Source of the DNA: Acidobacteriota bacterium
GTDB taxonomy: Bacteria > Acidobacteriota > Terriglobia > Terriglobales > Acidobacteriaceae
Direction of reading: 5' to 3'
NCBI GenBank assembly: GCA_013290025.1
Contig: JABCYV010000008.1
Coordinates: 1 to 46,022, forward strand
DNA: 46,022 nt
Position numbers and translations under genes: made by a program. Positions 1 to 46,022 of this stretch are shown piece by piece. Numbering within the stretch: position 1 is the first letter of the stretch; every line of letters begins with the position of its first letter. The notes beneath the pieces were generated by a model. It saw only the letters and a list, made by a program, of their open reading frames with translations. It did not search any database and was not told where the DNA came from.

Positions 1-1652
1 TAAAAAGGATTGCGCTTGCTCTCGATTTTTCGGAGCGACTGAGAGACTGCAGCGAGGGTTTTATAATCGAACCCGGTACCCGCCTGGCCGACGTGGATCA
101 GCCTTCTTTTCTGATCGTAAAGACCAAGCACGAGCGACCCAAAGTACTGACGGCTGCCTTCCGGATCGGTGTATCCGCCGACAACGCAATCCAGTGTTTG
201 CGTGATCTTGATCTTTAGCCACTCCCGGCTGCGACGCTCTTCGTAGAGGCTGGCGCGCTTCTTTGCCAGAATGCCCTCCAAGCCCTTTTGCTTCGCTGCC
301 TCGAATAGTCTTATCCCGTCGTTGAAGTGGTCGGAGTAGCGGACAATGTCGCTGGTCGCGGTGATCCTGCCCAAAACCTGCTTGCGCTGTTCAAGCGGAA
401 CTCGGTGCAGGTCGTAGCCGTCAAGATAAAGCAAATCGAAAACGTAATAAATTACCGGAACATCGGTGCGGGCGCCGACCCGCCGGCCACCGCTCCGGAT
501 ACCAGTCCGCTGCTGCATCAAGCTGAACGATGCCCGACCTTCGTCGTCAAGGGCTACGATCTCACCGTCCACGACAGCCGTTCCGGCTTTGATGAATTTT
601 GCCAGATCGTGGAGTTCAGGGTATTGGGCGGTAAGGTCATTCTGATTCCGGGAAACCAGACGAACTTTGCTATCCGCGATGAATGAGACTGCGCGATAGC
701 CGTCCCACTTGATCTCAAAGAGCCACTCGGGATCGTCGAACGGCTTCTCGACCGATGTGGCCAGCATGGGATAGACAGCTGTGGGCATCGGCCTTTTGGT
801 AGCCCCTTCCAGGGACTCAAGCGCCGGGATCGCTGAGGAAGCAGTTTTTCTGTCATTTCTGGCGGTGGTTGAAGATGTCGAACGTGGTATTGACGGTTTG
901 GGCCGTTTTGTTTTTTCTTTCTCTGTCCTCTTAGTGTCCTCTGCGTTCAGTTTTTTTTTCTTCTCCGCTTTCGCGATTGCTTCAGCTAGCCATGCCGCCT
1001 TTACCTTCCCGCGTGATGCGGGTCGGCTACTCTCCCATTTTGCCGACTTTTGGTCGCCTCTGATCTGATCCATGTTGCGGCCGGTGAGCACCGAAGTGTC
1101 GTACTGATCAATGTCATAGCCAGGGGTTGCTGCTTCATCTTGTTTCTTGATGAGCAGCCACTCCGTCCCTTTGGTTCCGGGCCGCCGCGAGCGCATGTGG
1201 ATCAGTGCGAAATCACCCTTCAGCCGTTTGCCATGAAGGCGAATCTTGAAATCCCCCTTCTTTAACATGGCCGCGGCTTCGGCATCAGTGCCGGGAACGA
1301 ATTTGCCCTTCACCGGTTCCGGCGATAGCGGCTCCCAGGTTCCCACGTCCCAGACCATCACCGTGCCTGCACCATAGTTACCTTCCGGAATTGTGCCTTC
1401 GAAGTCGAAGTAAGAGACGGGATGATCTTCCACTTGCATTGCGAGGCGCTTGTCGGCGGGATCAAGAGAAGGTCCTTTGGGTACCGCCCATGACTTGAGC
1501 ACTCCCTCCATCTCCAAGCGGAAGTCATAATGCAAGCGGGTAGCTCGGTGCCGCTGGACCACGAATCGGTGACGCGACTTTCGCTCCAGCTTGGGTGGAG
1601 GCTCCGGAGTTGCCTCGAAGCGGCGTTTTCGTTTGTATTCTTCTAAGGACAC
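1..1652 (-). CDS. ligD: ATP-dependent DNA ligase LigD, N-terminal 3'-phosphoesterase plus ligase domain (partial, runs off window start)
   Basis: Manual minus-strand translation from GTG at 1652: [65 protein letters not shown] (PE domain), later [12 protein letters not shown] (ligase lysine motif KWDG). Open to position 1; not in ORF track because it has no stop in the window. Confidence 0.9.
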
Positions 1653-1780
1653 GGAACTATTTAACCACAGCAGGCTTTGCGATCTGAGAACTACGAGCTC
1701 TCCGAGGCTAAGAAACGGTTTGCTATCCTAGCGTATATCTTTTGACCGAAACCACGAACGGAACTTTACCGATCAGTCGC

Positions 1781-2209
1781 ATGAAGCGGGAGTATCCAGA
1801 ATCGCCGCTCGTCGGAGTGGGTGCAGTCATCATCGACGCCGGCCGAGTCCTGTTGGTCAAACGCGGACATGCCCCGTTGCTCGGCGAATGGTCGATTCCG
1901 GGAGGCTTACTCGAAGTAGGAGAAACGGTACGGCAGGCCGTGGTGCGTGAAGCGCAAGAGGAAACCAGCCTCACCGTCGAGACGGGCGAGTTGCTCGGTG
2001 TGTACGACCGCCTGCTGCCTGACGGCGACGGACGTACGCTCTACCATTATGTGTTGATCGATTTCCTTTGCCGTCGGCTGAGCGGAGAAACTCTGGCTTC
2101 GGGGGATGCCGACGATGTGCGCTGGTTCACGCGAGAGGAAGCAGAGAAGCTTCCGCTGCCAGAAGACACCGCACAGGTAATACGAATGGGGTTCGAAAAG
2201 GCAGGTTGA
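1781..2209 (+). CDS. NUDIX hydrolase
   Basis: GGLLEVGETVRQAVVREAQEETSL matches the Nudix box GX5EX7REUXEEXGU; ATG at 1781 inside the longer TTG-started ORF 1742..2209. Confidence 0.9.
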   Translation: MKREYPESPLVGVGAVIIDAGRVLLVKRGHAPLLGEWSIPGGLLEVGETVRQAVVREAQEETSLTVETGELLGVYDRLLPDGDGRTLYHYVLIDFLCRRLSGETLASGDADDVRWFTREEAEKLPLPEDTAQVIRMGFEKAG

Positions 2210-2311
2210 TATTCGTTGTCATCGCAGCGAACGGTCTCGCTTGGGAATCAGTTTGTGCAGTCGAAAGATCCGTGCGATTGCCTCTGCTGAAGCTCACGCG
2301 TGGCTTTAATC

Positions 2312-2355
2312 CAAAAATAGAACGGCCCGCAAGCCTATATCAAGCCTGCGGGCCG
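2312..2355 (-). terminator. Rho-independent terminator of the small transcript
   Basis: 12-bp stem with one mismatch (2323-2354) followed on minus strand by GTTCTATTTTT. Confidence 0.75.
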
Positions 2356-2497
2356 CCCGGTGGACTGTTTTGGATTGACCAAGAGGTGGTCACTCTACGT
2401 GGCCCCTTCGGCGAACTCCGGGTCCTGGTGCAACTTGCGCCAGGCGGATCAACCCTAAATCACCGGTAGTCGTGCGATGGTTCTTAGAGCGACCGCT

Positions 2498-2554
2498 CTA
2501 AGTCTCAGCCACCTCACCTGGTCTTGTACTCCCACTACATTCAGAACTTGTCAT
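2498..2554 (-). CDS. 18-aa small ORF MTSSECSGSTRPGEVAET
   Basis: ATG 4 nt after GGAAAGGAGGTGGTCG, nearly full complement of the 16S 3' end; TAG stop lies in an 8-bp hairpin. Confidence 0.45.
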   Translation of the reverse strand: MTSSECSGSTRPGEVAET

Positions 2555-2582
2555 TCGACCACCTCCTTTCCGGTGTAATTGC

Positions 2583-2612
2583 ACATTAGTACGAAATGCT
2601 GTGCGCCGTCAA
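2583..2612 (-). promoter_or_regulatory. Sigma70-like promoter for the small transcript
   Basis: TTGACG - 18 nt - TAATGT on minus strand. Confidence 0.5.
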
Positions 2613-2786
2613 CCGGCAAAAGGTGAGCTGGAGAGCTACATCGTAACTTGTCAGAGTCGAAGCATCTCGCACGCGTCCAATCAACCCCGTAGGCCATGTC
2701 CCACGGGAATCTACTGTCTGTACCCTCGGCTTTCTACACTTGAAGTCTCCCCGAAAGTAACCGATCTCCCCTAAGTAGAGCGTAGG

Positions 2787-3458
2787 TCAGCCCTTCCAGC
2801 GGTAGGCGTCGGGCTGGGGCAGGCCGAGGTGGGACAGGACGCGGTAAGCGAATTCGCGCGCCAAGGCATCCAAGCTACTCGGCCGAAAGTAGAACGCGGG
2901 AATGAGCGGGAAAACGGTGGCGCCGGCGTCGGCGGCCCGGTACATGTTGCGGATATGGATTTTATTGAGCGGCGTTTCGCGGACACACAGTACAAGCGGT
3001 CGTTTTTCCTTAAGGCAGACATCAGCAGCCCGCTCGATCAGTTGTGCGGCGATGCCGTTGGCGATGCGGGCGAGCGTGCCCATGCTGCAGGGTATGACCA
3101 CCATGGCATCAGTGGGATACGAGCCGCTGGCGATATTGGCTCCGATGTCGGCGTTGGCCTGGAGATGAATTTTGCGTGTGGATTTTCCCGAACTGCGGCC
3201 AAGGATTTGTCCGATGAGATTGCTGCGGCCGCGCAAACCGAGTTCTTCAGCCATGACGCGCAGCGCGCTGTCGGAGGCGATGAAGTTCACCGTCTGCACA
3301 CGCTGATCGCGATCAACCGCGAGCAAGAAGTGTTTAAGGAATAAAGCCCCGCTAGCGCCTGTTGTAGCGATGGTGAGGTTCTGCGGCGGGTGATTTGGCA
3401 AGTTGGGCTCCAGCGTGATTGACCGGAGTGTTGAGCATAGGGAGCCGGTAGCGAGCAA
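2787..3458 (-). CDS. ubiX: UbiX family flavin prenyltransferase
   Basis: NLTIATTGASGALFLKHFLLAVD ... VVIPCSMGTLARIANGIAAQLIERAADVCLKEKRPLVLCVRETPLNKIHIRNM; UbiX signatures. Start codon uncertain. Confidence 0.9.
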   Translation of the reverse strand: MLATGSLCSTLRSITLEPNLPNHPPQNLTIATTGASGALFLKHFLLAVDRDQRVQTVNFIASDSALRVMAEELGLRGRSNLIGQILGRSSGKSTRKIHLQANADIGANIASGSYPTDAMVVIPCSMGTLARIANGIAAQLIERAADVCLKEKRPLVLCVRETPLNKIHIRNMYRAADAGATVFPLIPAFYFRPSSLDALAREFAYRVLSHLGLPQPDAYRWKG

Positions 3459-3499
3459 GTCAAGGAGTGGGCAGGAAGGGAGCAGGGCGGCCTGACACC

Positions 3500-5074
3500 A
3501 TGGCGACGACCACCATCTTGCGGTCCCGACGGAGTGAAGCGCAGCTCCACGCGCTGGCTGGCGTGGAGCGCGAAATCAGGGTCATTGATCCCAACGGCCG
3601 CCGCAAATATCTGCAGGATTTTAGCCGGGCGTTCCGCTCCTACGATTATGTCATCGATTTGCTGGAACTGAAGCTCATGGTGAACGCGGCTGACGTGGTT
3701 CTGGTTGCTGACTACCACGCGCTTCCAGCGGCACAGCGTTTTGCTGCGACTTTATTTGAAGAGCGGGCGCACCCCGGGGACCGCCCGGTCGTCCTGGGAG
3801 TTGAAACCATCTTTTCCCGAGATCAGCACATTCTCGATGAATGGTGGCGCCGGGAAATCGACGAAGAAGAATTCCGCCAACGTATTCGATTCGACCTGGA
3901 CTGGGGCTACGACTGGGAGCCATTTTATGGATTGCTGGTGACTGCCCGCGAACATGCTGAGGCGATCTATGGCCTCGACTGCATGCCGCGAGAAGACCTG
4001 CGGAAGATCGGAGCACGCGACCGGCATGCGGCGCACAAAATCACAGAAATCCGCCAACGCCATCCCAATGCCGTCATCATGGTCCTGTTTGGCGAATCGC
4101 ATCTGGCACCCGGGCACCTGCCGCGTGTGCTGCGAGAATCGTTGGCCGCCGAGCGCGTCCTTACCGTCCTGCAAAACGTGGACGCGCTTTACTGGCACGC
4201 TGCTGGAGAAAAACAGGAGCAAATACAAGCGGTTCGAGTGACTGATGATGTTGTGTGCGCGTTCAACTCGACTCCCCTCGAGAAATATGAGAACTACCGT
4301 TTGCATCTCAGCCGCTGGGGACGCACGGATGAAGAAGGGCCAGATCTCACTCCTACGATTTATAATCTAATTGATAGCCTGCTGCGTTTTCTCGATATCA
4401 ATCGTTATTCCTCTCACAACGGCACTCAGCCCAGGTTCCTGATCGACCTGCTGCCCGAAGTGTATTGCCGCAATTCGGATGCGCGCTTGCGCCGCTTGCT
4501 TTCCCGCTACGAAGTGGCTGAGGAAGAAAGCGGAGCCTTAGCACACTACGTGGAAGAGCGGGGCAGCGTGTACTTGCCGCAAGTGAATGTGTTCTATGTG
4601 CGCGAGTTTCGAATGTTGTACGCGGCCGAAGAGGCAGCCCGCTTTTTGCATCACGCTTGCCGCGGGTTACCGATGCGAGGAAACGGACCCGTAAAACAGG
4701 AAGCCTGCGACCAGTTCTACACTCGGACGTTGGAATACTTGCTAGGCTATTTCGGCTCACGGGTTCTGTATCCGGCAAGGCCAGCCTCGCCAGACACTGC
4801 CGCAATTTCCCGGGCCGCCTGCGAAGCAATGGCAGAGGCAATGATGCGGGCTCCTGCGAGTGAACTTGAATCCGGCGCTCAGCGCTTAGGCTACGCCGTT
4901 GGCAGCGAACTCTATGACGCTTATCTGCGCGGAGAAGTGACGCGGAGCGTTCTCCGGCATTTGTTCCTCACTCACCTGAATGAGTCCGGCCGGTCAAGAG
5001 AGATCTGCCTGGGCCTCGTTCGCAGATTACGATCCAGCCGCAAGAAAACGCGACCATCAGGAGCCGGCGCCTAG
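3500..5074 (+). CDS. ChaN-like (PF04187-type) protein
   Basis: VVLVADYHALPAAQRFAATLFEER...VVLGVETIFSRDQHILDEWW...VLFGESHLAPGHLP resembles ChaN/Tiki-like haem-binding family; ATG at 3500. Confidence 0.75.
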   Translation: MATTTILRSRRSEAQLHALAGVEREIRVIDPNGRRKYLQDFSRAFRSYDYVIDLLELKLMVNAADVVLVADYHALPAAQRFAATLFEERAHPGDRPVVLGVETIFSRDQHILDEWWRREIDEEEFRQRIRFDLDWGYDWEPFYGLLVTAREHAEAIYGLDCMPREDLRKIGARDRHAAHKITEIRQRHPNAVIMVLFGESHLAPGHLPRVLRESLAAERVLTVLQNVDALYWHAAGEKQEQIQAVRVTDDVVCAFNSTPLEKYENYRLHLSRWGRTDEEGPDLTPTIYNLIDSLLRFLDINRYSSHNGTQPRFLIDLLPEVYCRNSDARLRRLLSRYEVAEEESGALAHYVEERGSVYLPQVNVFYVREFRMLYAAEEAARFLHHACRGLPMRGNGPVKQEACDQFYTRTLEYLLGYFGSRVLYPARPASPDTAAISRAACEAMAEAMMRAPASELESGAQRLGYAVGSELYDAYLRGEVTRSVLRHLFLTHLNESGRSREICLGLVRRLRSSRKKTRPSGAGA

Positions 5075-5189
5075 GTCGTATCCGGACGACCCGCCGTACC
5101 TTCTAACCCAAGCTCCGAATCACAATCTGCGATAAGTGCTAATCTACAACTCCGGCTGAAAGGCCGAATGCTGGCTGCTGAGTGCCTCT

Positions 5190-5936
5190 TTGAACGCCGA
5201 ATCCATCCGCAAACTCTTCGAGCTGGTGCGCAAGGGAAAGCTTTCGCCCGATGATGCGGTGCAGCGCCTGCGGCATTTGCCCTTTGAAGATTTGGGATTC
5301 GCCAAAGTTGATCATCATCGCGCGCTTCGCGTCGGAATGCCTGAGGTCGTGTTCGGCGAGGGAAAGAAACCAGCGCAACTGGCCGAGATCTTCTGGCGTC
5401 TAAGCAAGCACGGTGGAAATATTCTGGCCACACGGGTCAGCAAAGAGCAATTTGCGGCAGTGAAAAAGAAAATTCGCCAGGCGAAATATGAGCCAATGGC
5501 AAGAGCGGTTGTCTTACAACGCGACAAGACCAAATATGGCAAGGGCATGATTGCGGTGGTTTCTGCGGGGACCAGCGACATTCCGGTTGCTGAGGAGGCA
5601 GTCGTTACCGCTGAAACCATGGGCAACGATGTCGAACGTCTTTACGACGTAGGTGTGGCGGGCATTCATCGTCTGCTGGCGAGCAGCTCGTTGACCCGAG
5701 CGCGAGTGGTAATTGTGTGCGCAGGGATGGAAGGCGCGCTTCCCAGCGTGGTTGGCGGGCTGATCGGAGTCCCAGTGATCGCGGTGCCGACGAGCGTGGG
5801 CTATGGCGCGGCTTTCAAGGGGCTAGCAGCACTGCTAGGGATGATGAACTCCTGTGCCTCGAACGTCAGCGTGGTAAACATCGATAACGGCTTCGGGGCA
5901 GGCTATGTGGCGTCCTTGATCAATCGGCTTCCGTAG
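5190..5936 (+). CDS. larB: Nickel pincer cofactor biosynthesis protein LarB (NCAIR mutase/PurE-related)
   Basis: [41 protein letters not shown]...[35 protein letters not shown] start proposed. Confidence 0.9.
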
Positions 5937-5962
5937 AATCCGGACTAGAGAGGAGACAGCAC

Positions 5963-6394
5963 ATGCCAGTTACTTTATCGGCGGACATCAAGCGACTGCT
6001 TGACGGTCCTAACTTCGTCCATCTTGCAACGCTGATGCCGGATGGCTCTCCGCAGTCCGTGCCGGTTTGGGCTGGCCGTGACGGAGACCGGATCGTCATT
6101 TGCACCGGGGAAAACTCGCTCAAAGCCAAGAACACGCGCCGCGATCCGCGGGTTGGCTTGTCCATCGTAGATTTCAACGACCCTTATGCCGAAGTTCAAA
6201 TTCGCGGTCGCGTGGTTGAGCGCCGGCCTGATCCCGAACTGAAAGTGATGGACCCAATCTCACGGAAGTACACCGGCAAGCCCTTTCCGTTCCGGAATCC
6301 GGAGGCGCGGGTGGCGCTGATGATCGAAGTCGAGAAAGCCCGGTACACGAAGCTGCCCTTTGAGCACACGCCGGACGGCAAACAACGACAATAA
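5963..6394 (+). CDS. PPOX class F420-dependent oxidoreductase / pyridoxamine 5'-phosphate oxidase family
   Basis: FVHLATLMPDGSPQSVPVWAGRDGDRIVICTGENSLKAKNTRRDPRVGLSIVD. Confidence 0.85.
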   Translation: MPVTLSADIKRLLDGPNFVHLATLMPDGSPQSVPVWAGRDGDRIVICTGENSLKAKNTRRDPRVGLSIVDFNDPYAEVQIRGRVVERRPDPELKVMDPISRKYTGKPFPFRNPEARVALMIEVEKARYTKLPFEHTPDGKQRQ

Positions 6395-6395
6395 A

Positions 6396-6420
6396 AAGGC
6401 ACGGCCGAAGCCGTGCCTCT
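6396..6420. terminator. Hairpin AAAAAGGCACGGCcgaaGCCGTGCC between convergent genes
   Basis: Perfect 8-bp stem with cgaa loop immediately after the PPOX stop; poly-A on the left gives a U-tract for the minus-strand gene. Confidence 0.6.
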
Positions 6421-6443
6421 CCTCCGATCCAACTTCGACTGTT

Positions 6444-7199
6444 TTACGAGCCTTTCACTACTTGCAGATTGTTCTGAACGCTGAACGCACCGAAGACCTG
6501 GTTGGCTCTTATACCGGCGATGTTTTTATCCATCGTGTTGGCAACCGTGCCGTAGAGGCTCAGATGGCCATTTTCCACCACGATCCGGATGGGTAGGGCC
6601 GGGTCGATGGCGTAGCGGCTCAGCACCGGGTCGCGGTAGATTGCCCGCATGGCGCTGATCCGAATCCGGTCGTCGAAAATCGACACTGGAGCGACCTTGA
6701 TCTCATCGACGATGTCTTTGATACCTGGCGTGGTATTTGCGATCGCCAACGCCGAGTCGCGGTCGAACTCAGTTCGCGTTTCACCATTCAAAGTGGCGAC
6801 GCCATCCTTCACCGATGCAGTCACAAAATTAAACTGGTTATCGTAACCAATGCGATCGTAGTAAAGCTTGCGATCCAGTTTGGCCGCGAGCTCGGCATCG
6901 GGCACGACGGTACCGGCAACTGTGATCAGGTTGCGCACGCCCTGCACGTTCGCCAGTTTGCGAACTTTCTTGGCCGCATCCAGCTTCTGCTGGTAGAGGT
7001 CGACGGTGCCGGTGAGGGTCACGATGCCGTCCTCAGTAGTCTCCAGTATGTTCCGAAATCCCTGCTTTTTTGCGAGTTCTTGCGCCACCCGGGTCTGGAT
7101 AGCGTCGTCATAGCGACCGGCGCTGGTCTGAGCCACGAGTCCGACGCTAAGGATACCCAGCACCAGAACAGAAGTCACCGCACTGAAAAGAGTTTTCAT
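6444..7199 (-). CDS. BON domain-containing secreted protein
   Basis: Signal peptide MKTLFSAVTSVLVLGILSVGLVAQ then repeated BON-like units (GIVTLTGTVDLYQQKLDAAKKVRKLANVQGVRNLI; GVATLNGETRTEFDRDSALAIANTTPGIKDIVDEI; GHLSLYGTVANTMDKN). Confidence 0.85.
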   Translation of the reverse strand: MKTLFSAVTSVLVLGILSVGLVAQTSAGRYDDAIQTRVAQELAKKQGFRNILETTEDGIVTLTGTVDLYQQKLDAAKKVRKLANVQGVRNLITVAGTVVPDAELAAKLDRKLYYDRIGYDNQFNFVTASVKDGVATLNGETRTEFDRDSALAIANTTPGIKDIVDEIKVAPVSIFDDRIRISAMRAIYRDPVLSRYAIDPALPIRIVVENGHLSLYGTVANTMDKNIAGIRANQVFGAFSVQNNLQVVKGS

Positions 7200-7224
7200 A
7201 TATCTTCCTTCTCACCCCCGCGTA

Positions 7225-7240
7225 TTAACCGCTTGGTTAA
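7225..7240. promoter_or_regulatory. Palindromic operator candidate TTAACCgcttGGTTAA
   Basis: Perfect 6+4+6 inverted repeat 26 nt upstream of the BON gene start. Confidence 0.5.
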
Positions 7241-7329
7241 ATAGATGCCGGGGATCACGCGCAAGAAGGTAAAGAAAAGTAAAAGATTGTCAGTTTATGC
7301 TGGGCCTGGCTCAACTTACGTTCCTCCGC

Positions 7330-7358
7330 TTGACAATAGTCGTTACAACGAATACATT
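7330..7358 (+). promoter_or_regulatory. Promoter with embedded inverted repeat upstream of MarR/DoxX genes
   Basis: TTGACA-17 nt-TACATT, with TCGTTacAACGA in the spacer. Confidence 0.6.
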
Positions 7359-7367
7359 AAAGGATCG

Positions 7368-7838
7368 ATGGGCAAGGGAATTCAGGCCGAAATCAAACAG
7401 ACGAAGCCGTTCAAAAGTCTGGAGGAAGAGGTTTCCGTGGCCCTGCTGCGGACGGCCGATCAACTGGCATGGCGCGGCACCGAAATGTTCAAGCAGCACG
7501 GCCTCTCCTCCACCCAATACAACGCTCTGCGGATCCTGCGAGGCGCGGGCGAGAAGGGGCTAGCATGCAGTGAAATTGGGGAGCGGATGATCAATCGCGA
7601 TCCCGACATCACGCGCCTGATCGACCGACTGGAGCGCCGTGGACTGGTGATCCGCAGTCGCGAGCAAAAAGATCGCCGGGTAATTACGACGAGAATCACC
7701 ACTGCGGGCCTGGAGCTATTGAGAAGCTTGGATCGCCCGGTCACTGAATTTCACCAACAGTTACTGGGTCCTCTGGGCGAACGGCAATTGCGATCTCTAA
7801 TCAGGCTGCTAGAAGCCGTGCGCCGCCGGACAGAGTAG
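7368..7838 (+). CDS. MarR family transcriptional regulator
   Basis: wHTH: GLSSTQYNALRILRGAGEKGLACSEIGERMINRDPDITRLIDRLERRGLVIRSREQKDRRVITTRITTAG; ATG at 7368 chosen downstream of the promoter rather than 7245. Confidence 0.85.
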   Translation: MGKGIQAEIKQTKPFKSLEEEVSVALLRTADQLAWRGTEMFKQHGLSSTQYNALRILRGAGEKGLACSEIGERMINRDPDITRLIDRLERRGLVIRSREQKDRRVITTRITTAGLELLRSLDRPVTEFHQQLLGPLGERQLRSLIRLLEAVRRRTE

Positions 7839-7921
7839 TTCTTTGCCTAACGCCGCTGCGAATCTAATAGAGATTCCCGAAGGGATTGCGTTACGACACA
7901 GAATCTTGAATAGGAGACCAC

Positions 7922-8332
7922 ATGAACAACACTTCGAGTTCGCCATCCTGGGGGACGACTGTCCTGCGTGTGATCGTGGGAGTCGTATTTTTGGTGCATG
8001 GTAGCCAGAAGTTATTCAGCTTTGGTTTTTCGGGCGTCACGGCATTTTTCACCCATGCCGGGATTCCCCTTCCGGCAGTATCTGCCCCGCTTGTAACTTT
8101 GGTTGAGTTTCTGGGAGGGCTGGCACTGATATTGGCAGTTGGCACTCGCATCGCTGCGCTTCTGCTGGCTTGCGATATGCTTGGCGCGATTGTTTTTGTT
8201 CATTTCAAGAATGGATTCTTCATGCCAACCGGCTACGAGTTCGCGCTGACAATGTTGGCAGCCAACCTTAGCCTTGCCCTGACCGGACCGGGTGCGGCAT
8301 CAGTGGATAGACTGATTGCGAAAAAGGTCTAG
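7922..8332 (+). CDS. DoxX family membrane protein
   Basis: RVIVGVVFLVHGSQKLFSFGFSGVTAFFTHAGIPLPAVSAPLVTLVEFLGGLALILAVGTRIAALLLACDML. Confidence 0.85.
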   Translation: MNNTSSSPSWGTTVLRVIVGVVFLVHGSQKLFSFGFSGVTAFFTHAGIPLPAVSAPLVTLVEFLGGLALILAVGTRIAALLLACDMLGAIVFVHFKNGFFMPTGYEFALTMLAANLSLALTGPGAASVDRLIAKKV

Positions 8333-9675
8333 CGTCGCGGTTTGCGGGGACGCCGTTGCTGGCGCTTTTGCTTGGGGCTAGTGCCGCCGAATACGCGAGC
8401 AAAAATCTTATCGATGTTCCGCAATTGCCGCTTCAGGTCAAAGGCGCGCTCGATTTGCTGAGGTGGCACGCGTCTGGTGATGTTCTTATCCTTTAACACC
8501 AGTTCGTGAAAATTCATTCCTTCTTTCCACGCTCGGATAGCATGGCTTTGCACCATCCGGTATGCGTCCTCACGAGACACTCCGTGCTCCACCAAATCGA
8601 GCAACAACTGCCCACTAAAGACCAGGCCACCGGTGCTCTCGAGATTCGCCTTCATACGCTCTGGATATACGAGCAAGGTATCGATTACGTTCGCAGTCTT
8701 CTGGAGCAAGTAGTCCACGAGCGCGGTCGAGTCGGGAATGATGATGCGTTCGACTGACGAGTGCGAGATGTCACGCTCGTGCCACAGGGCGACGTTTTCA
8801 AAGCCCGCCTGGGCGTTGGAACGCACCACACGTGCCAGACCGCTGATCTGTTCGAGGGTTATGGGGTTTCGTTTATGCGGCATGGCTGACGAGCCCTTCT
8901 GCTTTTCGCTGAAGAATTCCTCCGCTTCGCGCACTTCAGTCCGCTGCAGGTGACGAATCTCAGTTGCAATCTTGTCCAGGGTGCAGGCGATGACGGCCAG
9001 CGTGGCCAGATATGCGGCATGTCGATCGCGCTGGATTACCTGAGAGGAAACAGCTGCAGCTTTCAATCCCAGGCGGGCACAGATTTTCTCCTCTAGTTCT
9101 GGACTAAGGTGGGCCAAGGTGCCGACCGCGCCGGAAAACTTGCCGACGCGCATGTCTTCAGCGGCATGATTAAAGCGCGCGATATTCCGTTCGACCTCTG
9201 AGTACCAATTGGCCAATTTGAAACCAAAAGTGATGGGTTCGGCGTGAATCCCGTGGGTGCGTCCGACCATGGGCGTGTCTTTGAACTCCCACGCGCGGCG
9301 CTTGACGACTTCGGAGAGCCGCTGCAAATCTTCGCTGATGATTAGTGAAGCTTGGCCGATGAGCAGAGCCTGGGCGGTGTCCACTACATCGTTCGAAGTC
9401 AAGCCATAGTGGAACCAGCGGGCCTGGGACCCTACAATCTCAGCCACCGCTGTGGTGAAAGCGATCACGTCGTGGCGGACTTCGGCCTCGATCTCATGGA
9501 TGCGGTCCAGGCTAAAATCGGCACGCTCACGGATGGCCCGGGCGGCGTCTTTGGGGACGATTCCAGCTTCAGCCAGAGTCTCAGTAGCGGCGATTTCGAC
9601 TGCCAGCCAGGTCCGGAAACGGTTTTCGTCACTCCAGATGCGGCCCATTTCGGGCCGGGTATAGCGTGGGATCAA
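8329..9675 (-). CDS. purB: Adenylosuccinate lyase
   Basis: FSEKQKGSSAMPHKRNPITLEQISGLARVVR, fumarase/ASL signature GSSAMPHKRNP. Confidence 0.95.
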   Translation of the reverse strand: MIPRYTRPEMGRIWSDENRFRTWLAVEIAATETLAEAGIVPKDAARAIRERADFSLDRIHEIEAEVRHDVIAFTTAVAEIVGSQARWFHYGLTSNDVVDTAQALLIGQASLIISEDLQRLSEVVKRRAWEFKDTPMVGRTHGIHAEPITFGFKLANWYSEVERNIARFNHAAEDMRVGKFSGAVGTLAHLSPELEEKICARLGLKAAAVSSQVIQRDRHAAYLATLAVIACTLDKIATEIRHLQRTEVREAEEFFSEKQKGSSAMPHKRNPITLEQISGLARVVRSNAQAGFENVALWHERDISHSSVERIIIPDSTALVDYLLQKTANVIDTLLVYPERMKANLESTGGLVFSGQLLLDLVEHGVSREDAYRMVQSHAIRAWKEGMNFHELVLKDKNITRRVPPQQIERAFDLKRQLRNIDKIFARVFGGTSPKQKRQQRRPRKPRR

Positions 9676-9828
9676 GGCGTCACTTCCTCACTGTTACCAA
9701 GCAAAAATCGAGGACTAAGGATTCTAAACGGAGCGGACCTCAGTGGCTAGTGGTTTGGGGAACGAACGGCGCAGAACTGACTGTGAGCTAGTAAATGCAG
9801 CGTGTTCATCGTCCTCTTCGCCCTCCCC

Positions 9829-9879
9829 TATAATATCGTGATACGATGTATTTTAGGCGCTTTTACCTTACCACGATAT
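9829..9879 (+). promoter_or_regulatory. -10 TATAAT overlapping operator-like repeats
   Basis: TATAATATCGTGATACGATGTAT (ATCGTgatACGAT) and downstream CACGATAT forming an inverted pair with ATATCGTG at 9833-9840. Confidence 0.5.
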
Positions 9880-9890
9880 AGTCCTGTCTG

Positions 9891-10364
9891 ATGAAAAAAA
9901 TACTCACTTTGCCTAGTTACCAATCTCTCGCTGAGCTTCGCTACCAGATCCGTCGATTTCTCCATTTTAGTGAGCAGGCCGCGCGGAAAGCAGGCCTGGA
10001 GCCGCGCCAACATCAGTTGATGCTGGCGCTAAAAGGGCTGCCAAAGAGCGTCAGGCCTCGCGTCCGAGAATTAGCGGAACGGCTGCAGATCGAACATCAC
10101 AGTACGGTGGAATTGGTAAACCGGTTGTCTACGAGAGGGCTAATCCGGCGGCTTCCAGCCGGTGAGGACCGGCGCGAGGTGTTGCTGACATTGACTCCAA
10201 AGGGCGAAAAAATGTTAGGCGAACTGTCACTGCATCATAAAGCCGAGCTGCGGATCCAAGGACCGGCACTGGTTTCCGCCCTGAAGCGCGCGATCCGAGC
10301 GACAAGGACACCCAATGGGATCGCAGCCCAAACGCGCTCTCGAAGCTCGAGGCGAAGAGGCTAA
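9891..10364 (+). CDS. MarR family transcriptional regulator
   Basis: GLEPRQHQLMLALKGLPKSVRPRVRELAERLQIEHHSTVELVNRLSTRGLIRRLPAGEDRREVLLTLTPKGE. Confidence 0.85.
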   Translation: MKKILTLPSYQSLAELRYQIRRFLHFSEQAARKAGLEPRQHQLMLALKGLPKSVRPRVRELAERLQIEHHSTVELVNRLSTRGLIRRLPAGEDRREVLLTLTPKGEKMLGELSLHHKAELRIQGPALVSALKRAIRATRTPNGIAAQTRSRSSRRRG

Positions 10365-10367
10365 CGT

Positions 10368-12251
10368 ATGCCGGAAACTCGTCGCGAAAAACTTTCTGGA
10401 GTGGACAAAGGAAGCAGTGACGGAAACGCCCGACGCCTCAGTGCGACCGGCACTGCGCCGGCTGAGGACGCCGGCGCAGTCGAGCCGGCTCAGTTTCGCA
10501 TGGTGCTGGTGGCATTCCTGGCTGCCGGGATAGGGCTGGCCGCCGGCGGGGTCGCCTTTCTGCTGTACAAATTGATTGGCCTGTTCACTAATATTGCCTT
10601 TTATGGCCGCTTCGCGGTCGATTTTGTCAGTGCCCGCCATAATCATCTTGGGCTATGGGTAATTCCGATCCCGGTGATTGGCGGCATCATTGTCGGGTTC
10701 ATGGCGAAGTATGGATCGTCCAAGATCAAAGGACACGGAATTCCCGAGGCCATGGAAGCGGTGTTGTTTAATCGCAGCCGCATCCAGCCTCGGGTTGCGA
10801 TCCTAAAGCCCATTTCGGCGGCAATTGCCATCGGCACCGGCGGGCCGTTCGGCGCCGAGGGCCCCATTATTCAGACTGGCGGCGCCGTGGGTTCGCTGGT
10901 CGGTCAGGTTTTTCATACCACGGCTTCCGAACGTAAGGTCCTGCTCGCCTGTGGAGCAGCGGCGGGGATGTCCGCCACTTTCAATACCCCGATCGCGGGC
11001 GTGATTCTGGCTATCGAACTTCTGCTGTTCGAATTCAAGTCTCGGTCTTTCATTCCTCTCGTCATCGCCAGCACACTCGCCACCGCGGTTCATATGCAGC
11101 TGCTGGGTGCGGGGCCGATGTTCACATTGATGGCCATGGACTTTGGCGTCCCGCGCGCCCTGCCGTTTTATCTTGTGCTCGGGGTGGTTTGTGGCCTGGC
11201 GGCAGTGGGATTCAGCAAGGTCCTCTACTGGACCGAAGACCAGTTCGAAAAGCTTCCAATAGATGAGCTATGGTGGCCAGCGATTGGCGCGCTGGGCCTG
11301 GGGATCATCGGTTACTTTGTGCCGCGGGTTCTGGGCGTCGGGTACGACACTATCAGCGACATCCTGAATGCCAATTTAGCCCTGGGGTTGCTGATCGTAG
11401 TCATGATTGCGAAGGCGGTAGCGCTGGTAATTTCGCTGGGCTCGGGAACCTCTGGGGGATTGCTGGCGCCCATGTTCATGTCCAGCGCAGCCTTGGGAGG
11501 AGTTTTCGCCGTGGCCATCGACAGGATTTTTCCCGCGGCGAATCTGTCGCCGGGTGCGTTCGCCTTGGTTGCAATGGGCGCGGTATTCGGAGCGGCCTCG
11601 CGCGCAACATTTGCTTTCATCATCTTCGCCTTCGAAATCACGCGTGACTACAACTCAGTACTGCCATTAATGCTGGTAAGCGTGATCGCGGATGGACTCG
11701 CCATGCTGCTCATGCCGGGTTCTTCCATCATGACCGAGAAGCTGGCGCGCCGTGGCCTGCGCATTCACCAGGATTACGAAGCGGATGTGTTACAGCAGAT
11801 GACTGTTTCCGAGACCATGGATCGCGATGTGCCCACACTTCCCGCCAACATGCGGGTGGGAGAATTGGCAGAGCGCATTGCCGGTCGCGATCCGGTAGTA
11901 AGCCGGCATCAGGGCATGGTGGTCGTCGATGGCGACGGCAAGCTTGTCGGCATCATTACCCGCGGCGATGTGCTGCGGGCGCTCGACCAGGATCCTTCCG
12001 GATCCATGAACGTGCTGGAAGCCGGCAGCCGCAGGCTGGTGGTGACCTATCCCGACGAAGTGCTGCACGAAGCTTCATCTAAGATGCTGCGCAATGACAT
12101 CGGCCGGCTGCCGGTGGTCGACCGCAAAGATCCCACTCGTGTGGTCGGATATTTGGGCAGGCCCGGCGTCATGGCCGCACGCCTGCGCCGGTTGGAGGAA
12201 GAGCACGTCCGGGAGCCAGGGTGGGCGAAGAGATTCTATCGAGAGAAGTGA
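10368..12251 (+). CDS. CLC family chloride channel/antiporter with C-terminal CBS domains
   Basis: KIKGHGIPEAMEAV, GPFGAEGPIIQTGGAVGS, GSGTSGGLLAPMF selectivity motifs; CBS-like VSETMDRDVPTLPANMRVGEL... LVGIITRGDVLRAL. Confidence 0.93.
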   Translation: MPETRREKLSGVDKGSSDGNARRLSATGTAPAEDAGAVEPAQFRMVLVAFLAAGIGLAAGGVAFLLYKLIGLFTNIAFYGRFAVDFVSARHNHLGLWVIPIPVIGGIIVGFMAKYGSSKIKGHGIPEAMEAVLFNRSRIQPRVAILKPISAAIAIGTGGPFGAEGPIIQTGGAVGSLVGQVFHTTASERKVLLACGAAAGMSATFNTPIAGVILAIELLLFEFKSRSFIPLVIASTLATAVHMQLLGAGPMFTLMAMDFGVPRALPFYLVLGVVCGLAAVGFSKVLYWTEDQFEKLPIDELWWPAIGALGLGIIGYFVPRVLGVGYDTISDILNANLALGLLIVVMIAKAVALVISLGSGTSGGLLAPMFMSSAALGGVFAVAIDRIFPAANLSPGAFALVAMGAVFGAASRATFAFIIFAFEITRDYNSVLPLMLVSVIADGLAMLLMPGSSIMTEKLARRGLRIHQDYEADVLQQMTVSETMDRDVPTLPANMRVGELAERIAGRDPVVSRHQGMVVVDGDGKLVGIITRGDVLRALDQDPSGSMNVLEAGSRRLVVTYPDEVLHEASSKMLRNDIGRLPVVDRKDPTRVVGYLGRPGVMAARLRRLEEEHVREPGWAKRFYREK

Positions 12252-12307
12252 CCTACGTCGTCGTCCTTGCAAGAGGGCATTTCCTGTACACATCTCTGCA
12301 AGAGGCA

Positions 12308-12426
12308 GCCGTGCCTTCGGGCGGGATCCCACCCTTGACAAAGAACGTCAAGGATGGGGCACCCCAAGATGCACGCTTTCTGAGCGTTTCGAGAGGCGCA
12401 CACTCACGCGCGGGGCCACCCGCCGT
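12308..12426. repeat. REP-like intergenic element, copy A (119 bp)
   Basis: gccgtgccttcgggcgggatcccacccttgacaaagaacgtcaaggatggggcaccc...actcacgcgcggggccacccgccgt; near-identical to 13414-13531. Confidence 0.85.
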
Positions 12427-12505
12427 AACGTCGCAGTTACACTCACTGACCTCGGTTCTGGGTATATGATCAGTGCCGTTTTTGAACCAAGAGGGAGATT
12501 CAGCT

Positions 12506-13246
12506 ATGAAGTCACAACTGTTTGTCGCTGTCCTCGTTGTAGGTCTGGTAATGTCCGCTCTTCCCAGCAGTGCGTGCTCGGATACGACCATTCAGGGCAG
12601 CTGGGGATTCCTTCTCACCGGCGCCAACGGTAACAAGCTCACCGCCGTCGTTGGCCAGATCACCGCTGATGGAAGAGGTGGTCTGACCGGAAGCGAAACC
12701 ATCAGCAGCAATGGCGTGATCAGCTCCAACGTCGCGCTCACAGGAACTTATGCCATCACGACGACCTGCACCGGTACGGCAACGATTACGCCATCTGGAT
12801 TCCCCGCGGCCAAGTACAATCTGACGGTCGTCTCAACCGGAAAACAAATCGAGATCGTGGACACCGACAGTGGAACTACCGCATTCGGGTACGCCTTGGC
12901 TCGGGGTGTTAGCACTTGCACGGACGCAGCGATCAAGGGCACCTTGGGCTTCCAAGGCGGGGGATTTAACTCAGCGCTCGTTCCCAAAGCCTTTGCCGGT
13001 CAGGTCAAGCTTGATGGAGCAGGCAAGCTTACCGGAACGGAGACCGCGAGTGCAGGTGGTACCGTCGCCTCCGGGCCGATATCCGGCACGTATTCGGTCA
13101 ATTCAGACTGCACTGGGTCGGTTAGCGTAACGTTCAAGACCAAAAAATTCACCAGTAATTTCGTAATAGTGAACGGAGACAAATCGGCATTGGAAATTTC
13201 GACCGAGTCCGGAGATATCACGACAACTACTGTTGCCAAGCAGTGA
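12506..13246 (+). CDS. Secreted protein with two tandem homologous domains, function unknown
   Basis: Signal peptide MKSQLFVAVLVVGLVMSALPSSAC; halves CSDTTIQGSWGFLLTG... and CTDAAIKGTLGFQGGG... align (AxxGQ(I/V)..DG.G.LTG(S/T)ET). ATG at 12506 after GAGGGAG. Confidence 0.75.
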   Translation: MKSQLFVAVLVVGLVMSALPSSACSDTTIQGSWGFLLTGANGNKLTAVVGQITADGRGGLTGSETISSNGVISSNVALTGTYAITTTCTGTATITPSGFPAAKYNLTVVSTGKQIEIVDTDSGTTAFGYALARGVSTCTDAAIKGTLGFQGGGFNSALVPKAFAGQVKLDGAGKLTGTETASAGGTVASGPISGTYSVNSDCTGSVSVTFKTKKFTSNFVIVNGDKSALEISTESGDITTTTVAKQ

Positions 13247-13413
13247 TTCACCTCTGCTCACGGCCGCTGGCTTCTCGGTTGTTCTCTGGCTTTTTGTCGA
13301 TATCGCCGGTTAATGGAATGGGTCGTATCCATCTTCAGGCAAGGCGATATGTGAGTCCGGGTGGAGTTTGCGAGACGTGGGGTCTTTCCGTTACCAGAAT
13401 TCTGTAAGAATCG

Positions 13414-13531
13414 GCCGTGCCTTCGGGCGGGATCCCACCCTTGACAAAGAACGTCAAGGATGGGGCACCCTAAGATATACGCTCTGTGCGCGTTTCAAGG
13501 AGCTACACTCACGCGCGGGGCCACCCGCCGT
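13414..13531. repeat. REP-like intergenic element, copy B
   Basis: Direct repeat of 12308-12426 with few differences. Confidence 0.85.
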
Positions 13532-13738
13532 CCGTTCTTTCGATGCTAACCTAGGCCACCAGCCCACCGGTCTCCTGGGCTCTCGTCCTTCTGCGCCGGT
13601 GGTCACCAATCCATCACCATAGATCGGGCAGATCGGGCCGTTTGTTGACGAAGGTTCGCCTGCACGACAATAATGTCCCAGCAAATTGGAGGAGTTACGG
13701 TTGCTCAGTAGCTTGCCAGCTAGGAGGAACTAACAGCA

Positions 13739-14119
13739 ATGCTGGATTTCAAGATTCGTCAAGCAGGGGATGTCACGATCCTCGATCTGGCGGGGCGCAT
13801 CAGTGTGGGGGAAGCGCTCGCCTTCGGCCCGGGAAGTGGCACGGTGCTGGGCGATGTAATTCGCGAGTTGGCCAACAAGGGTCACAGGAAGATTCTGCTT
13901 AACCTGAGAGATGTCAAGTACATCGACAGCTCCGGAATGGGAGATGTGGTGCGCAGCTTCACCAGCCTGCGGCGGCAGGGTGGCGACCTCAAGCTGTTTG
14001 GCCCGACCCCGCCAGTGCTGGAAGTACTGCGGATTACCAACCTCCACAAGGTCCTCGAGATCAAGGACGATGAGGCATCCGCCATTCAGTCATTCTCAAA
14101 GCAGACAGCCGCGGATTAG
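13739..14119 (+). CDS. STAS domain anti-sigma factor antagonist
   Basis: ILDLAGRISVGEA...LLNLRDVKYIDSSGMGDVVRSFTSLRRQGGDLKLFGPTPPVLEVLRITNLHKVLEI. Confidence 0.9.
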   Translation: MLDFKIRQAGDVTILDLAGRISVGEALAFGPGSGTVLGDVIRELANKGHRKILLNLRDVKYIDSSGMGDVVRSFTSLRRQGGDLKLFGPTPPVLEVLRITNLHKVLEIKDDEASAIQSFSKQTAAD

Positions 14120-14176
14120 GCCTTGACGTCGGAAATCACGCATCCGGAGTCGCGTCCCTCGACCCCTGACAGTGCT

Positions 14177-14375
14177 GCCGTTGGGCGGGCGGCCCACCTT
14201 TCTCGGTTTTCCGAAAGGTGGGGACCACAGTGCTCGACCTCATTGGGATTTTGACTTTGCGTTCAAGTGCCAGAATTCTGTGGTACGAGTTAATCATCGT
14301 CCAGGCGTGACTTTTTACAGCGGACGAGTCCCTTTCACCTTTGCAAGAAACGCAAAGGCGTGCCACCCGCCCTGT
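14177..14375. repeat. Divergent REP-like element(s), two hairpins
   Basis: gggcgggcggCCCACCTTTCtcggttttccGAAAGGTGGGG and CCTTTGCaagaaacGCAAAGGcgtgccacccgccc; same architecture as copies A/B. Confidence 0.5.
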
Positions 14376-14425
14376 CCGACCGCCCAAGGAGCGAGCAATC
14401 CGGCGACTGTTAGAATTGTTGTGAA

Positions 14426-14653
14426 ATGGAGGCACTTGTGCATCCCACGACAGAGCAGTTTGCGAATTACCTTGAGAACTTGGCCACAGGCTTCGAGGGC
14501 GAGGGTCACTTTTATAGGGAAATGGTGATCCACAGCGACGAACAAATCGTACTGGAGAATCTCCGGTATTTGTACGCGTGTGGTCTTGAAAAGGCAAAAA
14601 GGCTGCGCGCTCAAGCACAGCAGATCAGGGACGCTGAGAATCTGACCGTCTAG
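14426..14653 (+). CDS. Hypothetical protein (75 aa)
   Basis: MEALVHPTTEQFANYLENLATGFEGEGHFYREMVIHSDEQIVLENLRYLYACGLEKAKRLRAQAQQIRDAENLTV. Confidence 0.5.
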   Translation: MEALVHPTTEQFANYLENLATGFEGEGHFYREMVIHSDEQIVLENLRYLYACGLEKAKRLRAQAQQIRDAENLTV

Positions 14654-14713
14654 CTGGAGGAGCGAACCGCGAAAGGGTTGGCCTGTTAGTAGCATGAGCA
14701 GGCTGGGAATCGT

Positions 14714-15121
14714 ATGACGCGATTGTCTGTTTGGCTCTTAGTCACCTTGGCTGCCTCTCTCTGCAATCCCGTCGCAGCCGCGCGTAAGCCAAAACCACTC
14801 GTGCAGGTTTACGGTCTTAGCTCTGAATCTTCCGCTGCCACGCCAACAACGGTGTTCTATACGGCCTTTCTGATCCTGCCCGACGGAACACATGCTCTCG
14901 CAATCTGCGCCGAAACCCTAATAACACCTTGCTCGATAGAGCTTGTTCCTATTGAAAAGAGAGTGAAGGTGCCGTGCGACTTGGTGAAAGACCAAGATGC
15001 TAAGGTCTACCACCCTACTTGCTATCGGCCAGAGAGATATGAGGCTGAAAGGAAGAACAACGACATCACTCTCCGCACAGCAAACGGAAAAGTCACCTAC
15101 CACATTCACGGATCATGGTGA
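14714..15121 (+). CDS. Hypothetical secreted protein
   Basis: Signal peptide MTRLSVWLLVTLAASLCNPVAAA; paired cysteines. Confidence 0.6.
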   Translation: MTRLSVWLLVTLAASLCNPVAAARKPKPLVQVYGLSSESSAATPTTVFYTAFLILPDGTHALAICAETLITPCSIELVPIEKRVKVPCDLVKDQDAKVYHPTCYRPERYEAERKNNDITLRTANGKVTYHIHGSW

Positions 15122-15176
15122 AAATTGACGGTCTAACTGGCGGGTGACCCGGGCTACCTCCTCGGATTTTACTCGG

Positions 15177-15418
15177 GAGGGTGCCCCGTCCAAGCTATGC
15201 TTGGGCGGGGGTTTTCCTTCGTTGGCCGTATTTGCACAGTGAGAAATACAACCCGCGCACTCGCGCCGCCGCGCCGTCCATTGCGATTCGATTTCCACCG
15301 TCCCCAGCACCACGCTGCTTTAGTCCCCAAGGCATGGGGACAGGTTAGTTCCGAACCGCTCGCCATTCTGTGACGAACGAACATCCCCGCCCAAGCATAT
15401 CTTGGACGGGGCACCCTC
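15177..15418. repeat. 242-bp element bounded by 33-bp inverted repeats (1 mismatch)
   Basis: gagggtgccccgtccaagctatgcttgggcggg (15177-15209) versus revcomp of 15386-15418 gagggtgccccgtccaagatatgcttgggcggg. Confidence 0.85.
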
Positions 15419-15434
15419 TGGAGTAGAAATGGGA

Positions 15435-16409
15435 TTAGCGGGATCCAGCCGCCGCTGGGTGCAGGTTCTTCTTCTGGGCGGCGTCAATCAGCGGTCTTAG
15501 CGCCTGCACGGAGACGCCCAGGGTGCCTCCGGAGAAGCCATCGATGAAGGCGGCGTTGATCCCGATGACCTGGCCCTGAGAATTGAATACCGGGCCGCCG
15601 CTGGCGCCGTGGGCGGTGGGAGCGTCGTAGATAAGCTTGTCGCCGACCACGTCGCCCAGGTGGCCGCAAGTCGCGGAAGGACGAATCAATGAGAGCGCCG
15701 CAAGCTCGTTGGCCGCTTTGATGTCATCGCGCCGGTACGCCAGACGGTCGTACACCGCCGTGGGTGATTTCGCCACCATACCCAGCACGCCCATGGGATA
15801 GCCGATTACAGCTACGAGCTCTCCCGGGTTCGAAACGGCGTCAGCCAGGGGCAAAGGCCGGAGCTGGTTAATAGCCAGCGAATTCTCCACGTGAAGTACG
15901 GCCAAGTCCCCGTGCGCCGATAGCGCCACCGGAGTAATGTCTACCGGAGTAGGAAACCCCGGGAAGAACGCTATCAGTTTTTCCAGTCGCGGGACGGCGC
16001 CCTTCTTAATCAGGACGCTAGCCTCGGGGTCTCCATACCAAGGCTCGGCGACGTGGCGATTGGTGGCCAAGAGCCCTTCCGCCACGACAAAACCGGTGCC
16101 GGAAATACGTGCGCGGAGGGCTGGCCGCTGCTGAGGCATTCCAACCTGGTAAACCCCGTAAATGTAGCAGATTGAATCGCGATACCGGTTCAGGACCATG
16201 CTGGGCATGGCCTGCTCTTGCTTAAGTTGATCCACCTGAAGGGTCAACTCCTGGACCTGGTCGGCAAGCTCGTTAGTGGGCGCGGGGGCGTAGTGGTAGG
16301 CCAGTAAACCAGCCCCAATCAGCAACAAAACGCCCAGCAGGATCTGGATTGTGTGATTCCAGGTAGCGCTGACTGGCTCTTCTTCGAATGAACTGTAGTT
16401 CTCGGTCAT
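15435..16409 (-). CDS. Membrane-anchored trypsin-like (S1C/HtrA-type) serine protease
   Basis: N-terminal TM; GTGFVVAEGLLATNRHVA, HGDLAVLHV, APTAHGASGGPVFNSQGQVIGINAA triad motifs; no obvious PDZ. Confidence 0.85.
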   Translation of the reverse strand: MTENYSSFEEEPVSATWNHTIQILLGVLLLIGAGLLAYHYAPAPTNELADQVQELTLQVDQLKQEQAMPSMVLNRYRDSICYIYGVYQVGMPQQRPALRARISGTGFVVAEGLLATNRHVAEPWYGDPEASVLIKKGAVPRLEKLIAFFPGFPTPVDITPVALSAHGDLAVLHVENSLAINQLRPLPLADAVSNPGELVAVIGYPMGVLGMVAKSPTAVYDRLAYRRDDIKAANELAALSLIRPSATCGHLGDVVGDKLIYDAPTAHGASGGPVFNSQGQVIGINAAFIDGFSGGTLGVSVQALRPLIDAAQKKNLHPAAAGSR

Positions 16410-16587
16410 GAGGGTGGATCTCGACTGCGCTGGGGTTGATTCGGGAGGGGGAAGTCCGCGACCACAGGGCAGACTGGTGACTCCCTATCTTGTCGTGCGG
16501 GAGGCCGATCTCCTAGGGTACGGAAGGAGATGTACGGCGGGTCAGGGCGCGCCGGATTCCAAACCGTTTAGGTTAGGTCAAGGGCCC

Positions 16588-16785
16588 TTAACCGCAAAGT
16601 ACGCAAAGCCTCCGCAAAGAGCGCGAAGAAAGCAAGGTTGGAAAGCAAGAGTCAAAAGGCCGAATTTCTTCGCGTTCTTAGCTTGTCTTTCTTGCGAGCT
16701 TCGCGGTTAAAAGACTTTGACTTTCGAAGCCCTTAAAGGACGCAAAGCTTCGCAAACAGCGCGAAGAAAAGAAAGCCGCCAGCTT
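16588..16785. repeat. Inverted/direct repeat of CCGCAAAG-ACGCAAAG type
   Basis: TTAACCGCAAAGTACGCAAAG ... GCGAGCTTCGCGGTTAA (16588-16710), then AAAGGACGCAAAGCTTCGCAAACAGCGCGAAGAAAA. Confidence 0.65.
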
Positions 16786-16825
16786 TTTGGCTGACGGCTA
16801 ATTGCTGATGGCTGAGTGCTGCTTC

Positions 16826-19273
16826 CTACGAATTCTCGTACAGCAGTACACCCTCGGTTTCCTTCGAATCCACCGGGCGGTAGTACAGCTTGCCGCTTTC
16901 GAGGAAGACTTCGATGAATGCCGGACGGGTCGTAATGGTGCCCTGGATCAGGGCTTCCGAAAGCGGGTCTTCGATGTACTTCTGCAAGGCCCGTCGCAAC
17001 GGACGCGCTCCGTAGCTGCGATCGCCCAGGGTCTGGTTCAGAATCCACTTCTTGGCCTCGTCGGTCACAGTCACGGTGATCGACTTCTGGGCCAGATTCT
17101 GGTTCAGCAGGCTGACCATCAGCTCGAGGATCTGAATGAGATCCTGCTCGCTCAGGGCACTGAACAGAATAATTTCGTCCAGACGGTTCAGGAATTCGGG
17201 GTTGAACGTACGCTTAACTTCGTTTCGCACCAGATCCTCGACCTTTTCCGAGACCATGTCTTCCTTGCTCGACTGGAATCCCAGGCCTTCGCGCTTCTGC
17301 AGGTAACGCGCGCCAATGTTCGAGGTCATGATGATAATGGTGTTCTTGAAGTCCACCGTGTTCCCGAGGCCGTCGGTGAGCTGGCCGTCTTCGAACACCT
17401 GTAGCAGGATGTTGAAGACGTCCGGATGCGCCTTCTCGATTTCATCCAGTAGGACGACCGAGTAGGGCGCGCGCTTGACGCGCTCGGTGAGCTGACCGCC
17501 TTCTTCGTAGCCCACGTAGCCTGGAGGCGAGCCGATCAGTTTTGAGACAGAGTGCTTCTCCATGAACTCGGACATATCGAAGCGGACCAGCGACTTCTCG
17601 CTGCCGAACATGAACTGCGCCAGAGTGCGGGCGACTTCGGTCTTGCCAACACCCGTGGGGCCCAGAAACAGGAACGAACCAATGGGCCGATTCGGGCTCT
17701 TCAGGCCGGCGCGGCTGCGGCGGATGGCGCGGGCCAGAGCGATGATGGCTTTGTCCTGCGAAATAATCCGCTTGTGCAGTTCCTCTTCAATGCGCAGCAG
17801 CTTCTGCGACTCTTCTTCCTTGATAGAGGTGATAGGCACGCCAGTCCAGCGCGAAACCACGTCCTCGATGTCCTCGCGGCCGACGACGCCGGTCGAGGAC
17901 TCATCCAAATGATATTTCTCGCGAAGAGCGCGCAGGTTCTCGCGCTCTTTGCGTTCTTCGTCCGAATAGAAACGCGCCTTCTCGAACTCATGGTTCGCGA
18001 TGGCGTTCTCCATGCGATGAACGATGAACTTGATTCGCTTCTGTACCTCGGTGAGCTCCTCAGGCAACGACGTCTGGCGCAGCTTTACGCGCGCTCCGGC
18101 TTCGTCGATCAGGTCGATCGCCTTATCGGGCAGGAAGCGGTCCGGAATGTACCGGTTGGAATGCGATACCGCAAAATTGATGGAGTCGTCGGTATAGGTG
18201 ACGGCGTGAAACTTCTCGTAGCGATCCTTAATTCCGAAGAGAATCTTGGTTGCATCGACCTCGTTCGGGGGCGGCACCTTCACTGCCTGGAAACGCCGTT
18301 CCAGCGAACGGTCTTTCTCAATTGACTTCCGATACTCGCCAGGAGTGGTGGCACCAATGCACTGGATCTCTCCACGTGAGAGAGCCGGCTTCAAGATGTT
18401 GGCGGCATCGAGCGAACCTTCTGCCGATCCCGCGCCCACAAGAGTGTGCAGCTCATCGATGAAAATGATGGAATTCTGCGACTCCATCAATTCCTTCATG
18501 ATGGTCTTTAAGCGCTCTTCAAATTGGCCGCGATACTTGGTGCCGGCTACGATCAAGGAAAGATCCAGACCAAGGATGCGCTTATCGGCAAGAAATGAGG
18601 GAACTTCACCGTCCGCAATGCGCTGCGCCAGTCCTTCGACGATCGCGGTTTTTCCCACCCCGGGTTCGCCGATCAGAACCGGGTTATTCTTGGTACGGCG
18701 ACAAAGGATCTGCACCACCCGTTCCAGTTCGCCTTCCCGTCCCACCAGCGGATCGAGCTGGTTGTCCATGGCCGCCTGGGTTAGATCGCGGGAGAATTCG
18801 CTCAGCAGGGAAGATTCGCGCTGACGCTGCGGCTGCGCTTTTTCCTGGCTGCTTCGCGCCAGTTCCTCACGGATGCTCGAAAGGCGCAGGCCTCGCTCGT
18901 GCAGAATCTCAGCGGCAAAGCACTTCTCCTCTCTGAGCAAACCCAAAAGCAAGTGCTCAGTGCCAATATGTTTGTGCGAGAGGCGCTCGGCTTCCTCCGC
19001 CGCGTAGGCCAGAACCCTTTTGCATTCATTGCTTAACGGAAGGTCGACGGAAGTGGATACTTTCTCCCGGATAGTAGTATGGCCTTCGATCTGCTTGCGA
19101 ATGGATTCGACTGAGGCATGCGAACGCAGGAATCGATTAGTCAGAGCCTTGTCTTCGCGCAAGAGTCCCAGAAGCAGGTGCTCCGTCTCAATGTAAGGCG
19201 ATCCGAACTGACTCGCCTCGTATCGCGCAAAGAAGATGACGCGCCTTGCTTTCTCCGTATAACGTTCGAACAT
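16826..19273 (-). CDS. clpC: ATP-dependent Clp protease ATP-binding subunit ClpC
   Basis: N-domain [41 protein letters not shown]; Walker [16 protein letters not shown] and [15 protein letters not shown]. Confidence 0.95.
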
Positions 19274-19485
19274 ATAACCCTACCCTCTTGGCCCTCTTGG
19301 GGACTCGTGAGTCGGTTTTCTGGCGGCCCTCAGTCCTCGGAAATCCTTGGCCCTGAGTTCATTATGCAATCCGGCTGCCAGCAAAGTCCATGGCCCATTC
19401 GAGTCGTTGACAAACCGTAGTCCCGTTACCAAAGACACCCAAGTGTTGTTTCTCCGCAAACCGGTTGCACCTACTTGCGACCGGC

Positions 19486-20199
19486 CTAGACCGGAAGCGT
19501 CTCCGGTGCAATCTCCTCGATGCGTCCCTGTTGTAACCGGAGCACGCGGTGGCAACGGCGTGCAAACGCAAAGTTGTGTGTAGCTATGAGGGAGGTGAGC
19601 CCATAATCGCGATGCAACCGGGAGATCAATTCAAACACCGAGTCCGCAGTCCGGCCGTCGAGGTCTCCGGTTGGCTCATCCGCCAGCAAAAGCTTAGGCC
19701 GGGTGATAAGCGCACGAGCCAGCGCCACGCGCTGTTGCTCACCTCCGGAAAGCTCCCCGGAACGGTGATGCGCACGCTGCTCCAAGCCAACCTCGCGCAG
19801 CCAGCGCGAAGCTTCTACTTGCGTTGTCTGCCGGGACGCTCCCCGCAGCAGAAGAGGCATTGCCACATTCTCCAGCGCCGTAAATTCCGGCAGCAGGTAG
19901 TGGAATTGCCAGACGAAACCGAGCTGTTGATTGCGAAACTCGGCGGCGTCGTTTTCCGTAAGCGAACTTACGCGCAAGTGGGCGCAGTATACGTCACCTG
20001 CGGAAGCGCTATCAAGAGCGCCCAGGATGTGTAACAAGGTACTCTTTCCCGCGCCTGATTCGCCCACGATCGCCAGCATCTCGCCTTTGGCCACCTGGAA
20101 CGATAAATTTTCAAAGAGCACCAAATCTGACTCGCCAGATCGGAAGACCTTCTTCAGGCCCTCGATCCGCAAGATCACTTCTGAAGCGGTTAGATGCAA
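19486..20199 (-). CDS. lolD: ABC transporter ATP-binding protein, LolD/MacB type
   Basis: [51 protein letters not shown]. Confidence 0.9.
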
Positions 20200-20380
20200 A
20201 ATATTAGCCCCTCGGCTCAGATTCAGGCGCGCCGGCGTGACCCTTGGCCATTAAAACACGGACGCAGCGGCGATGGCTGCTACTGCCGTTTCCAGGAGCT
20301 TCTATACGAAAAACTGTATGCCGGTTCGCATCCGGAATGCCAAAAGACGTCGAAAATGACCAGCAACGCGGGATCGTCGG

Positions 20381-21703
20381 TCATTCGTAACGCAAAGCTT
20401 CGGCAGGCAGAATACGTGCCGCCGACCACGATGGATAAACCGTCGCAATCAGGGAAATTCCAATCGCAACCAGTGCGACCAGCACTCCATCCATCACGCG
20501 GGGCGCGAAGGGCACATAGTCGATGGAATAAACTTCCGGGGCGAGCGAAAGCAAATGGTAATGTCCGCCGATCCAGGAGAGGGCATAACCGAGGACCAGC
20601 CCGATCGTCGTGCCAATCACACCGATCAGCATCCCCTGCGCGATGAACACTCGGCGCACCTGAGCTTTGCGCGTCCCCATGGACATGAGCACGGCGATAT
20701 CCCGGGTTTTTTCCATAACCATCATCGTCAGCGAGATGAGAATGTTGAGAGCGGCGACGAATACGATCAGCCCTATGGTGATGAAGGTGACCAGACGTTC
20801 CAACCGCAAAGCACGGAAGAGAGCCCGGTTCTGTTCCATCCAGTTTGTGGCCATGAAACCCTTGCCGGCGGCCTGTTCCAGCTTGTGAGCGATTTCGCCG
20901 GCCTGATAGATGTCATCCACTTTGAATTCGATGACGGAAACCAGGTCGCCGAGACCAAAGAGCTGCTGCGCATCGGACAGCCGAGTGAAGGCCCAGGAGC
21001 TGTCGTAGTCGTAGAAGCCGGAGTTGAAAACCCCCGCTACACGAAAGCGGTTGTACTTGGGGACCATGCCAAAAGGAGTCAGCTCGCCTTGCGGACTGGT
21101 GACGAGCACGACCGAGCCCAGGGTAGCGCCCAGCTCGTCGGCCATGTCCTTGCCGAGAATGATGGGGGACATGGCTGCGACGCGGTCCTGGACGCCTTCG
21201 AGAGAAGTCGGCGATTTCTCGGTTGGTGTAGCGCGGGCGCCCTCGCCCGCGGAAGATGAAACTGCATCTGTCGGCCGTTCTTCCAGCGCCTCCGCCGATC
21301 CGATCGTCACCGTGTTCAGCAGGTCGCTGACTTTTCGTTCATAGGCTGGCATCAAGCCCTTGAGCACGGCCCCACGGGCCCGCGGGCCGCGCGAAATCAA
21401 CACCTGCTCATAAATAGCAGGAGCGGTAGCGACTACGTGAGGCTCTTTCGACAGCCGATCCATGAGAGGACGCCAGTCTTTGATGCCGTCACTCTCGATG
21501 CGCAGCAGATTAACGTGGGAAGTCGAGCCCAGGAGACGATCCTGTAGATCCTGGCGGAATCCGTTGTTGATCGCGAGGGCGACGATCAGCGATGCGACTC
21601 CCGCCGCAACCCCGGCGATGGAAATGCCGGTAATGACGCCGATGAAGGCCTGCCTCCTTTTCGCACGGAGATATCGGGAAGCGACAAAAAGTTCAAATCT
21701 CAT
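20381..21703 (-). CDS. lolC: Lipoprotein-releasing ABC transporter permease LolC/E family
   Basis: FELFVASRYLRAKRRQAFIGVITGISIAGVAAGVASLIVALAINNGFRQDLQDRLLGSTSHVNL; FtsX-like C-terminus. Confidence 0.9.
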   Translation of the reverse strand: MRFELFVASRYLRAKRRQAFIGVITGISIAGVAAGVASLIVALAINNGFRQDLQDRLLGSTSHVNLLRIESDGIKDWRPLMDRLSKEPHVVATAPAIYEQVLISRGPRARGAVLKGLMPAYERKVSDLLNTVTIGSAEALEERPTDAVSSSAGEGARATPTEKSPTSLEGVQDRVAAMSPIILGKDMADELGATLGSVVLVTSPQGELTPFGMVPKYNRFRVAGVFNSGFYDYDSSWAFTRLSDAQQLFGLGDLVSVIEFKVDDIYQAGEIAHKLEQAAGKGFMATNWMEQNRALFRALRLERLVTFITIGLIVFVAALNILISLTMMVMEKTRDIAVLMSMGTRKAQVRRVFIAQGMLIGVIGTTIGLVLGYALSWIGGHYHLLSLAPEVYSIDYVPFAPRVMDGVLVALVAIGISLIATVYPSWSAARILPAEALRYE

Positions 21704-21822
21704 CCGGAGGTCCCGCGCTGTGCTCGGGATTTCGGCGCGCGGCTCAAATGCCGCGCAAACGCCTCAACCTGCCGCCGCTTGGCGCGAAGATACCGGGAAG
21801 CGACAAAGAGTTCAAATCTCAT
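21700..21822 (-). CDS. 40-aa micro-ORF: duplicated LolC N-terminus, MRFELFVASRYLRAKRRQVEAFARHLSRAPKSRAQRGTSG
   Basis: TGA overlaps lolC ATG (ATGA). Second unit of the 119-bp tandem repeat. Confidence 0.5.
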   Translation of the reverse strand: MRFELFVASRYLRAKRRQVEAFARHLSRAPKSRAQRGTSG

Positions 21823-21941
21823 CCGGAGGTCCCTCGCTGTGCTCGGGATTTCGGCGCGCGGCTCCAACGCCGCGCGAACGCCTCAACCTGCCGTCTTTTC
21901 GCGCGAAGGTAGCGGGAGGCGACAAAGAGTTCAAAGCGCAT
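21819..21941 (-). CDS. 40-aa micro-ORF: duplicated LolC N-terminus, MRFELFVASRYLRAKRRQVEAFARRWSRAPKSRAQRGTSG
   Basis: TGA overlaps the next micro-ORF ATG (ATGA). First unit of the tandem repeat. Confidence 0.5.
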   Translation of the reverse strand: MRFELFVASRYLRAKRRQVEAFARRWSRAPKSRAQRGTSG

Positions 21942-22012
21942 GGTAGCGATTTGCCATCAGCCAAGCCCCGATTATAGCTAGAGGTGTGCGGAACGTTTTC
22001 ATGAGGTCGCAT

Positions 22013-22609
22013 TCACAGGGAAATTTTCGTCCGAATTTTGGGGAACACGACGGGCACTTTCCGCCGGTATGCTCGATATTCTTCTCCAAATCGTTCTTCA
22101 AGTTCAGCGTCTTCCTGTTGGATCATGATGAAACCGGATACTACGGCGAACGCCGTCAAGGCGTAGCAAACCACCAGACCACTCCCAAGGCTCCAGCCCA
22201 GCATCTCGCATAGGTGGGCTAGATAAACCGGATGGCGAATGCGAGCCCGGATGCCAGAAGTCACCAATCGCTGTTCCGGATGTCCGGGAACAACTTCCGG
22301 AACACCGCCCAGCTGGGCGCTGCTGAAATGCTGTCCTGAACTCTGGTAAATCCAGAGGCCGACGCTGAAAATCGCGGAGGCTGGAACCCACGTCCACGCC
22401 GTCTGGTAGAGCGAAAGGTGCCGCCAAGGCGAGGTGATTGCGCCCAAGGTAATCCACATCCCGATCCAAGCGGGTACCAGCATGCGGTAGGGAGAACGTG
22501 AGTGCGAACGCCAGTAGTCTACCTGCGAATGAATCAGCAGCCAGAACGACGGGATAGTGGCATAGATGACGCAGGCGATCCATCCGATCATGCGCAGAAA
22601 CAGGAGCAT
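22013..22609 (-). CDS. Isoprenylcysteine carboxyl methyltransferase-like (ICMT/PEMT) membrane methyltransferase
   Basis: VTSGIRARIRHPVYLAHLCEMLGWSLG...QQEDAELEERFGEEYRAYRRKVPVVFP; start set at MLLFLRM. Confidence 0.75.
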   Translation of the reverse strand: MLLFLRMIGWIACVIYATIPSFWLLIHSQVDYWRSHSRSPYRMLVPAWIGMWITLGAITSPWRHLSLYQTAWTWVPASAIFSVGLWIYQSSGQHFSSAQLGGVPEVVPGHPEQRLVTSGIRARIRHPVYLAHLCEMLGWSLGSGLVVCYALTAFAVVSGFIMIQQEDAELEERFGEEYRAYRRKVPVVFPKIRTKISL

Positions 22610-22668
22610 TTGCGATTTTATCTTCCTGTAGAGTACGTGGTTTTGATTTTGTGGCACAGTAGTGAGCG

Positions 22669-23916
22669 ATGGCCGAATCCGCGAACTCCACTCTTGCCGG
22701 GCGAGCCGCATTTAGCCATCCCGACTTTGTACGTTTTCAGGGCGCTCGCTTTTTCATCGTGATCACATTGGAGATGCAGTCGGTCGCGGTCGGTTGGCAG
22801 GTGTACGAGATCACCAAGCGGCCATTGGATCTGGGTCTGGTCGGATTGGCACAATTTCTGCCTGGGATTCTTCTGTTTCTGGTTTCGGGCCAGGCGGTTG
22901 ACCGCTTCGACCGGCGAAAACTTTTGACATTGTGTTACGGCGGATTTGGTTTGTGTTCCAGCCTGCTCCTGGGCATCGCACGCCATGGTGTTCATTCGGC
23001 GTATCCGATCTACGCGGTAATCGCATTGGTGGGTGCCGTTCGTTCCTTGAATGGACCCACGGCCCGGGCAATCCTGCCTCAATTAGTCCCGGAGCAGCAC
23101 TTTCCTAACGCGGTTGCCTGGAACGCGAGCATCTTCCAAACGGCGACCATTCTCGGCCCTGCAATGGGAGGACTTCTCTACGCCTTTTCTCACGGTCCAT
23201 CGGCAGTGTACGGAACGGCCTCGCTCATAGCAGTGGCGTCTATGCTTTCGACTCTGCGGATCAAACCCCGGACGACGCGACGGCTGCGGCAAGAAATCAG
23301 CTTGACCACGGTTTTCGCAGGATTCCGATATATTTGGCAGCAGAAGCTTATTCTAGGTTCGATTTCGCTGGATCTATTTGCGGTCTTGTTGGGCGGAGCG
23401 GTGGCGCTGCTTCCAGTATACGCCCGGGAAATTCTAAGGACCGGCCCATGGGGTCTTGGACTACTGCGTAGCGCGCCGGGAGTAGGTGCGGTCGCCATGG
23501 CGATTCTTCTGGCTCATCGACCGGTAAGAAGGCGGGCTGGGGCGACGATGTTGTGGTGTGTGACCGGCTTTGGGGTGTTCACGATTCTTTTCGGAATCTC
23601 GCACAGCATTTGGTTATCCCTGACTGCGCTGGTTCTGGTTGGAGCTACGGATATGGTGAGCGTGGTCATCCGCGGCATCTTGGTTCAGGTCGCCACGCCC
23701 GATGAAATGCGTGGGCGGGTGAACGCGGTGGATATGATCTTTATCGGCGCCTCTAACGAACTCGGCCAATTCGAGTCTGGCCTGACCGCGCACTGGTTCG
23801 GCACCGTGCCTGCTGTTGTGTTGGGTGGCGTTGGCACGCTCTTGGTGATCGCCATCTGGGCATGGCGATTTCCGGAACTCAGGCAGGCAGATCAACTGAG
23901 TGGATCGAGCGCGTGA
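22669..23916 (+). CDS. MFS transporter (EntS-like)
   Basis: MFS_3-like: QSVAVGWQVYEITKRPLDLGLVGLAQFLPGILLFLVSGQAVDRFDRRKLL. Confidence 0.85.
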   Translation: MAESANSTLAGRAAFSHPDFVRFQGARFFIVITLEMQSVAVGWQVYEITKRPLDLGLVGLAQFLPGILLFLVSGQAVDRFDRRKLLTLCYGGFGLCSSLLLGIARHGVHSAYPIYAVIALVGAVRSLNGPTARAILPQLVPEQHFPNAVAWNASIFQTATILGPAMGGLLYAFSHGPSAVYGTASLIAVASMLSTLRIKPRTTRRLRQEISLTTVFAGFRYIWQQKLILGSISLDLFAVLLGGAVALLPVYAREILRTGPWGLGLLRSAPGVGAVAMAILLAHRPVRRRAGATMLWCVTGFGVFTILFGISHSIWLSLTALVLVGATDMVSVVIRGILVQVATPDEMRGRVNAVDMIFIGASNELGQFESGLTAHWFGTVPAVVLGGVGTLLVIAIWAWRFPELRQADQLSGSSA

Positions 23917-23948
23917 TTGTCGCGTGGACACTCGTCTGACTGGTCACG

Positions 23949-26225
23949 CTATTTACCTCGGATCACGGTCTTTGCCGAACTCATGTTGTCGAATCGGTCG
24001 TACACCCGGACCACGACTACGTGCTCGAGTTGGCCGCCCGTGTTCTTGAGAGGCGCCGTCGCGGAGGATGCGACCGCCGGTGCCGTAACTCGAAAATCGT
24101 AGCTTTCCGTTTTCGAATCTGAAAGTTGTCCCGTAGGCTCGACGAACTGCCACTCGCCCGCATCCACGGAGTACTCGGCTCGCTTGATTGGTGAGAAGCT
24201 ATCAACGGCGCGGAAGTTCGCGTGAATCTGACCGCCTTCGAGGGACGCGTTCAGATTCTCGATCTGAGGTGGAGTGGTGTCCACTTCGAAGCGCGGGCTT
24301 TCCTTTTCTGCAGTGAGCGCCTGCTCAGGCGAGTGCGAGGGCGCGTCCGAGGCCACTACTTTGATGTTGTAACCACCGTCCGGCAAGAGCGAAGCATCGA
24401 AGGAATAGAACTTGTCAGACAGTTTGTCTTTGAGCAAGAGCCATCGGCTCTGCCCGTCGCCGCGATACCAGACCGAATACACCATCTGGTCGTCATTTTC
24501 GTCGTGGACGGTCCATTTAACGCCGATGGAATCGCGGTCGTGCACGCTCGGCGGAGGCTGGTCGTAATGCGGCTGCGGGTTTCCGCCCGTACCACCGCTG
24601 CCATCGCCCACGCTCTTGGGAAGCGGCTGATAACGGGTGCCGATCTGGACGCTGACGTCGTCGAAATCGGGAGCGACATTCTTGGGCAGATAATTGAGCG
24701 TAACACTGTCCAGGCGCGGCGCGGGAGTTCCGGCTCGCAGTACGGCTTTCCACTGGATGAACCGCGCCGGCGGTGCGTTTACTTCTCGCTCCTTCTGCAA
24801 GTCAATTTTTTTCCACGGACTCCAGTTGCGGTCGGGATTGTCCACATTGCCGCTGCGGGCTAGAAGCTCGACATTACCGGCGCCTCGAAATTCAGCCCGT
24901 CCCCAACGGGAGAAAATGTGAGCATCGAACACATCGCTCTCATAGTTGCCTTCAGTTTCTGGAGTTCCACCTAGCAGAAGCAGCTTTCCCAGGTTGCTGG
25001 TGGACGTGTAGAGCCCGCCATTTGAGGCGCTGGCAAAAGCGGTCACCTGGCCAGCGCTGGCCTTGACCAAATCGGTGTACTCGTCTTCGCCAACGATGGC
25101 GAAAATATGGCCGCGGTTTCCTGTTCCGGCCAGCAAGCGCCCACTCTGATCGAACGCCAGTGCGTACACCAAATCGTCATGCGACGACCAAAATCGGGAG
25201 GGTGAGCCATCGGGAGAAATCCGGTAAATCTCGGATCCGCCGGTCGCCCCCGCGCCGGGAAAGGGAATATTGCCGGTCACGGCGGGAGCGATGGGGGCCA
25301 CGTTGGAGATCACCATGCCCGGTTGCTGGCCGACAGTCGGAGCCGGGGTGGGAACGGGAACTGGTACGGAAAAACTTGCCGGGCTGGCCCCGGTGCGCTT
25401 TTCGCCCGCCCCGGCAGCATAGATGTTACCCGCCTTATCTATCGCCAGCGCGGTGATTTCCTTCTTGGGCGCGCTATAAAGTACGAAGCCTTCCCCGGAT
25501 GGAGATATCCGGTAGATGAGACCACTGCCGTCTGAGCCGGCGATCAGGTTGCCCTTGGCGTCGATCTCCAGCACGCGAATGTGGGCTTCGTCGCTCTTGA
25601 AAAAAGATGAGTGGTCTCCCTTAGGGCTGACTCGGAAGATTTCTCCCCGATCGCCGGTGGCCACATACAGATTGCCAGCGTCGTCGAGTGCGAGATCCCA
25701 AATGTATTTGGTACCGGGTTCAAAATAAACCGAGGCGGAGAACTCGCTTGTTGATATCTTCCCTTGCGGATCTTTTGGAGTGTTGGCCCCGGCGCGCCGC
25801 TCAATGCGATAGACCTTGCCATCAGGATTCGTCGCCGCATAGATAATGCCGCTCTTAGCGACGACCAGCGCTTGAACCTGCAACTCCTGGGGCTCGAAGA
25901 TTGGCACGGTTTCTCCGTCCGGCGCGATGCGATAAATCCGCGCAGGAGCTCCGGTGGCCACATAAAGACTTCCGCCCTGGTTTGCCGCGATTGACCAGAT
26001 GTAAGTAGATGGAGTGGTTGCGATGGCTTTAAAAACGGGAGCGAGTTCAAGTCCGCCCGCGCTGCGAACGGCCACACCCTTAGCCGTGCCCTTGGTTAAT
26101 TCGTCGAACTTCGACTGCTCCCATGTGCGCGTGCCTTCCGCAAACGCAAAAGAGAGAGAAAAAAGCAGAAAGAGTGGAATGATAACGGATAGCGTACGCA
26201 GACGAATTGCCAAGTTATACCTCAA
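23949..26225 (-). CDS. Secreted beta-propeller protein, function unknown
   Basis: Signal peptide; recurring DxxGNLYVATGDRGEIFRVSP-type blades; C-terminal Ig/Fn-like segments. Confidence 0.75.
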   Translation of the reverse strand: MRYNLAIRLRTLSVIIPLFLLFSLSFAFAEGTRTWEQSKFDELTKGTAKGVAVRSAGGLELAPVFKAIATTPSTYIWSIAANQGGSLYVATGAPARIYRIAPDGETVPIFEPQELQVQALVVAKSGIIYAATNPDGKVYRIERRAGANTPKDPQGKISTSEFSASVYFEPGTKYIWDLALDDAGNLYVATGDRGEIFRVSPKGDHSSFFKSDEAHIRVLEIDAKGNLIAGSDGSGLIYRISPSGEGFVLYSAPKKEITALAIDKAGNIYAAGAGEKRTGASPASFSVPVPVPTPAPTVGQQPGMVISNVAPIAPAVTGNIPFPGAGATGGSEIYRISPDGSPSRFWSSHDDLVYALAFDQSGRLLAGTGNRGHIFAIVGEDEYTDLVKASAGQVTAFASASNGGLYTSTSNLGKLLLLGGTPETEGNYESDVFDAHIFSRWGRAEFRGAGNVELLARSGNVDNPDRNWSPWKKIDLQKEREVNAPPARFIQWKAVLRAGTPAPRLDSVTLNYLPKNVAPDFDDVSVQIGTRYQPLPKSVGDGSGGTGGNPQPHYDQPPPSVHDRDSIGVKWTVHDENDDQMVYSVWYRGDGQSRWLLLKDKLSDKFYSFDASLLPDGGYNIKVVASDAPSHSPEQALTAEKESPRFEVDTTPPQIENLNASLEGGQIHANFRAVDSFSPIKRAEYSVDAGEWQFVEPTGQLSDSKTESYDFRVTAPAVASSATAPLKNTGGQLEHVVVVRVYDRFDNMSSAKTVIRGK

Positions 26226-26314
26226 TAATCGGCTTGGAGGGACAATTCAGATTATCACGGGAGAACTGAGTTGAAACCGGGGAGGACGGGCGCGGCGCCC
26301 TCCGCCCCGAGTTC

Positions 26315-28102
26315 CTACTTGATGGTGATAGTCAGCACTTGCGCGCCAGAGACAACGTAATCCAGGGGCGCAGTGGCGGTCTCGTTTACCGAAGACTCAC
26401 CCAGCACCTGCATTTCCTGCGTCCCACGCATTCCGTCCATGACGTTCATGATGGAAAGGGGAAGGGCGGGCATCACCTTGTCGGCGACCATGACTTCAGG
26501 GTCAGCCTCCAACAGCGAGACGTAGACGCGATCGTTGGTGTGCTGTTTGTTCAACAGAGCAATGGTAGAAGCGAGATCCAGCTTACGGCCGAACAACGGC
26601 GCGCCATGCCGGATACGGTCGAGCGTATCTCCATCACTTACGAGAATGTGCAGCGGACCCTTGGAGGTGGAAGTCGGAATGTGAATGGGAATCTGGCGCA
26701 CGACGGCCTCACCGCGGTAGGGACGCAGCGCAGTTTCAATAATAATTTCGTCCCCCGGCCGGGCTTCGGTGAGGTCGGTATGGGCGCTTTCCAGGCGTGC
26801 CCAGCGGCGGTCGCGCACAATCTGGAAATCCAATTGAACACCACGCACATCAGGTATGTTGTAGGGGTTGTCGTAGATCCGGCCGAAACGGTCGCCTACT
26901 GAAAGCGCGGCAAGCACCGCGGCGGGCTGTCCGCCGTCGGCGGCAGCGAACATGTTTCGCACGGTGACATCAGGGTATCCAACCACGCTGATGCGTCCGT
27001 TCATACGATAGGTCGTGTCTTCCCCGTATTCATTCACACCATGCAGCGCGTTAAATACCGTGGCCATCATTGCCAGCGGACTAAGATGCGCGTTGTTCAG
27101 CACTTCGTAGTGAAATTGCTTGGGGGTTGGGCCACCCTGGATGTTCAGGGTCACCGGAATCATGTCGGGCTTTTTGCCAAACTCACCCATGATGCCGGTA
27201 TGGCGGTCCTGCACGAATGCGCCCACCGACTCGGTTGTGTTGATAATCTTGAAAGCGTTTAGCGGCGAGGCCAAAGTAGCCACCACCTGCGCCTTAGTCA
27301 TCGGAAGGTCGATCTGCCCGAACTGAAGCAAGGGATGGCCGCAGGCGAGAAGATGTTGGGCATCCATGTATGTAACGGTGCAGGTGGCAGCGATATCCAT
27401 ATCCCCGCGGACCAATATAGCGCTTACCGCCGAGCCAGGCTCTAGCGGTTCTGGCTGTTTGGCGCCGCTGGCCGACCCTACGCCCATTACAGGGACAATT
27501 CCCGCCGCCGCGAACTGGGAAGCAAAAAGCTGCATCGCCTCTTCCGAAAACCCATTGAACACCAGCGGCGTTTCGATGGGCTTCAGGTAGTTGGCATAAT
27601 CATGCTGAAGTCCAGTAGAAGTCCCGGGCCCTGAGGTCTTGCTGGCAGTTTCAGGAGATACCTTGGCCGGGAGCGCGCTGAAGGCCGGACTGCGGTCCAT
27701 GGCATTGATTTCCAACATCTCCCCAATCGGGGTCACGCCTGCGATGGGTTCCTTGGAAAATTCTCCAATGCGAAATGCCAGCGCGCCTGCGAGCTTGCCG
27801 TCGAGATAGACAGGGCTGCCGCTCATCCCGGCGACTACGCCGGTGTACTCCGCCTTCGTTCCACCCAAGCGAACCAGGATCACGTCTCCCTTAGGACCAT
27901 TGGCGTTCTTGAGGACGCCTAGAACTTCGACGTCCATGGCTTCGGGCGTAGTGCCCTGAAACACGGTGTACGCGACGCCCCGCATTCCGGCGTGGATCTG
28001 GTCAAGAGGTATGGTTTCAACCGGCTTGGAATCTGGTGCGCCGATGGCGTAAGACAATAGAAGAAAGGACAGAACAACGCTGTTGAGAACAGAACGTCTC
28101 AT
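26315..28102 (-). CDS. SpoIVB peptidase S55-domain protein
   Basis: IHAGMRGVAYTVFQGTTPEAMDVEVLGVL...GVVAGMSGSPVYLDGKLAGALAFRIGEFSKEPIAGVTPI; start MRRSVLNSVVLSFLLL. Confidence 0.85.
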   Translation of the reverse strand: MRRSVLNSVVLSFLLLSYAIGAPDSKPVETIPLDQIHAGMRGVAYTVFQGTTPEAMDVEVLGVLKNANGPKGDVILVRLGGTKAEYTGVVAGMSGSPVYLDGKLAGALAFRIGEFSKEPIAGVTPIGEMLEINAMDRSPAFSALPAKVSPETASKTSGPGTSTGLQHDYANYLKPIETPLVFNGFSEEAMQLFASQFAAAGIVPVMGVGSASGAKQPEPLEPGSAVSAILVRGDMDIAATCTVTYMDAQHLLACGHPLLQFGQIDLPMTKAQVVATLASPLNAFKIINTTESVGAFVQDRHTGIMGEFGKKPDMIPVTLNIQGGPTPKQFHYEVLNNAHLSPLAMMATVFNALHGVNEYGEDTTYRMNGRISVVGYPDVTVRNMFAAADGGQPAAVLAALSVGDRFGRIYDNPYNIPDVRGVQLDFQIVRDRRWARLESAHTDLTEARPGDEIIIETALRPYRGEAVVRQIPIHIPTSTSKGPLHILVSDGDTLDRIRHGAPLFGRKLDLASTIALLNKQHTNDRVYVSLLEADPEVMVADKVMPALPLSIMNVMDGMRGTQEMQVLGESSVNETATAPLDYVVSGAQVLTITIK

Positions 28103-28259
28103 GAAATTTCCCCAGGATGGCGAAAGATCCGCCAACAACTTGCACTTCGCTCTGTATTCGGTTTGCCGGGTGGGAGAGTATCTAAACTTGAGGCCGAGCA
28201 AAACATCCCAAACGCGAAGCTCTGCGTCTATACTAGCACAGGGTTTTGCGAGGAGTTCC

Positions 28260-29480
28260 ATGTTTTACACTGATTTTCGGGGGAATTTCACTCCCTTTCG
28301 TAGATGCGCGGGGGCTATCTTATTGTTGCTATTTGTCTTGGGGATTTTGCTGGAAGGGACCGTCCCCCTGGCTGCTCAAAACCAGCCGGGGTCCGCTCCC
28401 GCCGCCAACGGCCAACAGGAGCCGCCTCCGGCGGCAGGAGGCCCGCAGAGCGATGTGGGGCCTTATGCGATTCCAAGCAAGAAGGAGGAGCCTCCTGCGC
28501 CTCCGCCACCGGCGAAGCCTAAGAAGATCGAAGGTATGCCGGATTATTCCATCCGGGTCGACGTACCTCTGGTGCAAGTTCCTGTCGCGGTGACGACCAA
28601 AGACGGACAGTTCATCTCCAATTTGAAAAAAGAGAACTTTCGTGTGTTCGAGGATGGCACTGCGCAAACCATCAGCAACTTCACGATTTCCGAAGCGCCG
28701 ATCACGGCGGTCCTCGTAGTAGAGTTTGCCTCTACCAATTATTCCTTCATTATCGACGCCTTGAACGCCTCTTACTCGTTCGCGAACACACTGAAAAAGG
28801 ATGACTGGGTGGCGGTCATCGCCTATGACATGAAGCCGCAGATCATGGTGGATTTCACGCAGGACAAAAAGGCGGTCTACGGCGCGCTGAACCAGTTGCG
28901 CATGCCGGGCTTCTCCGAAACGAACCTATTCGACGCTTTGTACGACACGCTGGACCGCATCGATCGAATCGAAGGGCACAAGTACATCGTTTTGATCAGC
29001 ACCGGCTTTGACAGTTTTAGCAAGCTAAACCTCGACCAGATCACAAAGAAAGTTAAGGCTACGCCCGATGTGACGATCTTTTCTGTGAGCGTCGGGTGGG
29101 CACTGCGCGAATACTGCGAAACTCACGGGTGTACGGGCTACTCGCACGGAGCTGGCATCCCCATCAACCGGATGGATTATCTGCAAGCCGATAATGAGAT
29201 GCAGACTTTCGCTCGCTTGACCGGGGGCCGCTATTACCAGCCGCGGTTTCAAGCGGAATTCCCGCAGATTTTTCACGACATCGCTGGAGACATTCGCAAC
29301 CAGTACCAAATTTCTTATCGCCCGACCAATCCTAAGCTCGATGGCAGCTATCGCAAGCTGAAGGTCGATATCGTGGCGCCTGATGGTGGTCCGCTGAAAA
29401 TAAGAGACCAAAAAGGCAAAGACGTTAAGTATCAGATCATAGCGCGAGAGGGTTATACCGCGAAGCATACTGTGGAGTAG
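28260..29480 (+). CDS. VWFA-related (acidobacterial-type) domain protein, secreted
   Basis: VPLVQVPVAVTTKDGQFISNLKKENFRVFEDGTAQTISNF...YQISYRPTNPKLDGSYRKLKVDI; typical of TIGR03436-like proteins; ATG at 28260 before a signal peptide. Confidence 0.88.
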   Translation: MFYTDFRGNFTPFRRCAGAILLLLFVLGILLEGTVPLAAQNQPGSAPAANGQQEPPPAAGGPQSDVGPYAIPSKKEEPPAPPPPAKPKKIEGMPDYSIRVDVPLVQVPVAVTTKDGQFISNLKKENFRVFEDGTAQTISNFTISEAPITAVLVVEFASTNYSFIIDALNASYSFANTLKKDDWVAVIAYDMKPQIMVDFTQDKKAVYGALNQLRMPGFSETNLFDALYDTLDRIDRIEGHKYIVLISTGFDSFSKLNLDQITKKVKATPDVTIFSVSVGWALREYCETHGCTGYSHGAGIPINRMDYLQADNEMQTFARLTGGRYYQPRFQAEFPQIFHDIAGDIRNQYQISYRPTNPKLDGSYRKLKVDIVAPDGGPLKIRDQKGKDVKYQIIAREGYTAKHTVE

Positions 29481-29492
29481 CGGCCGTTCTAT

Positions 29493-30224
29493 CTAGGGCA
29501 CGTGGACGAATTGATCCAGCAGCAGCATCAACCCCACTCCAAGAAACACCACTAGTGCTACCCCCGCCCCCGGCTCACGATTTACCTCGGGAATGAGGTC
29601 CGAGGCGGCGACGTAGATTGTGACCCCAGCCGAGAGCGGCAGCCCAAAGCTCACTTCACGGCGCAACAGTGCCATGGTCAACACCCCGGCAAACGTGGCA
29701 GCCCCCAGGAGCATGGACGCTCCCCAAGCCACGCCTCGGCTGCGCCCACTCGCCAACATCACGGATGCTACGGTGAATCCCTCCGGAATTTTGTGTAGAA
29801 AAATAGCAAAGAAAATGATCCATCCCAGCCAATTGGAAACGATGAAGCCGGAAGCGATGGCGATGCCATCGAAAAAAGTGTGAATGATCAATCCAATGAG
29901 CACCGAATAACCTTTATGGCTATGTAGGAATTGATCTTCATGCGTTTCTTCTCCGAAGTGAAAGTGCGGGGTGGCGGTGTGCTCGAAAAAGTGAATGATC
30001 AGGTAACCTGCGAGGACAAGTAAGGTCGCGCTCTTGCCGCGCAGTGCAAGACTTGCGGGATAGACCTCCACCAAAGCAGTCGCCAGCATAAAACCGGCGC
30101 CGAGAGCGACGAAGTATTTCAGGTAGGAACGCTCCCAGTGTTTCTGGACGATGATGGCGCCGCCAAAAACATTCGCCGCAGCGGCCGTCAGGCCCAGAAC
30201 CAGGCTGAGAAGTATGGGGTGCAT
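29493..30224 (-). CDS. ZIP family metal transporter
   Basis: HTFFDGIAIASGFIVSNWLGWIIFFAIFLHKIPEGFTVASVML. Confidence 0.9.
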   Translation of the reverse strand: MHPILLSLVLGLTAAAANVFGGAIIVQKHWERSYLKYFVALGAGFMLATALVEVYPASLALRGKSATLLVLAGYLIIHFFEHTATPHFHFGEETHEDQFLHSHKGYSVLIGLIIHTFFDGIAIASGFIVSNWLGWIIFFAIFLHKIPEGFTVASVMLASGRSRGVAWGASMLLGAATFAGVLTMALLRREVSFGLPLSAGVTIYVAASDLIPEVNREPGAGVALVVFLGVGLMLLLDQFVHVP

Positions 30225-30241
30225 GGGAGCCTGAGGATGAT

Positions 30242-30733
30242 ACCAGTTCTCGGTTCCTGGTTCTCCGTTCCCCGTTATGCAGCCGGCCGGATCGATGCGA
30301 TGAGACCGTTTAGGATCTTGCCCAACTCCGCGGCCCGGTCCAGCAATTGCTGCCCTTGTTCTGAAGAGAAGTAGCCCAGGTTCTGGGTAATCATTAACTG
30401 CGTCTCTACTTCCACCAGGGCCCCTCGTCCTCGACCAAGAAAGAAGAAGAAGTCATTCGCAGAGAATCGGGCTTGCCCTTCGGCGATATTGGTCGGAATG
30501 GCAACAGCTGATCTTCGGAGCTGACTTGCCAAACCATAGACTTCGTCCCGCGGGAAAGTCTTGGTAATTCTATAGACCTCCATCACAAAGTTCATTGCCT
30601 TCTGCCAAGCCACCAATTCTCGATAAGACTGCCCCATAACTGATCCTCCTCTGGACCATAATAGGCAATACCAGCCCGAAAAGCTGTGACGCATGAACAC
30701 TGAGAACTGGTAACTGAGAACAGAGAACTGATT
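30242..30733. mobile_element. IVS-like cassette: four-helix-bundle gene bounded by inverted repeats
   Basis: ACCAGTTCTC at 30242-30251 and GAGAACTGGT at 30702-30711, embedded in degenerate GTTCTC/GAGAAC repeats. Confidence 0.5.
30275..30637 (-). CDS. Four helix bundle protein (23S rRNA intervening-sequence type)
   Basis: YRELVAWQKAMNFVMEVYRITKTFPRDEVYGLASQLRRSAVAIPTNIAEGQAR is the S23/IVS signature. Confidence 0.92.
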   Translation of the reverse strand: MGQSYRELVAWQKAMNFVMEVYRITKTFPRDEVYGLASQLRRSAVAIPTNIAEGQARFSANDFFFFLGRGRGALVEVETQLMITQNLGYFSSEQGQQLLDRAAELGKILNGLIASIRPAA

Positions 30734-30734
30734 T

Positions 30735-31820
30735 TTATCCGCTATGCCTGATGTGCATCACATCCCCGTCCTGCACAATGTAGTCTTTGCCCTCGAGCCG
30801 CAGCGTGCCCTTGGAGCGGGCGTTGGCTTCTGAGCCGGCCTCAAGGAGTTGGTCCCAGCGGATAGTTTCGGCACGAATGAAATGCTTCTCAAGATCGGAG
30901 TGAATGGCGCCGGCGGCTTCGACCGCGCGGGTGTGGACGAGAATCGTCCAGGCGCGACATTCGTCTTCCCCCGCAGTGAAGAATGAAATTAGACCCAGCA
31001 GAGCATATGTAGTCCGAATAAGCCGCACCAGACCGCTCTCTTGCAGCCCATAGCTGGACAGGAACTCGGCGGCATCAGCGTCGCTCATCTCTGCGAGCTC
31101 CGCCTCCACCTTGCCACAAATGGCGGCTGCAGCGGCGTTAGGGCGAGAGGCGACATCTACCAACTTGTATTTGCCGGCGGCATTTTCGAGATCTTTGCCA
31201 AGTTCCGTGCTCTCATTCACATTAAGCACATAGAGAATCGGCTTCTCACTGAGGAACATGAAGCCGCGAAGGCGCTTTTTGTCTTCGGGTGTCATTTCCA
31301 TCTCGCGCAGCGGGCGTTCAGATCCCAAATGAGCATTGGCGCGCTTGAGCAAGTCGAATTCTTTTTCCAGGTCAGCCGAGCGCATTTTCTTGAGATCTTT
31401 TTCCAGCCGTTCCAATCGCTTCTCAATCTGGCCAAGATCGCTGACCATGAGATCGAATTCGACATTCTTAATGTCACGGAGAGGATCGACCGGCCCAACG
31501 TGAGGGATGGAAGGGTCGTCGAAAGCGCGGACCACGTGGGCCAGCGCATCCACGTTTCGCAAGTGTCCAAGGTAGGCGGTCTCTTTGAGCGCTTCCTCGC
31601 CAATCGCGCCGACGTCCACGTATTCGACGGAGGCGTGGGTAAGCTTCTTGGGGTTGTAGAGCGCCGCGAGGCGGTCGAGGCGGTCATCAGGAACTTTGGC
31701 GACTCCGATGTGGGCCTCGCGCGGGTTGGCATAGGCCTGCTGCGAGAGATGCGCCTTGGTCAAGATGCCGAACAGAGATGTCTTGCCCACTTGCGGCAGG
31801 CCGATGATGCCAGTTTTCAT
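30735..31820 (-). CDS. ychF: Redox-regulated ATPase YchF
   Basis: MKTGIIGLPQVGKTSLFGILTKA...TFFTAGEDECRAWTI..A..AAGAIHSDLEKHFIRAETI; start and TGS domain. Confidence 0.93.
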   Translation of the reverse strand: MKTGIIGLPQVGKTSLFGILTKAHLSQQAYANPREAHIGVAKVPDDRLDRLAALYNPKKLTHASVEYVDVGAIGEEALKETAYLGHLRNVDALAHVVRAFDDPSIPHVGPVDPLRDIKNVEFDLMVSDLGQIEKRLERLEKDLKKMRSADLEKEFDLLKRANAHLGSERPLREMEMTPEDKKRLRGFMFLSEKPILYVLNVNESTELGKDLENAAGKYKLVDVASRPNAAAAAICGKVEAELAEMSDADAAEFLSSYGLQESGLVRLIRTTYALLGLISFFTAGEDECRAWTILVHTRAVEAAGAIHSDLEKHFIRAETIRWDQLLEAGSEANARSKGTLRLEGKDYIVQDGDVMHIRHSG

Positions 31821-31903
31821 AGGGAAAGCTGCTAGCTTGTGGCTCCTGGTTGTCCTGTGAAGGATAAATGATGATGCGACGCTACAGAAATTGATTGGGG
31901 CAG

Positions 31904-32389
31904 TTAGCGCTGAAAGCTGGAAGCGGTTAAGTACGCGACCACCAGTCCGAGCAGCAACACCCCACCCTCCAGCCGCGTCGACCAGGCGTGCAAGGCGTCG
32001 AACTGCATGCGGGCGGGATTGTCCGGAGAAACCGAATCAATCTCCCCGGGGATAGCCGCGCGCAGGGTATCCATCCGAGGAATGATCGCGAACTGCGAGA
32101 TCAGCGTGAGCGCGAGCATGAGGCAGATGAGTAGATGGCGCCCGGCAAGTATATTGGTCGTACCACTTTCAAATCGGCTGTAGAGCACGGAACTGGCGAG
32201 AAAGACTGCGCCGGAAATAATCCCCATCCAGTGCAGCACGCTCAAAGACCGGCCAACTACCAATCCTGCGAGATGGCGGCTCGGTAGCATGGAGAAAGCC
32301 ATTTGGGCCACTACGGGAAAAAAGATCAATCCGCCCAGCCAAACGATCAGCGAAAGTAGCATGAGGAAACGAAGAAAGGACATGCCCAA
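31904..32389 (-). CDS. DUF4149-like membrane protein
   Basis: LSLIVWLGGLIFFPVVAQMAF...; four TM segments. Confidence 0.6.
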   Translation of the reverse strand: MGMSFLRFLMLLSLIVWLGGLIFFPVVAQMAFSMLPSRHLAGLVVGRSLSVLHWMGIISGAVFLASSVLYSRFESGTTNILAGRHLLICLMLALTLISQFAIIPRMDTLRAAIPGEIDSVSPDNPARMQFDALHAWSTRLEGGVLLLGLVVAYLTASSFQR

Positions 32390-32425
32390 GCATTATGCAG
32401 GTCGGATAGGGAGAACGCCAGCGCC

Positions 32426-33385
32426 CTATACCGGAACGGGCACGCTTTCCACGATCTCGCGGATGACTTGGTCAGCCTGTTCGGACTTCTTCAGCGTAGA
32501 AGAATGGGACCCATTCAGAACCACGCGATGGGCGAAGACTGGAACCACCAGCGGCTTGAAATCTTCTGGGACGCAGAAGGTGCGGCCGTCAAGAAAAGCC
32601 ATGGCTTGGGCGGCACGATAGAGCATTTGTGAGCCCCGTGGCGAGACGCCTAACGAAAAGTGTTCCGATTCGCGCGTCCGGCGGACAATCGCCAAGGTGT
32701 AGCTGACGAGCGAATCGTCCACGCGAACTTGCGTGACTGCCTGCTGCATTTCCAGGACATCCGCGCCGGTGATCACCGGCTCTAAGACTTCCAACTGTGC
32801 CGTGCCTGCCTCCGAGCGGAGAATTTCGCGTTCGGCACTACCATCAGGGTAGCCCATCCGTAGCCGCATCAGAAAACGATCGAGTTGGGATTCTGGCAGC
32901 GGATAGGTTCCGTGGTGTTCTACCGGGTTCTGTGTGGCTATAACCAGGAACGGCTGGGGCAGAGGATGGCTATGAGCATCCACTGTGACCTGGCCTTCGT
33001 TCATAGCTTCCAGCAATGCCGATTGAGTTTTTGGCGTGGTGCGGTTGATCTCATCGGCTAAAAGCACATTGGTGAAAATCGGCCCGCGCTTGAACTCAAA
33101 TTCCTGCTCGATGGCGGAGTAGATGGAAATTCCCAATATGTCGGACGGCAGCATGTCGCTGGTAAATTGCACTCGCTGGAAACTGCAGTCCAAAGCCCGC
33201 GCCAGTGCCTGCGCAAGAGTTGTCTTGCCCACGCCGGGCACGCCTTCAATGAGCAGGTGCCCGCGAGCCATCATCGAAACCAGAGCGAGACGGATGATGT
33301 CATCTTTCCCGCGGATGACCTTGCACAGAGCGGTTTCCAGTTGTGCCGCGCGATGAGAGGCGGCTACAGCGGTTTCAGGAGACAT
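32426..33385 (-). CDS. MoxR family AAA ATPase
   Basis: LLIEGVPGVGKTTLAQALARALDCSFQRVQFTSDMLPSDILG...VLLADEINRTTPKTQSALLEAMNEGQVTVD. Confidence 0.93.
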   Translation of the reverse strand: MSPETAVAASHRAAQLETALCKVIRGKDDIIRLALVSMMARGHLLIEGVPGVGKTTLAQALARALDCSFQRVQFTSDMLPSDILGISIYSAIEQEFEFKRGPIFTNVLLADEINRTTPKTQSALLEAMNEGQVTVDAHSHPLPQPFLVIATQNPVEHHGTYPLPESQLDRFLMRLRMGYPDGSAEREILRSEAGTAQLEVLEPVITGADVLEMQQAVTQVRVDDSLVSYTLAIVRRTRESEHFSLGVSPRGSQMLYRAAQAMAFLDGRTFCVPEDFKPLVVPVFAHRVVLNGSHSSTLKKSEQADQVIREIVESVPVPV

Positions 33386-33565
33386 GCGAATCTCGATTTT
33401 ACTAAGCACGGAAAGGCGATTACCGGCATACAAGCTGGCTGCCGGGTACCAAAGTCATGTTCCCGACGATCAGTTGTCGGAATCAATCAGCAGTTAGAAC
33501 GTGGAAAACTTCTGACCTTGCAGTCAGTTGTCGCCGAAAACGAGAGACGCGAAGCGGGCACAGTG

Positions 33566-34414
33566 TTACTGCGTAAACTCCGCCGGCCTTCCGGTCAGGC
33601 GCTCGATGCGCTTGGCAATCGGCGGATGGGTGGAGAATAAGCTGCCGAAATTCATTCCCAACAGTGGCTGGACGATGAAAAGATGCGCCGTCGAAGGCGT
33701 ACCGACCATGGGGACGCGACGCGAATAGGCATCAAGTTTTGCTAGCGCGCTGGCCAGAGCATATGGATTGCCGGTAAAGTGCGCCCCTGTAGCATCCGCC
33801 TGGTATTCGCGCGAGCGCGATACCGCGAGCTGAATGAGCATGGCGGCAAAGGGAGCCAAAATCAGCATGAGAATAGAACCGAGACCTCCACCCCGGCGCT
33901 CGTCGCGGTCGCCCATCCCGCCGAAAAAGAAGCCGAAACGAGCTAAATATGTGATGGCGCCGGCAATCGTGGCGGCGATCGAACTGATCAGGATGTCACG
34001 ATTGTTCACATGTCCGAGTTCGTGCGCCAGCACGCCTTCCAGTTCCTCATCGTTGAGCAGATTCAGAATCCCCTCGGTGACCGCTACCGAGGCATGGGCT
34101 GGGTTGCGACCGGTCGCGAAAGCGTTGGGCGAGTCAGTAGGAATCACATAAATCTTGGGCATCGGCAGGCCGATCTTCTGCGTCATGCGTTCCACAACGC
34201 TGTAGACCCTGGGCAACTGTTCCCGGGTAACCGGTTGAGCACGATAAGTGGCAAGTGCAATTTTGTCGGAGAAAAAGTACGCGACAAAGTTAGTGACGGC
34301 AGCGATCCCCAACGCTAAGAGCATGCCGTTCTCGCCGCCGAAGGCCCGGCCAATCGCCATCAGCAGCAGCGTCATTGCCGTCAGCAAGAGGGCGGTTTTG
34401 AACGTGTTTCCCAT
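33566..34414 (-). CDS. htpX: Zinc metalloprotease HtpX
   Basis: VLAHELGHVNNRDILISSIAATIAGAITYLARF; SREYQADATGAHFTGNPYALASALAKL. Confidence 0.93.
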   Translation of the reverse strand: MGNTFKTALLLTAMTLLLMAIGRAFGGENGMLLALGIAAVTNFVAYFFSDKIALATYRAQPVTREQLPRVYSVVERMTQKIGLPMPKIYVIPTDSPNAFATGRNPAHASVAVTEGILNLLNDEELEGVLAHELGHVNNRDILISSIAATIAGAITYLARFGFFFGGMGDRDERRGGGLGSILMLILAPFAAMLIQLAVSRSREYQADATGAHFTGNPYALASALAKLDAYSRRVPMVGTPSTAHLFIVQPLLGMNFGSLFSTHPPIAKRIERLTGRPAEFTQ

Positions 34415-34496
34415 AGAAATATCCTCAGTTCTAAGTCATTAGATGGTACGCCGGAGGGACGGATTCATGGCCAGGCTAGTGGGCAACTTAGCGGCT

Positions 34497-35879
34497 TTAC
34501 TTTGGGGCGCTTCGGGCGAGGGCCCGTTCCAGAGTCTGATCCAGTGCCGCTTTCGCCTTCTCGTACTCCGGTTGCGAGATGCGACCCTGTTTGTGCTCCA
34601 CCTCGAGCTGAAAGAGTTCTTCCTTCAGAGCTTCGAGGAGTAGTTCGGAACGCCCAGTCGACGGGGCTTTTGCTATCGCTCGCGCAATTGGTGCCGCTAG
34701 ATCGGAGGCGATGTCCGCGCTGGAATGTTTGGAACGTCCGGCAATGTAGACTGCTCCGGCCGCCAGCACGATTGCGAACCCACCCAGAATGTACCAGCGA
34801 TACTTTTGCAGTGGATCGGGAGCATCGATGGGAGGGCCCAGTCCGCCTCCTGGACGGGTATCGCGGTTGCGAGCCTGTGGCGGTGCAACAGTGCCGGAAC
34901 CGTCGCCTTCATTTGGGGAGTTCTCTGCCTGAAGCATGCCATTCCCCGACACTGCGAATGCCAGGTCTTCGCCCGGCTTGACTTTGGCCGCAACCTCCGC
35001 AACAGCGCCAGGCGGAGTCGGCGGCTGCTTCTCTTCGTAAACTCCCGCCTGAGCCGAAGAAAACTGAATCGACTGGGGCAGGATCACAACGAAGTGTTCG
35101 AGCGGATAGAGCGGCTTGGGATCGAGGTTGGCTTTACCTTCGTAGGGAAGATGATATGTGACTTGGAATTGGGTCGTGCCCGGACGCAAGGGGAAGACAA
35201 AGGCGTAGCGTCCCTTTTCTGCTTCCGGAACGGGCGCGGTATTAACTGCTTGTCCCCCCGATGTCTGGGCTTGCGCAGAATCGATCTGTGCGCCGCTTGG
35301 TAGATAAAATTCGAAGTTGTGCTCATTCATCTGCGTTTGCGGCGGTTTGGACGTATTGTCGACGGCAAACAGCCGCATTATGGCCAGCTCTCCCTTGCCG
35401 GCCTGCAGGTACATCAAGTCCGCAGTTACGTTAATGCCATCAACTTTCTTGGACACATCATAGACCTGCAAGTCGACCGAAGTGCTTCCCGGAGGCGCCA
35501 TGCGGTGGTAGGTGACGCCCTGATGAATAGCGCGAATCAAGTGGGGGCTGGCGGCGTCATCCAGTTTGAAGCTGAAATTCCCCTGGACATCGGTCTTGGT
35601 ACGGGCGGCTTCCTCCATGCCTTGGGCCAGCTTGATTAGAACAACTTCGTCGCCGCCGGCAGGCTTGTTGGTCGTGCCATTCTTCACGGTGCCGGTGAGG
35701 GTTTGGGCAGAGGCAAAGGAAGCGAGAAGGAGGAGAAGGAACGGGATAAAGGTGCTTGACCTGTGTTCCGGGCCGAGTCTGCCGAGCTTCCGCTCGGCCT
35801 GGACGGGCGAGGCCTGCCCTGAGCGACGTCGAAGGGGCGCCCGTCCCCACATGACCTGTGTCAGCGTTGGCAGGTTCAA
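34497..35879 (-). CDS. Secreted/membrane carboxypeptidase-regulatory-like domain protein with CcmI-like C-terminal coil
   Basis: TLTGTVKNGTTNKPAGGDEVVLIKLAQGMEEAARTKTDVQGNFSF; TM YILGGFAIVLAAGAVYIAG; N-terminus encoded by a repeat (35779-35853). Confidence 0.7.
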   Translation of the reverse strand: MNLPTLTQVMWGRAPLRRRSGQASPVQAERKLGRLGPEHRSSTFIPFLLLLLASFASAQTLTGTVKNGTTNKPAGGDEVVLIKLAQGMEEAARTKTDVQGNFSFKLDDAASPHLIRAIHQGVTYHRMAPPGSTSVDLQVYDVSKKVDGINVTADLMYLQAGKGELAIMRLFAVDNTSKPPQTQMNEHNFEFYLPSGAQIDSAQAQTSGGQAVNTAPVPEAEKGRYAFVFPLRPGTTQFQVTYHLPYEGKANLDPKPLYPLEHFVVILPQSIQFSSAQAGVYEEKQPPTPPGAVAEVAAKVKPGEDLAFAVSGNGMLQAENSPNEGDGSGTVAPPQARNRDTRPGGGLGPPIDAPDPLQKYRWYILGGFAIVLAAGAVYIAGRSKHSSADIASDLAAPIARAIAKAPSTGRSELLLEALKEELFQLEVEHKQGRISQPEYEKAKAALDQTLERALARSAPK

Positions 35880-36184
35880 ACTCGTGCTCCCTTTCCACTT
35901 CCTCGCAGTGGGGAAATTGTGGCCTCTTCGAGATGCGCAATCTCGGCTAGGATGGCTGCGGCCTCCTCTTCGAGAGAGGACTTCATCGCCTGGTAGTCAG
36001 AATCCGGGAACTTGCCAGCCTTGTATTCGAAATTCAAGTCGCGAAGATTCTCATAGACCACTTCCTTGCGCTCGCGTAAATAGACCAGGCGGGTCTTCTC
36101 CGGGCCGACATGCAATTTGCCAGGCAAATAGAAAATGTAAAACAACACGCTGATTGTTACCAGGGCGCAGACGAGAACGATCAC
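35876..36184 (-). CDS. CcmI-like cytochrome c biogenesis protein (short)
   Basis: Single TM then VYENLRDLNFEYKAGKFPDSDYQAMKSSLEEEAAAILAEI; between ccmH and next gene, overlapping both. Confidence 0.65.
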   Translation of the reverse strand: MIVLVCALVTISVLFYIFYLPGKLHVGPEKTRLVYLRERKEVVYENLRDLNFEYKAGKFPDSDYQAMKSSLEEEAAAILAEIAHLEEATISPLRGSGKGARV

Positions 36185-36678
36185 AGTTCCGTGTCCTTTC
36201 TGGCTTGTTCGCGGAACTGGTCAAGCGCCGGACCCCCGTCGACCCCGCCTCCTCCGACGACGCGGCCAGCACCCCGGCCATCGCTGCCGCGCCAGGCGCG
36301 GACAACCAGGACGACGGTCGTCAACCCTAGCGCCAGCGCCAGATATGGCATGACCCAGGCAACGCGGTTGAAACCGCTCGTGGTAGGTGCGATCAGCACG
36401 GTGGGCCCGTATTTCTGGACGAAGGATTGCAGCACCAGATCGTCACTGTCGGGACGGCTCATTGCCGCAACCAGTTCTCCACGCATACCGTCCGACAACG
36501 GACAACCGACATGGTTGCACTCCAGCAGCACCTGATTGCAGCCACACACGCACATCAATTTATGGCCCAACTGGTTGAAGCGTGCGTCTTCGTCCCCAGC
36601 TCCCATGAGAGTCACGATCGCGAGCGACAGCAGCACGATTTGGATGACGCGCTTCGACGGCAGTTTGTGAGAAATCAT
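36181..36678 (-). CDS. ccmH: Cytochrome c-type biogenesis protein CcmH
   Basis: LGHKLMCVCGCNQVLLECNHVGCPLSDGMRGELVAAM; CxCGC-type motif and C-terminal TM. Confidence 0.85.
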   Translation of the reverse strand: MISHKLPSKRVIQIVLLSLAIVTLMGAGDEDARFNQLGHKLMCVCGCNQVLLECNHVGCPLSDGMRGELVAAMSRPDSDDLVLQSFVQKYGPTVLIAPTTSGFNRVAWVMPYLALALGLTTVVLVVRAWRGSDGRGAGRVVGGGGVDGGPALDQFREQARKDTEL

Positions 36679-36701
36679 GGGCACTGTGAACAACCTCAAG
36701 C

Positions 36702-38738
36702 CTAGGTTCGCGCCGCCACTGGCTCGGGCTCGATTCGCGCCGGAGCAGTCACCCGCGCCGGCACTGCATTCGGCACCAGCGCAGTGATGGTTCCAAAGAT
36801 CATCACCAGCGCTCCGATCCAGATCCACATCACTAGCGGATTGAGGTGCGCTTTGATAATCGGACGGCCCGTCTCGGGATTAACGCCTTCATAGACCAGA
36901 TAAAGGTCTCGAACCAGGAACAAATCTTCCTTGAAGGTGGGATGAATCTGTGGGATGGTCTGCGTCTGTTGGCTGGCCTTGTAGAAGCGCCGCTCGGGGA
37001 ACATGGTCGTGATCTGCCTGCTACCTCGGAAAACATTAATGATGGCCCACTGGTTGCTGTAGTTCGGATTGTCCTCTTCGGTATAAGACTGGCAAACCAG
37101 CGTGTAGGGGCCAATGGTCATGTGGTCGCCGTAGCCCATCTCCTTCTCTGCCTCGCGGTTGAAGGGAGTTCCGAGAATTCCTGTGACCACCACGGCTACG
37201 CCGAAGTGGACAATGTAGCCGCCGTAGCGGCGAGTGTTTCGGCGCCACAGGTGGGCCATGGAAGCGAGCAAGCCCTGCCCTGTATGCCTGGATATGACGC
37301 GGCCGCCGCGCACGAACTCGGAGATTACGGTTAGCGTCACCAAGGTGGCTAACATAGCGGCCATCAGCGCATAGAAGTAGGAGATGTCCTTCCACGGGCG
37401 AACGCCGCAGACGATCATCAGAATCCCAACCAAAGCCGCGCCAAACGCGGGCCACAGGAAGTTACGTTTCAAACTCTCCAGCGACGTGTTGCGCCAGGCG
37501 AGCAGCGGACCGACGGCGGTGAGCAGCAAAAGCAACAGGATGACCGGGATGGTTACATGATTGTAGAAGGGCGGCCCGACCGTGATCTTATGGCCCTGCA
37601 CCCACTCAGAGAGGATGGGAAACAGCGTGCCCCAGAGCACCGTGAAGCAGAACAAAACAAACAGCAGGTTGTTAAACAGAAAGCTTGACTCGCGCGAGAC
37701 TAGTGATTCCAGCCGGTGCTCACTTTGCAAATGAGACCGGTTCTTCACGTAAAAGAGGATGCAGGTAGCAAGGATTATCGCCAGGAAGCCGACGAACCAG
37801 TCCCCAATCGAAGATTGGGCGAAGGCGTGTACCGAGCTGACCACGCCGCTGCGAGTGAGAAATGTGCCAAAGATGGAAAGCATGAAGGTGACGAAAATAA
37901 GCCACACGTTCCACACCTTCAGCATGCCGCGTTTCTCCTGCATCATTACCGAGTGCAGGAACGCGGTGCCCGTCAGCCAGGGCATGAACGAGGCGTTCTC
38001 TACCGGGTCCCAGCCCCAATAGCCTCCCCAACCCAGCACCGAGTACGCCCAGTGCGCCCCGAGAAAAACGCCGCAGGTCAGGAATCCCCAGGTCACCATC
38101 GTCCATCGGCGGGTGATGTGGATCCATTTTTCGCCCGGATAACGCATAGCCAGAGCCCCGAGCGCGAAGGCGAAGGGCACAGTAAAGCCTACGTAGCCCA
38201 AATAAAGCATAGGCGGATGGATCACCATCTCGGGATACTGCAGCAGTGGGTTGAGACCGTTGCCGTCGGCCGGCAGCGTGCCCTGCATGACGGCAAACGG
38301 GTGAGCTGCGAAATTCAGCAGGAGTAAGAAGAAAACCTGGACGGCGGCGATGATGACGGAGGCGTGGGCAAAGAGTCGGCTGTCGGTCTTGTGGCGGAGC
38401 CTAAGCACCAGTCCATACGCGGACAGAAGTAACGACCAGAATAGTAGCGAACCTTCCTGTCCGGACCACAGGACGGCGAACTTGTAGGGAATGGGTAGAT
38501 CACGATTGCTGTGATGGAAAATATAGGCGATGGAGAAGTCGTCCTGGAAGGCGGAAATGACCAATACCAGGGCAGCCAGGAAGACCACAGCAAAAACGGC
38601 AATCCCCGCCCGCCGCGCAGTTTCTCCCAGGCGATCCGATCCCGGGCCTGGACGTGCCAAGGCAAATAGTCCAGCCAGGAACGAGTAAGCGCTCAAGGCC
38701 AACGCAAGCAGGAGCGCAAAACTGCCGATTTGCGACAT
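36702..38738 (-). CDS. ccmF: Haem lyase CcmF/NrfE family
   Basis: WGGYWGWDPVENASFMPWLTGTAFLHSVMMQEKRGMLKVWNVWLIFVTFMLSIFGTFLTRSGVVSSVHAFAQS. Confidence 0.95.
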   Translation of the reverse strand: MSQIGSFALLLALALSAYSFLAGLFALARPGPGSDRLGETARRAGIAVFAVVFLAALVLVISAFQDDFSIAYIFHHSNRDLPIPYKFAVLWSGQEGSLLFWSLLLSAYGLVLRLRHKTDSRLFAHASVIIAAVQVFFLLLLNFAAHPFAVMQGTLPADGNGLNPLLQYPEMVIHPPMLYLGYVGFTVPFAFALGALAMRYPGEKWIHITRRWTMVTWGFLTCGVFLGAHWAYSVLGWGGYWGWDPVENASFMPWLTGTAFLHSVMMQEKRGMLKVWNVWLIFVTFMLSIFGTFLTRSGVVSSVHAFAQSSIGDWFVGFLAIILATCILFYVKNRSHLQSEHRLESLVSRESSFLFNNLLFVLFCFTVLWGTLFPILSEWVQGHKITVGPPFYNHVTIPVILLLLLLTAVGPLLAWRNTSLESLKRNFLWPAFGAALVGILMIVCGVRPWKDISYFYALMAAMLATLVTLTVISEFVRGGRVISRHTGQGLLASMAHLWRRNTRRYGGYIVHFGVAVVVTGILGTPFNREAEKEMGYGDHMTIGPYTLVCQSYTEEDNPNYSNQWAIINVFRGSRQITTMFPERRFYKASQQTQTIPQIHPTFKEDLFLVRDLYLVYEGVNPETGRPIIKAHLNPLVMWIWIGALVMIFGTITALVPNAVPARVTAPARIEPEPVAART

Positions 38739-38951
38739 GGGGGACCCTGAGGTATTTTTTCAGAAACACTAGCAGGAGGCAACACCAAAGCTCGGAGCAA
38801 AGTTATTGATATTCGGAGCTTTGCCGCGAGGTCGAGAGCTACTGGGAGTTACCCCGAGACCGCTTCGTCGCAATGGGCAAACTGGGAAGAGACTGAATGG
38901 ACATAGACTCCCCAGTGTGGCGGAAAATCGGCTTTCCCCAGGGACTCGAAT

Positions 38952-39194
38952 CTAGGCGCTCTGCTGCTGGTTGTAGCGGGCCAGGATTTCGCGCTCGGCT
39001 ACGAACCAATCATCATTCTCGTGGCCCGGTGTATACCCCCGCTGCGCGTACAATTCATAGGCGCGACGGCGGATTTCGGCTTCCAGGTCTGTCTGAGAGC
39101 CATTCTGCTTCATTTCGGGATTGGTAACCGCGGGCGCGGTCACTGCATTCGTGGTGCGAGTGTTGCCATTGCGGGGGGACTTTGCTCTAGCCAT
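38952..39194 (-). CDS. DUF2934-like small protein
   Basis: LEAEIRRRAYELYAQRGYTPGHENDDWFVAEREILARY. Confidence 0.75.
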   Translation of the reverse strand: MARAKSPRNGNTRTTNAVTAPAVTNPEMKQNGSQTDLEAEIRRRAYELYAQRGYTPGHENDDWFVAEREILARYNQQQSA

Positions 39195-39365
39195 AATCGG
39201 ATACTCCTTACAGATACCAAGGTTCAGCAATGAACCAAATGGATGAATTAGCCACATGCACCGGACTGCCGGTGTCCGAAAGTTTTGTGGCGGATGATGA
39301 TCTAATAATAAACCGAACAGGCTGTGGATTTGTTAAAGAACGAACAAAAAAATACATCGTACCGG

Positions 39366-42300
39366 TTAATAGAAATCGTGGGAGGTAGTCTCAGCGCGGG
39401 TGATGGAAAGCGGTAACACCCGTTGGGCTTTCACCGAAATAACGTTATCCTGGTTCTGCAGAATCCCTTCCACCATCAGGAATTGCTCGGAAGATACCAG
39501 CATCCGATTTTTCTGAAATAAATCTGGGGTGATAATGGCGTTGGCTACGCCGGTTTCGTCCTCCAGGCTAAGAAAAACAAACCCTTTGGCGGTTCCAGGA
39601 CGCTGGCGGGCGATGACACACCCCCCTACCCGCACGGACTTCCCGTTCGGAATGTGGCTGAGCTCAATGGCTTTACGGATTCCCATGGCCAGCATTCGAG
39701 GACGGTGGTAGGCCATGGGATGGGGTCCGACAGTCAAGCCAGTGCCTCGGAAATCGCCGACCAGCCGCTCTTCGGCATTCATAGGACGCAGCGGGGATTT
39801 GGAGTCGGGTTCGGGGAGTTCATCCACCAGTGGCCCAGAGTGGCGAACGGCGCGTTCGACTTGCCAGAGAGCGTCGCGACGATGGAAAGCGATATCAGAT
39901 TTCTGATTGCAGATTTCAGATTGATTTGCGTCATCGGTTGCAACCTGCAATCTAAAATCTTCATTCTGAAATTCTTTTCTGTTCTTGCGACTCGGTGGAG
40001 AATTACCGATTGAATTCAAAGCCCCGATTTCTGCCAACGTATTCAGATCGTCCTTCCGCAGTTCAGGAACACGGTGGACGAGATCATGAATGGAAACAAA
40101 CGGCGCCAAACTTCGCTGACGAACCAGCGCCTGGCCAGCCTCCTCGCGCAACCCGCGAGCATACCGCAGGCCAAGGCGTAGCGCTGGGGTCTCGCCGGCT
40201 GTTTCCACGACCGTGCAATTCCACTCAGACTTCATCACATCAATCGACAGCACCTTCAGCCCGTGCCGTTGCGCATCTTTGACGATGGTGGCGGGACGAT
40301 AGAAGCCCATCGGCTGATTATTGAGCAAGGCGGCAGTGAAAGCGGCTAGATAATGACATTTCAAATAGGCACTGGCATAGGCAAGCAGGGCGAAACTGGC
40401 AGCGTGAGACTCGGGAAATCCGTAAAGAGCGAAGGAAGTAATCGAGAGAATAATTTTCTCCTGCGCTTCCCGCGAGATGCCGTTGCGCTCCATGCCGCTG
40501 CGGAGCCTGGCCTCGATTTCCTTCATGCGGGCCTGGGAGCGTTTGAAACCCATGGCGCGACGCAGTTCCTCCGCTTCGCCCCCGCTGAATCCGGCGGCAA
40601 TCATCGCCATGCGCAACAACTGTTCCTGAAAGAGCGGCACGCCCAGTGTGCGCGTCAATACGGGCTCGAGCGAAGGATGCAAGTAGTTGACCGACTCGCG
40701 TCCCATGCGGCGCTGCAAATAAGGATTGACCATCTGACCGACGATGGGGCCAGGGCGAATGATTGCCACTTGCACCACGATGTCATAAAAGCGTTGCGGC
40801 CGCAGGCGCGGCAGGCATGACATCTGCGCCCGGCTCTCGATTTGAAACATGCCGATGGTATCGGCCTTTTGCAACGTGGAATACACCGTGGGATCGTCAG
40901 GCGGAAGGTGGGCGAGGTCCACTTCCTCACCATAATGATTGCGGATGAGTTCGAGAGAATCTTCCAGCACGGCCATCATGCCCAGGCCGAGCAGGTCGAC
41001 CTTGATGATGCCCAGGTCGTTGCAGTCTTCTTTGTCCCACTGCACTACGACGCGCCCGGGCATGGAGGCAGGTTCGAGCGGCACCACGGAATCAAGTTGC
41101 CCCTGGCAGATGACCATGCCACCAGAATGTTGGCCGAGGTGACGTGGCAGATCCTGAACCGCCTCGCAGAGCTCGAAATATTTGCGCAGCCGAGGATGAT
41201 TCAAGTCCAAACCAGCATCGCGGAAGCGATGATCGAGGGTGTCGTTGGCATCCTTGTATTCCCACGTGGAGACGGCGGCTGAGACTTTATCAAGCGTTTC
41301 CGGATCGAAGCCCAGCGCCTTGCCAATTTCGCGCGAAGCCATGCGGCTGCGATAGGTAATGACATTGGCAGTCATAGCGGCGCCGCCTTCCCCGTAGCGC
41401 TTGTACAAATATTGGATTACGCGCTCCCTCTGATCGCCGCTGGGCAGATCGAGATCAATGTCGGGCCACTCGCCGCGCTCCTCCGAGAGGAAGCGCTCAA
41501 AGAGTAGTTCCATACCCACTGGATCGACGGCGGTGATGCCGAGCGAATAACAAACGGCGCTGTTGGCCGCGGAGCCGCGCCCCTGCACCAGAATGTTTTG
41601 CTCACAGCAGTAGCGGACCAGGTCCCAGACGATGAGAAAGTAGCCGGCAAGATTCAGCTTTTGGATCAGCGTCAGCTCACGCTCGATCTGATGGCGAGCG
41701 CGATTCTTGAGTTCGGATGCGGCCCGGCCATAGTGCTGCAGGAAACCTTCCCAACTGCGTTCCCGGAGGAACGACATCATTGTCTCGCCTTCGGGGACGG
41801 GATATTTGGGAAATTCATATCCCAAATCGCTGAGTGTGAATTCGAAGCGAGACGACAATTCCACCGTGTTAGCGATGGTTTCGGGCAGATCGGCGAACAG
41901 TTGCTGCATCTTCTGCCGCGATTTCAGGTGACGCTCGGAATTGCGGGCCAGCAGGCGTCCAGCGGTGGCCAGCGTGCGATGGTTGCGGATGGCAGTGAAA
42001 ACGTCACAAAGCTCGCGCTCATGGGCGGTGGCATAGCAAACGCCGTTGGTGGCCAATAGCGGAAGCCGGAGGGAACGCGCAATTTCGATGGCAGCGCGGT
42101 TGCGAGCTTCCTGTTCGCGATGAAAATGGCGCTGCAGTTCTACATATACATTGTCCCGGCCAAAAATTTCCGTCAGGTGCTCAATCGAGCGCTGAGCTTC
42201 TTCCTTTCCCCCTTGGGCAAGTGCGGTTGCGAGCGGACCATCGTCACCTCCGGTCAGGCAGATAAGTCCGACCGAGTGTTCTTGCAATTCCTTTTCGTGG

Positions 42301-42713
42301 ACAGTGCCTTCGCCTTTCTTTGCCCGGAGTTTCATCTTGGTGATCAGGCGGCAAAGATTCTGGTAGCCGGTGCGGGAAGAGACAAGGAGGGGAAGACGGA
42401 AAGAGATTTTTGAATGTTCGGATTTATGAATTGTCGAATTGAAAACATCTCGATCCTTTGACGGATTCTTCAATTCGTCAATCCGGAAATTCGTCAGTCC
42501 GAAAATTTCACACATTACTTCCGCTCCGATGTGCGCCTTGATCCCGGCCTTCTCCGCTGCCATGTGAAAACGCGGAGCGCCATACACGCCGTCCCGGTCG
42601 AGCAGGGCCATGGCCGGCATGTGCAGGTTGGCGCAGTTTGCGATCAGATCTTCAGGCAGGGAAGCGCCTTCGAGAAAACTGAAGGCAGAGCGGGAATGAA
42701 ATTCGATGTACAT
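39366..42713 (-). CDS. dnaE2: Error-prone DNA polymerase DnaE2 (ImuC)
   Basis: PHP MYIEFHSRSAFSFLEGASLPEDLI; DIDLDLPSGDQRERVIQYLYKRYG; HLGQHSGGMVICQGQLDSVVPLEPA; FPESHAASFALLAYASAYLKCHY. Confidence 0.95.
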   Translation of the reverse strand: MYIEFHSRSAFSFLEGASLPEDLIANCANLHMPAMALLDRDGVYGAPRFHMAAEKAGIKAHIGAEVMCEIFGLTNFRIDELKNPSKDRDVFNSTIHKSEHSKISFRLPLLVSSRTGYQNLCRLITKMKLRAKKGEGTVHEKELQEHSVGLICLTGGDDGPLATALAQGGKEEAQRSIEHLTEIFGRDNVYVELQRHFHREQEARNRAAIEIARSLRLPLLATNGVCYATAHERELCDVFTAIRNHRTLATAGRLLARNSERHLKSRQKMQQLFADLPETIANTVELSSRFEFTLSDLGYEFPKYPVPEGETMMSFLRERSWEGFLQHYGRAASELKNRARHQIERELTLIQKLNLAGYFLIVWDLVRYCCEQNILVQGRGSAANSAVCYSLGITAVDPVGMELLFERFLSEERGEWPDIDLDLPSGDQRERVIQYLYKRYGEGGAAMTANVITYRSRMASREIGKALGFDPETLDKVSAAVSTWEYKDANDTLDHRFRDAGLDLNHPRLRKYFELCEAVQDLPRHLGQHSGGMVICQGQLDSVVPLEPASMPGRVVVQWDKEDCNDLGIIKVDLLGLGMMAVLEDSLELIRNHYGEEVDLAHLPPDDPTVYSTLQKADTIGMFQIESRAQMSCLPRLRPQRFYDIVVQVAIIRPGPIVGQMVNPYLQRRMGRESVNYLHPSLEPVLTRTLGVPLFQEQLLRMAMIAAGFSGGEAEELRRAMGFKRSQARMKEIEARLRSGMERNGISREAQEKIILSITSFALYGFPESHAASFALLAYASAYLKCHYLAAFTAALLNNQPMGFYRPATIVKDAQRHGLKVLSIDVMKSEWNCTVVETAGETPALRLGLRYARGLREEAGQALVRQRSLAPFVSIHDLVHRVPELRKDDLNTLAEIGALNSIGNSPPSRKNRKEFQNEDFRLQVATDDANQSEICNQKSDIAFHRRDALWQVERAVRHSGPLVDELPEPDSKSPLRPMNAEERLVGDFRGTGLTVGPHPMAYHRPRMLAMGIRKAIELSHIPNGKSVRVGGCVIARQRPGTAKGFVFLSLEDETGVANAIITPDLFQKNRMLVSSEQFLMVEGILQNQDNVISVKAQRVLPLSITRAETTSHDFY

Positions 42714-42768
42714 TGCAAATCTTTTTCATCACAGAGTCACGGAGTCACAGAGAAAATCTTTGGAGTTG

Positions 42769-44418
42769 CTAGTCATAAGTTCCCTCTACATACCATCCCC
42801 CGCTGAGCAGATCGCGGACCAACCGATAAAGCGCGATCCCGGTTTCCTCTTGCATCGCGATGTCCCATTCATCGCGGGCCCAGCCTTCCTGGTCCCACCA
42901 ATCGCCTGACGAGCGCCAGGGGCCGGCTGCCCAGACGATTTCTCCCTGGATCGGTCTGTGCCCGGAGCAGACCAGACGCGATGGTCCACCATCGCGTAGC
43001 GTCACCGCAGCGCGCAAAGGCGGACGGAAGATGCGCAGGGCAGTGACGACATTCGCTTTCTCCTGATTGCCAGCAGGTTTGTCTTCTTTTCGTGACACAC
43101 CTTCTCGCGGCATTTCGGGCGCGAAGCCTTTCATTCGAAAACCTTCTGGACGGTGTGTATCCAGCAACTCGAGCGATCCGACCTGGTTTTCACCCACAAT
43201 GCCCGCAATTCTGGCAAGTGTGAGTTCGAGCTTTTCTGGCTCTGGTGAGGGCGGAAGAAAAAGACCGCCCTGAGCCGCACGCGGACGCGCCGGCTCCGCT
43301 GACAAATAAATTTTTAGAATGGGCGCCCCGGGGGGATGCGCCTTCAAATCAAGCTGCAATAGCTTGAGGAAAGTTTTAGCATCCAGCATCGGGACGGGAA
43401 GCCGAAGCGTACGTTGAAAAATCTTGCGACTCTCGCTTTCACAATAAGGCTGCCGAGCTTGCACTCGGCCTCGACGGGCGGGGGCGCCCGTCTCCACATG
43501 GCTAGTGGCTGGTTCAGTAATTTCTTCTGCATGGCATCCTTGCTCCAACGCCAATCGCAGCCGCAGTTCCTGCGTTGCCAGAGCGTGTGTACTCAGCCGA
43601 GCGCACAATTGTTCCAGCAGCCGGCCCAACAGAAATGCCAGGGGCTCAAGCAACACGAGCGGATACTCCAATTCGATGACTTCTTCGAAAACCAGCGGCG
43701 GTTCGACCGGAACCAATGTGCGGAAAGTCTCGCCCCGGGCCAGTTGCTGCAGGCGAACGCCTTTCTGCCCTAAGCGCTCGCTGATGGCAACATCCGGCAA
43801 GGCAGCTAATGCCAGCACATTACGCACTCCCCAACGGCTGTAGGTTTCCGAAAATTGCTCGATTTCTTGGGCGTCGCAAAAGCTCTCCAAAAGGACTTGT
43901 ACCGGCAGAGACCCCAACTGCTCTGCTTCTTTTCCCGCGGGAATCACGGTCACGCCGTGAAAACCTCGAGCCGCAAGTGCAGCCGTATCAGGATTGGAAG
44001 CCACTGCGACGTTGGCTTTGAGTCCGAGAGCGAAAGCACGACGAGTCACATCACGTGCAATCTTGGACAGAGAACCAAAAAGTGATTCCAGTCCTCCCAG
44101 GTCAAGAAGAATAGTGTCGCAGCCCGCATCTTCTACACGTGGCGAAAACGACTGCGCACAGTCCAGTAGTGCGGCGTGTGCGGCAGCTTCCTGCAACGAA
44201 GAACGGTTGTGCAGCACTAGACCGGCACAGGCTTCCACCTGCAACTTCATCATTCCTGGTTCAATTCCGGCACGACGAGCCGATTCGTTCACGGCAAAAA
44301 CTTTTTGCAGAGGTGCTTTACCTTCAAGCACAACCACAGACTGGGAACGCAGCTCAGGTTCGACGCGGAGGAGTGCTTCCACGGGAAAATCAGGAACGAA
44401 GATGCAAGCAAAAGGCAT
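42769..44418 (-). CDS. imuB: ImuB-like Y-family DNA polymerase homologue
   Basis: MPFACIFVPDFPVEALLRVEPELRSQSVVVLEG...DTILLDLGGLESLFGS; C-terminal MQEETGIALYRLVRDLLSGGWYVEGTYD. Confidence 0.9.
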   Translation of the reverse strand: MPFACIFVPDFPVEALLRVEPELRSQSVVVLEGKAPLQKVFAVNESARRAGIEPGMMKLQVEACAGLVLHNRSSLQEAAAHAALLDCAQSFSPRVEDAGCDTILLDLGGLESLFGSLSKIARDVTRRAFALGLKANVAVASNPDTAALAARGFHGVTVIPAGKEAEQLGSLPVQVLLESFCDAQEIEQFSETYSRWGVRNVLALAALPDVAISERLGQKGVRLQQLARGETFRTLVPVEPPLVFEEVIELEYPLVLLEPLAFLLGRLLEQLCARLSTHALATQELRLRLALEQGCHAEEITEPATSHVETGAPARRGRVQARQPYCESESRKIFQRTLRLPVPMLDAKTFLKLLQLDLKAHPPGAPILKIYLSAEPARPRAAQGGLFLPPSPEPEKLELTLARIAGIVGENQVGSLELLDTHRPEGFRMKGFAPEMPREGVSRKEDKPAGNQEKANVVTALRIFRPPLRAAVTLRDGGPSRLVCSGHRPIQGEIVWAAGPWRSSGDWWDQEGWARDEWDIAMQEETGIALYRLVRDLLSGGWYVEGTYD

Positions 44419-44457
44419 TGGTCGTCATGCTCTCGAGACAGCCACTGAGACGGCACA

Positions 44458-45366
44458 CTACGAAATTCGTTGTGTTTTGGTCAGGAACGCTGCAGTGATC
44501 GATCCTGATGGCTTGCGCTCCATGCGCGAACGCAATAGTTCTCCTTCTACGCGGATTCCCTCCAGCAATTGCGTATGAGTTGGGAATAAATTCTTTTTTT
44601 CAGAATGTTGAGGGCCGAAAGCTGAAAGCTCTTTTGACGCTTGCAATCTCACCAGCAGAGAAGCGCAAGTTTGCACGCACGGCGCTTGGGCCACGACAAA
44701 CAGCACCGTAGGCGTATACTCCACGGCACGCTGAAAACGAAACCAGGTAGTCAGCGGAATGCGCCGCGCTGTCTGAATCGGAACATCACCAAGATCAATG
44801 GCCACCAGACCGAAGCTGCCGCTTTGCAGAAGCAGGTCTGTGACCCTCAGCGCTCGCTCCAGCAATTTGTAATTCTTCCCCTCAGAGGTTAAAGCCCGTT
44901 CTTTTGAGTGAATTTTTTTGGCACGACTGAAAGCGTGCCCTTCTCGATCGTGCTTTTTATTGGGAAGACCGCATTGCACCCAGAGCAGTCTTTCAAAATC
45001 CACTCCTGCGGCAGCCGCCGAGACGGGATCAAATGCATCGGTGGCATCCATCAGAGCGCAGACTTCTCCTCGCCGGGTGGCAGAAGCCAGAGAAGCCAGC
45101 AGCACACTGGTGCGTCCCGAAGAAGCTGGCCCGCAGATTTCGCTCAGGCATCCTCGTGGCAACCCGCCGGTAAGCTTGTTAATCTCGTAAATCCCGCTGG
45201 AAACCATTTCCGGCGTGGGCCGCACCTCGAGCTGCGATGCAGGAGCCACTCCGTGAAGTTTGGGCAACGTGGAGAGCCGTTTTAGAAGGAGCGCAGCCCC
45301 CTCTTTCCCAGCAAAAGCAGCGGGGCGGCCCAGAGCATCAGGGGCACAAATCACCGGGGAAGACAT
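44458..45366 (-). CDS. imuA: ImuA/RecA-like mutasome protein
   Basis: GIYEINKLTGGLPRGCLSEICGPASSGRTSVLLASLASATRRGEVCALMDATDAFDPVSAAAAGVDFERLLWVQCG; upstream of imuB and dnaE2. Confidence 0.82.
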   Translation of the reverse strand: MSSPVICAPDALGRPAAFAGKEGAALLLKRLSTLPKLHGVAPASQLEVRPTPEMVSSGIYEINKLTGGLPRGCLSEICGPASSGRTSVLLASLASATRRGEVCALMDATDAFDPVSAAAAGVDFERLLWVQCGLPNKKHDREGHAFSRAKKIHSKERALTSEGKNYKLLERALRVTDLLLQSGSFGLVAIDLGDVPIQTARRIPLTTWFRFQRAVEYTPTVLFVVAQAPCVQTCASLLVRLQASKELSAFGPQHSEKKNLFPTHTQLLEGIRVEGELLRSRMERKPSGSITAAFLTKTQRIS

Positions 45367-45404
45367 AGGGAACCTCAGAAGTTCAGGAACATCGAAGCAG
45401 GTAG

Positions 45405-45449
45405 CTTCGAAAGCGAAGTTTTGTTTTTGTATATTCGCTTTTTATTCGC
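45405..45449 (-). promoter_or_regulatory. Candidate SOS/regulatory region upstream of imuA
   Basis: CTTCGaaagCGAAG palindrome (45405-45418) and direct repeat GCGAATAaaaaGCGAATA (45432-45449 on minus), 11-bp period. Confidence 0.35.
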
Positions 45450-45651
45450 CTAAAAAGATTCTGCTACTAGAGGGTCTGCTTGTCAAGAGGTGGGAGAATT
45501 TTCACAACTCTTAAACCCATTTCGGGCATAGCTACCACTTGGGTGTGTGCTAGAGAAAGCAGGACAAGAAAATGAAAGAGAAATGAATATGGTGTGATTG
45601 TGGCCCAGAAACGATGCCCGCCCCCAGCTGCGATCCACCAAGACGCTTTGT

Positions 45652-45657
45652 TATAAT
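45652..45657 (+). promoter_or_regulatory. -10 element TATAAT of tRNA-Glu
   Basis: TTGTTATAATCACACC 16 nt before the tRNA. Confidence 0.55.
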
Positions 45658-45672
45658 CACACCCGGCCCGGC

Positions 45673-45747
45673 GGCGCTATCGTCTAGGGGTTAGGACGGA
45701 AGATTCTCAATCTTCAAACCCGGGTTCGATTCCCGGTAGCGCTACCA
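45673..45747 (+). tRNA. tRNA-Glu (anticodon CTC), CCA encoded
   Basis: GGCGCTATCGTCTAGGGGTTAGGACGGAAGATTCTCAATCTTCAAACCCGGGTTCGATTCCCGGTAGCGCTACCA folds as cloverleaf; loop TTCTCAA. Confidence 0.93.
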
Positions 45748-45789
45748 ACTCTGTTTCAATCCTTTACAACGTTTTTTGGCACGGTTGCT

Positions 45790-46021
45790 TCATGCGGCTG
45801 TGGCCACTTTTGTGGCCAGCTTTTGCACAGCTTCCACAAGCCTCGATGACACCTGGTTCCGCCGCTCGATTGCTTCCCGGATCTGCCGCACGTTGGAGTG
45901 GTTGTAGATGCGTGCGGTATCTACTGACTGATGCCCCATCGCATCCATCACCGCCATCACGTTGCCTGTGCCTTCCATCGCATCGGTTGCGAAGCGATGG
46001 CGAGCACAGTACAGAACGACA
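45790..46021 (-). CDS. Tyrosine recombinase/phage integrase, C-terminal part (truncated by window end)
   Basis: VVLYCARHRFATDAMEGTGNVMAVMDAMGHQSVDTARIYNHSN: HxxR, GH and catalytic Y motifs. Confidence 0.85.
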   Translation of the reverse strand, partial: VVLYCARHRFATDAMEGTGNVMAVMDAMGHQSVDTARIYNHSNVRQIREAIERRNQVSSRLVEAVQKLATKVATAA

Positions 46022-46022
46022 G

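Follow-up and report, generated by a model that had tools for sequence, protein, structure and literature searches.

The only Rfam relative of the element described here is RF02471 (Ms_IGR-5, annotated "Actinobacteria sRNA"). The parts of Ms_IGR-5, in the order shared by the element, are an extended Shine-Dalgarno (SD) sequence, GUGAGGUGGCUG, a stop reading GEVAAR*, (C)GAAUUCC, CAGUCACC, and a terminator. In Streptomyces avermitilis the homologue is a separate small RNA (sRNA) transcription unit with a mapped transcript end (PMC8780764), and in S. lividans it has been seen by RNA-seq (PMC8079986). In Mycobacterium abscessus and M. smegmatis it is ribosome-protected, although the same study cautions that footprints on non-coding RNAs are common and need not mean productive translation (PMC4974804). 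Together, these reports are consistent with an actinobacterial RNA that stands alone, is abundant, and associates with ribosomes. The literature searched contained no functional study of the branch, and no published account of the Ms_IGR-5 open reading frame (ORF), of a second SD-like site, or of a range beyond Actinobacteria.

A second Rfam family, CC2171 (RF01867), resembles the element in several parts: its SD is extended (GAAAGGAGGTGATCCAGTG), its ORF is short, its 3' strand is of the CCACCTCC type, and it has a terminator. In most of its members, an SD-like site of the GAGG type precedes the stop by 8 nt. It differs in having neither EVxxx-stop nor GAGGUG-N9, and its helices are not aligned with helix P2 (below). 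In S. aureus, the SD-aSD helix can extend beyond its core, and non-canonical starts are backed by extended SDs (PMC13009471), which resembles the TTG/CTG/ATT/ATC-like starts found behind the extreme SD in homologues of the element. However, the S. aureus sites belong to ordinary mRNAs and gain two additional Watson-Crick pairs only (PMC13009471), and they have neither an SD at the stop nor a fold-back helix. Translation-sensing leader peptides and attenuators likewise place a short ORF over mutually exclusive helices; unlike these, the unit described here has its own terminator and lacks a conserved downstream gene.

The transcription unit and its relation to Ms_IGR-5

The window, a stretch of 46,022 nt that forms positions 1 to 46,022 of an Acidobacteriota contig (JABCYV010000008.1, assembly GCA_013290025.1), holds a predicted unit of 265 bases with the following flanks and parts:

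2787-3458, minus strand: ubiX, one flank of the unit
1742-2209, plus strand: NUDIX gene, the other flank, convergent to the unit
2607..2612, minus strand: -35 box TTGACG, seen in the sequence; TTGA kept in aligned relatives
2583..2588, minus strand: -10 box TAATGT, 18 nt from the -35 box; weak consensus match, TANNNT in relatives
about 2577-2575, minus strand: predicted transcription start, placed from the promoter
2313..2577, minus strand: predicted transcript, its ends placed from promoter and terminator; a sub-threshold RF02471 match covers 2576-2317
2570..2576, minus strand: conserved 5' end ACACCGG, directly 5' of the SD
2557..2569, minus strand: extreme SD AAAGGAGGTGGTC, 13 nt complementary (one G.U) to the 16S tail GATCACCTCCTTT
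2498..2554, minus strand: 18-codon ORF MTSSECSGSTRPGEVAET, ATG at 2554 and stop UAG/TAG at 2500-2498; ORF kept in homologues
2510..2515, minus strand: SD-like GAGGTG inside the ORF; exactly 9 nt separate it from the stop
2372..2376, minus strand: conserved AATCC segment; the hairpins lie on its 5' side and the P2 3' strand on its 3' side
2313..2358, minus strand: intrinsic terminator, an 18-pair stem (2358-2320) followed by TATTTTT

The first-pass annotation had described a self-contained transcription unit made of a promoter, an extreme SD, an ORF, hairpins, the segment GACCACCTC and a terminator. All of these are present in the window sequence, which confirms the observation; a self-contained unit is supported, and the extreme SD is real: AAAGGAGGTGGTC has one match in the window and none in 100 shuffles. 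The TAATGT box, a poor consensus match when taken alone, was not picked by a strict promoter scan of the window; the position of the promoter and the TTGA of its -35 box are conserved across genera in aligned relatives, and a σ70-like promoter is common to all homologues. Also common to all is SD pairing of ~13 nt with the 16S tail (the relatives' 16S 3' end reads CTGGATCACCTCCTTT). The ACAC of the 5' end is nearly invariant among 72 diverse homologues, and the AATCC segment occurs as (G/C)AAUCC in most homologues, across phyla. Past the stop hairpin and a middle part that is structured, the 3' region of the window unit runs GACCACCTC..GGTCAATCC..CAGTCCACC and then into the strong terminator. 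Folding of the unit lies 4.2 sd below that of its own shuffles.

The RF02471 match spans the whole unit (E 8.1e-5 when 701 bp are searched and 1.4e-4 when the genome is searched as a whole), and its score is 29.5 bits against a gathering threshold of 45 bits. Since the gathering score is not reached, the element is a divergent relative, that is, a member of the Ms_IGR-5 superfamily as judged from sequence, rather than a formal RF02471 member. Two traits of Ms_IGR-5 are present: the extended SD is followed by GUGAGGUGGCUG and an in-frame UAG, and 2513-2506 pairs with 2367-2359 just before the terminator, as in the CAG-CACC/GGUGxCUG pairing of that family. The gap in score is bridged by intermediates. 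A Zixibacteria locus (L136) scores 55.9 bits against RF02471, which passes the threshold, and also matches the broad covariance model described below; actinobacterial loci found by pattern score 95-175 bits. In contrast to Ms_IGR-5, the window element has an extra domain between the stop hairpin and the 3' strand, a longer ORF, a stop hairpin, and a competing helix, P2'. Membership in Acido-1 or Acido-Lenti-1, which the first-pass annotation had considered, found no backing: neither these nor other acidobacterial Rfam motifs match at E<=5, and the CC2171 model likewise gives no window match at E<=5. That annotation had also taken a hit to a known Rfam family as a sign that the unit is not new. 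By this measure the unit is partly known, because the RF02471 match is significant yet below the gathering score; the known family is itself an uncharacterised, phylum-restricted fragment. Only the actinobacterial branch is catalogued so far, and in its present form the Rfam model fails to detect homologues beyond Actinobacteria.

In genus g35, which is rich in species, and in close genera (L028-L053, L074-L085), a single-base insertion relative to the 16S tail (GGAGGaTGATCC, or T/G variants) is fixed in the SD across the clade. A changed 16S tail matching the inserted base was considered and rejected; the 16S of the clade is the usual CTGGATCACCTCCTTT, and the extra base is thus a bulge.

Distribution of homologues

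A blastn search matched 17 of 36 genomes sampled from the same family (the element's own genome aside) and none of 24 more distant ones. A covariance model of the 5' part of the unit (R1) finds one copy in each of 42 listed genomes of family f1, two further f1 genomes being listed without it, and reaches 62 of 396 Acidobacteriota genomes overall, including several other families of the phylum. Nearly all sampled genomes of the window's family hold a homologue of the unit, one copy each.

Beyond the phylum, a single pattern scan (SD-N15-45-YGAGGTGNCNG) covered 85,000 species. Among the pattern matches listed are loci from Actinobacteria, Acidobacteria, Zixibacteria, Sumerlaeota, Nitrospinae, Nitrospirae, Spirochaetia, and Deltaproteobacteria. 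Six matches (L090, L101, L110, L124, L162, and L164), which lie inside long ORFs or lack a short ORF, were dropped as chance. A broad covariance model that includes the window element (R2), applied to genomes whose group names come from record titles (and whose MAG records may be mis-binned), matches, with one copy per genome, 94 of 249 Actinomycetota genomes (two matches in one of them), 30 of 80 Zixibacteria, 6 of 150 Spirochaetota, and 3 of 149 genomes of a deltaproteobacterial phylum, and matches none of 120 Bacteroidota. The Zixibacteria and Actinomycetota genomes are too many for all of them to be contamination. Matches in Pseudomonadota (9 of 299) are weak and mostly belong to CC2171, another Rfam family. 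A single-copy RNA gene that is present in several phyla, mycobacteria and Streptomyces included, and that has no known function is rare.

In alphaproteobacterial loci of CC2171 and related Rhodobacterales (L205-L209, L211-L213), GAAAGGAGGTGRTCCAGTG is accompanied by an ORF of 18-21 codons and a CCACCTCC-type 3' strand; most have a GAGG-type site 8 nt before the stop. CC2171 looks like a remote version of the element, and Ms_IGR-5 and CC2171 may form one superfamily; this is a lead, and the likeness could be convergent.

The SD-like site at the stop codon

The ORFs of homologues are 11-25 codons long and end in EV-xxx-stop, while their bodies vary in length and sequence. Family alignments show very little variation in the SD, in GAGGTGGCTG..TAG, in the stop hairpin, or in the 3' strand. 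The second GAGGTGG within the ORF, which had been noted at first pass, is indeed there and proves to be the most conserved element of the whole unit. GAGGUG-N9-stop is found in 146 of 146 elements, although the filter also permitted 6 or 12 nt. Because the pattern scan that yielded L086-L165 required GAGGTG, its invariance in those loci is built in, and only sets found by covariance models test it. In these sets, GAGGUG-N9-stop is kept, as read by eye, in divergent actinobacterial loci scoring at least 23.7 bits, and is fitted uncleanly by the three weakest actinobacterial matches; in two further phyla, all 10 of 10 loci have it.

Of the 146 elements, 122 stop at UAG, including those of high-GC actinobacteria, which usually prefer UGA. 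This bias is partly explained by the stop-codon stem. In several actinomycetotal loci (L270, L271, L273, L278, and others) the frame appears to start with ATT or ATC, and in others with CTG; such rare starts behind an extreme SD recall IF3-sensitive starts. A +1 frameshift at the stop was considered and set aside; the 6-nt SD spacing differs from the 3 nt of the prfB frameshift site.

Mutually exclusive folds over the end of the ORF

Bases near the ORF stop take part in these helices:

2506..2513, minus strand: P2 5' strand GGTGGCTG, within ORF codons; covariation
2359..2367, minus strand: P2 3' strand CAGTCCACC, C2363 bulged; compensated variants in homologues
2483..2502, minus strand: stop-codon hairpin P3, CTTAGAGC-GGTC-GCTCTAAG; covariation in the home family
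2510..2523, minus strand: P2' 5' side (GACC..GAGGTG), RNAalifold columns 77-90 paired with 340-351; exclusive with P2
2377..2388, minus strand: P2' 3' side (CACCTC..GGTC), overlapping the segment GACCACCTC at 2391-2383

P2 is a long-range helix in which GGUGxCUG pairs with CAG-(N)-CACC just 5' of the terminator. When the sites of the 3' strand are chosen without using pairing, 89% of cells pair, compared with 26-39% when the strands are slid; none of 3000 shuffles reaches the observed value (z 4.5, a statistic that ignores the relatedness of the sequences). One P2 pair swaps among G-U, A-U, G-C, C-G, and U-A between lineages, and divergent members form 9-10 perfect pairs, for example GGUGGUGUCC with GGACACCACC and GGUGACGAGG with CCUCGUCGCC. 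In P3, across 77 homologues, five of the eight pairs have double changes (40 cells versus 8.3 in shuffles, in an alignment fitted to the structure), and the hairpin is retained where UAG is replaced by UAA or UGA. P2' is limited to the home family, the window's own clade, where it competes with P2 for the same ORF bases; its support is a compensatory change from A-U to G-C at one pair in up to 4 sequences. A further helix, P1 (the SD extension with the ORF), reaches z 2.2 in actinobacteria, gives no signal in Acidobacteriota or elsewhere, and is not claimed. A tRNA-like acceptor/T-arm reading of the 3' strand was rejected, since by eye the arms do not pair in tRNA fashion.

Homologues in related genomes and covariation, the checks proposed at first pass, are thus both found, the latter for P2 and P3. 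The suggestion of alternative folds that hide or expose the SD holds in part: covariation supports the folds, but what the fold-back conceals is not the first SD; it is GAGGUG with the codons that follow, at the ORF's 3' end. Similarly, GACCACCTC is a true 9-nt complement of the first SD, but the match is not kept by selection; in one relative (L012) the SD has become GAGGTGATC while the 3' element stays GACCGCCTC.

A proposed translation-gated RNA and alternative readings

With both its ORF and, by covariation, its structure conserved, the unit has the properties of a dual-function small RNA. The reading favored here, tentatively and with slightly less than even confidence, is that this member of the Ms_IGR-5 superfamily stands alone as a small RNA of dual nature and is gated by translation. 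Because of the 13-nt complementarity to the 16S tail, 30S subunits are predicted to bind the first SD very avidly and would then translate the ORF. As P2 and P3 both contain bases from the ORF end, translation would have to melt them. With the stop codon in the A site, GAGGUG would lie 6 nt upstream of the P-site codon, approximately the normal place of an SD. At this distance, a terminating or post-termination ribosome could be re-anchored, and would keep P2 and P3 open. When ribosomes are scarce, or when they recycle, the 3' strand (AAUCC..CAG..CACC) would snap back onto the ORF end. The balance between the ribosome-held, open state and the folded, closed state might then report ribosome supply or recycling. 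The two states might control a protein that binds the AAUCC loop, base pairing between other mRNAs and the freed CACC strand, decay of RNA, or the ribosome pool itself. The exact 9-nt spacing could instead be set by the geometry of the P2-loop-P3 fold and not by the ribosome.

A broader form of this proposal is more doubtful, although possible: that the elements constitute a class of ribosome-anchoring RNAs spanning several phyla, with Ms_IGR-5 and, probably, CC2171 as two fragments already catalogued. Such RNAs would have an SD at the start and a P-site-placed SD at the stop, and the presence of ribosomes on an ORF nearly devoid of content would switch the overlapping fold, giving a dedicated sensor of ribosome supply or recycling. 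As one conserved unit, the ORF, the SD-like site at its stop, and the covarying helix over its end make a testable ribosome-linked RNA, and M. smegmatis or Streptomyces could be used to test the family's role. If the second SD does hold terminating ribosomes, this would be a new way to read out translation.

An unlikely alternative is a ribosome decoy or anti-16S RNA, in which the two SDs would mainly titrate or park 30S/70S particles while the ORF and folds would only tune occupancy and stability. The ~13-nt complementarity to 16S, the second SD at the stop, the ribosome protection in mycobacteria (PMC4974804), and neighbor genes that are not conserved would all suit such a role. However, a decoy would need neither P2/P3 covariation nor a maintained frame nor a conserved AAUCC, and a single-copy gene would require very high expression to shift the ribosome pool.

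A little less probable again is a micropeptide gene, whose active product would be a peptide of 11-25 residues ending in EV(A/T/P/S)xx, with the 3' structure stabilizing the message. Homologues do keep the frame, the start region, and EVxxx-stop, and a strong SD, a stop hairpin, and a terminator are typical of stable short mRNAs. Substitution patterns point the other way. The ORF body varies in length and sequence, with a pN/pS of 0.78 in one acidobacterial clade and of 0.71 in actinobacteria (a set in which GAG GTG was required by the scan). Among 21 distinct ORFs of the acidobacterial clade, the last five codons have a pN of 0.0 and a pS of 0.07, and GAG GTG shows zero synonymous changes. 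Different lineages have A, T, P, or S directly after EV, and the paired 3' base changes along with this residue, so that RNA pairing explains the C-terminus. Peptide-motif searches returned unrelated words only. Given the invariant GAG GUG codons and the weakly constrained body, the peptide seems less important than the RNA itself and its being translated. The compensated exchange after EV, together with the constancy of GAG GTG and the pN/pS of the body, suggests that selection acts mainly on the RNA and on the presence of a frame, and less on the peptide. Thus, as to whether the peptide or only the structure is conserved, a question raised at first pass, the structure, GAGGUG, and the presence of an ORF are mostly what is kept, and the peptide body only weakly (pN/pS).

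Less likely still is a trans-acting sRNA with the anti-SD-like 3' CAG-CACC strand as its seed, which P2 would hide until translation frees it. Once unpaired, CACC could base-pair with GGUG close to the starts of targets, the unit has its own promoter and terminator, and the closest Rfam family is annotated as an sRNA; between lineages, though, the 3' strand changes together with the ORF strand, unlike a conserved seed.

Genomic neighborhood and upstream sequence

The genes next to the unit vary, being NUDIX and ubiX in the window, thiG in one clade, and a nitrobindin-like gene in actinobacteria, and none is conserved. A leader or attenuator controlling a downstream gene through terminator readthrough is highly improbable: the short ORF, alternative helices, and terminator resemble attenuators, and in one acidobacterial clade thiG follows the unit on the same strand, but the next gene is convergent both in the window (NUDIX, 1742-2209, plus strand) and in actinobacteria (nitrobindin-like), neighbors differ between lineages, no co-oriented downstream gene is conserved, and the transcript end is mapped in Streptomyces (PMC8780764). 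Cis attenuation of a neighbor was rejected, as gene order differs between clades and phyla.

In genus g35 (L028, L031, L035, L039, L040, and other family-f1 loci) the unit is immediately upstream of thiG. In actinobacteria it lies between the pabC/ygfZ neighborhood and the convergent nitrobindin-like gene. Just upstream of the -35 box, a block, CACTTTCGTGCCAG, is conserved in several genera (L002, L003, L004, and L007); its counterpart in the window, at 2612-2630, reads CACCTTTTGCCGG. Its conservation suggests an upstream regulator or a UP-type element.

What the first reader, a model, noticed from the sequence alone, without database searches (positions are those of the whole stretch)
21667..21941. 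119-bp tandem duplication of the lolC start creates coupled decoy micro-ORFs
ATG codons at 21941, 21822 and 21703 are exactly 119 nt apart. Each of the first two units encodes MRFELFVASRYLRAKRRQ (LolC residues 1-18), then VEAFAR..SRAPKSRAQRGTSG, then stops in TGA overlapping the next ATG (ATGA). Because 119 is not divisible by 3, every unit terminates and only the last copy reads into LolC. Synonymous and some nonsynonymous differences show these are diverged, not assembly stutter. Copy-number change by recombination could tune lolC/lolD expression through translational coupling.
Basis: seen in the sequence. Interest (0 to 1): 0.75.

Follow-up and report, generated by a model that had tools for sequence, protein, structure and literature searches.

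The report
Hairpin repeat that duplicates gene starts
The odd repeat in front of lolC is one copy of an apparently undescribed short, folded, dispersed DNA element of Acidobacteriota that sits inside gene starts and tRNA genes next to an extra partial copy of the target, leaving the gene intact and, in front of lolC, making small overlapping reading frames.

Summary
Observation confirmed: 119-nt spacing, two micro-ORFs of 40 aa, each ending in ATGA. But the array is not a plain tandem duplication. It is C1-E1-C2-E2-C3: three copies of the lolC start separated by two copies of a ~60-nt element E. E is dispersed in this genome (10+ places) and in about half of 201 genomes of its family; all named records are Acidobacteriota. 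E has two hairpins with strong covariation. Of 155 E copies examined, 55 abut a 17-120 bp duplication of the target whose left copy ends at E's 5' end (control: 1 of 228). Targets include starts of lolC, infA, tuf and mnmG, antisense 3' ends of genes, and tRNA T-loops; the intact gene lies on E's 3' side. At lolC the upstream copy looks native and the functional copy is heavily recoded, almost only synonymously. Translational coupling gains support: same insertion phase in 10 of 11 coding cases, ATGA overlap at 5 of 11 junctions, codon 2 beginning with A in 7/7 E-preceded lolC genes versus 10/43 others. Mobiliser and cause of recoding are unknown; insertion with target duplication is inferred from anatomy; no translation was tested.

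The parts
21887..21941 (-). C1: upstream truncated copy of the lolC start (ATG..CAG G), native-like codons
21823..21886 (-). E1: element copy (core 21830-21886, tail CCTCCGG); left boundary exactly after CAGG
21768..21822 (-). C2: second copy of the lolC start (ATGAGA..), intermediate codons
21704..21767 (-). E2: second element copy (core 21711-21767, tail CCTCCGG)
21649..21703 (-). C3: functional start of lolC, most recoded copy
21819..21941 (-). micro-ORF 1, 40 aa, stop TGA overlapping the C2 ATG (ATGA)
21700..21822 (-). micro-ORF 2, 40 aa, stop TGA overlapping the lolC ATG (ATGA)
20381..21703 (-). lolC/E-type lipoprotein-release permease, 440 aa
19486..20199 (-). lolD-type ATPase, 237 aa
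21971..21976 (-). TATAAT promoter-like hexamer 35 nt upstream of C1 (similar hexamers upstream of many but not all relatives' lolC)
   Evidence: consensus match only

Best explanation
A ~60-nt, non-coding, probably non-autonomous mobile element (E) of Terriglobales (Acidobacteriota), made of two hairpins with tandem G.A mismatches, sits after codon 18 of lolC. Its left end abuts a target of the form A-A/G-G/C; the right junction is imprecise, with 0-55 nt of filler in most cases and a second copy of 17-120 bp of target, so that the gene is regenerated on E's 3' side (geometry shown; insertion with target duplication as the single event is inferred, supported by one empty site in a sister species). 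Only insertions that regenerate the gene would survive inside genes and tRNAs (inferred). At lolC the [C+E] unit was later duplicated once, because E1 and E2 share the same variant and the same tail (inferred). The mRNA should start upstream of C1; ribosomes would translate C1 through E in its one open frame and stop at ATGA on the lolC start, unfolding the E hairpin that holds the SD-like GAGGGA and reinitiating or loading on lolC (inferred, untested). The functional copy then changed quickly at synonymous sites while the upstream copy stayed native-like (shown for lolC in four genomes; cause unknown).
For: Dispersal: 10 places in own genome, 99/201 family genomes, 42 named records all Acidobacteriota. 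Duplication ending at E's 5' end in 55/155 copies, 47 of the duplications with zero gap; control 1/228. Empty site: G116 lolC lacks E, and its start differs from G026's C1 by 2/54 nt with a similar upstream region, while G026's C2 differs in 7 of 18 codons. Structure: 99.4% of cells paired, 77 two-sided changes vs 20.7 in shuffles. Same geometry at infA, tuf (own genome too), mnmG, a 3-hydroxyacyl-CoA dehydrogenase, fusA and thiolase 3' ends, and tRNAs. Coupling: ATGA at 5 of 11 junctions, codon-2 bias p=2e-4. Recoding: functional lolC copies lie on average 15.7-17.9 nt from natives (native median 12.7, max 16.6), upstream copies 9.9-13.7.
Against: 100/155 copies show no detectable duplication at the boundary within the searched span, so duplication is not obligatory or decays. 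Duplication length is not fixed, unlike a classical target-site duplication. No mobiliser was found: only 1 of 20 Y1 transposase loci fetched had an E next to it, apparently as an insertion inside that element. In infA (G004), tuf (two genomes) and mnmG the micro-ORF stops inside E, 38-45 nt before the gene where measured, so coupling is not general. A-rich second codons could be favoured for initiation alone; G074, G102 and G134 have the A without a detected C1. RNA unfolding does not consistently explain the recoding, nor does breaking of repeat runs. For mnmG and fusA the two copies are equidistant from relatives.
Confidence: 0.72

Rival explanations
1. Plain 119-bp tandem duplication of the lolC start with no mobile element; copy number tunes expression.
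For: TRF array; the second unit probably did arise by local unit duplication.
Against: 57-68 nt of each unit is a dispersed element found in many other loci with the same geometry.
Confidence: 0.05
2. Scar of site-specific integration: a circular cassette [E + start segment], integrated by a tyrosine recombinase or integron-type integrase, brings a foreign, synonymously different start that restores the gene; tRNA T-loops are classic attachment sites.
For: Gene restored on one side; tRNA targets; folded site with a variable stem; upstream copy native-like, functional copy alien.
Against: G026's functional copy keeps Ile3, seen only in its own genus among the lolC starts read, and no functional copy behind E is close to any sampled native start (minimum 9-13 nt); the targets share little beyond A-A/G-G/C.
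Confidence: 0.12
3. Mobilisation by a HUH single-strand transposase (Y1 REP/RAYT-like, perhaps class 3, or IS91-like Y2) at GAAC/CAAG-like targets. This is a rival only about which enzyme moves E; it is compatible with the main explanation.
For: Left-flank tetramers GAAC 35, GAAG 23, CAAG 20 of 155; IS801 targets include GAAC and CAAG (PMC3189936); genomes with detected E carry more Y1 genes (p=1e-4); class 3 Y1 genes of Acidobacteria are flanked by high-copy hairpins with foot CnGA (PMC6006769) and E hairpin B contains CCGA/CTGA.
Against: IS200/IS605 elements do not make larger target duplications (PMC2817692); Y2 presence is not associated with E (p=0.77); the Y1 association may reflect general mobile-DNA load; E lacks the canonical GTAG foot; no class 3 gene flanked by E was found.
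Confidence: 0.35
4. The micro-ORFs are untranslated by-products and lolC initiates independently at C3.
For: No expression data; at several loci the micro-ORF stops well before the gene.
Against: Phase, ATGA overlap and codon-2 bias; the SD-like GAGGGA is inside a hairpin arm.
Confidence: 0.35

Closest known systems
REP/REPIN elements and class 3 TnpA_Y1-associated hairpins (Acidobacteria, about 600 copies in Solibacter; PMC6006769)
   Same: Short, dispersed, folded, high copy, no coding capacity; a CnGA-like motif near a hairpin; same phylum
   Different: E is two hairpins in fixed order with tandem G.A bubbles, an exact left boundary after A-A/G-G/C, and in many copies a duplicated target of 17-120 bp; the Solibacter sequences themselves were not compared here
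IS91/IS801 miniature fragments (one-ended transposition, PMC3189936)
   Same: Target tetramers GAAC/CAAG; mobilisation in trans
   Different: No homology tested or seen; Y2 genes not associated with E; duplication of target not described for them in the passages read
Mycobacterial interspersed repetitive units (MIRU; from memory)
   Same: Tandem units at gene starts with overlapping stop/start codons
   Different: Different sequence and phylum; MIRUs are not recalled to copy the gene's own start
Rickettsia palindromic elements (from memory and passing mention in PMC3733652)
   Same: Palindromic repeat read in frame inside genes
   Different: RPEs stay inside the protein; here the gene is regenerated downstream
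Translational coupling at NTGA overlaps (PMC12548453)
   Same: -4 nt stop/start overlap, hairpin over the downstream SD
   Different: The upstream ORF is a truncated copy of the gene itself plus a dispersed element

Membership tests
REP sequence (TnpA_REP/RAYT type) | 5' GTAG/GTGG tetranucleotide at the hairpin foot | tested here: not met
   Consensus of 36 copies
REP sequence (TnpA_REP/RAYT type) | Found next to a Y1 transposase gene | tested here: inconclusive
   1 of 20 loci fetched, and there E looks like an insertion inside a TIR-bounded element
Class 3 TnpA_Y1 hairpins | CnGA foot and gene flanked by the hairpins | tested here: inconclusive
   CCGA/CTGA present in hairpin B; no class 3 gene flanked by E among the Y1 loci read
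IS200/IS605-type insertion | No larger target duplication | tested here: not met
   55/155 copies with 17-120 bp duplication
Classical MITE | Terminal inverted repeats and fixed-length target duplication | tested here: not met
   Ends are not inverted repeats; duplication length variable
IS91-type element | Insertion next to GAAC/CAAG | tested here: inconclusive
   55/155 exact GAAC or CAAG, most others one base off
Translationally coupled pair | Stop of the upstream ORF overlaps the start of the downstream gene | tested here: met
   lolC in window, both units
Translationally coupled pair | Downstream translation depends on upstream translation | not testable with these tools
   needs reporters or Ribo-seq
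Known structured RNA (Rfam) | Covariance-model match | tested here: not met
   0 matches at E<=1 in six loci

The most novel reading that the evidence does not exclude
A new kind of minimal mobile element whose insertion chemistry has one exact end and one repair-type end that re-copies 20-100 bp of the target, so it can enter essential genes and tRNAs harmlessly; at gene starts it converts the old start into a coupled leader ORF, after which the regenerated start is rapidly recoded by selection.
Probability: 0.4. Interest if true: 0.85.

Novelty: new variant of a known kind. Interest (0 to 1): 0.66.

Why it matters
It explains how a short repeat can sit inside essential genes (infA, tuf, fusA, lolC) and tRNA genes without killing the cell, offers a natural source of new leader ORFs, and provides a fossil record (old start beside new start) in which fast synonymous change of a functional start can be measured. 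The insertion geometry does not fit IS200/IS605, REP or MITE rules and is directly testable.

Tried and rejected
Rfam: nothing. Y2 transposase association: none. Y1 neighbourhoods: no consistent E partner; the one adjacency (L270) looks like an insertion. Recoding to unfold mRNA: holds for G000 only, fails for G185 and G026. Recoding spaced to break the direct repeat: not supported. Horizontal import of the functional start: disfavoured by Ile3 in G026 and absence of close native matches. Polarising mnmG and fusA copies with relatives: ambiguous. Literature searches for an Acidobacteria repeat with these features gave no description beyond the class 3 hairpins; most subscription journals are not in that library.

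Full report
OBSERVATION. The three ATGs, the 119-nt period and the ATGA overlaps are exactly as described. TRF scores the array 448 (period 119, 2.4 copies, 88% matches). Each of the first two starts opens a 40-aa ORF; the third is a LolC/E-type permease of 440 aa, followed by a LolD-type ATPase (best NCBIfam models lolCE E=4e-103 and LolD E=1e-82, both slightly under the curated cut-off). One correction: in the 18 shared codons there is no nonsynonymous difference among C1, C2 and C3.

WHAT IT IS. The unit is composite: about 51-55 nt of lolC start (C) plus a 57-68 nt insert (E). E alone matches nine further places in this incomplete genome (18 matches with a consensus query) and 99 of 201 family genomes (with only a few candidates scored per genome, so a lower bound). 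A strict pattern scan of 85,488 genomes gave 42 records, all Acidobacteriota, almost all Terriglobales/Acidobacteriaceae/Ca. Sulfotelmatobacter. The organism is therefore taken to be an uncultured Terriglobales bacterium (inferred; two of the 42 contigs match in length contigs of family genomes G028 and G004).

STRUCTURE. 36 non-redundant E copies share two hairpins, TT-GA-GGC...GCC-GA-AA with a variable inner stem, and TCCY-GA-GC...GC-GA-RGGA (alignment A1). 99.4% of cells pair; 77 cells change on both sides against 20.7 in shuffles; 10 of 18 pairs covary; slid controls fall to 27-53%. The structure was drawn from these same sequences, but the two-sided changes are not explained by that. Whether the folded form is RNA or single-stranded DNA is not decided. 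Rfam has no such family.

INSERTION GEOMETRY. In 155 distinct copies the base at -3 is A in 146, and the tetramer before E is GAAC, GAAG or CAAG in 78. In 55 copies the sequence to the left of E is repeated to its right, 17-120 bp long, starting 0-60 nt after E in most. In 47 copies the left copy of a duplication ends exactly at E's first base. Positions shifted by 420 nt gave 1 such case in 228. Targets: starts of lolC, infA (two genomes, different codons), tuf (two genomes, one being this one), mnmG and a 3-hydroxyacyl-CoA dehydrogenase, all sense; the 3' ends of fusA and a thiolase gene, antisense; and tRNA genes. 39 left flanks look like the T-loop complement; ARAGORN finds an intact tRNA beside E in most tRNA loci tested, with Arg, Leu, Val, Ser, SeC and Cys examples. 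One rule covers these cases: truncated target, E, intact target. Arrays of 2-4 units occur elsewhere (infA, tRNA-Ser, tRNA-SeC loci). An empty site exists: G116, the same genus as G026, has lolC without E, and its start differs from G026's C1 by 2 of 54 nt. In G074 E before lolC has a tRNA fragment on its left, as if two E copies had recombined.

TWO UNITS IN THE WINDOW. E1 and E2 share rare bases (GAGCACAGCG) and the same tail CCTCCGG, so the second unit most likely arose by duplication of [E+C] rather than by a second independent insertion (inference from sequence). C2 and C3 share AGA, GCT and TAT against C1, which puts that duplication after the functional copy had begun to change.

RECODING. 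Coding pairs differ mainly at synonymous codons: 65 synonymous to 9 nonsynonymous changed codons summed over eight pairs, leaving out C1-C3, whereas only 17-27% of single-base changes would be synonymous. Against 42 native lolC starts of the family, the upstream copy is ordinary (mean distance 9.9-13.7 nt; natives' median 12.7) while the functional copy is extreme (15.7-17.9; natives' maximum 16.6) and richer in rare codons (4, 4, 2, 4 against mostly 0-1) in all four genomes with a C1. In G026 versus G116 the functional copy differs in 7 of 18 codons, the next 18 codons in 3. For mnmG and fusA the direction cannot be told. mRNA unfolding and repeat-breaking were tested and do not explain it. 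I have no supported cause; stop-codon creation, initiation context and unknown selection remain.

COUPLING. E is open in only one frame (V-E-A-F-A..). Ten of eleven coding insertions (the exception is L194) put the gene start in that frame; these are about six distinct sites because lolC and tuf recur. The resulting ORF stops by ATGA overlap on the gene start in G000 (both units), G026, G185 and infA of G028; 8 nt inside the gene in G125 and the dehydrogenase; and inside E in infA of G004, tuf (two genomes) and mnmG. E-preceded lolC genes have a codon 2 starting with A in 7 of 7 genomes against 10 of 43 (Fisher p=2e-4; counts by hand; genomes are related, so the p value is optimistic). NTGA is the commonest coupled arrangement in prokaryotes, and a hairpin over the downstream ribosome site is the basis of the RNA-unfolding model (PMC12548453). 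A TATAAT sits 35 nt upstream of C1, so transcription from upstream is plausible. All this is anatomy; no translation was measured.

WHAT MOVES IT. Unknown. The left tetramer resembles IS91/IS801 targets (PMC3189936), and Y1 gene number is higher in genomes with detected E (p=1e-4), but Y2 presence is not associated (p=0.77) and Y1 loci do not carry E at their ends.

VERDICT. The larger finding is a family-wide element with unusual insertion geometry. I rate it a new variant of the REP/miniature-element kind, with a 0.4 chance that its insertion mechanism is new.

Noticed in passing
L004 (own genome, contig C116 near 14418-14481): The tuf (EF-Tu) start of the same genome carries the same anatomy: MAK copy, E, intact tuf.
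   Followed up: partly
L084, L198, L204: tRNA-SeC genes of three other genomes carry E copies, in two of them as arrays, inserted at the T-loop or near an internal GGTTTTGAAG sequence.
   Followed up: partly
L114/L119 (G074 lolC): E directly before lolC has a tRNA 3'-part on its left side, suggesting recombination between E copies at different loci.
   Followed up: partly
L094 (G001 lolC, same genus): GGGCACTGACCTCTTC before ATGAGA may be a decayed E tail left after loss of C1 and E.
   Followed up: no
L036: Hairpin B alone (GTCATCCCGAGCGAAGCGAGGGATCT) occurs as a separate repeat.
   Followed up: no
window 42472-42507: Second, minor tandem repeat: 16-bp unit, 2.2 copies.
   Followed up: no
window 21462-21977 (+): A 171-aa open frame antisense to the array; likely spurious.
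   Followed up: no

Follow-up and report, generated by a model that had tools for sequence, protein, structure and literature searches.

Short palindromic repeats, mostly of heptamer type, in frame at linkers of the mutasome genes imuA, imuB and dnaE2 in an acidobacterium and its relatives

Palindromic repeats within genes are rare, and usually are regarded as accidents. Described systems that resemble the inserts considered here include the intragenic REPs of Di Nocera et al. 2013 (PMC3733652), which are concentrated in DNA synthesis and repair genes, dnaE2 among them, with repair genes often the sole REP-bearing genes of a species, and which are found as well in tRNA synthetase and tRNA-modifying genes. 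As with the inserts of this study, intragenic REPs are short, palindromic and in frame in coding genes, sometimes with two per gene. They are, however, 20-40 nt stem-loops tagged with GTAG/CGTC, whereas the acidobacterial inserts are heptamer-array hairpins without that tag, i.e., with the tetranucleotide at the stem end in just 1 of 33 mutasome hairpins. Unlike what has been reported for REPs, moreover, these inserts affect each of the three mutasome genes, always at the same linkers, with one insert replaced by another from lineage to lineage. In-frame repeats in repair genes thus already are known, and the heptamer-hairpin class is a new variant of them. The REPs, a different repeat class in other phyla, were reported to have the same bias toward DnaE2 and repair genes (PMC3733652). 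As two unrelated repeat types occur in the same gene class, the question of whether error-prone repair attracts, makes or instead benefits from such repeats is directly testable.

A second comparison is with the Rickettsia palindromic elements (RPEs), to which the earlier note on this DNA, made by a model from the letters alone, had likened the inserts. That likeness extends to mode, as RPE-1 to RPE-8 also are palindromic, in frame in protein genes and translated as extra loops. Membership is not supported, as each RPE family belongs to Rickettsia and has a consensus of its own, whereas what is seen here are mostly 7-nt arrays in an Acidobacteriota (Terriglobales-type) host, these short heptamer hairpins having no apparent sequence relation to RPEs.

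Cyanobacterial STRRs are heptanucleotide simple repeats. Other such repeats are TAACTGA in Beggiatoaceae and GGGAATC in Xanthomonas (PMC4679880, PMC4692102), and Mrazek 2007, as reported in PMC4679880, has heptamers outnumbering all other long simple repeats in the genomes of many bacteria, with slippage proposed. These repeats share with the mutasome inserts a 7-nt period, a mainly intergenic location, a sporadic distribution among lineages and, sometimes, inversion. They usually consist, though, of perfect copies of one unit, whereas here there is an excess of period 7 without a perfect, single, fixed unit; units vary, pair up in hairpins and lie densely within a single operon. In yeast, lastly, template switching homogenizes inverted-repeat arms, coding DNA included (PMC8604942), which is like the proposal made below in that a replication mechanism matches the arms of inverted repeats and thereby alters protein sequence. 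Those events nevertheless are small substitutions (PMC8604942), whereas the mutasome inserts are hairpin insertions of 60-250 nt.

The locus lies in what is here called the window, meaning the whole 46,022-nt stretch of DNA that was analyzed. Its three genes are intact, each an open reading frame over the following coordinates:

39366..42713, minus strand: dnaE2, 1115 aa, error-prone DNA polymerase III alpha subunit (NF004225 error-prone DNA polymerase, 1222 bits)
42769..44418, minus strand: imuB, 549 aa, Y-family-like mutasome subunit (PF00817 IMS match)
44458..45366, minus strand: imuA, 302 aa, RecA-like mutasome subunit (PF00154; NF033429 ImuA weak)

A DnaE2-type C-family polymerase, a Y-family-like ImuB and a RecA-like ImuA, all in one operon, together constitute an ImuA-ImuB-DnaE2 mutasome. 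The gene order is identical in relatives, most of which possess dnaE2, and strong purifying selection acts on the cores of all three genes (dN/dS 0.03-0.2). The segments of interest are these:

42402..42512, minus strand: insertion 1, dnaE2 aa 68-104, a PHP-domain loop, from alignment
39885..40007, minus strand: insertion 2, dnaE2 aa 903-943, between the HhH and OB-fold domains
43426..43530, minus strand: insertion 3, imuB aa 297-331, from repeat matches and pLDDT
35776..35860, plus strand: second window copy of the insertion 3 repeat (86% over 37 nt, 85% over 27 nt)
44869..44958, minus strand: insertion 4, imuA aa 137-166, from alignment and repeat matches
43042..43125, minus strand: variable linker, imuB aa 432-459, from alignment
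44581..44622, minus strand: variable linker, imuA aa 249-262, from alignment

The earlier note had each of the three genes carrying repeat-like in-frame insertions, ‘four or five’ in all. Each gene indeed does, with four segments that are repeat-like and that keep the frame; a fifth was not found, as for the two further variable linkers, imuB aa 432-459 and imuA aa 249-262, the sample of this genome (1.25 Mb, 25%) yielded no other copy, though in some relatives their versions are repeat-bearing. Most of the four segments are multi-copy. Insertion 2, a CAGATTT/CAGATTG heptamer hairpin with a period-7 array at 39895-39922 and an RNA fold z of about -2, has 18 further matches across the genome, the best of them at 78% over 83 nt (E 8e-12). 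Insertion 3, which consists of two GC-rich hairpins (GCCGAG..CTCGGC and GACGGGCG..CGCCCGTC), matches 8 others (best E 1.3e-8), and insertion 4, which includes a hairpin of the GAAGGGCACG..CGTGCC type, a type that is also intergenic elsewhere, matches 3 places in the 25% sample (E 2e-5 to 8e-4). Insertion 1 is the exception. It is an array of octamer type (AATTCGTC/AATCCGAA) whose inverted arms match imperfectly, with a tandem repeat at 42472-42507, and its matches elsewhere are weak (E 6e-5 in the 25% sample, 3e-3 genome-wide). Mapping onto AlphaFold models, which the earlier note had proposed, places the dnaE2 and imuB inserts in stretches of pLDDT <50, i.e., aa 73-99 and 904-941 of dnaE2 and aa 295-329 of imuB, the AF2 model of imuB having a pLDDT of 82.

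The variable segments of the three proteins were compared against 28 relatives, leaving aside G071, G074, G075, G094 and other relatives that are 83-86% identical; the scan of genome contigs supplied 12 loci only. These segments are insertions, as class-level relatives span the same sites with 14-30 aa. That they are instead conserved protein segments common to relatives, one of two outcomes which the earlier note had held to be fatal to its claim, is rejected by this alignment; the other outcome, single-copy segments, is contradicted for most of them by the matches given above. What relatives possess at the identical linkers are different insert sequences, varying by genus, with insert peptides not conserved among them. 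Typically these inserts are hairpins whose arms are imperfect tandem heptamers (AGTTTCN, AGTTGCC, AGTACCG, CAGATTN), although a longer ATCCTGAGCG-type element, a CACAGAG type and the GC hairpins of imuB stand outside of that description. The 33 strong hairpins come from 12 or more genomes, and every one that could be placed falls at one of six linkers, aside from two cross-pairings between neighboring inserts. An inducible mutagenesis operon, that is, takes up hairpin repeats at six recurring linkers across lineages of a soil acidobacterial family, such that mutasome linkers offer a record, kept in nature, of conserved enzymes gaining loops in frame.

Concentration in the mutasome cassette, also claimed by the earlier note, is borne out by densities of hairpins, arrays and indels that are well above both chance and other genes. 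The 33 strong hairpins occur in 212 kb of imuA/imuB/dnaE2 (41 loci), with 0 in the 129 kb of coding sequence flanking the mutasome and about 3 in the 2 Mb of coding sequence sampled from four genomes, i.e., this one plus three relatives at 0.33-0.40 Mb each. As counting hairpins by exact arms overlooks old inserts, such as the window's own in dnaE2, period-7 autocorrelation was added; exact 11-mer coverage of coding sequence by intergenic repeats was dropped for excess noise. Across the four genomes, period-7 arrays number 627/Mb in mutasome genes, as against 163/Mb between genes and 2.5/Mb in the remaining coding sequence (15 in 23.9 kb of mutasome versus 53 in 326 kb of intergenic DNA, p 5e-5), and the dnaE1 paralogue has no arrays in 24 kb from 8 relatives. 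Indels of at least 10 aa number 2.1-3.8 per 1000 aligned aa in the mutasome versus 0.5-1.2 in other orthologues, identity matched. At E<=1e-3, moreover, the genome sample contains further copies of 12 of the 19 mutasome inserts, as against about 4 of the 42 that interrupt other genes. Insert density in the mutasome thus equals or exceeds that of intergenic DNA and is far above that of other genes.

Could these be ordinary, fast-evolving, low-complexity linkers which resemble repeats by chance? The two window linkers without a second copy would fit such a reading, but it is highly improbable given copies genome-wide, near-perfect hairpins with fold z of -6 to -10, and none in a shuffled-sequence control. 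Specificity for period 7 also weighs against it (73 arrays, versus no more than 10 at every other period from 4 to 13), and for most sites it is rejected on the basis of hairpin z, mapping to linkers and the period-7 excess. Weak constraint, which the earlier note had offered as well, holds for the disordered linkers only, and for whole mutasome proteins is rejected by their dN/dS.

The reading preferred here, at a probability of roughly 0.62, is that short palindromic repeats, also scattered intergenically, either entered some six disordered mutasome linkers or were rebuilt there, in both cases in frame. We observe the insertions themselves, the hairpin and period-7 form that they take, the reappearance of differing sequences at the same linkers, and frames that stay open. 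Gain and loss mechanics we infer, there being no pair of near-identical strains in which an insertion event was seen. Repeats would have come to lie at linkers of ImuA, ImuB and DnaE2 through repeated, separate events in many lineages; arrays may have arisen from 7-nt slippage along with fold-back or template-switch copying, and some of that copying probably ran from linker to linker within the cassette. Inserts then would persist because linkers accept any open, hydrophilic peptide, with survivors presumably the in-frame, stop-free copies only. Of the heptamers, 47 of 75 in the mutasome are stop-free on both strands, versus 10 of 53 in intergenic DNA (p 8e-7). Against tolerance alone, though, linkers of other genes should fill too, and yet these are filled with repeats only rarely.

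Against the slippage component, conserved arm polarity, i.e., the T-rich arm being 5' in 22 of 26 hairpins, together with an occasionally shared loop, could mean a true mobile element. The inserts in that case would be small, non-autonomous, REPIN/MITE-like elements mobilized by a transposase of Y1 (RAYT-type) or other kind, with the mutasome targeted either since insertion there is tolerated or since it is transcribed or single-stranded during transposase action. Dispersed copies within the same genomes, nested elements in loci L059 and L068, and the finding that 51 of 61 genomes have Y1_Tnp genes are consistent with this. It is nonetheless a doubtful alternative, if a possible one, as Y1 genes are equally common where mutasome inserts are missing (G032, G033, G034, G009), Y1/RAYT copy number does not separate genomes with from those without mutasome inserts, the GTAG/CGTC tag is missing from 32 of 33 hairpins, no target-site duplication is recognizable by eye, and arm heptamers vary freely inside one genome, with many different imperfect units per genome.

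The inserts might instead be under selection, as mRNA or DNA hairpins or as longer linkers that tune or disable the mutasome and hence mutation rate. Mutator effects were proposed for REPs in repair genes, DnaE2 included, by Di Nocera et al. 2013 (PMC3733652), and the same sites do recur in many lineages. With insert peptides unconserved, linkers disordered, inserts missing from many close relatives, and cores under purifying selection, the proteins therefore not being inactivated, we consider this to be quite improbable.

The earlier note had also suggested a role for the mutasome in generating the repeats, and this is kept alive by copies that are closest to one another inside the cassette. 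Such is the case in three relatives, and copying therefore would seem to be partly local, which supports the preferred reading as well. The sole two full-length copies in genome G011, 92% identical, both are in dnaE2; the three closest copies of G004 are in dnaE2, dnaE2 and imuA; and in G005 a 155-nt insert is common to dnaE2 and imuB, 72 nt of it being shared with imuA. Both GAGTACC arrays of G007 are in dnaE2, and some heptamer families are confined or nearly confined to that gene (G028 1/1, G012 4/5, G007 2/2), though with motifs that had been picked for their mutasome occurrence. A stronger version has the mutasome, or else error-prone synthesis taking place at the mutasome locus, making the repeats, i.e., a ‘self-editing’ hot spot at which DnaE2-dependent slippage and fold-back synthesis, peaking where SOS induces opening and strong transcription of the operon, would make heptamer hairpins and copy them from linker to linker within the three genes. 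The excess of arrays over intergenic DNA and the dnaE2-confined families are in keeping with this, and if true then a mutation-making machine would be writing a record of what it does into the sequence that encodes it. It is unlikely, however, given how those motifs were picked and given that many relatives, close ones included, have an intact mutasome without arrays or inserts.

The cassette holds one additional array, situated between genes:

42729..42752, no strand assigned: octamer array TCACAGAG x3, in the imuB-dnaE2 gap

This array is of the same class as the CACAGAG inserts seen within the genes of relatives.

In-frame hairpin insertions recur, in a lineage-specific manner, at the same disordered linkers of the mutasome proteins, and they are enriched there over other genes. 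The interval 39366-45366, from which an earlier note had described such insertions, is exactly a minus-strand imuA-imuB-dnaE2 operon, with family searches confirming an error-prone DnaE2, an IMS/Y-family-like ImuB, and a RecA-like ImuA:

39366-42713, minus strand, dnaE2
42769-44418, minus strand, imuB
44458-45366, minus strand, imuA

The window's own genome is an assembly of 4.9 Mb in 327 contigs, and the named relatives are Acidobacteria gp1/Terriglobales. Sampled genomes were picked for contiguity rather than randomly, many being MAGs, and genes were called by a simple, purpose-written hexamer method.

Alignment of the mutasome proteins with those of 28 relatives bears out that the segments are insertions, as relatives differ by tens of residues at each variable site, i.e., at dnaE2 aa 68-104, about 840, and 903-943, at imuB aa about 300 and about 435, and at imuA aa about 140 and about 250, with the flanks of all of these sites nearly invariant. 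The site at dnaE2 905, for example, spans about 14 residues in insert-free relatives versus 25 to 89 in insert-bearing ones. All frames are open, again as claimed. The suggested density of insertion likewise stands, since among orthologue pairs from five genomes the mutasome displays 2.1-3.8 indels of at least 10 aa per 1000 aligned residues, versus 0.5-1.2 for other genes in the same identity band. On AF2 models the inserts coincide with pLDDT below 50, that is, at residues 295-329 and 431-459 of ImuB and at 73-99 and 904-941 of DnaE2 (a moderate model, mean 71). Outside of the inserts dN/dS is 0.03-0.2, with synonymous sites near saturation, and the enzymes are thus kept.

The repeat nature of the inserts was upheld in part by genome searches. 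Elsewhere in the same genome the dnaE2 C-terminal insert has matches at 18 places and the imuB insert at 8 (window 35776-35860 among them), and the imuA insert has 3 matching places in a 25% genome sample, whereas other matches to the dnaE2 N-terminal insert are weak. Of the ‘four or five’ insertions earlier proposed, repeat-like inserts are found at four window sites, but for the imuB 432-459 and imuA 249-262 linkers no second copy was found in the genome sample. Across five genomes, another copy is present in the same genome sample (E<=1e-3) for 12 of the 19 inserts of the mutasome, versus about 4 of the 42 inserts of other genes. An independent blastn search, run within each genome with CDS interiors as queries and intergenic DNA as the target (E<=1e-4), returned, from three relatives, 7 mutasome segments and 6 others, the mutasome being about 2% of CDS; from the window's genome it returned 1 and 24, most of those 24 resembling paralogues or remnants of genes.

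Among relatives, inserts form long, near-perfect hairpins (z between -6 and -10 in many of those at dnaE2 905), the arms of which are imperfect tandem heptamers, i.e., AGTTTCN, AGTTGCC, AGTGGTC, AGTACCG, TTTCTCG, or CAGATTN. Hairpins may be nested, one within the loop of another (loci L059 and L068), and other insert types include CACAGAG arrays and a longer ‘ATCCTGAGCG’ element. Just 1 of 33 mutasome hairpins carries the GTAG or CGTC tag of REPs (palindromic repeats). Of the mutasome arrays, 47 of 75 have heptamers that are stop-free on both strands, versus 10 of 53 of the intergenic ones (p = 8e-7), an excess which is expected if readable inserts alone survive. Six linkers house all mappable hairpins, and two further ‘hairpins’ are pairings of adjoining 840 and 905 inserts. 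The dnaE2 genes of relatives G007 and G011 (L061 and L064) have aa 840 insert arms complementary to their aa 905 arms, which allows a gene's two inserts to pair.

Period-7 arrays, counted over four genomes, total 15 in 23.9 kb of mutasome (627/Mb), 53 in 326 kb of intergenic DNA (163/Mb), and 5 in 1.99 Mb of other CDS (2.5/Mb), and no other period shows the same distribution there; the mutasome excess has p = 5e-5 over intergenic DNA and p = 2e-25 over other CDS. Over 41 loci, 212 kb of mutasome holds 75 arrays, each hairpin contributing one or two, along with 33 strong hairpins; neither was found in 129 kb of flanking CDS, nor in dnaE1 in eight of these genomes. On a DnaE2 tree the arrays are concentrated, patchily, in one part of the family, several members of which have none.

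In some relatives the closest copies lie within one cassette. About 80 places in G011 match one dnaE2 hairpin, with a close full-length match, loop included, in 2, both dnaE2. Two of the three best full-length copies in G004 lie in dnaE2 and the third in imuA, with about ten poorer ones elsewhere. A 155-nt insert of G005 is common to dnaE2 and imuB, 72 nt of it being shared also with imuA; a less sensitive whole-genome search, which missed the imuB copy too, recovered just fragments elsewhere. By genome-wide pattern search, the mutasome holds 1 of 1 (G028), 4 of 5 (G012), 5 of 17 (G002), 4 of 23 (G026), and 4 of 38 (G019) AGTTTC arrays, 5 of 20 TTTCTCG arrays (G004), and 2 of 2 GAGTACC arrays (G007), though as these motifs were picked for mutasome occurrence, the unbiased figure is the four-genome period-7 count.

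The insertions probably are generated by 7-nt slippage together with fold-back or template-switch copying, in part inside the cassette, with selection for open frames then acting afterwards. Linker tolerance accounts for insert survival, but not for near-absence of inserts from other proteins' linkers. Heptamer repeats are already known as intergenic features, and for heptamer hairpins in mutasome or Acidobacteria genes no description was found in the literature searched, most subscription journals lying outside of it. Di Nocera et al. 2013 (PMC3733652) reported in-frame GTAG/CGTC REPs in genes of replication and repair, that of DnaE2 among them, as well as within tRNA synthetase and tRNA-modifying genes, and suggested mutator effects.

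The window's genome resembles that survey in the gene classes tagged. In its alaS (L124:11538-14714, contig C56), aa about 322-376 are encoded by an inserted in-frame hairpin, its arms 44 nt long, that belongs to the imuB insert's family; the gene also has further indels versus a relative. Its mnmG/gidA (L113:17471-19726, contig C45) has two apparently homologous in-frame inserts (DCHTDRDAFASEGPGRDAAPF..ARGELPY and DCHPEVPIFGAEGSGRDTAPF..ARGEHPY), one adjoining a heptamer array. With the in-frame heptamer array of mtaB (tRNA methylthiotransferase; L100:11647-13113, contig C32), three tRNA-related genes thus are tagged, as in the 2013 survey.

Other repeats are present in the window:

12295-12426 and 13401-13531, 99-bp plus 27-bp blocks, 89-100% identical, flanking a gene at 12473-13246
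15170-15425, intergenic inverted repeat with 53-nt arms and a 150-nt loop, the window's strongest hairpin
21649-21935, 119-bp tandem repeat, 2.4 copies, overlapping a minus-strand gene start

At 45673-46022, a tRNA-Glu (CTC anticodon) comes before the contig's terminal ORF, which is on the minus strand and by its look is a putative integrase fragment; this possibly is the integration site of a mobile element.
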